Shown piece after piece: positions 1 to 64,000 of a DNA stretch of 64,000 nucleotides (positions are counted from its first letter, which is position 1; each line of letters opens with the position of its first letter). Position numbers and translations under genes: made by a program. The notes under the pieces were generated by a model that was given only the letters and a program-made list of their open reading frames with translations, searched no databases and had not been told where the DNA came from. The stretch covers positions 1 through 64,000 of the forward strand of contig JAJIRX010000622.1 in the NCBI GenBank assembly GCA_023853785.1, written 5' to 3'. This DNA comes from Psilocybe azurescens (Eukaryota > Basidiomycota > Agaricomycetes > Agaricales > Agrocybaceae).

Positions 1-1456
1 GGCCAGATTACCATGTTTGGTCTGGCTAGGGGTAAAGTCAAGGAAGATTTGCAACACCTAGCTTTCGGAACTGGGGCGTGGCTTTCATCATCTTCTGCAG
101 AACCGTACGAATGTAAGCATTTAGCCTCTACACTTGGGAAAATACTCTAACTCAAACAAAGACTGCGATGGTTGAGATTGCCACTACAGGTGGTTTGCTC
201 CTAGCGATCCTGTTGAAGCAGTAGACTACGATATTCAAACATCATTTGGCTATCAGTAGTCACCATGGCAATGTTTTGTACGAAGTCGGAAGAAATGGTG
301 AGATCTTTTCTGTAGACAATGCGGCAGCGACTTATGATGATATAGGGACAATGTTACAGCTCTGGACCTTCAATGTGGAGCGACGGAAATACCTACATAG
401 CTAGCTCTGTCTTTTATGACTCGGGGCGTAAGCTTTTAATTTTTGTTCTAGAAACTGGGGAAATGTAAGACGATACTTTAATTAATGAGACATTCATATT
501 TATTATTCTTTCAACTTTGGCAGGATTTGTCGAAATGTCGAGTCTGGGAGGGAGGACTGGCGGAAGGTCTTGAAGTCTGGAGTGTGAGCATGATCTTTGA
601 TATCATATGTCAATGCTGACCTCTTATGAAGTGGCCACGCTGATTAGCCTGGATGGGTTACTTCTCATAGAGAATCTTGCAAAAGGTTTGATCTATACCA
701 TTTACCACGCTCATCACCTTCACATAGCTTTCCCATATTCACAAAGAAACGATGCATCAAAGATGGTGTTTTTGCTGAAGGATCGTCAGTTGTGGTCTGT
801 GGAAGTGATCATGGCAAAATATACACATTTTCTTTGTCCTCTCCTGAACCGAAACAGATATTAAAGCAAGCTGGTAAAAATACAGAAATACAGACCATAT
901 GCGTGAGTGCAAATGTTTTATCAAAAGCCTGGTATTGACTTGTATTAGACAACATCCACCAAAGATTGTCATCTTATAGCCAGTGGCGCTTCCGAATGCT
1001 CTGATATTGTGATATGGGAAAAACCAGTAAGCTCACTCCTTATTGTCAAGAACTATGCTTACATTCAATAGTCCATGCGTTCCAGAAAACAGGCCCAAAA
1101 TGTATACCATCAAGCAATCATTATGGTCCTGAATTTCTTTATCATTTTTATCATTGCGTATTGGTCTTCAGGAATCTGGTTACCATATTCACTAAAGGTT
1201 TGTATGCACAAAATTACTCTATTATTCTTGCTAATTTATGGGATAAGATGGCTCAAAGTGCCTTAAGCACTATGAATGCCACGATAAACCGGGTTTTGAA
1301 CCACAAGTTCATACCAGCAATGCCAGATATTCAACCTGGGATCCAAATGATATGCGGGTTCATGTTGGTATGATTGTCCAGGATGATGATGATGATGAAG
1401 AGTTGTGGAATGATCAAGCAGAGTGGAATCGTTGGAATAGTTTGGATACACTTTGA
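1..1456 (+). CDS. WD40-like protein, C-terminal part, open at the window edge
   Basis: The gene is spread over several frames with probable introns. Near 650-900 the plus strand reads as a beta-propeller-like segment with the motif VVCGSDHGKIYTFSLSS, followed by an HLIASGASE-like blade and IVIWEK near 985-1025; this pattern is common in Agaricomycete WD40 proteins. The last exon ends with an acidic run (IVQDDDDDEELWN) and the stop at 1454-1456. A hydrophobic stretch (about 1125-1195) could be a membrane segment between the propeller and the tail, but exon joins there are unclear. The 5' end lies outside the window. Whether it is intact is not decidable because several joins need frame changes. 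Function unknown; WD40 propellers usually act as protein-binding platforms. Confidence 0.5.
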
Positions 1457-1500
1457 ATAGCTTGAATACACTTTGAATAGTTTGGATACACTTTGAATAT
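1437..1500. repeat. 24-bp direct repeat at the 3' end of the WD40 gene
   Basis: Three near-identical copies of a unit containing TTGGATACACTTTGAATAG. The first copy supplies the stop codon of the WD40-like gene, so the repeat grew at the end of the coding region. Confidence 0.7.
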
Positions 1501-1502
1501 TA

Positions 1503-3164
1503 TTATTTGAATTTAAATTTAAATTTTTTTTTTTTTTGAGGTCGCTGATTTGAATACTATCTAACTCCATCTGATTCTACAATGCCTTCTGGTACTGAAC
1601 TGTACTCCTTATTTCTCTTTGTTGTATTGTCGACAACAAAGAAATAAAAAGGAGTACATATCAAGAGATTCCGTGTGTGTTGTGCTTGCATGGCAACGCT
1701 TTGATCAAGTGACCTAACTTGGTCAACATTGTCTAATCAACCCGCTTTAACCCTCTCTCTCTAACCCGCTCTCACTCAGTGTTGTTCTGGGTGCCCAGAA
1801 CAGTATTGTAATATGTGTTCTTATTGGAATTATCATCTCTTTGCATTGAAACTTGGTGATTGCATTGATATAACTTAAAGAGCTACTACGTGACCACCAG
1901 GGCCTCTTAGAACATCCTACTGGTCACCATCTGCGAAAATGGAACATTGTCGGTGCATCTCCAATCAAATCTTGCTCGACTTCTGCAAGAAACCTGGACC
2001 ATAGACATGGTAAGTCTTCAAAAATGTAGTATTATGCTGGTACTTACTTTTTAACCACATATGCAACTCGTTTTGCATCCTTACCTCTCATATCAACAGG
2101 ATATAGAGGATTACGCTCTCGATGCGCAGGACATAGAGGTCTCCTCTCCACTGCACCCCAACTTTCTGAGTGCTTCGTTCTTCTTCAGTCCAATCAACTG
2201 CTTCTTGCACGATATCTGAAAGGGATGGGATTGGCTACCTTCCAAGAGAGTAACAGCGAAGTTGTAAATCTTGGCATTTGCGACTTGATCTTTGAAAATC
2301 TGATGTGTTTGTTGAAGTAATGTAGTCCTATTATCATCCCGAGCAATAAAGGGAGAGAAAAATGGCTTTGTGACGTTGTGACGGAAAAGGCGACCAGTAT
2401 AGGCATAATGTTTTGCCTAATAACTGTAAGTATGACTGTATGACACTCCATCGTCGTACTCACTTTCGGAGACTTGTGGATAGGCTTCTTATGTGGCATG
2501 GCAGCACAGATTACTATTGGAGGGAGTAGTGTTATTGGAGCTTTGAGTTTTCGATCTCTTAAAAGTATTGGATTGGTTGTGAGCCGGTATTCAAGTGAAA
2601 TAAATTTATTCCAAGCCACTCAACAATAAAGTTGCCATAGTAGAGGCCCCTGTTCAAATAAGAATTGGAGAATACTACTGGTGAATGGAGTTAATTAGCT
2701 ATTGTAGATGTGCTGAGCACCCTACGTAATTAGCACCCGCCACCATCAGCCACTCAATTGAATTCAGTTCATACCGATGATGAGTTTACTCCAATAATTT
2801 CAACGTGTCTAAGCATCTAAGCCATATCGAACTTAACAATTAGCAAAACTCCAAGCATTGAGTACAGAGGATAGATACTACGGAACTTAGCTATTGTAGA
2901 TGCGCATTTTCGAGGTTCATGTATTGGACTCTTTATGAGCTGCTCAACAATACAGTTGCCATAGTACTTGAGCTAGTGGGGTCAGACAATTCAGTAAATG
3001 GAGCGAAGTGGAGTTCAGTAATGGCACCTGTGCATTTTGAAGCGGACTAATCACCAATAAGTAAATACCCGCATGGGCATCACATTCACTCCGGCCACAA
3101 TGGCCGAACAACTTTCAATAAATTCATTGACCTAGAGTCGCCAACCGCCACCAGCGACTCTGAC
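1503..3164. other. No gene seen: upstream flank of the CACTA region
   Basis: No credible coding exon. It holds one copy of the CACTA-associated palindrome (1783-1802) in a context (CTCTCTCTAACCCGCTCTCACTCAGTG before it) that recurs at about 6803-6830. Short direct repeats also occur: CAACAATAAAGTTGCCATAGTA near 2621 recurs near 2943, and TTAGCTATTGTAGATG near 2694 recurs near 2887. The open frame on the minus strand at 2194-2619 has no recognisable domain. Confidence 0.5.
1783..1802. repeat. Palindrome TGTTCTGGGTGCCCAGAACA, upstream copy
   Basis: Nine-base arms around a TG centre, identical to the copy at 6834-6853. The roughly 30 bases before it are also shared, so it marks homologous upstream regions of two transcription units in the CACTA region. 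Confidence 0.8.
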
Positions 3165-6100
3165 ATGTTCAGCCTATTCAACTTCAATACACAACCTCAA
3201 CCCCAACCTCAACCCAATGCAGACGTTTCAATGGATAACTTTGACGCAGTGCATATTTTATTTATTAACTGTAAAGTTGTTATTTTGAGCTAACTGATCT
3301 GCAGAATCGGCCTGGTGCCGTGCAACAACGCTCCAAACTTATACCCGTGACCAGCCATCCTTTAGAGCCTGCTCAAGGTACCATTCTCCCGCCGTGAATC
3401 CAGTAACAATAGAACCCTCCAGTACCGGAACAAGCCAGGCTATCCCAGGCATAACTGCCATGGCCGTCGATACAGCCACCAACCCAAACCAGTCTACGCC
3501 GGATCAAGAACTGCCCATCACCCCACGGAGCGAGCAACAACACATCTCATATCCAAATGATATGAACCTTGACGAAAACACGAGGTCAAGTAGATCCTCT
3601 CCTAGGCAACAAAGCCATTTTGCAAACCTCCAACATACACCCGCCGCTTTCTCAACAGCAATTTGCCAATGGCCCTCACAGAAACATCGAGCCAACATAT
3701 GAACACATACCTCAGCCATCGACTCCAGTTGCTGGTACCGAAGCCGTTCACGTTGAAGCCGTTCGCATTCACATTAAAACCGACACCAACTAAGCATCAA
3801 ATATCGATCGGAAGGCGGAAAGGGCCTGGGCAGGAAGGTTCAGCAGACCACGTTGGTCAAGCGGCGCAATGACGAACCTGGGGTTTATTTACAAAACACG
3901 GAAAAAGACACAGAATGTGTAAGTTAACCATTCCTGCTGTTAGATTAACAAGGCTCACCTCATAATAGATCAAAACACGGGTCATCGAGCAAAGTGATTT
4001 TACCACAAGGCAGATGCTGGACCTGAAGGACAAAGAAATTCGCTGGATGAAGGAGAAAGTGAGTAATCAAACTGCTGCCTGATGAGTATATCAGACTTAC
4101 CATATAATAATAGATGGACAAACACCAGGACAACTTCAACAAAGTCTTGGAGGCGGTTATTGGCCTTGGAGCAGTCAAACAAAGAGCATGCTGCTAAGTT
4201 GGAAGCGACAGAAGCGCAGCTCGAAAAAGAAACGCCAAAGAATACAGGAAGATAGAAGAGAAGCGATTTCACGAACGTCAGGTAAACCAGGACAGTGCCG
4301 ATAGGTTGAAAGCGACAGAAGCACGGTTCAAGAGGGAAACGTCTGGAACGGCAGGAGTTGGAGGAGAAGCGAAATCGCGAATATCATGAGAAGCTGTGTG
4401 TATTGGAAAGGGGAGCGGGAGACAGCTTGAAGAACATGCACGCGCTACTGTAAATGCACCATCAGGTATTTAAGACTTCATATTCCGAAATATTTAAAAC
4501 ACAAACTTACGTTGACCAATCTAGGATTACCATTCCCCACTCCTACTACGGAGGGTGTTATCCCGTCAACCAGCAGGCAACTTCCTCAGGTATCCAGCCA
4601 TAGTCATCAGGAAGGAGGCGATGTAGATATGGACAATCATCCACAAGGTCAGCCTCCTGCTCCAATAGAGCGCGCGACCACGGTATCACAGGTCATGTCC
4701 ACCACAGCGGCACCGCAAGTTACACTTACTCCCACTCCAATGTTCGACATGCATACTGCCTCCAGTAGCGGACAGTCTCATCTAGCGCCCGGAGAGGGTC
4801 GGCAAGGAGATAACGACACAATGATGGGTGAAAACCCACAAAGCCCTTCCAAAGACAAGGGCAAGGCTCGCTCCTGTTGCTGATGAAAGCTTCGGGGGAA
4901 AGAGTTTGACCATGTCGTATCCGATGACGATGACAACGAGGTGAGCCATCCTGTTCCTAATTTTATAGTCATGCTGACGCATTGAAAGGACGATGAAGGG
5001 CTTCCTCATCGTGTCCCACCACCATATAAATTCAAAGCGTCCACAGGGCGGGGCAGGCCCCGGCTGAAAGCTGTCTATGGTGACAATGAGCCTGCAACAC
5101 CGTCTACCTCCAACAGTCCTGGACAACAAATTATTCGCGGCAATGTTGACGTTGCGCAAGTCGAGGAAATTACAAAAACAGTTCTTTCGGTCTTGGCGAC
5201 CACAGGTGCATTGCCAAGTGCACCACGGACACCAACCAGAAGACAGAAACACGCTTCAGCACTGGTGAAACAACCGGCTACGAAAGCCTCTAACAGTCCA
5301 TCTAAGATAATCGGGGTAAGTTCATAGCACATTCAAATCTTAATGTGGGCTAACCCACCATGCGTATCTATCTAGAAAGCAGTTCGGCTCCACATGAATT
5401 CACTTATTGGAATCAAGAAGGATGACCAGATCCTAGGCGTCAAACCGCCTCTCCTGAATGTTGTCGAAAAATTCGCAATTGACGAAAATCCGGTCAGCTG
5501 TCCAAGCCTAGCTCCGCTGAATTTCTGCTTCGAAGTCAAACACAATCATCCATGGAACGAGGAGTTGGTCAACCAGTTCATGCAGTCCTTCTTGTTGAAG
5601 CATAGCCTTCAATCCGAAGACCAGCCAGTCGCTTATGCCGGCTGTTAAACAACGTTTCACGATCCTCAAGGCGTTTGTAAAGGAACGGCCGAAAGAGGGA
5701 GAAGACGAAGTGCAGACTCGTGAACGGGTGGAGAAAATCAAAAAAGTAAGAAGGCGAGGTCGCGCCGGGACACACGACGCCCGTAGGGTGGGTTTGTTTT
5801 TCGATTTTCTACATTTTGGGAGACTTATGCAATTCTAGTTGTCGAGTAACCGACTCGAAACCGCCAACGACAATCGAAAGGGAGGAGCGGATCCTGCTTG
5901 GGAGTTTCTGTACCAAGTAGCACACATGCTGACCGCGGAGGGCATGTCTTCTGACGAGAGTGGACCTGAAGAACGTAAATTCACAATCAGGATCCGACAG
6001 TGGCGCAGCGCTGCATTGATTCCGTACCTGACAATCATCGACCGTGATATGAACAAGAGGACTGGGCTGGGCAACCCTGTGCCAGGGAACCCGGCTAGAC

Positions 6101-6262
6101 AGCGTGTAAGGATGGGGGATCATTAGCCGCTCGAGGGCGATTCCAGGATTGCCAGAGAACTTCTACAACGCGACTTGGTACACTGGCCTGAGCGAGAGTA
6201 CTAAAATTGACCTCCAGCCAAAACCCGCTATAGTTCTACCAGCAATCATGACAGACAATTAG
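3165..6262 (+). pseudogene. CACTA-associated accessory ORF (not the transposase), frameshifted
   Basis: A multi-exon coding region in pieces. It starts with a Q/P-rich exon (3165, MFSLFNFNTQ), continues with Ser/Thr/Pro-rich segments (3394-3790), a predicted coiled coil rich in E/K/R (about 4000-4400), a second low-complexity part (4512-4880), then the conserved C-terminal part. That part contains VRLHMNSLIGIKKDDQILG (5385-5440), an HPWNEELVNQF segment (5550), ERKFTIRIRQWRSAA (5970) and the final SRAIPGLPENFYNATWY block before the stop at 6260-6262. I recall this C-terminal arrangement from Agaricomycete ORFs associated with transposons. It lies upstream of, and on the same strand as, the Tnp2 gene, so it may be the second protein of the same element. 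Several single-base frame changes suggest decay or assembly errors. Function not known. Confidence 0.55.
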
Positions 6263-6371
6263 ATAGCGACAATAGGCAAAGAAAATTGTATATACCTAGA
6301 GAATATTTGAATCGTTGATCAACCATGATAGCGACAACAAAAGTAAACGCCAGAGACAGTGGACTAAGGCA

Positions 6372-7073
6372 GAGTGTCCTGGGCACCCAGAACACTCTGA
6401 GTAGGCCTGAGTTCGAGCAGAAGGGAGACAGTTAGGTGGTGACAATAGGCTGGGGAAAGAGTGCATACCTAGTGCATAACTAGCAATCGATCGAAGAGCG
6501 TGGACCACCAAAATGTCAACGATACGAATCAGGCTAAGATCGTCTGAAGTAGCGTGTCCTGGACACCCAGGACACTCTGAGGAAAGATTGTTCTCGAGTT
6601 GAAGAGATGTTGATAGTGTCCTGGACACCCAGGACACTCGAAAGGATTGTGGACGTTAGAGACGATAAGAGCACGTGTCATCGTAGAGCGTGTGTGATTG
6701 TTTGGCTATGGGTTTGAAGCCAAACAAATGTGACTGATTGCGTGATTGTTTGGTTACGGGGCTTCAAGCCAAACAGACACGCTTATCGAAACCCGCTCTA
6801 ATCCGCTCTCTCTAACCCACTCTTACTCAATGTTGTTCTGGGTGCCCAGAACAGCGTTGTACTCTCGTTGCCTTTGCAACGCTCTAATGGAAAACCTGGG
6901 TGTCCAGGTTTTCTTTTTGTGCCTACTTGTTGAGTGAATGAGTGCGACAAGGTCACCATGGTGAGTGCGTTATTGTTCTCTAAGTCGATGCGATGCTTAC
7001 TTTAAGAGACCACAGAACGCGAACACCCTTCCCGTCTTTCTCCCGTCCCCTGTGTTCTGGGTGCCCAGAACAC
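6372..7073. repeat. Cluster of covarying CTGG..CCAG palindromes
   Basis: Six hairpin-capable palindromes at 6372-6397, 6554-6575, 6616-6637, 6834-6853, 6891-6912 and 7052-7073. All keep a core like CTGGGTGCCCAG or CTGGACACCCAG, but the arms vary together: GTGTCCTGG with CCAGGACAC, TGTTCTGGG with CCCAGAACA, AAAACCTGG with CCAGGTTTT. Other hairpins lie between them (GTTTGGCT..AGCCAAAC near 6700-6775). CACTA elements are known for subterminal repeats bound by their own proteins, so these are candidate binding sites in the region upstream of the Tnp2 gene. Confidence 0.75.
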
Positions 7074-7179
7074 GTTCTTGTTCCATAAACGCGCTTTCTA
7101 GCTGACTCGGTTTCTCGTCAGTCACTCGATCACTCTCAGACTGTTAGATGTTTTCTGATTGACGATATAACTACAGGAA

Positions 7180-10100
7180 ATGCCCACTCGAACGTGCACA
7201 TGCTCCACTAGCCAATGCGGGCTTGTTGAAGGTGGAGTAGAGCTGGACATTCGCACCTACAACAACCATCTCCGCCAAGGATCGGGGCATTTTGCCAACA
7301 AACTTGCTGAAGATTCGAAGCAAGTTCTTGACGATGAAATCGAGAAAGTCAGGCAACATTTACCGCCTCCCTGGCCGTCTCCGATTCCATCCCTGCTCCA
7401 TCGTCGGCTCCAGGTGATGCGACTCTGGTCGCAACCAGGCGACAATGACGAAAATTCCTCGGTGTCGTCGTCTTCCAAGCCACAATCTTCCCGTCAACAA
7501 ATTATTTGCAACCTCCTTTCTCGTCTTGCTGAGATCGAATCCGCTGTGGATATTCTTGCTGCCAACGTAGCTGTCGAACTCGAGAAACTACACACAATTC
7601 CACTTACAAATGCATTTCCACTGAGGCACCACCATGCCGAGTGTATCCGCATCCAGACCGATCTCAGCAAAGTTGTGTACACGGCGGTGCCCGTCACTGC
7701 CATGAAACGTCAAGTCTCAGGCAAAGTGGACGATATTGCGGAAAAGTTGGAGGAGGCAAAGCTATCCTGGGTCAGGAACAGGAAAACATCGAATTCACGG
7801 CAGGATGCAGAAACTCCTGGTATCAAATTTTCTACAGGTAAGACAGATCACAATCACATACATGACATTCTGAATTTAATATCGAACATATAGACCGCTT
7901 CTTCAATCCGCTGCTTGCTTGCGTCGATCCCATCCTCCAGTTATCTATTTTCATCGCCATCGTATTCCAGACACTTTTCAGCGTCAGTCAAAGTGGCACA
8001 TCTGCCCTGATGGAAATGTTGCAATACCTAGTACAACTATCGTTCATGCGAACCAATGCCGATTTGTCTGCACGCGACCAAAGGTGCTATCCGACTTTCC
8101 ATCCGATTGTCGGTCATTTAAGAACTCTCTCAACCTGGAGGCTGACACCGTCATTTATGCGGTCTGCCCCAATGACAAATGTCAAGCCACGTACGCCCGT
8201 GAAGTACAAAGATGGGTCTCCCATCGCTATATACCCATCCCACTGCAAAGCGCGTCATATGGGCAGACGGTGCAATGAACAGCTCCTACGTCCTCGAGTG
8301 GTTGAGAAGCGTACAATCTACACGCCGATAAAACCTTTTGTCTACTTCAACCCCATCACTTGGCTTGGACGACTTCTTTCACGCCCTGGAGTTGAAGCAG
8401 ATATGGACAAATCGTGGGATAGGTCTAAGACCCTGCCAGGAGTTGCCCGCACAATGCAGCGACATCTTTGACGGCGATGTTCTCCGCAGAATTCAAAGGA
8501 CCAGATGGTACTCATTTCAGTGTAGGGAATGGTGAGGGACGCTATGTCTTCTCTCTATCGATCGATTTCTTCAACCCACTGGGCAACAAACAAGCAGGAA
8601 AGAAAGTCTCAATTGGTCTTGTCACCCTCGTTTGCCTTAATCTACCCCCTGATATTCGCTATAAGCCTGAGAACATGTTTCTTGCTGGTGTGATTCCTGG
8701 GCCAAACGAACCTCCTTTGTCTGCGATCAATCACTTCCTCAAACCCTTAGTCGGCGACTTCCTCAAGTTCTGGAATCCTGGTGTCCGCTTCAGCCGAACT
8801 GACGGTCATCCCGGATGGGGCGATTGGTGCGATGCGCCATAGTGTGTGTTGTCTGTGACTTGCCTGCTGCCCGGAAAACAGCAGGCTTTCGCGTCGAGTG
8901 CCCATACTCATTTCTGTTCAATTTGCGAGTGTGACCTCAAAACACACGGATATGGGCATCTCGATTATGCCTCTTGGCATTGGAGAACCAACGAAAGCTG
9001 TCGACGAACAGCCAAACAATTCAGAAGGGCTGGTTCAAATCCTACAGCTGATGGAATTGTCGCTAGCACCAGCGTTCGCTGGTCGCAGCTCCTTCAACTT
9101 CCCTATTTTGATCCATCGCGCTTTGTTGTTGTAGACGCAATGCACAACCTTTTCCTTGGCCTCATCCGGCGAACACTTTGATACCATTCTAGGGCTACGA
9201 GTTCCTAAAGCCGAGAAGGAACCACCCGTTTTCAATGCCAAAATCTCTGATGCATGGAAGCAGATGAGTAAGGGTGAATGTGCATCAATGAGGCGGATTA
9301 TCCGGCTGGTTGGAGCATCCTATGTGTCGGGACCTTCGGACAGAGGCAGGGAGGTTGATGTGGCAGAAGCGATTCTCTTCACAGCACCTCTCAGTTTTGA
9401 GGGTGGTAGCTATTGAGCTTGGCTGTAAGCCGATTACAACCGATATATCGCAAGACAAAGGAGCCAAACCGTGCAGATTATTCTCGTGGCATTCTTTATT
9501 GGGTAGGTCTCCTTTCATTCCTTGTCATCTCATTTTCTTATGTTTTATATTTCCAGCGAATGTATAAAACTGAAGTCAACTATGATCCAGAGGGTCATTT
9601 GGCATCAGGCACCCAGTGCGGGCACGTTCTCACACGGGGAGGAGGCCGCGGAAATACATTCCGACATTCAACACCTGGTTCGACCGTCATGGCCGACATC
9701 CCTGCCAGCCAAACTTGGTTTGAGCAGTCATGGAAAGCTTAAGGCTGACCAATGGCGTGTTCTTGGAACGACTCTCCTACCTATTACCTTGACTCGCCTC
9801 TGGTCCAATTCTGATGGAACCGACAACCGTTCTGAGAGGTGCTGCCGCATCCTTGAAATCACCCTCCACCTTGTTTCTGCAGTTGTCACTGCCACCTCTC
9901 GTGTCACCTCAGCCAGCGCATGCAGAAACTTACCTCAACCACATTCTTGCGTACCTTCATGGCTTGAAGGCACTGTTCCCAGAGTACAAATTCGTTCCGA
10001 ATCAACACATGGCCATTCATCTCTATGAATACCTTGTATTCTATGGTCCAGTTCATTCATGGTGGACCTTTCCATTTGAAAGGGTTATCGGCATGCTGCA

Positions 10101-10919
10101 ATGAATCTCGACGAATTATAAGCCAAGTAGGTCTTGAATTTTAATTCTTTATGACTGTACTGACAAGTTCTAGGCGAATATGAAGAAACTATCTCACATT
10201 CATTTATGCGAGCAAGTAACCTACGGAATCTCTTTCATAGAGTTGGAACTCCAGAGGTCATCCGTAACTGCGAGCCCATGCTGAAAAGCCTCATCAACCC
10301 AGAAGTCCGAAGTACTCTCGTGACTGATATTCTCAGCCTCTCACAAGACCAAGGACACAATGACGAAGAGCAGGTGGAGGATTTTATGGCTCGGAAAAAG
10401 CACTCAGCAACACCTCTTCCAGAAGCACTTGAGGCGTGTTTTGTCAAATCCTTTGATCAGCTGTTGGATGCGACTGTCTTGTCGCATATTGCGATTAATG
10501 GCATAACGTATTCGACATCCTGGAAGCATCTCGGTAATTTGTCTATACTACTCCATTCTGGTTCTCCAAACAAATATTTGCCGGCACGTATTGATTATAT
10601 CACGCAAGTCGACTTTGAAGATAATGACAACCCGTGTACTGTAACTTATGTTGCTGCCCGGAAATACAAGCTGGCCAATGTGTGTGCTGATCCATTTGTC
10701 TCTTTCCCTCTACTTCAAGCACAGCTTTGGAGTCGGAAACTTGGAGAGCTAGAGTTGTTTCGCCTGGATGACATTCTTTCCCATTTTGCCTACCTACCTT
10801 TACAATGGGAAGAAGAGGATTTAATGGTCATGATATCCCTGTCCCGTGTAAGTCTCCCCTTGCCGGAGACTGACCCGATAATGTAGGCAAGCGACTCACT
10901 CATGTGGACCTTGCAGTGA
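7180..10919 (+). CDS. Tnp2-type (CACTA/EnSpm) transposase
   Basis: Multi-exon gene for a transposase of the Tnp2/Transposase_21 group, which cuts and moves CACTA DNA transposons. The start at 7180 gives an N-terminal Cys cluster (CTCSTSQCGL), then a coiled region, a hydrophobic stretch (FNPLLACVDPILQLSIF, from 7895) and a second Cys motif. The core region has FSLSIDFFNPLGNKQAGKK (8548-8605), LVCLNLPPDIRYKPENMF, VIPGPNEPPL, WNPGVRFSRT (8770-8810), VVCDLPAARKTAGF (about 8850, in another frame), HFCSICECDL, and VVDAMHNLFLGLIRRT (9126-9175). The end is an exon after a clear 3' intron (10846-10886), stop at 10917-10919. Several joins require changes of frame that are not obvious introns (near 8840 and 9180), so the gene may be inactive. 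Upstream hairpins are the likely cis sites of the element. Confidence 0.8.
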
Positions 10920-11426
10920 CTCCCTCAGCGTGCGATTTATTTTATCCTGCCTAAAATGTATAGTTTTAGAAATTATTTTATATTACCTAAAACATAATAT
11001 CAATGTTGAATGTTATCTTTCATTTAAAAACTCGACAAACACAACAAAAACACTTGGTTTGTGTTACATTCATGTCTCCCAAAAATATCTTGTTTTTATC
11101 TGCACAATTTCTTCCACAAAGGAAATATTTCCTGAAATGGTTTTGAAATTTATAAATCTTACGCAAACTCTTCAATTTTAACTCAAACAAATGCTTTAAA
11201 AAGGGAACTTTTTTTAGCAGATTTTCTGTATTAAGAAATATTGAGTTCGAAATGAATTTTATATATCGTAAAAGCAGGCAAAAATGCAAACACGTTTAAT
11301 AAATTTTCTGAATCATTTTTCGTTGACATAAATAACCCTGTGCCAGCAGTGTCAGCTGCTTGTCATGAAACATTTTCGTTGGCAACAAGAAGAGTGGCAT
11401 CAAAATGGATACAAATAGAAAAGTAA
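10920..11426. other. AT-rich flank, no gene seen
   Basis: Very AT-rich sequence after the Tnp2 stop. Open frames on both strands here are products of low complexity. The CACTA right end should lie in or near this stretch but I could not identify a CACTA-type terminus. Confidence 0.4.
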
Positions 11427-13396
11427 GGGCCTGTTCGGCTGCACCATCTCGCCGGATGGTAACTATACACGATCTCCATATTTAGTAACTCGCGACTTGA
11501 TTAGATAATATCTGTGACTTTGAGTGACATTGAAATCAATATCTACACACGCTATTGCAATGCCTCTCTAGCCTTGTAGGGGTCTCATATATCACCAAAG
11601 ACTTGTGTTAAGCACTCCACTGTACAACTATGACCATGCATTCATGGGGTCTGGAGTGTGACCTATTTCTAACACCTCTTCATGTCTTCAAGCCCTAGCT
11701 GCCTTGACTTTATTTTGGCCCAGGTCAGACATCAGCAAAACCGCTAAAACAAAACATTGCAAAGTGACCTATATAAGGTATGTCAAACACAACGTGATTA
11801 TGTTTTGCCATATATGGCTGATCGAATCTTTTGTTATTCATTGGAAGGTCGCAATATCATTAGCATTAGATTACCTTGCCCGTTAATTAAATCAGTACTT
11901 TAAATTAACTGAGCAAGATTTCAGGCAGTATCCAATTCGGTAAAGTATTTGCTCAACCTTACACTGGGCGATAATATTTTTGAAGACCATTTGTGCATGT
12001 AGCATTCTTCGGTCATCCTTTGTAATTTCTTGTAATATACCGCAAGGATGAGCTTTGTATGTAAGGCATGCTAATCATTAGAACTTCAATCTATTGTAGG
12101 GCGATTATTTCTGTTGTTTGTAATGTGGACTTATCCTGAGTAGCATTGAGCCTATTTGGGGTGAAACGGGTAGTCGGCATCACAATGAGCCACAGTCCGG
12201 TGCGACTGGCAGTGGCCCCGCAGCTCATAGAACTTTGGAAGAGGAAAACAGAGTATATTATAATCAAAATGCACAGCCGGTTTGTACATTAGAAAGAAAG
12301 CTCATGAATATAGAAGAGGAGTGACGTATACAACAAATAGTATTGGCCTTCGAGAGTACATGATCTCGAAAGCGTTTGTGATGACTAAATCAGTACATAT
12401 TTGATCACATCGTCTAATTCAGAATGACGATTTGGTATAGTAGTTAGTGAGACATTAGTGGGGATTCGTGCAGTCAATGGTTCAATTCCGACAAGTAGTA
12501 ATCATTAAATAACATAGTGTAGAGTGGTGTGAGGTGATGGCATTCAGGTAAATAAATCAATGAATGGGGAGTGGCCCGCAGTTTAAAATTTTCAACCGCG
12601 GTATAGCAGAACATCCTTATTTTCTAATGTAAGGTAACCAAAATTTAGGCCACCTTACAAGGTAAACCAAGGTTTTATAAATAGTTAATGATTACAGGTC
12701 CTTGCCAAAATGTAGTCTTCAGGTTTGACTATTCATTGCCTTTTGGGCATTAGTGCCCTTAGCTACCTTACAAGGACTTTGTATTGCAATGTATGGTCTG
12801 CGCCCGTTTTGCCGATGGATCCAGCACATCACTATCAACTCTCCACAGCATTGAACCCAAAATGTTCAAAAATGTTCTTGATGAATGAGAGGCTTTCAGA
12901 AATTGGGGGAAAAAATAGTACAAGTTAAATTAGACACTTTTTGTATTTTTTAATGATTTATTTGAATTTTAAACCTTTTTTGATTCGCCCTTTACCAACT
13001 CTTCAACCATCTCTGTGACTGTGACATATTTAAAAAACTCTTCACTTCAAGGGGTCTGTCACTCGTGACCAAAAGAGATGGTTATAATAAGTAGTTCAGT
13101 AGTATCTATTCTACAGAGTGTTACCTTCTCTGTGTCTCTCAATGCTGGCCAATGGTATTAGAAGGTTTTATCAGTCTTTGACCAGTGACCACACTCCCCA
13201 GAGAATTTGGATGGTATGGAGATGAAAAGATCCAGAAAAAGCCAGAAATACAAGGTAACAAAGGACTAGACACAAAATCTGCACATTTCATTCATGCGGT
13301 CACAAATTGGTCACATTATCTAATCAAGTCGCGAGTTACTAAATATGGAGATCGTGTATAGTTACCATCTGCGAGATGGTGCAGCCGAACAGGCCC
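11427..13396. mobile_element. PIF/Harbinger-like non-autonomous element with 83-bp TIRs and TAA duplication
   Basis: The left end 11427-11509 (GGGCCTGTTCGGCTGCACCA) is repeated in inverted form at 13315-13396, with one small indel and almost no other differences. Both sides are flanked by TAA (11424-11426 and 13397-13399). A 3-bp TAA/TTA duplication with GG-starting TIRs is the mark of PIF/Harbinger elements. At 1970 bp with no transposase or Myb-like ORF it is non-autonomous. Its interior holds a tRNA-headed repeat (see 12425-12490) whose family recurs at 54 kb, so it captured or was hit by another repeat. Confidence 0.85.
12425..12490 (+). repeat. tRNA-derived (SINE-like) head inside the PIF-like element
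   Basis: A Pol III A-box-like stretch (TTTGGTATAGTAGTTAG, 12431-12447) and a B box (GGTTCAATTCC, 12479-12489) have the spacing of a tRNA but no foldable cloverleaf. The surrounding roughly 900 bases (about 11,990-12,890) resemble 53,930-54,580, including TACCTTACAAGGACT and TGCCTTTTGGGC blocks, so this is one of two diverged copies of a repeat family with an internal Pol III promoter. Confidence 0.55.
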
Positions 13397-13399
13397 TAA

Positions 13400-14327
13400 G
13401 CACGGCGTCGTCTATCGGCCCGTACCGGGAATTCTGGATCTTTCAAACGCTCGGTCCCTTACGTGATTTGTATCGCCGTACCCACGTGCTAAAGTATCCG
13501 CGAAGTTCCTTGACTTCAACTTGAACACTGAACAGCCTGAGCAAACGAATCGGAACACCGACATCAGTTTTCGACTTTCAGATATTTAACTCCCAGGAGA
13601 GCTCAAGGAAGCTTTCAGACCCTCCGACTTGATCTTTGTTTCTCTATTCTTGTTACTGTTTAGAAGATGCAGCAGCTGTCGATTAATATAATACTCTCGC
13701 ACTACGGCTTGCCGAGTTCCCGGATAGCTTCAGATTTGAACCCTAAATCCATGCAAGTGAACGAAGACACGTGATTGTTCAGGAAAATTTCTACAGTTGA
13801 AAGGCTACCAATTCAGTATAAGTACAGAATTCCTATCTTTCATTCTGTCAACGAGTCGAACTTGGATGACATGGGAGAGCTTGATCTTCATATCGAATAT
13901 GTATAGTACTCGTCACGCCTGGCTTATCACCAATCTGACGGTAAATGCTTCTCAGGTACCGGCGTCGACGCAGCAAGTAGCACACATACATAAGATCGCT
14001 ATGTCAGTATAAGCTTTGCTAGGGGCCAATATGAAGAGATTTTTATTGGCAATCTATTCCTAGTCTCGTGTCCATCAATAGCCGCAGTCGAGCTGCAGCA
14101 GATTTAACCAGGGCTTGGGAATTATGGCAGGTGAACCGATAGGTTCTTCATTAATCGTGTGTGTGTCGCTGACGGGACGCCACCCAAGATATCATCACAG
14201 ACTTCGATCAAAGTTTGTAGAACTAGTCATCAAATATACATACGGCCTTATGTGTATTCTCTCCTTATATTGGTATCGAACCCACCTATCGATGGGACTT
14301 TCTCCTTCCTCTTAGTTTCACCTTACC
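13400..14327. other. Intergenic, possible promoter of the DUF6534 gene
   Basis: No recognisable coding sequence. The short open frames at 13797 and 14115 share no domain with the gene downstream. The region separates the TAA-flanked element from the first DUF6534 gene and presumably contains its promoter; no clear TATA box could be assigned. Confidence 0.4.
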
Positions 14328-16279
14328 ATGGTTCTGTTCTCTCAGATTGTGAATCTCACCGACACTTACGGTGCTTTGATGATTGGCACCTTCGTCTCGG
14401 CCATGTTAGGCTATCTCATCTCTACTCATATTAAAAATTGATTTTAAATGCTATAGACTTTTGGGAGGGATTTATCTGCAGGTATGTAGTGTATCGACAT
14501 TCAACTTTTATGACGTTATCTTACGCGATGGCAATCTCTACCTTCTCCTTCAATATATAGGCCTATTACTACTTTGTGACATATTCAGATGGACCATTGC
14601 TTCAAATCACAGCAAGTTCATTTTTCAATCGTATCAAATTTGATCCAGTGGACCTAACCCGTATATTATGCTTTGAAGGTGTTGACACTTGTGTCAGTAG
14701 CTATACGCCATGACCATTTTATTCGGGCACTTAAACGCTGTGTAGTGCTCTGGAAAACGCTATTTGTATGCCTTAGCATCCACGCTGTGAATCATTATTT
14801 GGTGATCAACTATCTCAACCCGCTGGCTCTGTTAAAAAGCACTTGGTGCGCCCAATAGCGGCCTATGAAAATAGCCTAGCTAATTATTGGTCCTCGAGCA
14901 ACAGGTCAATTGATGTACGATTTCTTTATTCTCTGTTTAACCTGGCCGGATGACTTGATTTAATCCATAGATCTCGTTTGGAATTATTGTGCGTGTTCAT
15001 TTCTTAGCTACACTCAGACTAGTCGTCCATTAACCTTCCGGCTGAGTAGGGTATAGTCGTTCTGATAGTCCACTTATCCTACGCCTATCGAATCTATCAT
15101 GGTGAGTTCTATCTGCCAGAGGATTCTTGAAGGTTTGGGGCTTACGAATCACATGATTGAAGTAAGAGGGAAAAAAGTAGGCATATCAGCAGCTATTGTA
15201 CGTTGACTGTGTAATATCATCATGTTCATAGTAAATGACCACATTTTGCTCATAGGTCATTGTTGCTCTCGCTCACTTCGGTGCGCTTTTCTTTCCCTCC
15301 GCTTGAGACTATCGACTAAAATAACGCAGGCTTTGGATGGAGTAAGTCAATGTAGCCTCTGTGTGTATCTCCAGGTGAAATATAATTTCGTATACAAGTT
15401 CTAGTAGTTGCACTGTGGGTCGTCGATCTCGATTTCAGTAAATTTTTATGTTACTGATGGGAGCGTAGTTTCCGCTTGACTTCTGTTGAGCAGATCCCAG
15501 GCTTTCCAGAGGTGAGTGGGGAACCTATTATCCCTAGCACCATCTCAGTGTTACTGAAACTGCCTTCTGCCTTTAGACAATTGCAAAATGTATTTTAGCC
15601 TCGGCCGCAGCAATTGATATCACAATTGCGGGTACTCTCAGCTACTATCTTCACAAGAAGCGGACGGGATTTAAGCAGTAAAAATTCAGTATTTATTTAC
15701 TCCAAAATGCCTACTATTTCTTTTTTAGAACCGACAAATTGATCAATCGTCTCATCAAGTATACCATCAATAATGGCGCACTGACTAGGTGGGCTCCCTC
15801 AATGACACCTATTTGAGCCAAGTCTAACACATTCCACAAGTGTTATGGATTTGATTACGCTGGCGCTTGTACGACGTTTCCATGCAACATCAATACCGAT
15901 TGACATGCTGAACGATGACATCAGGTCATTGGTCGTCCGAGGAACTTCCTGTTTTTCGCATTCTCTCAGATACTCTCCGCTTGTAAGTTCTAAACACCGA
16001 GGTCGCATTACCAACTCTGAAAAACGCACAGTGTATAGCAACTCTCTCTTGGCTACCTTTAATTCACGAAGAAATAAAGACAGCGATCAAGACGTTGTTT
16101 CAAGCTCGTCCTTTTCTTCACGGCCTTCGAATCCCGTGTTGAATATTACCAGCAGTGCCATCGCCCCTGCTGAAATATCTACGTCCAATACTCATGATCG
16201 TGACATGGAGCTCCAGAAAGGTGTTTTTCGTCATGTTTTCCGTATGAAAGAGTCACTCATTACTCGAACACTTGGCTGA
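14328..16279 (+). CDS. DUF6534-type multi-pass membrane protein (copy 1)
   Basis: Agaricomycete integral membrane protein of unknown function, split into about ten small exons. The start at 14328 gives VNLTDTYGALMIGTFVSAML, the usual first helix after a short luminal N-terminus. Recognisable later pieces: HAVNHYLVINYLNPLALL (14783-14840), an LSYAYRIYH segment before a donor (about 15075-15110), SAAAIDITIAGTLSYYLHKK (15600-15663), TDKLINRLIKYTINNGALT (15729-15784), then exons 15841-15868, 15925-15982 and 16032-16279. These last joins are in phase and give RNFLFFAFSQILSA followed by YSNSLLATFNSRR, the family's closing motif. A polar Ser-rich tail of about 65 residues ends at 16277-16279. The 3' half looks intact; middle exons (14,850-15,500) are harder to join. 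It is followed by a second copy in the same direction, suggesting tandem duplication. Confidence 0.75.
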
Positions 16280-16900
16280 TAGTTCGAATCAAGAGACACG
16301 AGTACGATTGACGAAGGGCGTGCCAGTGTTGAAGTATTACTGATAAAATGGTGTTGGATGATTTCTGGCTTTGTCACAGACTACGGGTTCTGGTAGCCAT
16401 ATTGTTTGATTTGTACAATAAATCTATTTTCTGCAAATTTTCTACCAAGACCCTTAATATACCTATCCGCCAGCCAGGAACAGGGCACTTTTCATACTAC
16501 CGCTCAGTATATGAGTAGTCATAAATAATATTGAAAGTGCCCAATACCACTGTTAGTTAGTCAAAGTTACGTGGTCAAATTCCGGCCTCGTTGATCGACC
16601 AAAGACAAACAAAAAAAAAAAAAAGTCAGAAAAAGAGTGAAGCAGGATTGAAATATTCAAAGCTCCGATTATTTTCAAACTTCGCGGACCAATCTAGCGG
16701 CATTGACTCCCCAGCATCAATTGTTTCAATTTATCAACTTGAAAGAGCGGACGAAGTGCGCTATTACCTACCGAAGAAATTGTACTACGGCATGATATTT
16801 AGTATTTATTACTATTTGCCAACAGGAGTCCTGAAAATTTTTATCTATATATGGTGTTTATTTACATCAATGTACTAGATTGCAACTAACGAATTTCATA
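16280..16900. other. Intergenic between DUF6534 copies
   Basis: Nothing coding that I can support. An A-rich run near 16609-16624 and an open frame at 16591-16878 with no domain signature. Confidence 0.4.
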
Positions 16901-16901
16901 C

Positions 16902-17497
16902 ATGCAAAATACCCTGCCTTCGGGAGGTAAGTCTTGTCCAATTCATTCGTAACAGTTCGACTTCACCTCTAGATGAATTTCGCAAAGGGATAATGCAAGG
17001 TTCAGGGGACCTCCCTGACGTAACCCTCGACTTGTCACATAACAAGGAGTGGATACAAAAGGGGTCTTACTTTGGCACGTCCAGACTCAAAACGCAGTTC
17101 TCCGACTGCTCACGTCTTGTTTGTTGCTTTGCTATTCAATCACAGGTATGTTTGTATAATTCTTCAGGGAAAAGACAACCAATTGGAGGATCAGCTTGTT
17201 TAAAAGTTGCGCAGTATCAAAATAATACGCCTCGACAAATGGATATAAATTCAATCTTGAACTCGCTTAGCCTTCTAGGGCAATTTATAGATTGTTGTGA
17301 CTGACTCTTGTCGTGCAGCCACGCAGAAGAAAATATTTGGCAGGATACTAATTCATAACGGGTGCGGATGGGAAATATTCGTTGAAACTGTTGTCAGTTA
17401 CATGCCAAACAGGAGTCGAAGTCACGATACCTCCCACCATTTGACAGAAACATATCAGTCACGGACTTGTTCTGAAGAGCATATGCTAACTGGGTGA
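16902..17497 (+). CDS. Possible small gene of unknown function
   Basis: A candidate first exon from ATG 16902 ends at a good donor (GTAAGT, 16928) and is followed, after a 46-bp intron, by an exon at about 16974-17144 (LPDVTLDLSHNKEWIQKGSY). A further donor GTATGT at 17145 and an acceptor CAG at about 17320 would join a third exon that stops near 17497. No domain recognised; composition is unlike the membrane-protein genes around it. It could equally be chance open frames or a decayed gene. Confidence 0.25.
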
Positions 17498-17902
17498 TGG
17501 GGCCACTCATTATCTAGTAGAAGGATTTATCTTGACTGCCTTCAACCTGTGAATATGCCACGATTCTCTCTTTTCACACCGGAGCTTGCTGTCCTCAGAG
17601 TACATCTGTGTCGTAGCCGATACTGTCTGAGTCTGCTATGGGACGCTTACACTCACCGACTCCTGGTGGTGACCCGTGAGCGTTTCCCGTGTTCTGTGGG
17701 AATACATAAATTGATTGGAACTATAGCGCGGGGACCCTGGTGTGTAATATTCTCTTCGTAACGCCTCCTTGTCTCATGGTCTGTTTCTTAGTTTTTGTTG
17801 CTTTTGATTAACTCGGGAGGATTTGGGGTATTGACGATACAATTCTGTCGGTACCACTATAACCTTCCTTCCCTTTTATTCTCTCAACTCACTTTTTTCC
17901 AG

Positions 17903-19021
17903 GTTTACATCATATAGCCTTTCCTACGGAGACGTTCTTTTTAAAAGCCATGGTCTACACCGTTTACGGACTTGAGATGGCTCAAACAATTCTAGTGTCG
18001 AAGACCTTGTTCAACACATTTGTCTATAATTTTTTCAATACGGATGCTCTAGATCAAATATTCGACCTTTGGTTCTCCGTGCCGATAATCGGAGGAATAG
18101 GTATCTCAATTTTCTCATTTCTTGCTTCTATTTTCTACAACGAAATACTTTTCTAGTTGCATGTATTGTCCAACTTTTCTATCTACACCGGATAGTTGTC
18201 TTGCGAAAATACCTCAGCTCTTCCAAATACCTCAGGACGGTGATCGCAGTTGTAGTCACTGTGGTGAGTTCACAAGTGCCGTATTGATTAACTCAACTAG
18301 ATAACAGATCAGCTCTCCCTGAGACAACTAGCGGGTGGCATCGCTCTCGGAATAGAGATGCAGCAATTAGCTCGATTTAGCCTCATTAAAACACCAAAGG
18401 TATGAATATCTCGCGGGGGTATAGGTCATCTCTAAGCTTTCCTGACGGTATTCTGATTCACTCCCGTTTCAAAGATGTGGCTAGGAGGAGGCGCTCTGCG
18501 ATATATTAATTTCTGTTTGCATAACGCTGATCGTAAGCATCGTATTCTTTCGATTTCTACTTTTTTAACTATGTCGAACAGCTCGTTCGCTCAAAGAGCC
18601 AGAGTGCATCAAAAAGCACGCTCACGCCACGCTAGGAAACTCATTCGGCTGACTATCGAGACAGGGCGTAGTAACAGGTGCGGTCGATGACTTCCAGGAT
18701 ATTTCGCGTTCGGGTAACCAATAAAGTTAAATCGTGTTTTGCAGCGGCAATGCCCATTCTCAACCTCCTTTTGTGATGGATAATGGACGGAAACTCTACT
18801 ATCAAACAAGATCTGCCGCAGTATCTAAGCTGTATTCTAATACTTTGCTGGTGCCTTTGAATAGCAGAATGTATCTCGCCGCTGAGGAGACATTGACTGA
18901 AGAAGAAGAAAAAATAAGTCGGTCATTAGCATTTTCCGACATGTTGTCTCAGGGCGGGTTCTCGTGCGAGGGAGAGTCTTCAATTGGTGGAGATGTCGGA
19001 AACAGTAACTCGGGAGGATAG
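17903..19021 (+). CDS. DUF6534-type membrane protein (copy 2), possibly frameshifted; first exon not found
   Basis: Same family as the gene at 14.3-16.3 kb. The exon from 17903 gives FPTETFFLKAMVYTVYGLEM and then WFSVPIIGGI up to a donor at about 18100. The next exon (VACIVQLFYLHRIVVLRKYL) joins in phase. An exon starting ATAACAGATCAGC (about 18300) gives LAGGIALGIEMQQLARFSL. The exon at 18475 begins MWLGGGA, but the expected LCDILISVC continuation lies one base out of frame, and RKLIRLTIETG (18636-18668) is back in the first frame. The last exon has SKLYSNTLLVPLNSRM and an acidic tail, stop at 19019-19021. A weak candidate first helix (LIGTIARGPWCVIFSS) lies near 17710-17761. Confidence 0.6.
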
Positions 19022-19267
19022 AAGGATGCGTTTCCGATTACAATAACTTATTTTATTATATTTGGCCGTTTAACGCATCTCTTCCTTGAGTTAATCGACG
19101 GGAGAAAGACCTGACCATCTTTTCTGTTCACTTTCATTTGACGTCACACCACTTCTTGAAGCACTCATGGCAGTTGTTTACTAAAGTTTACAGGAATGCC
19201 GCATATAATTTCCCAACACGACATATGTTTTCGACAAGATGGGGCTCTTTTGTGCTACTTCCGAGAT

Positions 19268-20400
19268 CTACAAGCACTAAGAATAATATGGATTCGAAAA
19301 TTTGCAGGTCGACCCAACAGCGCAGAGCCATAATTCTGACCATCACACTGGCCATACTTCGCAACTGTGCAGGTGGGAGAGGCGGAAGTAGTAGGCACAG
19401 GTGTGGTAGTTGATGCTGTGGTGCTGATTGTCGTTGTGCTGATTGGGATCGAGCCCGCCCGGAGGGATGCTCGAATCATAACGAGACTTGATGAGGTCTG
19501 CAGCCTGCATTGGTTATTAACATTGGAAGCACGCCGTCCTGTTAAGTTTAACACACCTTCTTTGCAATAGCATATACAGTCGCACAAGGATGAGTGGCTG
19601 GGATGATGGGGATGATAGATATGTCTCCAACACTCAAACCAGTTACGCCGTACACGGTCAAATTAGACGATACGATTCCAGCCTGGTCAGCGTGGCGCCA
19701 TCGCAGTTGTCCCACAGGCGTACGCTGTGCTAGGTGTCATTCCATTGACCGCCCAAGAGGCAATCTGTGAGTCAGTGCTGATGCTTGTTCCGGGTGATTG
19801 CTCAACCGGGGTAAGACGTATCTGACTGGGCGCTTGATACCATTTGCGGGCGAACTTTACCATCGCCACGAAAATGTCACTGTCGACGGGATTGATGTTG
19901 CAATTGTAGTCAATGATGGGCTCTGTATAATGATCTGCTGTGTTTAGAAGGGCTGTACCACGACTGAGGGGCTTTTCGAGAACAAGGGAAGTAGATCCTC
20001 CACCCGAGAATGGGATTTCTACAACGCCATTATCGTTTCTGGAAAAGGACTTGAGTATAACTGCACTTTGAGCAACAAACCCCTTGATATTATCAGCACC
20101 GTATGTCTTGGGGAGATATGTAGTAGCGTTTTGAGCATTAGCCTTGTCGATAGTAATTTGGTAAGATGGGCTCAGAATTGGGAATGGGACAGTTGCCAAA
20201 GCATTGCCAACTCCAACAGAGGGTGGTCCTAATGAATGCATAAGCCTTGAGATATGTAAGAATGAAAGAATACTTTCCTTAGGGTCCATTGTTGTGCCGC
20301 CCATGCTTGGAATGTGGCGTTGCTATAGAAGAACGCTTGGTTGGGGTGAATGTCTGTCTGATCTAGAGCCAAGAAGTGTCGATCACTTCCCTACTCACAT
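19268..20400 (-). pseudogene. GMC oxidoreductase C-terminal half with a C-terminal CBM1, broken
   Basis: Read on the minus strand. Remains of a FAD-dependent GMC oxidoreductase (alcohol/sugar oxidation, secreted), fused to a carbohydrate-binding module family 1. HPNQAFFYSNATFQAWAA opens the preserved part (about 20370), then a probable intron, LATVPFPILSPSYQITIDKA, ADNIKGFVAQ, STAYACGTTAMAPR (about 19690-19730) and, one base out of frame, the GMC C-terminal signature NLTVYGVTGLSVGDIS with PATHPCATVYAIAKK. A Thr/Ser/Pro linker (about 19390-19450) leads to CTVAKYGQCDGQNYG and then, after a frame change, STCKFSNPYYS followed by a stop where CBM1 normally has Gln before Cys-Leu. The N-terminal FAD-binding half is missing. 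The Gln-to-TAG change is a C-to-T transition. Confidence 0.7.
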
Positions 20401-21747
20401 TGATAGTTGATATTGCACAAAATGAATTAGCTTTCAATTGATGGCGAGAATGATGTCAGGATCATGGTGTGTAAGTTTCAAGTTATATGTATGAAGAGAA
20501 CAAGGAGAGAATTAGCCCGACTCAGCCAGTCTGGATGTTTGGGGCTGTGCCCGGCAGGAGGAATCTGGGCAAGGCTTACGTATCCGAAAGACGGTAAACT
20601 TTTCCTTTTTCTTATTTGAATCTTTACTATCGTACAATAAGCAGACGAATTCCCAAAACGAACTTATCCATGCTGCAGATCATTTCAAAAATCTTGTTGC
20701 AAGCACGCCTATTACTTAGTATAGTGGGTGAGTGCTGTCTAGAACTTGAAATCAGACAACGACAGTCACGATTTAATATCAGCATGGTTCTACAAGAGCC
20801 AAATTTGCGAGCGCGCAACCCCTGCTGTCTCATGCACATGGCTCGCTGACACTAAGGACGTTGTGCTACTCAAGACATTGATTATCATGATACGTAATGT
20901 TGAGCCCATCATCCCACTGGGCTGTGGTCTGGATTCTCATTTCTTCTTCTGAAGTATCAAGTCGAATCAACGGTCACCAGACATTTACCTTAATCGCTAT
21001 ATATATGGTGGGCGTCCTTTCTTAATATATAGCCCCAAATCACGAAGCTGTGGCTGAGGTGACGCCATTTGGGACTCACCCTCTCAATTGCTGTCCTCAT
21101 AATCTCCCCATCAAGCATGACAGATCCACAGACCAAGACATATCCTGTTCTCAATGGTTTCACAATCCATTAAGTATCAACGGCTGCCATGTGCCATAGC
21201 CTTCGTTCTTCTGGCAACCTGTAGCCCCGTGCTCCGCCTTTCTGATTCGTTATGATGTTTGATGGTAACGAAAACCAATTTCTGTATGAACTATACATGA
21301 CTGGTATGGAGGCTAATTAACGCACTATAAATAAAGTGACACCACAATTTGCCCTGAATTTTCTACGGTGTGTGCCAGTCTCTGTTATCTGCACCAAAAC
21401 TGACAAGAAGTATCAGCCAGTCATAAGGAAAAAGTGAGAATCGTGAGTCAAGCAGTACGGAATACGTGGCTATAAAACGTTTTGAGAAATTTCTTGAAAT
21501 AAGAGTATCAACAATGGAGATCAATAGTGATGTATACTCGGGGCCTGACACTGGAGGACCTCAAGATACCTACGGTGTATGATGGATTTGTGGTGGTACA
21601 GTGGTGGGTATATAAATAGATTCCACCACTCACTCGGCGAGTAAGTCCGGATCTTCGTGTATTTTTAGCGCCAATATAATTAAGCTTGAATCTCTTGCCG
21701 GCACAGCAAGCTACTCTTCCTTCTCCCGACGCTCTTTGATAGGCTAC
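20401..21747. other. No gene seen
   Basis: No supported exon on either strand. The missing N-terminal half of the GMC gene was looked for here on the minus strand (GxGxxG FAD motif) and not found. Confidence 0.45.
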
Positions 21748-23609
21748 ATGAATATTCCACCCACAGGCATGGGTGGAGGGCCTCCGGCAATGATACCTCA
21801 CGAGGCACCTCCAAGTCAGAAACAAGGACAAGCAATCTTGATATGGACCATCGGAGCGTCAGTAAATGCCAATCAACCTGCCCGACTAGTGAACTCATGT
21901 CGCTTCGCTGCTACAGATTCTGCATATATGGCTGGGAGTCTCTTCTCTGCCTGCCTATGGAGTATACATTGATTTGGAAGAGGCCGATGAATGTATGACA
22001 TCAATGTTTTTGCTGTCATTCCAGTCTATCGCTGACGTACTGAATCCTCATAGTTCTCGAGCATCTTGTATCTTGGTTCGTGCATATCTGAGGGTCCACA
22101 TTTTCCTCAAGCTGATGGTCCATCCAGCCAATCGATATTTTGGGCTTATACAGTGAGTAATAAATACTGAAACTTAAATTCTACGCAGTGCATGACACTA
22201 TTCCCAAGATTCGCTATAGTCGTTACACTAGCCACCGACATTTGGACTCCTTCAGCATGCGGTCGTGCGTATTTATATATATATCAGAAGCTAGACTTGT
22301 CACTTGAGTTGCTCAACTACTTGGCAGGTATATTTTTTTCGGAGCCCATTGGCGCTTTAATCAGTATTGTTCTCTCTCAAATGGTTCTTGGAGGGAGGGT
22401 ATACGCGGTAAGCCATCCCATTTGCATATACAAAGCCCACTTACTGTGGAAGTCACAAGGTGTTCTCACAAAGCAAGCCACTGGGGTTCATTCTTGCGTC
22501 CATTCTTATTGTGGAATTGGTTGTTGGAGGAGTAGCAATCAGTCATATCACCCATCCTCCATCAATACCAATCGGTGCTCCCGGACTGCCACCCGACTTT
22601 CAGCCCCCACCATGTGGTGCACTTACAGGTCCATTCAAGTGGCAGGTCACATATTGGGTCAGTTTCTTCACACTTATAAACTGACAAACTAGTAAATGAA
22701 GATAATGCTGATCAACGCACTATAGACATTACCATTGTTCTATGATACCTTGACATTTTTGTAAGTCACTACCTGCAAATCACGCTGAGACCTTTATCTT
22801 CTAAAAAAAGCTACAATAGGCTGACAGCCTGGAAGGCCCATAGCTTCTGGAGGAAAGAGCTGCACACCCATTTGTTTAACATCATATGGCGTGATGGACT
22901 GCTGTATTTTCTTGCAATTCTTATTATGAACATCCTCAATGTGGTGCTATTTCTTGCTGCACCAAACGGAATAAGAACAATAAATCTCCCGTATGTCCTT
23001 CCAAATAATCTTTACTGTTTGGCATTGAGTCATTCATGAAACTACAGAGCAACAATTATATTGGAAATCATCCTATCTTGTCGACTAATCCTCAATCTGA
23101 AGGGTACACAATCAGAGTCAACTCTTCATCCAAACCTCTTGAAAACGAGCAACACTTTGAGAGTGCCAGAAAAATCACCTAAATGGAGTTCCTCAACAGG
23201 GACTATGCCGAGTACAAGCCACTCAGATTCACCACCAGACATAAACTTGGAGGTTTATGGGAAATACCAAAATCTACCAAGTCCGTTTTCAATGTCAAGG
23301 CTGCTCAGCAGGTTTAGTTTGATTTATAATAGAGTATATGAACTGTCATGTGTATTTGTGCATCATGGTTCTGTGGGTGCTTCTCTTTGGACATTTTCAT
23401 TTGGCTTTCATGGTATTCATATGTTGCTAATACAAGAACAGCAAGTATTATTGATCTTGGCACTGTATAGAGTTTCAAAGTTCAGGAAGAGAAATGATGG
23501 TATGTTGTACATCTACTGGCACCTGCAATGGAATGACAATATCACATCATTCCAAACTGTGATGATAGTGCAAGCCTTGGTGACCAACAGAAAGACTCTG
23601 CCAGTCTAA
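21748..23609 (+). CDS. DUF6533-type multi-pass membrane protein
   Basis: Agaricomycete membrane protein family of unknown role, in many small exons. A Pro/Gly-rich N-terminus (MNIPPTGMGGGPPAMIPH) is followed by the DUF6533 signature YGWESLLCLPMEYTLIWKR (about 21925-21980) ending at a GTATGA donor. Later parts: SIVLSQMVLGGRVYA (22355-22400), a helix LGFILASILIVELVVGGVAI (22480-22540), PPPCGALTGPFKWQVTYW (22605-22660), LFYDTLTFF (22735), IWRDGLLYFLAILIMNILNV (22888-22947) and EIILSCRLILNLKG (23064-23105), the usual end of the membrane part. A Ser/Thr-rich cytoplasmic tail follows; the frame stays open to 23609 but the real C-terminus may be shorter or extended by an intron. Third membrane protein of this general type within 9 kb. 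Confidence 0.7.
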
Positions 23610-24208
23610 ATTTCTAATAACAGGAAGTCTGATTCAATGCAGTACTCATGAAAAATAAAAAATCAACTCACTTATAAACTATGCAATTCCATCCTCCATC
23701 AGGGTCAAAGCTAAGACAGCATGTTCAAAGGGGTTGCCAAGGTTGTGGCACTGTCTGGCATTGAATGGGATATTCAGGCATAAATCTGGATCCTCTACAC
23801 AAAATTGGCATCTACACACATATAGAAATGACTGTCAGCCAAAATACTGATGCTGCTGGCACCCTGTATATTTGTTAATTAGTTTGTCGGCTTGTAAGAA
23901 ATGGAGGTATCTGTATGCTTATAAGCTCAGATTCAGCCTTGAGAGGAGCTACCTGGACACCTGTAGGGTCTAAGAGAATTTAATACTCTCCAGCAGTTGC
24001 CCAAAGCATAGTATGTATTCTGGCAGGCAGTTGCCCAATTGCTCAATTTAATGTATAGGCATCTGGGCATGGCAGATAAGCTGGTGCTGGGCAATATGTG
24101 TACACCATTTGGCCCCACAGAGGCAAAAAATTATTTTGGGCCCATTTTTGGGTTATTGTAGCTTGTTTTGGGCACACTAAAGTGAGCACTACATTCTATT
24201 AATATATC
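23610..24208. other. No gene seen
   Basis: Unique-looking non-coding sequence between the DUF6533 gene and the foldback element. Confidence 0.4.
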
Positions 24209-24619
24209 TAATGCTCACATGGGACAGTGATCAAATGATGTACCATACGGAATTTGAATTATTTATGATCTAATGTGTCACACGGCCTGAAAGAGACTCA
24301 CTGAAAAGCCAATTATCTTGTGCTTGTCACGGTGTCAAGTGAGGGCCTAAAATTCTCATGTGAGGTACAGTGTCAAGTGGGCCCATCCCTGATACACCAA
24401 ACACTGGCCCTGTGGGAAATTTTTTGATTTCGGCAGCCGGTTTGCAGCAAATTTGGCACTGGCTACCGCCATTCTAATGACCATTCCATGGGATATTTTC
24501 ATCCCTATTTTGATACTTTTACCATGGTTGGTTTACTAATCTAGATTCAATTGTAGGGAAAATTGGGGGAAGAAATAGAGCCAGAGGTCCACTCCAATTT
24601 ATCCATTTTCCTGGCTTCA

Positions 24620-25740
24620 TGGACTCCGCAATTAAGCATTGAAATACAGAATGGCCTCCGCTTTTGCAGAATTTTAAATTACATTCAATACATATTTTAT
24701 ATCCAGCTCTGTTCTTTCAAGAATAAATGGTCATTCAAAAATGCGGTAAATAGGTAGTAAAATAGGTAAGAAATTTAGGTGGTTTCCAAACTATACGGCC
24801 TCCGCCACCAGCCATTGAAGCACAGAATGGCCTCCGCTTTTTCAGAATTTTAAATTGCATTCAATACATATTTTCATGCAGCTCCATTCTTTCAAGAATA
24901 AATGTTCATTCAAAAATGCGGTAAATAGGTAGTAAAATAGGTATGGAATTCATCTGTTTCACTAGCTGTATGGCCTCCGCTATCAGCCATTGAAGCACAG
25001 AATGGCCTGCGCTTTTGAAGAATTTTTAAATACAACCAATACATATTTCATATACAGCTCCAATCTGTCAAGAATAAATGTTCATTCAAAAATGCGGTAA
25101 ATAAGTAGTAAAATAGGTATGGAATTCATCTTTTTACTAGTTGTACGGCCTCCGCCACCAGCCATTGAAGCACAGAATGGCCTCCCGCTTCTGCAAATGT
25201 TTTAAATACACACATATTTAATATGCAGCTCCAATCTGTTAAGAATAAATGTTTATTCCAAAATGCGGTAAATAAGTAGTAAAATAGGTATGGAATTCAT
25301 CTGTTTTACTAGCTGTATGGCCTCCGCCACCAGCCATTGAAGCACAGAATGGCCTCCGCTCTTGCAGAATTTTTAAATACAACCAATACATATTTCGTAT
25401 GCAGCTCCAATCTGTCAAGAATAAATGTTCATTCAAAAATGCGGTAAATAAGTAGTAAAATAGGTATGGAATTCATCTGTTTCACTAGCTATACGGCCTC
25501 TGCCACCAGCCATTGAAGAACAGTATGGCCTCCGCTTCTGCAGACTTTTCAATTGCATTTAAAATGTATATCATATGCAACTTCATTGTGTCATAAGTGA
25601 ATGTGCATGTTAAAAATACAGTGTACAAGTTACAAAATAAATACACACTCTATGCAGTCTCTTAGATATATGGACTCCGCCATCATGCATTGAAGGGCAG
25701 TATGGCCTCCACTTCTGCTGAATTTTTAATTACATTCAAT
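24620..25740. repeat. Tandem ~175-bp repeat, left arm (about 7 copies)
   Basis: The marker GCCATTGAAGCACAGAATGG, or a close variant, recurs at about 24637, 24811, 24986, 25161, 25333, 25509 and 25687, spaced 172-178 bp. Each unit also carries AAAAATGCGGTAAATA and TAGTAAAATAGGTA. Divergence rises toward the centre of the element. Confidence 0.85.
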
Positions 25741-27059
25741 CAATATTACCAATTTTTGTAAATTGACACAAGAATGTTACCTCATCGGTGGCCAGATCAG
25801 TCAATTTGTTTGTATTCCTAGTATGATCAACAGAGGCGGCCTCCACTTGAATGTCAAAAACTTATACTCTCCTACCCCATTGGCCTCTAGGTGCCATTGG
25901 AGACCTTAAATCAATCTTGGAACATATCCTGTTGAACTAATGGTCTTCTTTACATTGTACAGGCACTTAATCATATGTTTTTGTTGAGGTGTATCATAAT
26001 CATAAAGTTCAGGTGTTGCATATCCATTTATTGGCTGTACGGATAAGCTAGATAAAAACATCATTAGAAAGCTCCAGATACTTCGATTCCAAAGCATCTT
26101 TTTACAGACAATTCCAAGGATGGTAAAGATATTTATTGTCAGAATATGGTAGCCCGTGGTGATTTCGGGCTCTCTGTGAAACATATAATCAAGATTTCTA
26201 AGTTATTACAGCTCATATAGTTCCATAACTGTGAAGGCATAATTAGCAAGCACTCTGGAGTAAATTCTAATGAAATATTTAGATGTAAGAAGTTGTTTGC
26301 AAAATGGGTTTGAAAGTTGCTAGAATGTGGTGTTATTAACCATTGCAAACCTTGGTTGACCTCTGGCCAAAAGGTGCTTTTTAACATTGGCCTAAACAAT
26401 TATTTAGAGTCAAATATATCAAAGAATATATTATTCTATCACTATCTATCAAGGTTTTGAAGTCATAGAGTACCCACAAGAAGCATAACATTCACTTTAC
26501 AACTCTCAAGTTGAGCTCGAGTCAGTGCCGCACTTCGCCAATTTAGGCAATAACAAGTATATGAATACAATGTAATAATTTTCTATTAGCTCTGATCTAC
26601 ACACTACAAAACATCTTCAGAAATATGCTGCTGCAGGTTGTATGGTCTCAGAATAATTCTAATTTCAGAAGACTTGAAGAGAAAAATGAAGTGCAATCAA
26701 AGGTTTGACCATGTATTTGGTATTGTACAGTATTAATTAAGATTAGATTGACACCTTGCCATTAAAAAAGACTGGTGGTCAATGTCAGAGAAAAACAGGA
26801 TTGCAGAGATTATATAAGAGCTGTTTATGATAAAATATATAAGCCCAAACATGTGTTTCTCCAAGTGGGCAGGAAAATGGCAGCCAAGGAATGATACTGT
26901 ATGTGGCTCTCTTCAGTCTACAACTCAAATCTTCTGTCCATGGAAAGATTGCATAGATTGTTTGAAAATCAGATACTATTTTAATACCTATCTGCAAACA
27001 TTGTTACATGAACATTTATTCTAGAGAGATTGGAGCTGCATACAAAATATGTAGTGATT

Positions 27060-27640
27060 GTATTTAAAATTTTTGCAGAAGCGGAGGCCATACTGTGCTT
27101 CAATGGCTGGTGGCAGAGGCCGTACAGCTAGTGAAACAGATGAATTCCATACCTATTTTACTACCTATTTACCGCATTTTTGAATGAACATTTATTCTTG
27201 ACAGATTGGAGCTGCATACGAAATATGTATTGGTTGTATTTAAAAATTCTGCAAGAGCGGAGGACATTCTGTGCTTCAATGGCTGATAGCGGAGGCCATA
27301 CAGCTAGTGAAACAGATGAATTCCATACCTATTTTACTACCTATTTACCGCATTTTTGAATGAACATTTATTCTTGAAAGAATGGAGCTGCATGAAAATA
27401 TGTATTGAATGCAATTTAAAATTCTGAAAAAGCGGAGGCCATTCTGTGCTTCAATGGCTGGTGGCGGAGGCCGTATAGTTTGGAAACCACCTAAATTTCT
27501 TACCTATTTTACTACCTATTTACCGCATTTTTGAATGACCATTTATTCTTGAAAGAACAGAGCTGGATATAAAATATGTATTGAATGTAATTTAAAATTC
27601 TGCAAAAGCGGAGGCCATTCTGTATTTCAATGCTTAATTG
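27060..27640. repeat. Tandem ~175-bp repeat, right arm (about 4 copies, inverted)
   Basis: Inverted copies of the left-arm unit at about 27099, 27273, 27448 and 27626 (CTTCAATGGCTGGTGGC as marker). The copy-number difference (7 versus 4) shows that the two arms changed length independently. Confidence 0.85.
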
Positions 27641-28078
27641 CGGAGTCCATGAAGCCAGGAAAATGGATAAATTGGAGTGGACCTCTGGCTCTATTTCTTC
27701 CCCCAATTTTCCCTACAATTGAATCTAGATTAGTAAACCAACCATGGTAAAAGTATCAAAATAGGGATGAAAATATCCCATGGAATGGTCATTAGAATGG
27801 CGGTAGCCAGTGCCAAATTTGCTGCAAACCGGCTGCCGAAATCAAAAATTTCCCCACAGGGCCAGTGTTTGGTGTATCAGGGATGGGCCCACTTGACACT
27901 GTACCTCACATGAGAATTTTAGGCCCTCACTTGACACCGTGACAAGCACAAGATAATTGGCTTTTCAGTGAGTCTCTTTCAGGCCGTGTGACACATTAGA
28001 TCATAAATAATTCAAATTCCGTATGGTACATCATTTGATCACTGTCCCATGTGTAATGCTACTACAGATGCTTGCATA

Positions 28079-28437
28079 CAGTGTTGTCTTGACCCAATTG
28101 ACTTGGTCAATAATTTGGGTCAAGTCAATCAGTCAGGTCAATATTGACTGGGTCAGTCAATAAAGATCAAGGAGTCAAAGTCATGCCATCACTATATTTT
28201 GATTAGATCATTCTTAGTCTAAATGCAACTTTTAGCCTGCTTATTCAGTCGGTACCATGGACCCTTGGTTATTAATTTACTCATTCTTATTGTTCCTCAC
28301 TTCAGTAACCTGTAGGCATACTTTACCAGTATCCCACAAATTTTATTGACTGGGTCTGACCCAAAATATTGACTTGACCTCCTTTTTTGACTGATCCATT
28401 GACTGACCTGGTCTGACTGGGGTCAATGACAACACTG
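28079..28437. mobile_element. hAT-like MITE, 359 bp, TIR CAGTGTTGTC
   Basis: The terminal inverted repeat CAGTGTTGTC..GACAACACTG is flanked by an 8-bp duplication CTTGCATA / CTTGCACA (28071-28078, 28438-28445; 7 of 8 match). A CAGTG-type TIR with an 8-bp duplication fits the hAT superfamily. The subterminal parts consist of TTGACC/GGTCAA-like units repeated in both orientations, so the whole element can fold. No coding capacity. Confidence 0.8.
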
Positions 28438-28445
28438 CTTGCACA

Positions 28446-29503
28446 GGACAACATGGGGATAGGGCTAGATTAATATATTTGTGGGTGCTTAAAAATAATA
28501 TACTAAAAAGGAAAGAGAAAAAAGAGGAAAAAGGAGGCTTTTCCTGCCAATCTTATCTTATCTATCTTTCCTTCAGAAACCTTGTAATTCTCTCATTATT
28601 TACACATCTAACTCGGTTCTAGTCCAAATTTTATAGCAAAATTGTGCAAAATCTTAAAAAATCAGAGCTATTTGCTACTTGTACAATATAGGCAAATTTT
28701 GGAGGGCAAGTACACTAATTTCCATTATCTCTACCCAGATGCTCACATGGTGGGTTGGATGTCAACTACTTTTTCCACCAGTCTTTATGATTATATGATG
28801 CACATGCATTAGGACAATTTCTTTTGTTTTTAGCTCCAATGCAATCTATGTTAAAACATTTCCAACATTTTCTTTCACCATGTACACATTTAAGACTAGG
28901 CTGCAATATATCAGATGGGATTCTGGTTGTTTCTGTTGTTAGATAGGGGTGCATGCTGTACTGTAATGACATATGGCCATAAGGTTATGGTGGTCCTACA
29001 GCAACAGTTCTGCTGTACATCAGTGTCAGATGAAGACCCAGGAGGGACGAGAGGCAGACGAGTGAAGGTGATAGGTGTGTAGACCAGAACAAAACTACCA
29101 TACATGTGTGCTAGGTGCAAGTTTACATATATACAAGCAGGTGAACTGTGGAGCAGGTCATGCTGTGATAGAGTAGATTGGGACAGCTACTCTAACATCA
29201 CCCCCTTCCTAAATAACACCCTCCCTAAACAATGTTGTTTGTAGACTTATAAGAATACAATGTACCAGTGGGGTTGTGAATGTTGCGCTTGACATCCCAG
29301 AAGGCATCTTCAGGAGTTTGATCTTTGAGACATATCAAGTGTTGAGTACTGTTGTGCAGAGCTCAGTGGTTGAGTACCAGCGAGAGGGCAGGGTTTGTGA
29401 TGTTTGTAACGATGTCCAGGCAAGCAAAACTCATAGACTGGGAAGCAAAAGTGGGTTTACAGAAAGGAGTGAGTGTTGGATATTGAACTCCCTATCTATC
29501 ACT
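28446..29503. other. Mostly non-coding; one Cys-rich fragment
   Basis: Apart from the minus-strand Cys-rich ORF at 28766-28972, I see no supported gene. The open frame at 29276-29524 has no known domain. Confidence 0.4.
28766..28972 (-). pseudogene. Cysteine-rich ORF fragment
   Basis: 68-residue open frame with six cysteines in CVHGERKCWKCFNIDC..NCPNAC spacing, compatible with a small zinc-binding region. Similar Cys-rich tails occur in Agaricomycete transposon proteins, but no family can be named. It is isolated, flanked by repeats and probably a remnant. Confidence 0.25.
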
Positions 29504-29575
29504 GACTGTGTAGCTCAGTGGTAGAGCACCGGCATATATAGCTGGAGGTCATCAGTTCAATTCCACTCCCAGTCA
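29504..29575 (+). pseudogene. tRNA-like sequence, anticodon ATA, weak T arm
   Basis: A 72-nt cloverleaf candidate. Acceptor arm GACTGTG/CCCAGTC pairs 6 of 7, discriminator A. D arm GCTC/GAGC is perfect with loop AGTGGTA. Anticodon stem CCGGC/GCTGG pairs with loop ATATATA (T33 present, base 37 is T). The T stem (ATCAG/CCACT) pairs at only two of five positions, although the TTCAATT loop is normal. TTTCTTTT follows the 3' end. Likely a tRNA pseudogene or tRNA-derived repeat, placed just beyond the 3' end of the gypsy pol remnant. Confidence 0.5.
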
Positions 29576-29599
29576 TTTCTTTTCCAAGGTCACTTGATC

Positions 29600-31345
29600 A
29601 GTGATTTCTAACAGTGAGCTTCAAGACTTGGAAGACATTGTGTATTCACCAGGTATCAGGTAGCCGCAGGCAGTAGGACTGCAAGCCAACTTTCTCAAGC
29701 ACTTCAAAGGGGCCATGATGTTTAAAGTTGAATTTCTTAGTCGGTTGTGTTGTTTTGATATCGGAAGCATCAACCAGGACAAGATCGCCCTGGCTTAACA
29801 AGAGCGCATCATAGTAATTCTTGTCATATGCTCTCTTCATCATATCAGCTGCTAGGTTGAGAGCCGTGGAAGCATCCAAGTGTAGGTTGTCCATCTGTTT
29901 GGCAAATTTTACAGCATGAGGTACTCTATCATTGTCCAAACATGATGGCTGCATAGGGCATCAAGGGTTGTGACCAAAGTTCAGAAAGAATGGAGAGTAG
30001 CTGGTGGGTGTGTTGACTCTATTGTTAATTGCAAATTCAGCACAGGCAAGCCATTCAGCCCAGTCTTTCTGGCAGAGGTCAACGAAGATCCTCAGGAACT
30101 GTTTGATCTCTTGGTTTGCACATTCAGTCTGCCCATTGGTCTGTGGGCAGAAAGCAGTGGAAGTGTTCATTGAGATGCCCAAGAGGTCATTAAGTGTACA
30201 CATGAAGCTGGAGAGGAACATGGAGCCCCTGTTGGAGATAATGCACCTGGGCAAGCCAAAGAGCTTCCACACATTATCATGGTATAGTCAAGCAAGCCCT
30301 TTGGACATGATGGAATTCTTACAAGGGATAACACAGATCATCTTTGAGAGTTGGTCAACAACTACAAAGATCACATTGAAACCCTTAGACAAGGGCAAGT
30401 CAATAATTAGGTCCATGGAGATCATGTCCCAAACACTGCCAGGGATTTCATTTGGAGTCAGAAGGCTGTGGGGTGATTTTTGCAGAGGTTTGCACTTCTG
30501 GCAAGTGATGCAACCATTGACATAGTGGTGTGCATCCTTTGCAAGTGACGGCCATCAGAAATCATGCTGCACAAGCTTGATTGTCTTTGCATGACCAGGA
30601 TGACGAGCAGTGGTGGCATTGTGGTAAGCATTTATGATACGTTCACAGAGATTTGCTTTGTTTGGCACATAGACATGGTTGAACCAACAGACAAGCCCAT
30701 CAGCACATGACCAACCCTTAATGTTGCAGAATTTTGCCCATACATCACTCAGCTTGTCAGGGTGGGCCAGGATGTCAGACAGGAACAGCGAGTCTGGGAG
30801 GTTGGCAGCAACAGTGTGTCGGATGTGCTCCAGTTTCAGCAGAATAATACTGTCATTGTCGGCCTTACCGTTGTTATAGTCAAGGTGGTGGGAAGGGCAT
30901 CAGCCCAAACCATAGAGGAACTGGGCTTGTGAATGAGAGTGAAATTGAACTCTGCAAGTTTGAGGGACTACCTTGCCTGATGCCTGTTCAACTTCTGAGC
31001 AGTCATGAAGAACTGAAAGTTCTTATGATCCGTGCAGATCTCCACCAGCATGTCACAGCCATGCAGATAGTGATTCCAGTCAGACAAAGTGCACATGATT
31101 GACAATAGTTCGCAGTTGTGGATTTTGTAATTGCGCTTGATATTGCTTAACAACTTCGAGAGGAAAGCAACTGGGTGCCACTCGCTACCTGAGGGCTGTG
31201 TGGGTATGGCTTCTGTTACGGAACCTGAACTGTCAGCTTTGATGCAGAAAGGAGCATTGTCAAGGGGTAGAGTGAGTATGGGACCCTGTGGGCACACTGA
31301 GATGTTTAGTGTGGGGTGTCTTTGTAATTTCCCAATACACAACAC
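29600..31345 (-). pseudogene. Ty3/gypsy retrotransposon pol remnant (RNase H + integrase)
   Basis: Minus strand. The 5' part (reverse transcriptase) is missing; the preserved order is RNase H, then integrase. RNase H: FCIKADSSGSVTEAI, HNCELLSIM, VEICTDHKNFQFFMTA (31,250-31,000). The integrase zinc region HPGHAKTIKLVQHDFWWPS ends in a C..C pair (about 30,600-30,500); the core has WDMISMDLIIDLP, CIISNRGSMF, FCPQTNGQTECANQ (30,150-30,240) and GPFEVLEKVGLQSYCLRL at the end. Inactivating changes: RQARW became RQAR-stop (TGG to TAG), the catalytic Asp in the SDRG motif is Asn (GAC to AAC), and a CGA to TGA stop follows LPDTW. All are C:G to T:A transitions. It is dead, and no LTR pair can be assigned with certainty. 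Confidence 0.8.
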
Positions 31346-31829
31346 CCAATCAAATATTTATATTGATCAGTTTGATCTGGGAGGGTAAGCTTGTAAGGCT
31401 TATTACAATAACTAGTTTTAGCAGAATACAGACTTAGACGATCGCTCTGGGGTGATCACTAGTAGCTAGGGAACTCTTTTACAGGCAAGTACACACAAGG
31501 CACTGGAATAGTAAGGGCGATCTCTCTATGTGAGGGCGATCACCAATATCAAGGGGATCACTTTTGGGGGTGAGTGTACATGGGACACTTATCAGTTCTC
31601 TTTATAAAACCCAAAATCCAACTTATCAAACACTATAAGCGATCACCTGCACTAACACGTAGTAGATCCTTAGTTCCTATAAGCAACTGGGCACACTAGT
31701 CCACAGTCCTTAGTTTACTATAGGCAACATCCTGAAAACAGTCGGATTTCCCTGACAGTCATCCCTAGTTATTATGAGCGATCACTAGCCTTTATAGAGT
31801 TCCCACCTGTACTTAATAATCCCCAGTGC
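31346..31829. repeat. LTR-adjacent repeat block with GCGATCAC motifs
   Basis: Non-coding. The last part (about 31,700-31,829, CTATAGGCAACATCCTGAAAAC..CAATAATCCCCAG) recurs just after the same LTR at about 46,155-46,270, so the LTR is bracketed by a direct repeat. Short GCGATCAC/GGGATCAC words recur through the block. Its relation to the gypsy remnant is unclear. Confidence 0.5.
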
Positions 31830-31980
31830 TGTTACGATTTCAAGTTAGAGTCACGCAGTGTGTGTAATCTAACCACCAATTGTTGTACAAGAACAAGTTT
31901 AAGTTCAGGTTGAGCAAGTAAAGCAGAGTAGATTCTCAAGAACTAGCTAAAGAATACAGTAGATGCTTCCTCGTATAAAT
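31830..31980 (+). repeat. LTR copy A, 5' portion (split by the KDZ element)
   Basis: Begins TGTTACGATTTCAAG. Its continuation is at 45,857-46,151, ending CTTGTCGTAACA, so the LTR had TGTTACGA/TCGTAACA ends and a length near 446 bp before the insertion. Homologous to LTR copy B at 46,475-46,878 (opposite orientation) and to the fragment at 63.6-63.8 kb. Confidence 0.75.
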
Positions 31981-32111
31981 CACATAGGGCAGCTACATTG
32001 TAGCGAGTGACATGGGCCGTAGAACGCACACAATGTATACGTGTGACACGGGGCCATAGAATTCTATGGAAACCAAGTACATTTTAGTGTGGTGGGAATT
32101 ACTTACAAATG
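31981..32111. repeat. Left terminal inverted repeat of the KDZ element
   Basis: 131 bp, inverted at 45719-45849. The only difference is an A versus C in the AAACCA(A/C)GTACAT segment. It contains a perfect inner palindrome (CCATAGAATTCTATGG). Confidence 0.95.
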
Positions 32112-32332
32112 AATGACTCAGAGCCGACTGATACTTTACTTCACCTGTGGCTGTTCAAATTGTGAGGTCGGCTACGAAAATATCGGCCACATGCCGACCT
32201 AGATGAAATAAATTATTGTATTACTTCAGCTACAGAATTGGGGGCTTCAGTTACGTATGTGGAGGCCAGCGAGTATCTTCTAAGCGTTGAGGCTGCAACT
32301 CGGTCCCGACATTTCTCGGCCAGCATTCAGAT

Positions 32333-33424
32333 TAACTATCATCCGATAGTGCCATTAACTCTTTATCAAACTTCCCAATTGCATCGATAGTTCGATCATT
32401 GAAATTCTTGAAGGCTTTTGAGCTCCATCACTTGCTCTAAGCTTCTCCCATTCTGCCATGTAAAGCCGATGGCTAGCGTCTTTGTAGGATATACCGAGGG
32501 TTTCACGAAGATAATTGACCTCAGTATGTATTTGTAGTAGCTCACGCTCGGTCAAATGCTATTATCCATAAATTAAATAGTGTTCAACATAAATAAAGTC
32601 ATGCTTACAGGATCGGCAGGGACCAAAACTGTGTCACCGAGAATAACAAAATCCCGTCCAGTACTGTTTCCTGACTGAGGATTGAGTGAGTTTGGATTCT
32701 AAAGCGAGACAATGAAAACGAATGATAAATGGTATGTAGGCAGCACAGAAGGGCGGCAGATTAAATCGGCCCCGATAACTGCAGCCGCCACACGATACCG
32801 AAGTCAAATCAGCCTCAAATTATGTAGGTCAATATATAGCTATCGCATCATATTGATCTCTACAAGCTTTCAGAGACCTGATATTCAAACATAAAAAGAG
32901 CAGGAACAGATATCTGGGAAATCGGGCCGATATGTTTACACGGCCACCGACTTCGGAGATAAATCGGGCCCGAGCTGTATGGCAGCGTCAGCGGGGCCGA
33001 CAATATGTCGGCACCGATGCAATCAGCTAGTCAGCCGTTCACAGCTGGAAGAATAGTTATGAGTGCAACGAAAGGTATTTACCCCACCAGGTTGAGTCTC
33101 CAGCCGTAGATGATCTTGTTGGTGCGCATTAATGAATTCTTTTCTGGTGGCAGAAACCAGGAATTCGGGTACGTAAATCTTCTCATTATCGGGCCCGATC
33201 AACTGCATGAACCCTGCAGGAATGCTGCCATACTCCCGAGAAGAAACAGCGTCCGGAGTAGCGATTGGCTCGGCATCAATGTGTAAAGTCGGCTGAATAT
33301 CTGGTCGGTGCCGATCATTAAATACCGCCGATGTATGATGGTCGATGCGAGATGACGGCGTACCTACGGATCTGAACATATCATGAGAGTCTGTCTGAAT
33401 GTCGTGTACATGGCTTTCTTGCAT
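32333..33424 (-). CDS. KDZ-element gene 1: SYKDASHRLYMAE-family protein
   Basis: Minus strand, at least two exons. The first exon (33,424 to about 33,085) includes FMQLIGPDNEKIYVPEFLV and ends near a donor after QPGG. The second has LTERELLQIHTEVNYLRETL and the striking GISYKDASHRLYMAEWEKLR (32,440-32,490). After a one-base frame change at an A run, FKNFNDRTIDAIGKFDKEL ends at a TAA (32,333-32,335). I recall the combination of a 'PEFLV' segment and a 'SYKDA.HRLYMAE' helix from Agaricomycete ORFs near KDZ transposases. The role is unknown; the helix looks like a protein- or DNA-contact segment. Divergently transcribed from gene 2 with about 210 bp between starts. Confidence 0.6.
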
Positions 33425-33637
33425 CGTTGATAGTGATATAATATGTTGGAGGAGATCAGAATAGAGATTGCAACTGGATTAGGGAGTTATTTGTCACTGT
33501 TTATATCACATGACTGTTGATTTTGCCAGCACCTTACATTCTGGCAGCTTTACCGTCTGCTACAATCTTCATCTGCCGACTGGCGCCCGAGAAACAATAC
33601 ACACTCAAAAATCTCAACTACATTCGAGTTCATCATT

Positions 33638-36245
33638 ATGTCTAATACTATCCATATTCCGTCTGCAACCGACCTCATCAAAGCCCTTCGTGATGTCGAT
33701 GATAGTATCCGCCGTGGATTGGCCGATGGCAAAGTTCGCGAGTGTAATAAAGGAGAAGAAACATGAATTGGTGAGAAATCATACGCTGTTACAAGTAAAA
33801 TTCACTGAAGCGACCACTCAGCGAGCGATATTCGAACTTAATTGTAAAACCGGTCCCGAAGTGGCGCATTTGCAGGAAGTCTTCGACCAGCCGATATTTT
33901 TCTGGAGCTTTTTGAAAGCGTGGAAAGAGGTAAAGCAAGCTGGACGCACTCCCGAATTTCTGAGACAGCACATACAAAACATGGAGGCTTTTGACAAGAT
34001 GGTAACGGGGCCGATGAGCCGCATAGCCACTGCAGTAGCAACGCCGGGCATGATATCGCAACCGGCCACACACTCAGTCGTTCAAGACGTGCCTTTGAGA
34101 GCTGGTAACACATCAAACAGCGACGCAATGCGTAGAATACCATCAGCCCAGGATCCCCAACAACCAATGGATGAGCAGATTACCAGACGCGTCCGTCGTC
34201 GGCCGTCACGGGTTCGAACTGAATCGCCCGAATACGAAGTGAGCATCGCGCATGATGCTCAACGCCCACAAATTGAGGCCACACGCGAACTATATGGATG
34301 GCCGAAAGGATTGTTGCCGAAGAAGAGGATGCCACGGACGCCCGAACACCAGCGCGAAGAGCATCGGGCCGCTGTAGTCGGGACCGATCGGCGCCGTCAT
34401 CGACAACGCAACTCAAGTTCAGAATACAGTGAGCATCGTGAAGCACCACGCGAAGATTCTTCCGAAATAGACGAGCTTGTTGAAATTCAACCAAAGCCGC
34501 TACAGGGAAAGCTGAACCCGATACCGTCGCGATCGGTGCCCGACGAGCAAACGCCGACTGCTACGATCGGGTTCAAGGACGTGGAGCATGTTTTTGGTGC
34601 AATCGACAAAAGGTGAAATGTAGTCTCGGAATTAGAGCAATCAGCCACCGCAATAGACGAAAGTCGTCGACATCGAGGAAGCCGAAATCTCGGCGCATCA
34701 TTGAAGTATCGGATGAACCATTGGCTGAGGAGGAAGAGTATGATGAAGAAGACGAAGATGTACAGATGGATATTTTGGAAATCCCTGCTACTGCAGTCAT
34801 GGCAGAATCATCGAGGTCAGCGTGGACACGGGCAGGGACGTCGGCTCGGCATATTCGGGAGGTATCGGCACCGTCTGACGAACATTATACGGGCCGCTTT
34901 TCAGCTATTGAAAAGGGGAAAAATCGTGGTACGTGTCCTGTTTATCTTTTGATTTTTCATATTTTACAATAACCAATAGACCTGCCCAAAGCCACCGACA
35001 ATGAAGAGCTGGCGGCTCGTGTGGACATATTGTCGACAAAGTTGGACTCGGTCACTGCAGATGCCGCCTCAGCGTTATCAATGGCATACGATTGCAATCT
35101 AGCTTGTGTTGAGTTGGAGAAGTCGGCAGCGCACAGACCGAATGCTGGTCTCGGTCACCGTGTCACTCAGCTGGAGGGCAAAATGAACGACATTTTGGGG
35201 AAATTGGATATGTTTGAAACACAATTTTCAGACATTTCCACTATTCTCCGCAAGTTAAGTGCAAATGGTATGCTCATTTTGAATCAAGTTGCATCGGGGC
35301 CGATCCAGTCGGTAGAGGACGACCTCATCGGCAACGATATGGAAGTGGAAAAGGACGCAGAATTGGTATCCGATGGTCCATATGAAGCAAAGAATGTCGA
35401 TGCCAATTCCATCACGCAGACGGTGGAATTAAGTGCCGACATCGGGAGCGTAGCAGGCGGTGAATCGGTACCGACAATAGTGCCGATAGTTGAACCGCGC
35501 CGACAAGACGATTCGGATTCCGGCCCCTATGTTCCGATATCACCGCCGATGGTAGAACAGCGCGGGAGGATGATTCCGTTTCCGGCCCCGATCCCTCAAA
35601 CTCAATGATACGCGTTAACGACGCACAGGAAGAACAACGAGAACTTATCTCGTCGGTTCGTAAAGATTTTCCTTCCGTGCAATTGATTCCGCCAACACCC
35701 AATAACTTCGCGAGGAGCAGGCCACATACAGTGCCCACATTATTGTAGCCGGTACTCATCAAGCTGCTTCAACGGTGCCAGGAAACGCCACTTCAGCTGA
35801 GTTGGCTTCATATACCACACACACTTCTCCCACTTTGCAAGCACTCGAAAGTCTGCCGAACTTGGTTGAAACATCAACGCATTTGGGACCGATTACTTTC
35901 GGTCCCGATGATGTCAATGTCGGGTCCGAGGTCGGTAATGGCGTTGAATTGTCGGTTGCCGGCGGCTCCGAGTCGGTCGATATCGGTAGAGAGTCGGCAG
36001 ATATCGGTCCCGAACCAACTTTGTCGGCTGCGCCTCCTCTTACTCTTGTTGCAACGCAGTCTCTTCTTACTCCGCCTCTACTATCACAGAATGATACAAA
36101 TGACCGTCGCCGTTCACCACGTCTCGCATCACCCCGCCCTTCGCCAATGGTGTCCCGTAGTCCGACACCTGGACGACCAGGGAAACGTCCACGCACTGAC
36201 ATTTCGTCTGCTACAGAGAAAAGCAAAAGACCTCGTCAGGGATAG
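33638..36245 (+). CDS. KDZ-element gene 2: coiled-coil protein with basic RRRSPR tail
   Basis: Start ATG at 33638 (MSNTIHIPSATDLIKALRDV). A frame change near 33,740 leads into HELVRNHTLLQVKFTEATTQ, then FFWSFLKAWKEVKQAGRTPE, an Arg-rich middle (RRVRRRPSRVR, LYGWPKGLLPKKR), an acidic block (EEEEYDEEDEDVQMDILE, about 34,730-34,780), an intron (34,929-34,980), and an exon with a coiled coil (LAARVDILSTKLDSVTADAA; VTQLEGKMNDILGKLDMF). A Ser/Pro/Ile/Gly-rich region with IG-P and VG-E repeats follows, encoded by TCGGNNCCGA copies. The end is RRRSPRLASPRPSP..PGKRPRTD, stop at 36,245; one or two frame joins lie at 35,608-35,775. It looks like a nuclear DNA-binding accessory protein; no enzymatic domain seen. 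Confidence 0.55.
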
Positions 36246-36364
36246 TTCCAGATCTCAGTACATATCATTGTTGGGTCAGATGTAGATTTTTTGTAATGCC
36301 TTTCACTGCTCTGATGTTCAATAAATTTGATTCTATTTTGTTCGATAATATAAGGAAGTGCAGT

Positions 36365-38745
36365 TTATCTGTGCCTTGTACTGCGTCTAACTGGTATCCC
36401 AGCCGTTAATGTGGCTGATGTTGATCCTACATCGCCGGCCGCTTTCTTTTGTTTTCCTTTCTTTTTATGTGATGTAATAGGAACAATATGGTAACTTTGT
36501 GGTTCTGTGTCGACTTCTATCGGGACCGATGTCGGGGCCGCCTGTGTAGAGATCGGTGTCGGCATGTGCGTCGGGACCGGTGTAGGGCTCTGCATCCGCA
36601 CCGATGTAGTGATCTGCGTCGGGGCCGATGTGTGGATCTGCGTCGGGATCGGTGTAGGGAGCTGCGTCGGGACCGGTGTAGGGATCTGCGTCGGGACCGG
36701 TGTAAGGATTGGGATCGGGACCGCTGATGGGATCTGCGGCACCGGTGTAGAGACTGGTGTCGGTGTTGCCCTTGGAGTGGGCATAGTTGTACCAAGTAGC
36801 CTTGGATCAATATTACTGTTGTTAATGACGTTGGTTGCTCCTCGTGTGGATAAACTTGAATCCAATAGGTACATAGGTATACCGTCTGTGGGACCATTCA
36901 CTGGGAATTGGTGTTCAACTCCAGATGGAAAAATTGACATTACTTCTTGCTGAGTGGCATAGACATCCTCTCTGAAGATTAAATTTGGGATGTCTTGCTG
37001 GATGCTTTCCATATCTTCATGAATTGCATCCTAATTATTATAAGATTGTAAGATAGTGGTTCGGTATCAGCAATAATCGGGACCGATACACTTACAATCT
37101 GCCTGACATCATGTCTCGTGCCCGATATCAATGTCGAAGTTGGTTGATATTCTTCAATGTTTGGCGTGATGTGCATATTGGTCAGTGCTAAAGTATTTTC
37201 CACTTGATCCGACTCAATTTGGCATCGACTTGTTGTTTTATTTCGACGTTTATTTCTCGCTTGACGTCGGCCCCGATCGGCATCGGCAACGGTGTCGGGA
37301 TATTCTGAGGGAGCGGGACCGTCTTTATGTTTAATAGACCGAAAACGAAAAGTGTCTTGTGGTTGATATAATTGCTGTCTTTTGATCAAGTGCCCAAAAA
37401 GCATTGTATGCTGTCTTTATGGAGATTCCGGGGTTTGTAAATATCATGTTGGGAGGTAAATATTTCGATTCGATAAAGGTCGCCTGAGCGTAGGATATTT
37501 GAGTGTATGGAACTTTCTCTGTTTTACCACCAGTGGCAAGGTCTATCTATAATTCAGGCAAATTGGACTCGAGGCATGCCTGAACTAAACTCACAGTAAT
37601 GATTATTCACGTACAGACTGAAAGCTTCTTCCCAGTCACTTTTTGTCCAATCTTTATCTGGCAAAGGGATAGGTATGATTGGGAAACCATTACTAGTTTT
37701 TCCCAATGTAAATATTGGCTTCTTTGCTGTTGCTCGGTTAACCGTGAATGCTAAGTGAGGGTTTTGCTTGAGATTTTGCAAGCCCGTCATATAATCCAAT
37801 ATGTTTTGTTTCATTCGGTCGACGTCAGCCCGATATGTACTCATGAATGAAGGGGCGGGAACACCCATCAAGCTGGCAATTTGTTCGTATCTAACGCATA
37901 ATCAGCTGTGTTTTTCAATGAGTTGCTGGAATATGCCGATCCAACAATTATGTCGGCCCCGAGAAAACTCGGCTGTTATCTGCAATCACGTACCCATCGA
38001 CTGCGACCTTGCCATCTGCTAATGGGAAGCAAACAAAAACCACACTGGTCATCCCCATCTCTTTATATTGGTCATTCATTGTTTGATCAATCCGCCTGAC
38101 ATGATATTTTTGGCCAAACTGTGATATAATTGTTAGGTCGGCCTCGGACACGGGGCCGTATGACCGACCTTGCTTGTGTGTGCTCGTCATACCCCGCATT
38201 GAACACCTTTCTACTTCATTGTCAATGTCCTTACGTTCATTCTCAGTCATCTTGTCCCAGATATTCTTCATGGCGACTGTCCTGTGGCCAAACCAACCCG
38301 AGGTCTCTGCTGAAGCCTCTTCAAGACCCATAATATTTGCGATTTCCGCCCAAATTTTTGATTGATGATTGTACCAGAGTACATCTGATCTTTTGGGCGA
38401 AAGTGGTTGGATTTGCGAGCCATTCCTCGTTCAATTCGCCAATTGTTTGAGCACCAGGTGATGATCTCCTGAATTATCTTCAGATACACGCTCTTCGAAG
38501 TTGGCTACATATCACCTTACCTTTGTCCAAAGGCGACTTTCGGTGTCATCCTTAGCCCTTTTCCCTCGACTGGCCCAGTAATTGAATATTGCGACCAGTA
38601 TGTGGTTTGTTAAGATGAATAGACGTTCTTTGACTGTCCTTGCTTTCACAAAAGTTTCTTTGAAAGGCAGAATTTGCTGTAGTTCTTTGACACTGAACAT
38701 CTTCGCTTTCCGTTTCTTGTTTTGTAATACTATGGTTGTGGTCAT
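36365..38745 (-). CDS. KDZ-element gene 3: conserved Agaricomycete protein with (TPVPTQ)n linker
   Basis: Minus strand, several exons. The N-terminal part (KMFSVKELQQILPFKETFVK) is followed by ILVAIFNYWASRGKRAKDD, an exon with WCSNNWRIERGMARKSN (a typical 'NW...R' helix), then IWDKMTENERKDIDNEVERC, YKEMGMTSVVFVCFPLADGK (38,010-38,080), and PIFTLGKTSNGFPIIPIPLP with KDWTKSDWEEAFSLYV (37,600-37,700). A variable hydrophilic part ends in tandem TPVPTQIPTPVPTQ-like repeats (36,550-36,780) and a basic end IPVRRSTRHR, stop at 36,365. I recall the N-terminal architecture as widespread in Agaricomycete genomes next to transposons. Role unknown. It points away from the transposase gene with about 185 bp between starts, so the two may share a promoter. 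Confidence 0.55.
36520..36735. repeat. TCGGNNCCGA/CCGG-type repeat array in gene 3
   Basis: At least ten spaced copies of words such as TCGGGACCGA (36520-36529), TCGGGACCGG and TCGGGGCCGA, about 24 bp apart. On the minus strand they encode the tandem TPVPTQ/IPTPVPTQ linker, so the protein repeat and the DNA palindrome array are the same thing. Confidence 0.85.
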
Positions 38746-38930
38746 ATTGTTCAGTGAAAATACCTGTAAAAATGGCACAATGCAAGATAAAGAAATGTGG
38801 ATGTGAGTTAGGAATGGACCTGAAACATTCACAGACTGTGAGTTGCGACAACATGCCTCATGGAAGCCTCATGTTCATTTAGTGCCCAGCCCCGTGATGA
38901 CCACATACATCTCGCTTTTCGCCTTCAACC
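38746..38930. promoter_or_regulatory. Short divergent intergenic region between gene 3 and the transposase
   Basis: About 185 bp separates the ATG of gene 3 (minus) from the ATG of the transposase (plus). No other place for their promoters is visible, so a bidirectional promoter is inferred from layout alone. If gene 3 has an upstream non-coding exon (possible acceptor at about 38,768) the true promoter is even shorter. Confidence 0.35.
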
Positions 38931-41900
38931 ATGAACTCTTCCAGTGGACCAGCTAACAAAAGACAAAGAAAGTCAAAACACTTGGTTCAAGGAAGTGTGG
39001 AAGCCTCTCAGGCGGTTACCCACCTCTCCGATGTCTTCAGCGGTCCCAAATCACAGCGAAGAGTGTTAGTGCCGCTTGTGACAACTATCGCAGAAGATCC
39101 AACGTTGAGTGACCAAACTAATCCAAGAGAACATATGGTTAACCACAATATGTTAAACGATGATGGAGTGTCAACGGAGCCCTTGAATACGACCCGTCAA
39201 AAGAAAAACAAGGTAACCGTTTATTAAATGAAGTACAACATTTTTCAAACAGTACTATGCAGACGCAGCAAGAATATATGAGAGAATGGGTAGATAGAAT
39301 AGAAGACTTACTTCAAGCATCACTTGCTTTCGAGAGACCTGGCCAGCCGACAAGCAGCACTGCCAATCTTGTCCAGCTGGCTCCTGGGCCATATGGAGAT
39401 GTATAGATTGCACACTTGCAGAGCCACTTTGTCGCAAATGTATGCGAAATTCGCATCGGGTTGCACCTTTCCATCGAATTGAATGCTGGGCACAAACGCA
39501 CTTCCGCAGAGCCGAGTTATGGGAAGTCGGTTGTTACATTCTTGTCCCACATTGTGCAGGGATTGCTATATGTGAATCACTACTGTTCCAGATTAAATAT
39601 TTGGAAACTTTACAAGAATATCCAGACCGGCTAGAACAGGAAAAATTAGATACATTGTATGGCCCAGCCGGTTCGGGGCCGACTTTCACTAGTTCGGGGC
39701 CGAGATTTACATATACGGGGCCGACAGATACTAGCTCGGGGCCGACAAGCGCTCGCTTCGGGGCCGACAGACTCTAGGTCGGGGCCGACGAAAAGTTCGG
39801 CATCGGCTAACTACACGGTCCCAAAACAAACGGCATTTGGTGTACAATCTCAAGCACGTATCCAATGGACGTCAACAATGAAGAAATAAAGGATGGATAT
39901 TCTTTCCATTTCTTGCACCATTGCAACGTAGATGAAGAAGATGATCCTGACAGCTCAATTGACAAAGACATGACCGAAGACGATGAAGGTGGTGATCCTG
40001 AAGCGGATGTTGAAGGATTCAGTGAATACCTAGTCATTGGCGATTTGACCAACGAGCTGACTGGTGTCGGGGCCGATCATATGCCTGAATACCGGGCTTA
40101 CAGCACGGCTGAACCCGGGGCCGATTGTACTCCTGAACACGGGGCCGAGTACATGGTGAGCATCGGGGCCGACACATTTTCGGCATACACGGCTGATCAT
40201 ATTGACATTCAGAATGAACTTAATACCGATAGTGTCCACCCAAGCTTCCCAGTGGCTGATGGTTTAAATAATACCTATGTCAGGATTTTACACACCAACG
40301 GTATTCATCATATGGCCATGGTAACTTGTCAATGCCGAGGGAGAATTCGGTCCCGATGGACCTGGTTGCCTGCCGGCTCCTCCCTGCCAGCTTTAAAAGA
40401 TACGGACCCTCTTCTCTGTTCAACTCATGGATCATTTTCGTCTTTGTAATTTGGAGCTGAAGGCGACAGCCTATCAGTTTTATCAACTTATCCGCAGAAT
40501 GACAACACCAATCGGTCGGACCGAAATTGTCAATGTTTATCATGAGTTTCGCCGTATTTCTCGGCTCTGGAGGTGGCTCAAGAAATTAAGGTGGGCTGGG
40601 TATGGCCATAAAGCAGAAGATCCTCGCAACCCACCAGCTGGTTCATTGTCTTTGTATTGCCCTACATGCCCTCAGCCTGGTATAAACTTACCCACTGATT
40701 GGAAGGATGATCCGAATCGGTTAGTACAATTTACATCTTATAAAATTTTGTTTCTAACCTGCTATCAATACAGTACAGTATACAAGCGTATGTTCGTGAC
40801 AGATGGCAATTTCAAAGCCGACCATGTTCGGCAAAAATATAACAATGATATCTGGCTGATGGATGGGTCTGGAATGGCACCCAATAAGGATGATTATCTA
40901 ACTTTTTGGAATCTGCAATAGATCGACTGACGGTATGTGACGTCCGGGGCCGATACCGGCCGACACAATTTATCTGATGGCTGAGTTTCAGAAAGCACCA
41001 TGTGAAAATACGTTCAGAGCAATTACAAATGCACTACTGTCAACCAAAGCATGTGATCGCACAGGAAAGGTAGCCTTTGCATGCGCTCGGCATGGCTGCT
41101 TGGCGCCCGAATTCCTTGGCGGACTTGTTCAAAGGTGAACAACAAAAACATTGATTATGCATTACTGCAGGCCATCAAAACCACACATGTAGAGCCCCGA
41201 ACAAGGGCTATTTCTCATCTATGACATCGTCTGTACCTGGATTGTCTATCTCTATGACCGAATCGGCCACTTGCTCCCTGCCGGTATTATTATTGATCAG
41301 GCGATTGATTTATTCCATGTTCATGGCCACAAAGACGTATGTTTCTTTCGTTTTGCCACAACTTTTGTCCCCAGTGCTGCAGTAGTTGCTGGTCAAATTC
41401 TTGAATCACTATGGTCAAGTCTCAATGTAATCTCGTCTTCGGTCCGGACAGCAAGTCTCGCACACAGGGAAGAAGTACTCGACAATCACGCTACAGATTC
41501 CAACTACAAAAAATGCTCGGAATTACAGACGTTCTTTGCAACAGATATACCGATGCAATTATTATGGTGGGGCGGGCCGACTCTTATTTCCTTGAATTTT
41601 CAGGGGATATTGCACAGGCGACACTTAATGAATGGGAAGATGAAATTCAGAGTGTTGAGGCAATGCGATTAGCTGACATCAAAAGAATGGACATTTATGG
41701 CGCCCGGCTGCCGACATCGTCGACCGATGATACGGGTGAGGAACACGGCACCGATACCGGTCCCGATATCAATTCCGGTACAGCAGCCGAGATGTGGCTT
41801 CGATTAGCTTTGCTAATTGAAGAAAAGCAGTAAGTGGAGTCACACTTTTATTTTTGCTCACAATGTGATCACTTTCATGTCAGAATTGAAATTCAAGATA

Positions 41901-42986
41901 AAGTTCGTCGGTTAGGCTCCGGCCGCTCGGGACCAAGACCAACAAATAGTTATGCAACTGCGTCAAGCGTTGACTATGATGCTTGCAGAACTTAAAACAC
42001 GACAACAGCATGCTGGGGTGCACGATATTCAATGTGGGCGGCCAAGTATGCCACTCAACAGTGAGACCGAATATGACGACATTGAAGAAAATCCCGATAT
42101 TCCTGGTGGACCGGCCATGCAAGACCGTTCTGTTCCTGAAGATCACAGCCCTCCAACTCCAACAATCCTGAGTGTTGAACGCCAAATACTTTCATTACCA
42201 TCCAATCACAATGTTTCAGCAGGCTACGAAGGATTAGAAATGGAATTGAGAAAACAGCAAGCACGCAATCATATAACGAGGATTCGGGACATTGTGGCCG
42301 ATATCTCGTTTCTATATCGATACGTGGTGAAGAGAGGGACTCGAACCAGCATTCGGTCTAATGGTCAAAAGAAAGTGAAATCTCTGAATCACGATAAAGT
42401 ATTGCATGCCCGCATATATTCGGCATGTCGGTCCCGCCTTGTCGCACTCGGCTGTGATCAAGAATTCCTTTCAATTTTCTGTCTACTTACACGCAATGAC
42501 CTCAAGGCAAGTACAGCTATATGGAAACCAAACTTAATGGGATCTTCCACCTTGGAGTTGTCGTGGATTTGGAGAACTGGCCGATGGTATTTGTTCGGGA
42601 ACATGACCGATGCCGATGCCGATCATCGCATCGGGCCCGACACATTACAGCGATTTCAACTTGAATGTACGTAACTTATTCTTATTATGTTTCTAGAGTA
42701 ACTTTCAACCGATTTAACAGTCAATCGAGTCCACTGGCTTCGTGCTCGGGCCCAGAAAAATAGGTGGCACGAAGAAGTTGTCTTAGTGGTGTATGAAATG
42801 CAATGGACTGTTAGATATTTTATTCATCGTCGAGAAGAGTGGGCCCAAGCCGCTCAAATGGAGGATATCAATTCGGGCCCGAGAGCCTACGCCTATCGGC
42901 AAAGTACTATGTGGTATAAATATGCGGTCATAGCCGATCATGCCTTTAAAAATAGCAACGACTTATATTTATCCCCGTTTATTTAG
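38931..42986 (+). CDS. KDZ-superfamily transposase with CxC2 cysteine cluster
   Basis: The moving enzyme of the element. Basic N-terminus (NKRQRKSKH), intron at about 39,211-39,252, TQQEYMREWVDRIEDLL, then the CxC2 cluster: CQSCPAGSWAIWRCIDC, CRKCMRNSHRVAPFHRIECW (39,355-39,490). A GP-rich insert encoded by five TCGGGGCCGA copies and an acidic block follow. KDZ core: VTCQCRG, LMDHFRLCNLELKATAYQFY (40,425-40,484), VYHEFRRISRLWRWLKKLRW, LYCPTCPQPGINLP, FVTDGNFKADH (first acidic residue), FACARHGCLAP, LIYDIVCTWIVYLYDRIG (second), HVHGHKDVC, ILESLWSSLNVIS (third, Glu). Where I recall an acidic DGE motif this copy reads AGQ. C-terminal RLVALGC, SWIWRTG, VHWLRARAQKNRWHEE, YEMQWTVRYF, stop about 42,986. 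One-base frame changes near 39,340, 40,395 and 41,512, the last two at A runs. Confidence 0.85.
39673..39788. repeat. Cluster of TCGGGGCCGA palindromes in the transposase gene
   Basis: Five copies at 39673-39682, 39694-39703, 39736-39745, 39758-39767 and 39779-39788, with a sixth near-copy (ACGGGGCCGA) between them. They encode a GP-T/S repeat between the CxC2 cluster and the KDZ core. Confidence 0.9.
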
Positions 42987-43052
42987 TTATGTAATTAGGC
43001 ACTACTATCAGATAGATTATCTTTGCACACCGCCCCTTGAAAACATTCCATC

Positions 43053-45421
43053 ATGGCCAATAAAGAACTTTCAATCTACAACCCACTCACTTCTGTGGCT
43101 GGTGCTCGTTATTCGAACCATTTCGACATACAACAACTTCGTGTACTATGCTGAGTCTAGATTTCGGGCCGCACTGCTTGCGATTTCTGAGTCGACAAAA
43201 GAACAACAGGGCGTGGAAACAAAAGTTTCTTTGTGCTGAAGTTGTATGTACTGGATCTATTTCAGAAATTTGAAGCTTACCCGATTATAATATAGGAGTT
43301 GATTTTATTTTTATTGGCCAAGCATCAGCGCTCGGCCTTCCCATAATCATTCCTATCATCGTTCGGTCATTGGCGGCTTCGATTCTTGGCGTCCCCCTTG
43401 ATCAATATCCACTCAAACTGTCGAACGATCTTTTGCGGTTATTGGATGCCGGTGTGGATAAGGACAGCCCGGTTCGGCTGGTGGACAATTACCTACATGA
43501 TTGGTGGAATAGTGGAGCTGAAATTTCCATGGATTACACTTTGAAGCCAATTGTCATCGCGGCCGCTTTGCGAATGCATGCAGGTAGCGGCTTGCAGAAA
43601 ATCGTAACCGACTTGTTGCCTAAACCATCGGGCATGTCGGTCCCGACTATATCATGTGGCCGATGCAACAAATACCTCAATCTTGCCATTGGACTCCGTG
43701 AAGACCTCATGACAATTTCATCATCTATTCAAGCATCACAGACCAAAGCCGATGCCGACGCCGAATTTAGCATGCGTCGGGCAGCCGGGTTTCATCTGGT
43801 GCATGAAGCAGTTGTTCTGAAAGAACAGCAAACAGGAGATCCCGTTCCGATCGACGAAGAATCGGCGAAACGATCGGCGTCGGGTCCGTACAGCCGAGCA
43901 ACAAGTAAGACTTATCCCGATAGCTTGGATGATGTTTTAATCACTCTGACGATCATGGCGTATGGCCATGAATGCTGCGGATCAATTATCTACGCTCAAG
44001 TTGCTCCCAACTTCATCGCAGAAGTGGACTTGGGGCGCTGAACTTACGCCAACCGACCTGATGGCCCTGGCAGCGGATCCGTCGGCACAAAAGCTTCCTC
44101 ACTCTGGATATTCACATTCACTGCCTGAAGGTCGTATTCATAGAGAGTGGTCTTCCGACCCTACACATCCAACAGAGTTGTCAGTTGCGTCGGCTATCGG
44201 GCCGAAACAGCCGACTTGGCGGCCATCCCTTCCATCCCTGATGTTATCGGTTTATTGCCCACAATTCGCCACACTACTTGGCAGAATCACGGACTCCATA
44301 GCTCAAGTCAATCGTACAGTTCGCTCACATTCAGTGCCGATTCAGACGGCCACGTCGGTACCGACGGCGGAAGTCTTGTCGGCACCGGTGGCGAAACTTT
44401 ATCGGCCCCGATGATGGAACCCACGGCGGTGCCGATTGACCATATTAGCAGAATCGGGATTCAATCGACATCGGTCCCGAATCTTGACTTTGTGGCTTCT
44501 GCCTCAGACGCTGCCGCAGTCTGGAATACATCATCTGGCTCCAGCAATAATAGTCTTAATGTCCATCTCCGCGTCTCACCCACAACGATGCCATCAAATC
44601 ACCCGAGTCGCTCCATGGCCGCACAGGCAGCTGCAGTTTAGTTGCGCGACTCATCCGATAATGAGTCGTCCACCAATGAATCTGAAGAAGCATCTCAAGT
44701 GGATGCTGCTGATTTGCAGCTGCCTGGGCGATTTCTTCTGATGATAATCTCGCTTCTGACGAAGCCGATCCAGACAATGCCCGTTTTGTTGAGTCGAATA
44801 CTCTGGCCAATTCACTTGAAAATCTGCACATTGGCAGATTTATAGGTCCCTCGGCATCGGCTGCTATGTGGTCCGATTCATCCGATAGCGGCGCCGAAGA
44901 CGTTTAGGGACCGATTGCTTATCCCGGCAATACTGATTCTGTCGAGCTCAATGATCCAGCTCATTCATTTGAACATCCGCACATTGACAGACATGTAAGT
45001 GCTTCGGAAGCAGCTGCTGTGTGGTCCGATTCATCTGTTAGCGGCGCTGAAGATGTTTCGGGACCGGTGGCCGGCCAACAATCAATTAGTATACGTACTG
45101 GCTCCATTACCTTGCCAATCGGACCTGCTGAAGTTGCGGATGTTTGGTATTCCTCGGACGAAGATGAATCTCTTGTTTCACAATTAATCGCGCCAGCCGA
45201 CCGGCCTGTGTCTCCAGCCGAATCTTCAATGAGTGTGGTTTATCAAGGAACTAATGTCGATACTGTTACTCCCACTCGAATCACACTTTCTCGTCCGTTC
45301 TCCCCCCTCGTTTTTTGGTTTTGTCGACGACACTTGGCTTCCAGCCGATGATTATGCCGATGGTTACAGCGGTGAAGAACAAGATGCAGATGATGAGGAA
45401 GGTGGTGAACTGACGTTTTAA
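43053..45421 (+). CDS. KDZ-element gene 5: membrane-anchored or hydrophobic protein with acidic WSDSS repeats
   Basis: Starts MANKELSIYNPLTSVAGARY, then an exon after an acceptor at about 43,296 gives VDFIFIGQASALGLPIIIPI, a possible membrane helix, followed by ILGVPLDQYPLKLSNDLLRL, HDWWNSGAEISMDYTLKPIV, CGRCNKYLNLAIGLREDL (43,660-43,715) and a charged helix. After frame joins near 44,040 comes a long acidic, Ser-rich tail with a repeated motif of about 60-65 residues: SAAMWSDSSDSGAEDV (44,855-44,905), EAAAVWSDSSVSGAEDV (45,010-45,060) and VADVWYSSDEDESL (45,136-45,175), each preceded in part by an HPHIDRH/NLHIGRF segment. The end is GFVDDTWLPADDY..GGELTF. One in-frame TAG (about 44,906) interrupts the repeat. 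Function unknown. Confidence 0.5.
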
Positions 45422-45718
45422 ATGATTTGATGGAGCCATATATTGTCATTTTGATAGATTTGAATTGCATCTCTGTTTTTCTGTTTGCTTCATATGCTGA
45501 TATTGTCTGAGGCCGAGTTCTCCTACCCGACCATCCTGCCGAGAAATGCATAACGGGTTTGAATTTCAGGCGGTTGACATTATATTCACTCCCAAGCAAG
45601 TCATAGATCATAGCTGAATGTATCCTCTACTGAGCAAACTACTTTGGTCAGCTTGTGGCGGATATCTTCGCCGCCGACCCTACCAGCATAGAATTACACA
45701 GCATCTACCGATTTGCTA

Positions 45719-45849
45719 CATTTGTAAGTAATTCCCACCACACTAAAATGTACGTGGTTTCCATAGAATTCTATGGCCCCGTGTCACACGTATACATTGT
45801 GTGCGTTCTACGGCCCATGTCACTCGCTACAATGTAGCTGCCCTATGTG
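45719..45849. repeat. Right terminal inverted repeat of the KDZ element
   Basis: Inverted copy of 31981-32111; ends CCCTATGTG directly before the TATAAAT duplication. Confidence 0.95.
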
Positions 45850-45856
45850 TATAAAT

Positions 45857-46151
45857 ACTATGAACTGTACAGCTAGTTGAAACGAGATCGAATGTTCATC
45901 AGCAGATGTATATAAGAATAGGAGAAACAGATCGAGTTGAAACGAGTTTGAATGTTCATCAGCAGATGTATATAAGAATAAGAGAAACAGATCAAACGTT
46001 CATCAAAAGATGTATCATAAAAGATGGAAGTGAAAGTAAAGTTCATCAGAGCGTGTGATGATGTATCAATGATGTGAAAGATGACAAAGAAAAGGAAAAG
46101 AAAAGAAAAGAAAAGAAAAGAAAAGAAAAAGAAAAAAGACTTGTCGTAACA
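45857..46151 (+). repeat. LTR copy A, 3' portion
   Basis: Continues the LTR begun at 31830. Includes two copies of a GATGTATATAAGAATA-containing unit, an (AAAAG)n tract (about 46,085-46,135) and the end CTTGTCGTAACA. A copy of the 5'-side flanking block follows. Confidence 0.75.
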
Positions 46152-46474
46152 AGTGCAGTCTTACTATAGGCAATGTCCTGAACAGTCGGAGTTCTCTGAC
46201 AGTCGTCCCTAGTTACTATGAGCAATCGCTAGCCATATAGGGTTCCAACCCATACTTAACAATCCCCAGGGCAGTCCACAGATGACTTATAAAAGCCTGC
46301 TTATCAAGTCTAATAGACCTGACATTGAATATAACAATGGCGATCACTTCACAAAACCAGGTAGCTCCTAATTGCTTAAGGTGAACTGTAGTTGTTATGG
46401 ACACTTTATTTTCTTTTGCTTTTCCTTTTCGTATATAAAACCTTCCTGTCACATGATGGACAACATCATGTGAT
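46152..46474. other. Spacer between inverted LTR copies
   Basis: Starts with the same block found before LTR A (ACTATAGGCAATGTCCTGAACAGTCGG). No coding sequence. Confidence 0.5.
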
Positions 46475-46878
46475 TGTTACGACAAGTCTTTTCTTTTCTT
46501 TTCTTTTCCCTTTTCTTTGTCATCCGTCACATCATTGATACATCATCGTATGTTCTGATGAACTTTGCTTTCCATCATATCTATGAAACTCCATCATATC
46601 TTTGATGGACTTTCACTTCTATCTTTTATGATACATCTTTCGATGAACACTTGATCTGTTTCCTCTATTCTTATATACATCTGCTGATGAACATTCAAAC
46701 TCGTTTCAACTTGCTGTGCGGTTCATAGTATTTATACCAGGAAGGATCCACTGTATTCTTTAGCTAGTTCTTGAGAATCTAACCTCCTCTTACTTGACAC
46801 CGCTTGGAACTTGCTGTTCTTGACTACTTGACTGTCGGCTTTATCCACGCACGTGAATATAAGCTTGAAGTCGTAACA
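46475..46878 (-). repeat. LTR copy B, uninterrupted, inverted to copy A
   Basis: On the minus strand it runs TGTTACGACTTCAAGC to CTTGTCGTAACA, 404 bp. It contains, without interruption, the sequence that flanks the KDZ element on both sides (minus strand: GAATACAGTGGATCC..GGTATAAATACTATGAAC at 46,780-46,720), so it is a natural empty-site paralog. Confidence 0.8.
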
Positions 46879-47097
46879 GTAGTGTTTGATCTCTTATCAC
46901 ACAAATAACTAGTCCTCGAAGTGTTAACACTAGAATTCTTATTCAGAGTAAATTCTGATATCAAATCTGGGGTGTAGATTACTTGGTTCCTATTCTAAGA
47001 TACAGGGCTGTTTTTATAGGCTAAATAGATACTTTGGCTTGTGATAATTGAAAGAGACTAAGAGAAAAGGAGAGGTCTTTCCTTTCCCCACACAATC

Positions 47098-47404
47098 CAT
47101 ATGGACTCCAGTGGACTCCACTGGACTCTCTGTCCAGCCAAACTGGCTGACAGATTGTCCAGTCCACTGGACTGGAACTGGACTGGAGTCCACTGGAGTC
47201 CACTGGAATCGCACTGGACTCCTGCCAAATTTTCAGTCCAGTCTCAGTCCAGTGGATTATGAGTCCAGTCAAGTCCACTGGAGTCCACTGGAGTCCACTG
47301 GACTGGGGCTTAAATATTCACTGAACAACAACAAATAATATATTTATTAGCACAGTCCAGTGGAGTCCAGTGGAGTCCAGTTGAATCCACTGGAGTCCAC
47401 TGGA
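47098..47404. repeat. TCCA(C/G)TGGA palindrome array, left flank of core A
   Basis: More than 15 copies of GTCCACTGGA/TCCAGTGGAC in both orientations, some head-to-tail (GGAGTCCACTGGAGTCCACT). Its outer edge CCCCACACAATCCATATGGA is inverted at the outer edge of the right flank (48,180-48,205). Confidence 0.85.
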
Positions 47405-47539
47405 TGCAATAATTAACACAATATCCAAGTATGATCATTAGTTATTAATATTAATTGCAAAAATAAAAGAGTATAATTAATAGAAATAAACTCTATGAAA
47501 TAACAATTAAATGAAACAATAGTTAAATATACTTGGGAG

Positions 47540-47900
47540 CAAAGTCTCCTATGGATACAATTTTGTATTTTGTTCAGTCTGCGGGGTCAAATTTCACAAG
47601 CACATGTGATGCGCACGCGTGCCCGGCATCGGCCGATCGGCATGACAACCATCAAATGAATGACCCCAACCTTTCTTCCGACTACCACCACCACCACCTC
47701 GTTGGTCGGAGCCAGGCGACAGCCAACCCGACACAACAGAGGTTGACGACTGAGGACAAGGACATGGATGCAGACACGGACGGGCGGCTGCGACAGCGAC
47801 GGATACAGACACAGTACCGATGACCCGACGGACGACCCGACGGACGACATGTACGATGGTAAAGTACTGCTCCTGCTCCCCCTTTTTTATTTTTTATTTT
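47540..47900 (+). repeat. GC-rich core A of the TCCA/TGGA repeat family
   Basis: Contains CGGAGCCAGGC, ACCACCACCACC and a GACGGACGACCCGACGG tract that leads into a pyrimidine-rich tail (CTCCCCCTTTTTTATTTT). The same blocks recur at 52-53 kb (inverted), 56 kb and 57.4 kb. Open frames inside are low complexity and not convincing as proteins. Confidence 0.6.
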
Positions 47901-48025
47901 ATTATCTTTTTCTTCTTTTTGTCTTGGCCCTTGCATGTAGATATGTAGTAATGTATTAAATAGTTATTAATATACTTTATTCCACTAATCTGAATTTATG
48001 TTAAGATTGAATTTATTTACTGTGT

Positions 48026-48195
48026 CAAGTCCAGTGGACTACAGTTATTTTAGTCCATATTCACTGTATAGTATAAGATCTACTAAAGTGCAGTGGAATC
48101 CACTGGAGTCCACTGGACTCTGTTTACCTTTACACTCAGTATATAGGCAAGTCCACTGGAGTCCACTGGAGTCCACTGGAGTCCATATGGACTGT
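48026..48195. repeat. TCCA(C/G)TGGA palindrome array, right flank of core A
   Basis: GTCCACTGGA units ending CCATATGGACTGTGTGGGG, inverted relative to the left flank. Together with 47,098-47,404 it delimits an element of about 1.1 kb; no clear target duplication was found. Confidence 0.8.
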
Positions 48196-48199
48196 GTGG

Positions 48200-48878
48200 G
48201 GGATGGTAAAGTACTGAGATCAATGTGCAGAACAAACAGGTGGCAGAGTGATTTGAAGCGATTTTTGTAACTTGTATATATATATTGTGCATTTTCTTGT
48301 ACACAGTCCATCGTTTTGAAGATTTGTAGTCACTGTATATTAGGCACATCCAATAAATAAGCGATTAACAAAAAAAATGAGGGACTCGCAATACCAGTGA
48401 GCAAATTTACTTGTTCAATGACTTTGCAAACATTTCCAACATCCAAAACGATAGGTAAGTGGGAGTGTCACGAACATGAAAATAAATAATTGACCTTTAA
48501 TCGTGAGACACAACCTGATAGTTCACTCGCATGAGGAATAGTTTCCACGAAGTCCACGCCCAATACATTACCATAGGACCAGGAGGCCTGGCATCGAATG
48601 ATTGGAGGTACATGGGTTTGCTATGCTCAAGAGGCTCACAATGTTAAACCTTCAAACATAGGCCACTACGCAGAGCAAGAAGAATTCAACATTAATCTAT
48701 GGACAAACAAAATAATATGATAAGCAAGACGCAGTGAAATGGCCGGCAACGACAGACAGCGACAGACAATTTCGAAGACAAGAGGTGAACAAGATTACAA
48801 GGAAGATAGACGAAAAAGTCAGTCGGGAGATGGAACAAGATGCATGTCGGTCCTTGTGTACACGCAAAGATGTCCAGT
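48200..48878. other. No gene seen
   Basis: 3' flank of the minus-strand conserved gene. No supported exon. Confidence 0.4.
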
Positions 48879-51781
48879 CTATCCAGGCACTTGCACAGGC
48901 AGATGTTTGTCAATAAAAAGCTTGGCGCGCTTTGCATTGTTCACGATAAGTTTATTCCCTCTGAGCTTTCTTTTCCATTCGGTGACGGTGTAAGGTTGAG
49001 CACCCTGGTAAATGTCTTGCAAACGTTCCAAAAAATTGTTCATTGCATTCAGTCCATCCCGGACAGTTGTATGCATTATATGAGGACCAAATGGCAGCTG
49101 GAGGAAACCAGGATTTGACAGTGATTTGCTCCGGCAGATCTGTTCAGACTTGTTAGTGGGAAACCGTTTGGTTGTAATGGTCATTTACCAGTATACATAG
49201 AATATGTTCCGCATATTGCTGCCAGCTCGTTTGCAGTTAGCTCGTCGTCACAATATGAGTATCCATTAGAAACAGCAGTAGACACAAATCTGATCTGGTA
49301 TTGCGTAATTTCGACAGAGGGTCCCTGCAGTGTTGCATCGAGGCTCGCGTATTGCCTAGCAATCCGAGAAATTATCCCCCATCAACAGTGCTGCACGGCT
49401 GTGAGGGCTGGCTGACGACTTCTTTGCACCGCTGACATGGCAGCCTCAAAGTCCTCGAGAGTAAAAATGTAACCCGCTTTGCGAAAGGATGTGGGTGCAT
49501 AAGGCTCTTTACAGTGAAAACACGTGCTCTCACTTCCAAGGGCACCAGAGTGCGGAATGGGATACATTCTCGCGAGGGAGACAACGAGAGACAGTCTGTA
49601 TGGTATGTGCCAAATGAGATAAAATTAGACGACATACATACAGAGCGATCTCAGGGGACTGCACTCCGAGCATCCAGTCTGACGCTATTGTCCGAGGCTT
49701 ACTGAACACAAATAAATTATCGGATGGCCTATCGATAAGATTGAAATCTTGCAAATGACTGAGGGACAGATGATTTGTGTCGTTAAGATCCCAGAGCTCC
49801 GTCGGTATTTGTGAATCAATTTTTGCCACCATGGCAGAAAAAATCTCTGTATAGCTGCACGGTCGGCCTGTCCCAATTCCTCATCTTTGCCACCTTGCAG
49901 GAATCCAAAGCCCCGAGATACTGTGCGCCAATCATATGTCAACACTTGTGTTGTACTGGCAGTGGACAGTGGCAGTACATATCCATACCCATATTTCAGG
50001 GATAGGATAGCGTCTTACGGTTTCTGACCAGTTTCCCTCATGGATGGCAATAGCTCGGGTGTCTTCGTCTTCTGTAACGGGCGCAGAAGGTTTTATACGA
50101 GCATAGCAGTCTCTGTCATAGTTTTTGTCACTGTTCCAATCATCATCTTTATAATCCACATACACAGGAAACTGAGTGAAGGAAGTAGACAGCATTTGGC
50201 AAGGTGAATAGAGAACATCGCCATTGTCATAGTCAGCAAGGTTGGGATTGCCGTAATCGATATCATCATCCATGTCGCCACCCTCAGCTAACTCAAGCGG
50301 CGGTATGAAGTCCCTACAAAGATCCCATTCGTTGTTGAGAGCGTTGTAAACCCTGTGAGATTTGGTATAACAGCCATGTACGGCCTGCTGGTTGGCGCTG
50401 TTGACACGGACTTGCATGTAAAGCTTTTTCCTCTAGAAGAACGAATCGTCTTCCATTCGTACATTGTGGTATCAACGAAAGGAGGACGAGCACCCTGTTC
50501 CAGCAGGATTTGACAAGTAGAAGGATCCTCCAAAGCCAAGATCTCGGCATTGCGTTTTGTTCTTTTGTCGAAAAATGTTTTCCAGTCCTGGTATAGTGCG
50601 CCTTTCTCCTCTTCGTTTAACCACCCAATCATGTTATGCATGGGCAAATTGGAGGCAACACGAGCAGCCTCTTCTTCTTTTGATGTACGCTCAGCAATCA
50701 AGAGCTCAAGCTTGTCTTGAGCCAACAACGGATCCTGGAAAGGTCTATCGCCATGGTTAGCTTCATGCACGAACTTGCGGCTCACATATCGAAAAACAAA
50801 GGACATTGCGTATTTGATATACAGTAAGTGCATGCTAATATCTTGGGGACTCTCTTTCCGCCAGAGGTAAGAATTTATAATTAAAGTGCCCAATGCGAAA
50901 TCGCGGTCCTGGAAAATGGCATATAAAGCTCGTTTAACCATCTGTTCCGGCGGCTGAAGGTGCCTCAAAGAACCGTTGCAATAAACAGCTTCTTCCTCAG
51001 CTATTGTCCAAGGGTAGTATACTGGAATGTGATGATCCAAAAGAAATCGATAGACGGCCGTAGTTTATCTGTCTCGGTCCATCGTAATACAACACCCGCA
51101 CGAGGGGTTTTGGCGTCAAAAGTATTGACAGTCGAGGTGCTTAGCCCATCTAACCATGCCAGAGAGATTTTGGGGTCCTTTGCGAGTTTCATGTACCAGG
51201 AAGGATATGGACAGTTCTCGTCTTACGGCATACTGGGCGTTTTATAATTCTCGGGAAGCGATGCTTGGGCCAGGATGTAAGATAGAAGACCCATCCAGAT
51301 AGCAAACCAGTCCCGCGCCAACTTGCTCATCTTTCCAGAAATCGCAGCTGATTTATGCGACTTTGAATAGTTGAACAAAGATGGGGAGGAGGCATTGTAC
51401 CGCTGGATGTTGTACGCCATTCGGAGTCTGTGTACAGCTTCCACCAAGCGGGTTTCTGCCTCTTCCCACTTCATGCAGCTGTCCTCATCCATCTCGTATC
51501 GATAACCATTGCCTCCCAAGGCAGTAGTTTCCTTGGTATGTGGAATCCAGCATAAGTCTTGGAATGGGTATGAAAGAAAGGAGGGCGCCAAGGGCACGAA
51601 TGAAAGCCAGCCAAATGAATCCGACCACCATACAGGGCTGCTTGAACATCGCAACATTCAGGAGTTTAGCATCGAAGGGACTGGCAGTGGGGGGGTGGGG
51701 GGGGGGGGGGGGGGATAAGCACAGGACGCCTTGAATTGGGAGAGCAGTAGATGGTGCCATTCTGGTGTACTTTACCTCCAC
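48879..51781 (-). CDS. Conserved multi-exon Agaricomycete protein of unknown function
   Basis: Minus strand. The N-terminal exon is Pro-rich, read across a poly-G tract (51,690-51,716), then GYRYEMDEDSCMKWEEAETR and SGKMSKLARDWFAIWMGLLS (51,500-51,240), WTETDKLRPSIDFFWIDHHI with VYYPWTIAEEEAV (about 51,060-50,990), LNEEEKGALYQDWKTFFDKR, TTMYEWKTIR, YNALNNEWDLCRDFIPP (50,340-50,290), an acidic segment, DWRTVSRGFGFLQGG (49,930), IPTELWDLNDTN, FRKAGYIFTLEDFEAAM (49,490-49,440), YCDDELTANELAAICGTYSM (49,250-49,195) and a C-terminus with EWKRKL..FIDKHL, stop at 48,879. I recall this order ('YPWGP.E', 'NEWDLC.EFDP', 'DDDLT..EL..ICG') from a family widespread in Agaricomycetes. The joins are mostly consistent with short introns, so the gene may be intact. 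No catalytic motif recognised. Flanked on both sides by TCCA/TGGA repeats. Confidence 0.65.
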
Positions 51782-51835
51782 CCATATACTCCATCTGGAA
51801 CATATCCAAGTGTTCAGAAAGTTATCTTTGATAGA

Positions 51836-51972
51836 TGGAGTTCAGGTGGACTCCAGATGGACTCCAGATGGACTTCAAGCAATTCCACTTGAATCCAACT
51901 GGAGGCCAGGTGGAAACCAGGTGGAGTCCAGGTGGAGTTCAATTAGTGAACTCCACCTGGACTCCATACCTG
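51836..51972. repeat. TCCAGRTGGA palindrome array, left of core B
   Basis: Units TCCAGATGGA (two), TCCAGGTGGA and TCCACCTGGA, in both orientations. Same architecture as at 47-48 kb but with a two-base centre. Confidence 0.8.
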
Positions 51973-52149
51973 GGTAACAATATTCCAGCTTAGGCCATCA
52001 GAGAGCAGACTTATTGAATTTCACAAAGTCCAGCTATAGCCAGATTTTAATCGGAATGTATTTTCTTAGAGTAAATTCATGTAAAAATGTATATATAATA
52101 TATTGAAAACTATATACTACAATATTATCTACAATATTATCTACTAGCG

Positions 52150-53250
52150 AAGTTCATCACCACTGAAACATAAAAAAGAAATATATAAAAATATATAAAA
52201 CAAAAGAAATAAAAGAAAAACATACAAAACAGACAAAAAAGGAGGCGAGAGGGTACATAGTTGGTTCAAATGAATATAGAAGCACATGAACATGAAAAAA
52301 AAAAAAAGAGAAAAACGAGATTAAAAAAAAAAGAAAAAGAAGAAAAAAGGGGGGCGAGAGGATGGCCGTGTCGCTCGTAGCCCCGCCGTATGCATTGTCG
52401 TCGTTGTGGTGGCCGTCGTACATGCTGTGGTGGCCTTTGTACACGTTGTGGTGGCCATCGTACGCGTCCGGCGTGTCCATACGTTGTGCTGTTGTGTCCG
52501 CTCGCGTCTGTCATATGCGTTGTCGCCGTAGTTGTGGCTGTCGTACATGTCGTTGTCGTTGTTGTACACGTCGCTGTCGTCGTCGTGGCTGTCGTATGTG
52601 TTGTCGTTGTCATCATCGTGGCTGTCGTACACGTTGTTGTTGTTGTTGTGGTCGTCGTACGCGTTGTGGTTGTTGTGGCCGTTGTTGTTGTTGTTGCGGC
52701 CGTTGTACGTGTCGTCGTCATGGTCTGCGACGTGTTGGTGTTGTCGTCCGTACGCGTCCTGCGTGCCGTTGTACCCATCGTTGTACGTATGTACCATACA
52801 TACCCGTCGTTGTCGTTGTCGTCGGCCTACACAAAAAAAGAGGGGGGGGAGCGGTTAATGGCAGCGGCATGCGAATTCACAACTTACCTGGGGTCGCAAC
52901 CTCGTTCCTCGTTCGCATAGCATCGCCTCGTTCCGCCCTCGTTCCACATTCGCTTCGCCTCGTTTCTCCACCCGCCTCGTTCGCCCTCGTTCGGTACTCA
53001 CCTCCCTTCGTTCGCGGGTGTCTGTTTGTTCTTCGTCGGTCTCGGTTTGTTGCGATGTGATGCGTGTCGGGTCGGGTTGGCATGGGCCTGGCTCCGACCA
53101 ACGACGGCGAGGGTGGGGGGCACGCACAACGGCAGCAGCGGGGTGGTGGTGGTCGGAGGAAGAGGTGGGGTGGTGGAAATAATAAACGGACCAACGTGGC
53201 ATCAATAAGTCACATACGTGACGTTATTTGTCACTTGCCAAGAAATGCCG
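52150..53250 (-). repeat. Core B of the TCCA/TGGA repeat family (inverted, longest copy)
   Basis: In minus orientation: GC-rich head (CACGTTGGTCCG, GGTCGGAGCCAGGC), about 450 bp of TACGAC/AACAAC-type triplet sequence, then a pyrimidine tract and an AT-rich tail. Long open frames exist in several frames because the triplet units avoid stops; one reads as YDSHDDD repeats. I regard it as a satellite-like core of a non-autonomous element, not a gene. Confidence 0.6.
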
Positions 53251-53301
53251 AGTAAATAGCCGCATTGGTATGTAGGCCATCAAAATTTGATAAATTACAA
53301 A

Positions 53302-53376
53302 GGCTCTATAGCTTAGTTGGTTTAACGTCATTGTGCGGCCTTCTCGGATGCCCGAGTTCAATTCCTGTTGGTGCTC
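53302..53376 (+). pseudogene. tRNA-like sequence followed by T7
   Basis: A-box-like TATAGCTTAGTTGGTT and B-box-like GAGTTCAATTCC at tRNA spacing, and a TTTTTTT Pol III stop right after GTGCTC. The acceptor arms do not pair well and the T stem is damaged, so it is a decayed tRNA or a tRNA-derived repeat head rather than a working tRNA. Confidence 0.4.
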
Positions 53377-53429
53377 TTTTTTTACATTATAATAAAATAT
53401 AAATAAAATATAAATAAAATCTGGGGATC

Positions 53430-53705
53430 ATCCTCCACCTGGAGTCCATTAGAAATTGACCCTGAAATAATGTATTAATGCTGATATACATGCTTCTTGA
53501 GTCAAATCCATATGGAATCCATATGGAGGATGTGAGACTCAGATGAAGTTCCACATGGAGTCCACATGGAGTTCCACATCCTCCACATTGGCCCACATGG
53601 AGGATGAGTGGATTCCAGCTGGACTCCGGGTGGAGCCTCCACCTCTAAATGGCTGGTACACCTGCCAAAAAAGAGTCAACAAACTCCATGTGGACTCCAC
53701 CCAGA
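53430..53705. repeat. TCCAYATGGA palindrome array, right of core B
   Basis: Units TCCATATGGA, TCCACATGGA and variants such as TCCAGCTGGA in a 270-bp stretch; the centre bases differ from those on the left side of core B. Confidence 0.8.
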
Positions 53706-53719
53706 ATATATGGGTGAGA

Positions 53720-54160
53720 GTAAAGACCTCCATCGGCAAAACCGACAAAACCATATATTACATTGTGGCCTATATTAGGCAAGTCAATCATTTTGAGGCT
53801 ATATATAGGTGATCGAAACCTTTGTGCATCCTTGGAAAGTCATACAAACATTGTATTACGTTACTATGCCCACTAATTATTCTAGTATTTTGAACTGGTT
53901 GAGTAAGAATTAAGGCAATATTAAATTTAAGCAAAATATTTATTCAAATTTACTTTCAGTGGTAATTTTTTGTGGACCATTGAGGTACGTTGCATTTTGA
54001 CAACCTTTTCTGTATTCTTGTAAGTTACCATAAGCATAAGTTTTGTATGTAAAATACACTAAACATTGGTACGAGATTTAATTGTATATCAATTATTTTG
54101 GCTCTCCTAGATAGGCCGCTTTTTAAATAGTGACATTGACCATCACATTCTTATATACAG
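53720..54160. other. No gene seen; start of diverged tRNA-headed repeat
   Basis: From about 53,930 the sequence resembles 11,990-12,420 inside the PIF-like element (for example AAGTTTTGTATGTAAAATA against GAGCTTTGTATGTAAGGCA). Confidence 0.45.
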
Positions 54161-54164
54161 TAAT

Positions 54165-54243
54165 GACGTATTGGTGTAGTAGTTAGAATAGGTATTTAAT
54201 TGTGTTCTGCGAAGGTGGTGGTTCAATCCTGGTAAGTAGCATT
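54165..54243 (+). repeat. tRNA-derived (SINE-like) head, second copy
   Basis: A box TTGGTGTAGTAGTTAG (54171-54186) and B box GGTTCAATCC (54220-54229). Upstream and downstream sequences match the copy in the PIF-like element, including TACCTTACAAGGACT and TGCCTTTTGGGC about 250 bp downstream. Confidence 0.55.
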
Positions 54244-54649
54244 TCAATTAAATGTGATGTGATATTATGAATAATCAATTGGAGTTATATGGGAAGAGTG
54301 CTATGTATTTTGTAGCAACATTAATGATCCAATATTTTTATTGTAAAATTGCCCCCTCAGTGGCTGTGGAAAATTGTTTTGTAATGCAAGGTTAACAAAG
54401 ATTTAAGCTACCTTACAAGGACTACAAAGGTTTTATTTTTAGCTAATTCTGGCCATAACTTACAAATAAGGAGTCTATTTGTTTCACTTTACCATGCCTT
54501 TTGGGCGTTTGCGTCATTTGTTGCCTTTCAAGGGCATTGCATTCCAATATATTCTTTTGCGGTTTTGCCGATGTCCCATTCTGTATAAAAACACATCCAT
54601 TCGTCCAGTCAAAAGGTGTGGAGGACATTGAACAAAATCACTTGTCTAT

Positions 54650-55330
54650 GGAAGACGAGATGTGTTAGAAATTGTGTTCAGATGCGTGATACGGACTTGT
54701 TGACTTACATGACCACAATGGGATCCTGAAACTATACAGAAGAGAGTGTGGATTATCAAAGGATAGGAATACTGATCTAGAAAAGAGTGATCAAATCAAA
54801 GAGAGAAAAAGAGATTTAGAAATTCAAATGTACGGTTCGATTCTAGAGATCAGAACAGGGGCGGATAAAATCGCCAAGGAAAACAATAGAGAAACAATGG
54901 ATCCTTTGTATATCGTGAAATGTAGCAGTACTAGGAACGAGGAAAAGTCTACGAGCAGTGATATAGAAGAAATGTTCATCTATATCATGCTCTGAATGAT
55001 TCAACTCGAAGGCGCATGATAAGATACTAGGCGAGGAACAAAAAGAGGAAAATGAATGACGAGTCCTGCTTTAGTATACCGCGCAACAAGGAAGTAGGAG
55101 AGATTGACGGAAATAAATAAGTTGAGGGTGACCACAGACTATGATATAGAAGAAACACTTGTCTATATCACTGTAGTGGTGAGGACTTGGGTGAAAGGTT
55201 AACGTCGCTAATCCCGTGTGCGACGGAGTTTGAATATTCACGTGTTCAGCGGAGTTTGAATATTCACATGTACGACGGAGTTTGAATATTCACGTGATCA
55301 CCTGCAACAGTCATCAATCTCTTCACACTC
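54650..55330. repeat. Non-coding with a 28-bp tandem triplet
   Basis: Three copies of GACGGAGTTTGAATATTCAC(A/G)TG at about 55,215-55,295. Otherwise nothing recognisable. Confidence 0.55.
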
Positions 55331-55345
55331 TCCTCTCAACCTCCT

Positions 55346-55678
55346 TTGCCCAATCCCAAGGTACGTTGCCTTGGGATTGGGGTCAACCTATTGACTCCGG
55401 CAGCAGGATCTATGAGCTCTACCTTTTCTACCGCCTTCATTGTCTCTGATGAGAGTGAGGATGCAGAAGAGCGCTTCTTCTGCATCCCACTGTCTCCTCC
55501 AACGTCCTCGATCTTTTTTGAGTCCTCAACTCCTTCCGATATCGCCATCCAGGCAGCAAGATTAACTGGTTCTACCTTTGCTATCGCCTTCATTGGCGCT
55601 GATGAAGGTGAGGATGCAGAAGAGCGCTTCTTCTGCATCCTGCTGTCTCCAACGTTGAAAGGGTGTAAACCATTCTGA
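55346..55678 (+). other. Twofold internal repeat, open on both strands
   Basis: A unit of about 175 bp appears twice, each with GAGGATGCAGAAGAGCGCTTCTTCTGCATCC, which is itself a hairpin (GATGCAGAAG/CTTCTGCATC). Both strands are open for about 100 residues, giving EDAEERFFCI on the plus and MQKKRSSASS on the minus strand. No family recognised; it could be a gene fragment or only a repeat. Confidence 0.35.
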
Positions 55679-55794
55679 GCTTACAATTCATAGTGAGATA
55701 CAGAGGCCCTTATTTTTGCAATTGTTATCTGTAATAAACTATTACATTATACTAGTGAAGGGTAGGAGGAGGGCTTTTGTGTCCCCCACATATT

Positions 55795-55975
55795 CTGGCC
55801 GGAGTCCGAGTCCGCGGAATCCGCTATTCCGCTGCGGAATGAGAGCAAAAATATGGCACAAGGCCCTGCTATTTTATTTAATATCAATTCCGGTGAATGG
55901 CGGATTCCGCAGCAGAATTGAACGGAATCTGTTTACAAAACGGAATAGCCCGGAACGGAACCGAAAATGGAACCA
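55795..55975. repeat. GGAAT/ATTCC palindromic repeat
   Basis: Inverted units such as CGCTATTCCGCTGCGGAATG and GGCGGATTCCGCAGCAGAATT lie on both sides of an AT-rich centre. It borders core C of the TCCA/TGGA family on its left side. Confidence 0.5.
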
Positions 55976-56029
55976 TAAACGAACTTATAATTTAATGTTA
56001 TCGCTCGGCAATTCTCGGCAACTGTGAAC

Positions 56030-57070
56030 AATGTCACGTGCGTGACTTTTGGTTGCCACGTCGGTCCGTTGGTTACTCCAACCACCCCACCTCTTCCTTC
56101 AACCACCACCACCCCGCTGCCGCCGTCGTGCGTGCCCTCACCACCTCGCTGTTGTCGGTCGGAGCCAGGCACCCGCCAACCCAACCCGACATGCATCGCA
56201 TCACCACCAACCGAGGCCATGCACAACAATAACGCGTCCGTGTACGATGGTGACGACACTGTACACATGTACGGGTACAACAACAACAACAACAACACCG
56301 GACCGATGGGGAACGAGGGGGTGGGGATTGAGGTACGAGGTAAAGCGAGGTGGGTGGGGCACGAGGGCGAACGAGGGGAGGCGACGAACGAGGCCAGCGA
56401 CACCACGTAAGTCGCGAATCCCACATACCGCCCCACTAACCGCCCCCCCCCTCCTTTTGATATAGGACGACGACGACGCCCGCGTATGTCGGCATGTACC
56501 GCAACACGTACAGTACGACAACAGCACGTACAATGGCGGGCACGACGCGTACCGACAACAACAACAACAACGTGCACGGCACATACCACGACACATACCG
56601 ACGACAACGACGACACGCACGGCACGTACCGCGACACGTACAACGCGAACGGCTGCATGCAGCGGCCATGACAACGATGACGACATGTACGACAACCACA
56701 ACGGACGGGGCCACGTCACGACAACCACAACGCGTGCAACGGACGCAGCGGCCACAAAGACGAGGGACGACAACGTGTACGGCGGACGCGTACCATGGCC
56801 ATGACAACAATGGCGCGTACGACTCGACCGACACGTTCGGCGCGGGCTACGACCGATATGATCACCCTCCCGCCCCCCTTTTTTCATTTTTTTACTTCTT
56901 TTTTCACTTTTTTCGTTTTTTTCTTTTTGTTTTCTCTTTCTCTTTTTGTTTTACATTTATATGTTTGTTCATTTATTTAATCCAAGTACATATGCTCCTG
57001 CCCAGCTTTTTTGTCTGTTATGTTTTTGTTTTGTTTTTTTGTTTCAATGATGGATCTCACAACTAAATAA
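56030..57070 (+). repeat. Core C of the TCCA/TGGA repeat family
   Basis: Same order as core B in the opposite orientation: GTCACGTGCGTGAC head, ACCACCACCACC, CGGAGCCAGGC, TACGAC/AACAAC triplets, a GATCACCCTCCCGCCCCCC junction, pyrimidine tract and AT-rich tail. Confidence 0.65.
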
Positions 57071-57139
57071 TAATGTAGTACATAGCTATTAATATATTAT
57101 ATTATGCTCATGAATTTACACTAAGATTAAAAGACTAAT

Positions 57140-57305
57140 ATATTCCAGTTGAAATCCAACTGGATTCCATTTCATTTTATGTGAAGTTAAAGTTGAAACT
57201 CCAACTGGAGTCCATCTGGAGTCCAGGTGGATTCTAATTGAACTCCACCTGGACTACAGTTGGACTCAAGTGGAATTATTTGGAGTCCACCTGGAGTCCA
57301 CCTAT
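57140..57305. repeat. TCCA-NN-TGGA array between cores C and D
   Basis: Units TCCAACTGGA, TCCATCTGGA, TCCAGGTGGA and TCCACCTGGA. It is shared between the end of core C and the start of core D. Confidence 0.8.
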
Positions 57306-57339
57306 CAAAGTTAATTTTTTGAACATTTACATATGCGAG

Positions 57340-58050
57340 CAGGTAACGAGGCGACGTGAACGCAGCTGCGACACGAAGTAAGTCGCAAACCCCACCCACT
57401 GCTGCCACTAACCCTCCCCCTCTTTCTCATATAGACCGATGGCGTGTACGTACTGCACGTACCACGACACATGCAACGTGTACGGTACAACAACGGTACG
57501 TACGAAAGCGGACCACGACACGTGAGGGACAACGACAACGGCATGCAGGATGCGTACCGTGACATGTACGACACGCACGGTGGCCACGACAATGACACAC
57601 ACAACGCCAAGTATGACACCCATCGTACCCACAACAGCTGCAAAGCATGACGACGACGACATGTACGACACTGAGTACGACGGCCACGCATGACGGCCAC
57701 AACGGACACAATGGCTGCAAGGACAACGACACGTACAGCAGATGCGTACCACGCCCACGACGACGGCATGTATGACTGATACAACCACCTGTCCACCACC
57801 CTTTTTAAATTTTTTTTTTCACTTTTTTTCTTTTGTTCTCTCATTTTCTTTTACATTTATGTGTTTGTTTGTTCATTTAACCCCAGTATATACCCTCCTG
57901 CCCATCTTTTTACTCTGTTATGTTTTTTATTTTTATTTTATTTTGTTACAATGGACTTTGCATGTAGATAATAATGTAGTATATAGTTATTAATATATTA
58001 TATTGCACTCATGAATTTACACTAAGATTGATAGATTGAAATATTCTAGT
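57340..58050 (+). repeat. Core D of the TCCA/TGGA repeat family, truncated head
   Basis: Starts inside the core (CGCGACGTGAACGCAGCTGCGAC), then triplet region, CCACCTGTCCACCACCC junction, pyrimidine tract and the same AT-rich tail as core C (ATGAATTTACACTAAGATT). Confidence 0.65.
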
Positions 58051-60007
58051 TGGAATCCAATGATACAGGGTAGATTATATAAGCAGTGTACAGTAGGTGT
58101 ATGATATAAGGATTATATAAGCAGTGTATAGTATATGTATGATAGTAGTGGTAACTGTGTAAATCTATTTTTATATTCAGCCTAAAGGTGTGGGAAATTG
58201 TTTTTACTCAGCTTCAAGCCGTGGGAATTCCACTTTATTACTGTATTGGCTATAAATAACTCTATTCCCCATCATTCCCCATCATTCCCCTCCATTCCCT
58301 CTCCAATTCCTTCATTCCCTCTTCAATCCCCTCTATTCCCTCTATTCCCTCTATTCCCTTCACTCCCTTTCTCAATCCCTCCAGTCCTAGGGAATATGTG
58401 GGGAGTGAGAAGTACTGAATATTGATAGAGATTGATTGAATGCGTGCTTGGAGTGCTGGACTGAGTACTTGATAACTTGAATTCTTTGCTGTGAAGAAAG
58501 TTGGGGCTTGTAACTTCCTTGTATTCCAAGCGATACTAATACATGGTTTATATACCAGAGAACATAGAAAAATATTTAAACGAGATCAAGCATCCAAACT
58601 ATACTAATCATTCTGTAGAACGACACCCAGTAGTCCCATCTGTCAACTACATACAATAGATTGAAGGCTGACAGAGTTTAGGAGTGAAAAATAGAAGGAT
58701 GAGTAAGTAAGTAACATAGGATGAGTAAGAAGTATAAGCAGGATTATGAAAAGCGAAGTGAGATGAGTAAGAAAGAAGCGAAGCTGAGTAAGTACAATAA
58801 GCAAGAATGACAAGAGGAAGGAAGGATCAATCATATGAAAGTGTCAGACAATAGAAAAGGAGCCAAAATAGCGAACAAGTACCATGCTAATGAATAGAAC
58901 CAGTCTATTCATAGCACAGCTCAGTCATCCATTATCAAGACTGCTGAGTGAGACAAAGATTTGCTGCATATGTGGAATCCAGTTAAGGACCAAATAGTTG
59001 TAGATGATCAAATGCTGATGACAATGGTGATATATGATGCTGTGCAGTGCTGTGCATACTAGGATGGATAGGAATGATGTCCAAGAATAATCTCGCGCAT
59101 AGCCTTGAGGTTCGAAATAGATAGACGATTGAATCATTGATAGGGAATGTAACTGATCAAAGGGTTGAAGTGGAGATTGAAAGTTGGAATGGAGCTTGAA
59201 GTGGACTGTGAATGGGCTTTGACATTGAATATTGAGGGATGTGCTTCAGATAAAAATGTGAAATAATAACCCTGGCTTCTGCATGCAATGGGGAGTCAAG
59301 ACAGATGCTCTAAGCTTATAGATAAATCTCATATCCAATCAAAATTGGTGTATGACAGCGGAAGCGGCGATTTCAGCCTTGAAAACAGCTGATATGGAGC
59401 TTTTCGATGTACAACTTGCCCTGGGTCGAATCCGACATATTTTAATATCTTTTGGGATTGTTGTGCCTATACATGAGCCTGGTGAAGCTGTTGAAGAATC
59501 TGAGAAACTTACGGAGCATGTAGAGGGCTGTGAGTTATCCCTCCTTTCGCTCACCATTCTTCAAGCTCAACCGTTTCTACAGCTTTGCATATGTTCTCTC
59601 ACTCATCGTTTGGGACTATTGGTGTGAATCTGGATTAACAGATGTCTATACCTCCTATATATGCTGTACCACAATATTTCTTCTTGCCATTCTTCAAGCT
59701 CAACCATTTCTAAAGCTTTGCATTGGCGTTGTTTGGGATTATTAGTATGGTTCTGGACTAGCAGACGTCTAAGCCCCTATATATGTTGTACCACAAAATT
59801 TCTTCTCTTAATTAGATAGAAACCATGAAAACTCTTTGTTTATGTTACAGGGGGGGAGGAGGCCGGAGCTCGGAGTGAAGTAGGGTCAGATCTATTGTCA
59901 CAAAAGGGGCAGTCTGAGGGTAACATGTTGAAAAGTGAATCATCCGAATAGCTCAGCTTCACCCCGTTAACTCTTAATCACATAGAGAGTGTCAGAAATT
60001 TTTCAAC
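58051..60007. other. Non-coding repeats and a 133-bp tandem duplication
   Basis: Contains a pyrimidine microsatellite of CATTCCC/CTATTCCC units (58,262-58,385) and a 133-bp direct duplication (marker TCTTCAAGCTCAACC at 59,559 and 59,692, second copy to about 59,815). The open frame at 59,352-59,627 has a plausible protein look (LKTADMELFDVQLALGRIRH) but no partner exons or domain. Confidence 0.45.
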
Positions 60008-63000
60008 ATGGCTAACACAAAGAAAGCATCCACCAAAAGCAATACAAAAGCCTCTTCCTGACCGACCAGAACGTCGAAAAGGACAACCAAAGCTATACCT
60101 GACTCAGTGCGTCCCAGTGGGGCCGCTGAAGTGGACACGCAAGGTTTTTTCCGCCTGCTAACATTGTTTCTCATACTGATACTAGTACATATTCTGCCAC
60201 AGTAGACCTTGAAGATAACCTGGCGGTTATGGGCATACCAGTGCCAGATGGCACTCAAGTGACAGTGAATAAGGGTATGCATTCCAGAATATACAGGACC
60301 AACTTTTACTTATCTTTGTATTAAAGAGAACGTTCCTACCGGTAATTGTAGGCCAATTCGCAGTACCTGTGGCCAAGGTGGTCACATAGCTCAGCTGCAG
60401 AAGGCAGCCCAAGCCGTTGGTCAGGACCTTGAGGCGAAGATCCAGAAGCGCCAACAAGGCATGCGCGCAGGTGCTGAGCCCACCGAACTCGAAAATTTCA
60501 CAGGTGAATTGTCCAATAATGACATGGCCCCTCCTGCCAAGCGCGTTCGTGGCGATGTGAGTGTTCTGAAGATTGTATATCTCAATGTTGTCTTACAGCC
60601 TTTACAGGTCACAAAAGTCAATCGGGTCGACCCACCCTTAAGGGGGAGCCCCATTACCTCGTCGAATCAATTCTGTGGAACGGAACGAGGGAGACTGAAA
60701 AGGCGTCACCAACGCCGTTTGTTGTCCAGCAGCAACAACGTCAACCTCCTCCTGTCATTCAGCAACATCAACGTCGAGTGCCTCCGGGCCTTTCTCAACA
60801 GCAGCAGCGTCAACCGCCCCTGGGCCTTGCTCAGCACCAACAGCACCAACTCCCAGGCCTTGCTCAGCAGCAACAGCGGCAACAGCCCCTGGGCCTTGCT
60901 CAACAACAACAGCACCAACCGGTTCTTGTTCAACAGCAATCCCCTTCTCAGCAAGAGGCCGTTGTGAATCAACTTTGTGAACCCCCTTTGCAGCAGCAGA
61001 GGCCTATGGAAGCCTCAGGATGGACTCCGCGAGGTATAGCTTACTCTTTTAAACACAGAAGAAGCCCGCTAATAGTACCTCAAGTGAATTCAACGCTTTA
61101 TATGATGGATGTATGTTTCTTTTTAATATATATATATATGTTTGTTATATTCGATACCAATATGAAATTTATATAGGCAACGCACGACGACATATACAAC
61201 GATCCACCCGCTCAAGAGAACAAAGTTACTGAAACCAGCGGACTCCATGGTCGACTCATCGGTGAGAACAATGTCGATGGTGATAAGGACAATGACAACG
61301 ACAATGAAGAAGACTACGTGATGAATGAAAACGAGGATGAAGACAAAGATGAAGACAAAGACAAAGATGAAGACAAAGACAAAGATGAAGACAAAGACGA
61401 GGCACGACTCAGACCATTCTGCTGGAGCAATGACGAGAATCACCAAAGTCAGTGGCGTGACAAAGATCGCTCACAAAATGATCAACATGTGAGTGGTAAG
61501 CTTTCGAATCACATCTTACTAATTATTTATCTTCAGGACGATGATGACTTCAACAATCCTTACGATGTCAGGTTCTTCCCAGGAGGTCAGCTTGATGCTC
61601 AGGGCAATGGGGATGGCCGTAAGTGCAAGCCTTTCCTCTCCATACACTAAGATTAAGGAACCTACAAATTTATAGTCCCTGTTGACAAAGTATCTGACGA
61701 TGAAGACGAAAGGCACGCTTTTGAATATCTTTGAAGCTACTCTCAAAATCCCAACTTGGCTGCGCAAGAGGTATGACCTTACCTGTTCAAAGTGCATGTA
61801 CTGAGCTTGTTCTTTAGGACTGCAGCATTCGCGATATCCTTGAAGAACACCGCCGCTGAAATCGTCCCAATCGCCCCACCTTCTCCTACAAGGCTTGCTG
61901 CTGCTGCTTCAAATCAGCAGGCCTCGAGTCAACGTGGTGAAGAAGAGGATACTGTGGACTCTGAGGCCCAGTCAAATGAACGGGAGGGTAACAATCAGGA
62001 ACAGGGACAAGTAGTAGGACAATTAGCTCATACCAACAACACTTGCCTTCGATATTACCCAAAAACCTGGCAAACTGTCATCCAGGATGCTAAAGAACGA
62101 TTCCGGTTTTACATCGCTGTAGAAAAGGCCTTTCCTATGTGCTCATTCGATATTTCGGATGCTAGAGCATGTTTAATGCAATCCTTAGCAGCTCACGAAG
62201 AAAAGGGTATAGAGCTCAGTGACAGTAAGGTCTATAATTATATTCGATCATTCTTTCTACTAATGTGCTTGATTCTTTCAGGGTACACGATTACCAGGCC
62301 CATGTCTATAGTTGTAAGATTGATTTCATTTTCTTGTTTCTATCTTTATTGATATGTTGTCTAGGTATACAAGGAGGCTGCCAGCTACCGGTGTGCAATG
62401 AAACAACTTTGCCGTCAACTTGTCATGCTACACTATGTAGATGTCCTCACCTATGCTGGACCCACCATCCCCCAGCAAAAACACTTGGAGGTGGTAATTT
62501 CTCGTCAGGTCCATGCGGTTTTACAACCAAACTGTCTGTTCCTGGTTGGTCCACCAAACACTGAGGTAAGTAAATCTCCTCATCCACTTAACCCGATGTT
62601 ACTAAGTTTTCATCTGTGAAGGGTAAACGCACAAACATCTCGCACCCATGTATTCAAAACCTCAACCTTCAATTCTACTACAATCAAGACAACAGCATAG
62701 CAAAGTCGTTCCCTGACCAGTTTAAGGACATGGTACCAGATGGTGCTATTGCCCTGGTCATGACGTGTGTATGTTACATTTTAATCTGTTTACCATGGCA
62801 TGACAAGTGCTAACCACTCTACCAGATTTGCAGCTGCCTCATTGAATGGCGATCTGGAACCCATGACAAAAACAACTTCAGCGAAAAAGCATATGGGCAG
62901 ATACACTCTGCCATGCTAGCGCTTGATAGACAAGGTCAGAACATATGAATACCATAAATGTGTTCTTGAGGACAATCGTCGTCGTTGGGCAGCAATGGGG

Positions 63001-63122
63001 ATGTAAGTAATCAATACACTATTTCCTCTGAACTCACCTCAAAATGTATGAGTAATAGGAGGCAACTTCAGGCTCGTGATGATATGGTCAACCCATATAA
63101 CTTTGAACCCGTACTTGACTGA
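60008..63122 (+). CDS. DUF6532-domain protein with Gln-rich middle
   Basis: Agaricomycete family of unknown function. Start ATG 60008 (MANTKKASTKSNTKAS), a one-base shift, then LPDRPERRKGQPKLYLTQ; a spacer with MAPPAKRVRGDV; a Gln/Pro/Leu-rich tract (60,720-60,950, GLAQQQQ repeats); an acidic Asp/Lys/Glu array (61,330-61,400, DEDKDKDEDK); then the DUF6532 part: RYYPKTWQTVIQDAKERFRF (62,050-62,108), FPMCSFDISDARACLMQSLA, YKEAASYRCAMKQLCRQLV (62,366-62,422), HAVLQPNCLFLVGPPNTE, IALVMTCVC and a final pair of exons with VRTYEYHKCVLEDNRRRW and ARDDMVNPYNFEPVLD, stop 63120-63122. Intron donors and acceptors are clear at most joins. Some members sit in transposon-rich regions. Possibly intact apart from one or two shifts in the N-terminal part. 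Confidence 0.7.
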
Positions 63123-63590
63123 TTGTGTGGGCTGTATCTATCATATTTCTTCTTCGTATTGTCTCAGAAGTGGTAGTCCTCTTTACAGTAATTGTCATAG
63201 AACTAATTTAATGCATACGAAATTTTACCTGGTCATTTCATTTGAACCCCACATTGTACAGGCTTTTCAATTGGCTAATCAAGGTATAATATTAGAGGAT
63301 GGTAAGTGGTTTGTAATGCTGCCCTTGTCTATATATTGCTATGTAGTAGGATGAGGGATGCTACAGATTACCATGAATTCTAATAGATGATACTATGGAT
63401 TGTGATATGGGATTCTATGGATTATGGTATGTAATGCTATGGACATAATTAGGCAGTGCTATGAACATAATTAGATGGTGCTATGGAATGCTATGGGCTT
63501 TTGTAGCACATGCTATCGAGAGGTATATAGCACTCCATAACAACCAGAATAAATTACATACAAGTGACGAAAGACTATCTAAATGGGGAC
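63123..63590. other. No gene seen; GCTATGG-rich tract
   Basis: Contains an imperfect repeat of ATTATGGTATGTAATGCTATGG-like words (63,355-63,500). Confidence 0.4.
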
Positions 63591-63599
63591 CTTTGCTAA

Positions 63600-63775
63600 A
63601 CTACTCGGATACTATAGAGTACTACCCGAGCGCTCTGTAGTATTTCTGATTTTGCTGATGTAGTTCTTGAGAATCCAATCTGCTTAACCTGCTCAACTCA
63701 AACTTGAACTTGTTCTTGTAAACGATTGGTGGTTAGATTATACACACTGCGTGATTCTAACTTGAGATTGTAACA
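63600..63775 (-). repeat. LTR copy C, fragment
   Basis: On the minus strand it starts TGTTACAATCTCAAGTTAG and matches the first roughly 120 bases of LTR A (GTGTATAATCTAACCACCAAT, TTCTCAAGAACTA). It diverges afterwards. Confidence 0.6.
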
Positions 63776-64000
63776 ATAATGTTGATGCAGAAGTTGAAGT
63801 TGGTGACAGTGTGGTTATAGGTCTCCTGGACATTGCGTGTGTAGCCTTGAGAATCACGTTGAAAGACCCACCACATATGAGATTCAGTGTGCATGCCTTT
63901 GCATTGAAGTGGTAGATGGGGTATGAAGAAGATTGGGCCAGCAGGAAGCGGTAGAGAGCCTTGCCTGAAATAAGTCAGAAGTTATGCAGCAAAATTTCTT

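Follow-up and report, generated by a model that had tools for sequence, protein, structure and literature searches.

A complete five-gene KDZ transposon in Psilocybe azurescens with dispersed CGG-N2-CCG sites and a candidate zinc-cluster protein to read them

The segment from 31981 to 45849 of Psilocybe azurescens contig JAJIRX010000622.1 (assembly GCA_023853785.1) is a complete KDZ transposon of ~13.9 kb. It lies within a 64,000-nucleotide stretch of DNA that was analyzed as a whole and is called the window here. Our main reading, to which we assign a probability of roughly 0.64, is that this complete element with its conserved gene module encodes a Zn2Cys6-type protein, the product of gene B, that binds the palindrome CGG-N2-CCG as a family-specific self-address. 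A preliminary description of this DNA mentioned neither the CGG-N2-CCG sites scattered through the element nor its Zn2Cys6-type gene, and it also missed the change of spacer in a sister clade.

The element is bounded by 131-bp terminal inverted repeats (TIRs). The left TIR (31981 to 32111, plus strand) starts with CACATAGGG, and the right TIR (45719 to 45849, minus strand) terminates in CCCTATGTG, giving element termini of the form CA..TG. The TIRs are identical at 130 of 131 positions, the lone mismatch being at position 96. The 7-bp sequence TATAAAT directly flanks the element at 31974 to 31980 and again at 45850 to 45856. When the two flanks were joined over one TATAAAT, the resulting 224-base query matched at least 40 places in the same genome at 93 to 98% identity (40 of 486 candidates scored), and these places contain TATAAAT in a single copy. 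The boundaries and the 7-bp target duplication are therefore real, and the preliminary description was right to propose one complete multi-gene KDZ transposon with 131-bp ends, one mismatch, and TATAAAT on both sides. A 7-bp duplication was found in all seven elements with both flanks readable (9 end pairs examined). Seven further copies were fetched in full after a TIR search that scored 40 of 118 candidates. Copies C92 (13,899 bp, 99.2% identity) and C33 (13,877 bp, 99.1%) have the ends and content of the window element, as do C447, which has an additional 7.8-kb insert, and C781, which has a 5.5-kb insert and one end at a contig end; these four copies enclose the same five genes. Among five copies, 100 indels were unique to one copy, and the 79 single-base indels in this set look like assembly noise.

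The five genes lie in the order A-B-C-D-E. Gene A, the module's outermost gene (approximately 32355 to 33424, minus strand), has at least two coding stretches. Gene B (approximately 33638 to 36245, plus strand) encodes the Zn2Cys6-type protein, in which the cluster is followed by a likely coiled coil, as judged by eye. Gene C (approximately 36365 to 38745, minus strand) and gene D (approximately 38931 to 42986, plus strand) each have several coding stretches, and gene E occupies approximately 43054 to 45421 on the plus strand. Relatives of gene C adjoin KDZ genes elsewhere, and those of gene E lie 3' of KDZ genes elsewhere. Automatic splicing of the window copy yielded partial gene models only; gene ends are approximate because broken frames give such partial models. 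The gene B intron at 34929 to 34979 is common to the annotated relative P0001, and several frames of the window copy are broken. Of the five multi-exon genes claimed earlier, the five genes stand, with relatives elsewhere, and the multi-exon structure is borne out for gene B by this one intron.

Pfam profiles identify gene D as the probable CxC2-KDZ transposase of the module. The KDZ domain (PF18758) scored 64.3 bits in one exon frame against a cut-off of 26.6, confirming the KDZ motif described earlier in the gene at about 38.9 to 43.0 kb. The CxC2 profile (PF18803) scored 24.8 and 18.4 bits on two separate exon frames, below its cut-off of 27, with fragments spanning positions 69 to 105 and 25 to 54 of the 107 profile positions. 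Pfam gave no match to gene A or gene E and none above cut-off for gene C. In this genome, 170 exon-level KDZ matches were found. All five genes, with order and orientation kept, are present in five divergent relatives, and partial sets are present in more. This recurrence shows that the genes form a conserved module; the earlier view of the four other genes as cargo or accessory subunits thus fails for random cargo and survives as membership in that module. A TET/JBP gene inside the element was considered and rejected, since none of the 15 TET/JBP matches in the genome is on the window's contig.

The zinc-cluster coding stretch of gene B lies at 34527 to 34621 on the plus strand. Its frame and cysteine pattern are broken in the window copy, and the frame is open in C33, P0001, and P0004. 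Among five element copies, only C33 has the whole pattern, six cysteines spaced C-X2-C-X6-C-X9-C-X2-C-X6-C, in one frame. The same pattern occurs in five of the six genome relatives L056 to L061, while in L060 the two halves lie in different frames. Annotated relatives were examined by reading. Among the five Psilocybe cyanescens relatives on the spacer-2 side, the pattern is whole in P0001 (CVT25_003919) and P0004, shortened in P0002, and absent from P0003 and P0005. Among the four on the spacer-3 side, P0007 (CVT25_004981) and P0008 have X12 in place of X9, P0006 has a last gap one residue short, and P0009 is without a cluster. The Zn2Cys6 consensus is C-X2-C-X6-C-X5-12-C-X2-C-X6-8-C, and the spacings in C33, the five genome relatives, P0001, P0004, P0007, and P0008 fit it. 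The matching Pfam profile (PF00172), whose cut-off is 21 bits, gave weak scores: fragments reached 22.2 and 18.2 bits, and whole proteins all stayed below the cut-off. Profile positions 2 to 14 align to the second half of the cluster, where the basic half apparently lies, and the Leu3 structure 2er8 aligns crosswise to the cluster, with insignificant scores. The halves are thus apparently swapped relative to Gal4 in both clades, as far as these alignments indicate. AlphaFold modeled the zinc-cluster fragment (5 rows) with low confidence (pLDDT, 48). Protein database searches with gene B, which reach only relatives with common 5-residue words and scored 8000 candidates each time, returned P. 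cyanescens proteins only (5, 4, and 4 matches).

CGG-N2-CCG occurs 59 times in the 13.9-kb element and twice in the remaining 50.1 kb of the window. Across 200 dinucleotide shuffles of the element, the mean was 2.2 and the maximum was 7, and the palindrome ranked first of 86,016 dyads screened. All 59 sites lie between 32301 and 45066. Of these, 31 are TCGGNNCCGA, a sequence whose density in the element is ~120 times its whole-genome density. Two tandem arrays, one at 36554 to 36738 with a 24-bp unit and one at 39671 to 39789 with a 21-bp unit containing TCGGGGCCGA, hold six sites each. At other spacers, CGG-CCG occurs at most 12 times; that value, at spacer 10, is also raised (shuffle maximum, 9). 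The TIRs contain no exact site, and each has a one-mismatch site, in the left TIR CGGGGCCA at 32049. Genome-wide, there was no clear excess of TCGGNNNCCGA (700 versus 643) or CGGNNNCCG (9546 versus 11,323). Gene-free derivatives retain the palindrome: C415 has 16 sites against a shuffle mean of 0.0, and derivatives with ~90% identical ends keep sites in tandem arrays near those ends.

A sister KDZ clade in this genome has CGG-N3-CCG instead of CGG-N2-CCG. This dyad is the top dyad in L055, L054, and L024, with 38 sites in L055 and 13 in L054 against shuffle means of 1.5 and 0.6. Both clades encode their own Zn2Cys6-type protein. All DNA in this comparison is from one genome, and since the two groups are sister clades within it, a single joint change of protein and spacer may account for the difference. 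The underlying KDZ tree drew on 33 loci of this genome, of which L035, L041, L042, L043, and L047, all labelled as having neither spacer, were dropped because they gave no usable match. The labels (N2, N3, or none) follow density thresholds that we set, under which L063 is a weak N2 locus. Of the 30 KDZ loci retrieved, 18 entered one dyad screen with a minimum of 8 sites; the N2-labelled L029 has 7 palindromes and falls below it. Two of the six gene B relatives, L057 and L061, carry just 3 N2 sites apiece, and 5 sites at spacer 0 occur in L061 as well. In array-free L064 and L065, the KDZ gene is preceded by ~5.5 kb of examined DNA, not necessarily coextensive with the element, that contained no whole zinc cluster and had no CGG-CCG dyad among its best six. 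A clean inverted array was sought in the related loci L038, L062, and L063 and was absent. Separately, the direct-repeat dyad CGG-N3-CGG tops a strand-symmetric screen in these three loci (z of 9.5, 8.1, and 8.6); they are near relatives with low-complexity coding sequence, and the dyad is only a lead.

Other readers of the sites were considered. The CxC2-KDZ transposase, or the protein of gene C or E, might bind them in place of gene B for assembly of a transposition complex, in keeping with the one-mismatch site in each TIR and the arrays near the ends of derivatives. We judge this unlikely, since neither TIR has an exact site and, in our judgment by comparison with other transposons, 59 sites spread element-wide exceed what end binding should require. 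Moreover, 19 of the 30 fetched KDZ loci are without such an array, indicating that a KDZ transposase as such has no need of one. It is quite improbable that the element exploits a host Zn2Cys6 transcription factor for its expression: such proteins are fungal regulators that typically read pairs of CGG triplets (PMC5559640), but the element families in this one genome differ in spacer and each carries a zinc-cluster gene itself.

Two further explanations were given still less weight. Coding repeats (SGP, GPD), GC-rich composition, or minisatellite growth could produce sites as a by-product, and indeed several sites, by eye, encode GP-containing stretches and 12 of the 59 lie within the two tandem arrays. 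However, 47 lie outside the arrays, all three phases of position are occupied (23, 21, and 15), other spacers are much less raised, and gene-free derivatives retain sites. Eight relatives have 33 sites in the stretches that were aligned with the window, and 21 of these fall in columns without a window site. These results leave the by-product explanation with little plausibility. Hardly credible is the idea that host DNA methylation and defense act on the sites, or left them behind as relics, and that they have no function for the element. Each site does contain two CpGs, and TET/JBP demethylation is tied to KDZ elements elsewhere (PMC12730594), but CpG content would leave the fixed two-base spacer and free middle bases unexplained, defense should not keep sites in derivatives, and the element is without a TET/JBP match.

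The full extent of KDZ elements, said in the preliminary description to be rarely defined, has already been defined for others (PMC12810828). Kyakuja elements of Agaricomycotina, such as Kyakuja-1_LB, likewise combine a KDZ transposase with 7-bp duplications and CA..TG termini, features already published (PMC12730594). The likeness is one of duplication length and termini, and our KDZ tree holds loci of this genome only. Kyakuja-1_LB and -2_LB are reported to have a TET/JBP gene and no TIRs (PMC12730594), whereas the window element has 131-bp TIRs and no TET/JBP match, and differs further in its Zn2Cys6-type gene and dispersed sites. Zisupton and Dileera have an 8-bp duplication (PMC12730594), in contrast to the 7 bp seen here in 7/7 elements. 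Cryptococcus KDZ1, KDZ2, and KDZ3 (PMC12810828) are similar in their long TIRs (139 to 241 bp), size (~9 to 11 kb), and cysteine cluster beside the KDZ domain. They differ in having CxC1 where the window element has CxC2, and duplications of 8 bp (KDZ1) or 4 to 8 bp (KDZ2 and KDZ3) compared with 7 bp; the accessible part of their description mentions no dispersed site array. Gene B resembles Gal4/Leu3-type factors (PMC5559640) in the spacing of six cysteines, basic residues adjoining a cysteine, a likely coiled coil (by eye), and a CGG palindrome with a defined spacer, and is unlike them in its location inside a transposon and its apparently second basic half, based on low scores. Zn2Cys6 proteins typically bind CGG triplet pairs as homodimers through a downstream coiled coil (PMC5559640). 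Among titles and abstract openings, covering few subscription journals, we found no report of dispersed site arrays in the KDZ/Zn2Cys6 transposon literature.

VANDAL elements are plant transposons of a superfamily other than KDZ, and VANC is not known to be a zinc-cluster protein. A VANC-like feature, a family-specific motif dense in the element, is present here. As in Arabidopsis VANDAL21 (PMC5735166), the motif is short, rare elsewhere, and partly spread in tandem, a sister family has a different motif, and the element encodes the reader, which here is predicted. VANDAL21 motifs are mainly noncoding, whereas most sites of the window element fall within gene spans, and VANC binding and methylation loss have been demonstrated (PMC5735166), whereas the gene B protein is a candidate reader.

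We propose that the element is a KDZ DNA transposon that has moved recently; only its termini and the length of its duplication place it in the Kyakuja type. Its gene B protein would dimerize through its coiled coil and bind CGG-N2-CCG across the element and its gene-free derivatives. The sister clade would have a related protein/site system with spacer 3. The presence of sites in element and derivatives, together with the spacer of the sister clade, suggests that they act as a family-specific self-address, each family tagging its DNA with sites of a particular spacer that the protein it encodes would recognize. Most likely, the sites would serve to direct an activator or antisilencing function encoded by the element to its own copies, as with VANC and VANDAL; alternatively, the sites may aid transposition. 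A wider proposition seems to us evenly balanced: that mushroom KDZ families each pair their own half-swapped Zn2Cys6 protein with matching CGG-Nx-CCG sites (x = 2 or x = 3) scattered through the element, coding sequence included, limiting activation or antisilencing to their own copies and gene-free derivatives. Fungi would then have their own equivalent of VANC/VANDAL, independently evolved on the zinc-cluster fold.

Mushroom genomes are rich in KDZ elements, one Pleurotus genome having 36 (PMC7641404), and the KDZ literature available to us offers no explanation of what genes like A, B, C, and E do. A candidate protein/site pair with a spacer code in one element allows a direct test of own-family spacing preference. 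If true, the proposal would show a transposon steering its own activation without waking other transposons, and would provide naturally occurring pairs of zinc-cluster protein and cognate site in which to study spacing recognition.

The KDZ transposon at 31981-45849 is bounded by inverted 131-bp TIRs (31981-32111 and 45719-45849) differing by a single mismatch, with TATAAAT on either side; comparison of the ends in the window bore out the preliminary description in these respects. When its own genome (G000; 70.4 Mb, 937 contigs) was searched, further copies were found on contigs C92 and C33 (99% identity over the full length) and C447 and C781 (~98%), all with the same ends and content. The latter two carry nested inserts of 7.8 kb (C447, L017-L019; 7,833 bp, ACCGG at each edge) and 5.5 kb (C781, L013 and L014; 5,473 bp, ACAGCATCT at each edge). 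Nine end pairs were inspected, and C781, which runs into the contig end, and C136, where ends from two separate elements face each other, were excluded from the duplication count. The duplication was 7 bp in all seven elements with both flanks readable, the window element included. Transposons of the KDZ type are known from earlier work, as are duplications of 7 bp and CA..TG termini (PMC12730594). Compared by description, the window element's 131-bp TIRs differ from two Kyakuja families described without TIRs.

The insertion target (31861-31980 and 45857-45960) is part of a dispersed repeat. When the flanks were joined over one TATAAAT, the 40 scored matches in the genome (40 of 486 candidates scored) each contained a single TATAAAT, and therefore the element inserted into a dispersed repeat, probably a retrotransposon LTR. 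Five pairs among the scored matches were separated by 6.6 kb on a single contig, as would be expected of retrotransposon LTRs.

Gene D (38931-42986, plus strand; all gene limits are approximate), encoding the KDZ transposase, is marked by PF18758 and, below its cut-off, by PF18803 (CxC2); genes A (32355-33424, minus), B (33638-36245, plus), C (36365-38745, minus), and E (43054-45421, plus) had no Pfam match above the cut-off. Using tblastn against the same genome, we found relatives of these four genes surrounding divergent KDZ genes, with the order and orientation of the window kept; identities range between about 34% for B and 76% for one short stretch of A. Complete five-gene sets in the window arrangement occur on C714, C154, C454, C323, and C136; on C714 the series runs E (56.4 kb), D (58.8 kb), C (61.4 kb), B (65.3 kb), and A (66.9 kb), in mirrored orientations. 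Partial sets occur on C440, C19, C194, and C361, and further KDZ genes on C570, C837, C819, and C603 are flanked by C and E relatives (27-37% identity). Judged by this recurrence, A-B-C-D-E form a module: the non-transposase genes, proposed to be cargo or accessory subunits of one unit, are a conserved set and not random cargo. The genome also holds 15 TET/JBP exon matches, none of them on the window's contig; on shared contigs these lie about 20 kb or more from KDZ, among the KDZ matches listed.

The element contains 59 CGG-N2-CCG palindromes (N2 sites), versus 2 in the other 50.1 kb of the window; 200 dinucleotide shuffles of the element averaged 2.2 and never exceeded 7. This dyad ranked first among all triplet pairs with spacers of 0 to 20. 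TCGGNNCCGA occurs 31 times in the element and 0 times in the rest of the window (genome-wide, 1296 versus 654 for the reversed pattern). All but one of the 59 sites lie inside the five gene spans, at 4.2 to 5.6 per kb, and two tandem arrays hold 12. The two widest gaps between sites are 38151-39674, which takes in the 5' portion of C and the start of D, and 40945-41746, which spans the KDZ match. Since only 12 of the 33 sites in aligned stretches of eight relatives share a column with a window site, the sites turn over in part, yet their number persists. Three derivatives, on C480, C415, and C236, have ends ~90% identical to those of the element and no DNA match to it beyond them; they carry 11, 16, and 8 N2 sites (shuffle means 0.4, 0.0, and 0.2), mainly within 175-bp tandem units, a length near the nucleosome repeat. 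These derivatives (L020 and L021, L022, and L023, respectively) have long inverted arms along with the site-bearing units, and by eye, coding sequence is Copia-like in C480 and pogo-like in C236.

Among the 30 best KDZ loci (the genome has 170 KDZ exon matches), 8 had mainly CGG-N3-CCG (N3 sites), 3 mainly N2 sites, and 19 neither; one of the three N2 loci is a copy of the window element. CGG-N3-CCG ranked first in the dyad screens of L024, L054, and L055. Across 13.9 kb pooled from the six relatives of gene B (L056-L061), spacer 2 accounts for 39 sites, spacer 0 for 17, and each remaining spacer from 1 to 10 for at most 7. A KDZ tree with 28 rows places the 8 N3 rows together on one side of a branch (support 83/80), adjoining a set of 6 rows of which 5 are labelled N2 and one is labelled none; near-copies inflate these row counts. 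The N2/N3 comparison concerns sister clades within one genome. In a subclade of the N2 group (L038, L062, and L063), the top dyad was the direct repeat CGG-N3-CGG, which could be a third type of site or an artefact of the coding sequence. By eye, a Tc1/mariner-like transposase frame (L054:393-1330, C438) adjoins an N3 KDZ gene, and a long minisatellite-like stretch (L064, about 3860-4570, C539) lies by an array-free KDZ gene.

Gene B encodes a protein with a cysteine pattern of the Zn2Cys6 type. The C33 copy has an open frame with CDRCRRANADC-X9-CFRCNRQKVKC, and the whole cysteine pattern in one frame is absent from every other element copy. The same six cysteines are present in L056, L057, L058, L059, and L061; in L060, the halves lie in separate frames. 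The named gene B relatives found are all from Psilocybe cyanescens: P0001 and P0004 have the whole pattern, P0002 a shortened one, and P0003 and P0005 lack it. At both N3 loci examined, the halves are encoded in the same order as on the N2 side, with the frame split in each of these loci. Among annotated N3-side proteins, P0007 and P0008 have C-X2-C-X6-C-X12-C-X2-C-X6-C, P0006 is one residue short, and P0009 lacks the pattern; P0006 and P0008 bear the UniRef name Zn(2)-C6 protein. The basic half appears to come second in both clades, and the Pfam profile and Leu3 align likewise, at low scores. Zn2Cys6 proteins are typically homodimers, joined via a downstream coiled coil, that read pairs of CGG triplets (PMC5559640). 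By eye, a coiled coil is likely downstream of the zinc cluster in the gene B protein.

On the simplest account, each family's sites would be bound by its own gene B protein, a prediction to which we assign a probability of about 0.7. A title- and abstract-level search found no published description of a transposon that combines a zinc-cluster gene of its own with CGG palindromes that are dispersed and spacer-specific. In Arabidopsis, the motif bound by VANC21 is short, densely packed in VANDAL21, rare elsewhere, and partly spread by tandem repeats; VANDAL21 copies lose methylation after VANC21 binding, and VANC6 is tied to other motifs, in VANDAL6 and its relatives plus one unrelated element (PMC5735166). 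The likeness, known here from sequence, is close in motif density, tandem arrays, and a sister family with a different motif. Because of this parallel, binding of the sites by the gene B protein may serve activation or anti-silencing of the family; we rate this as about twice as likely as a role in transposition.
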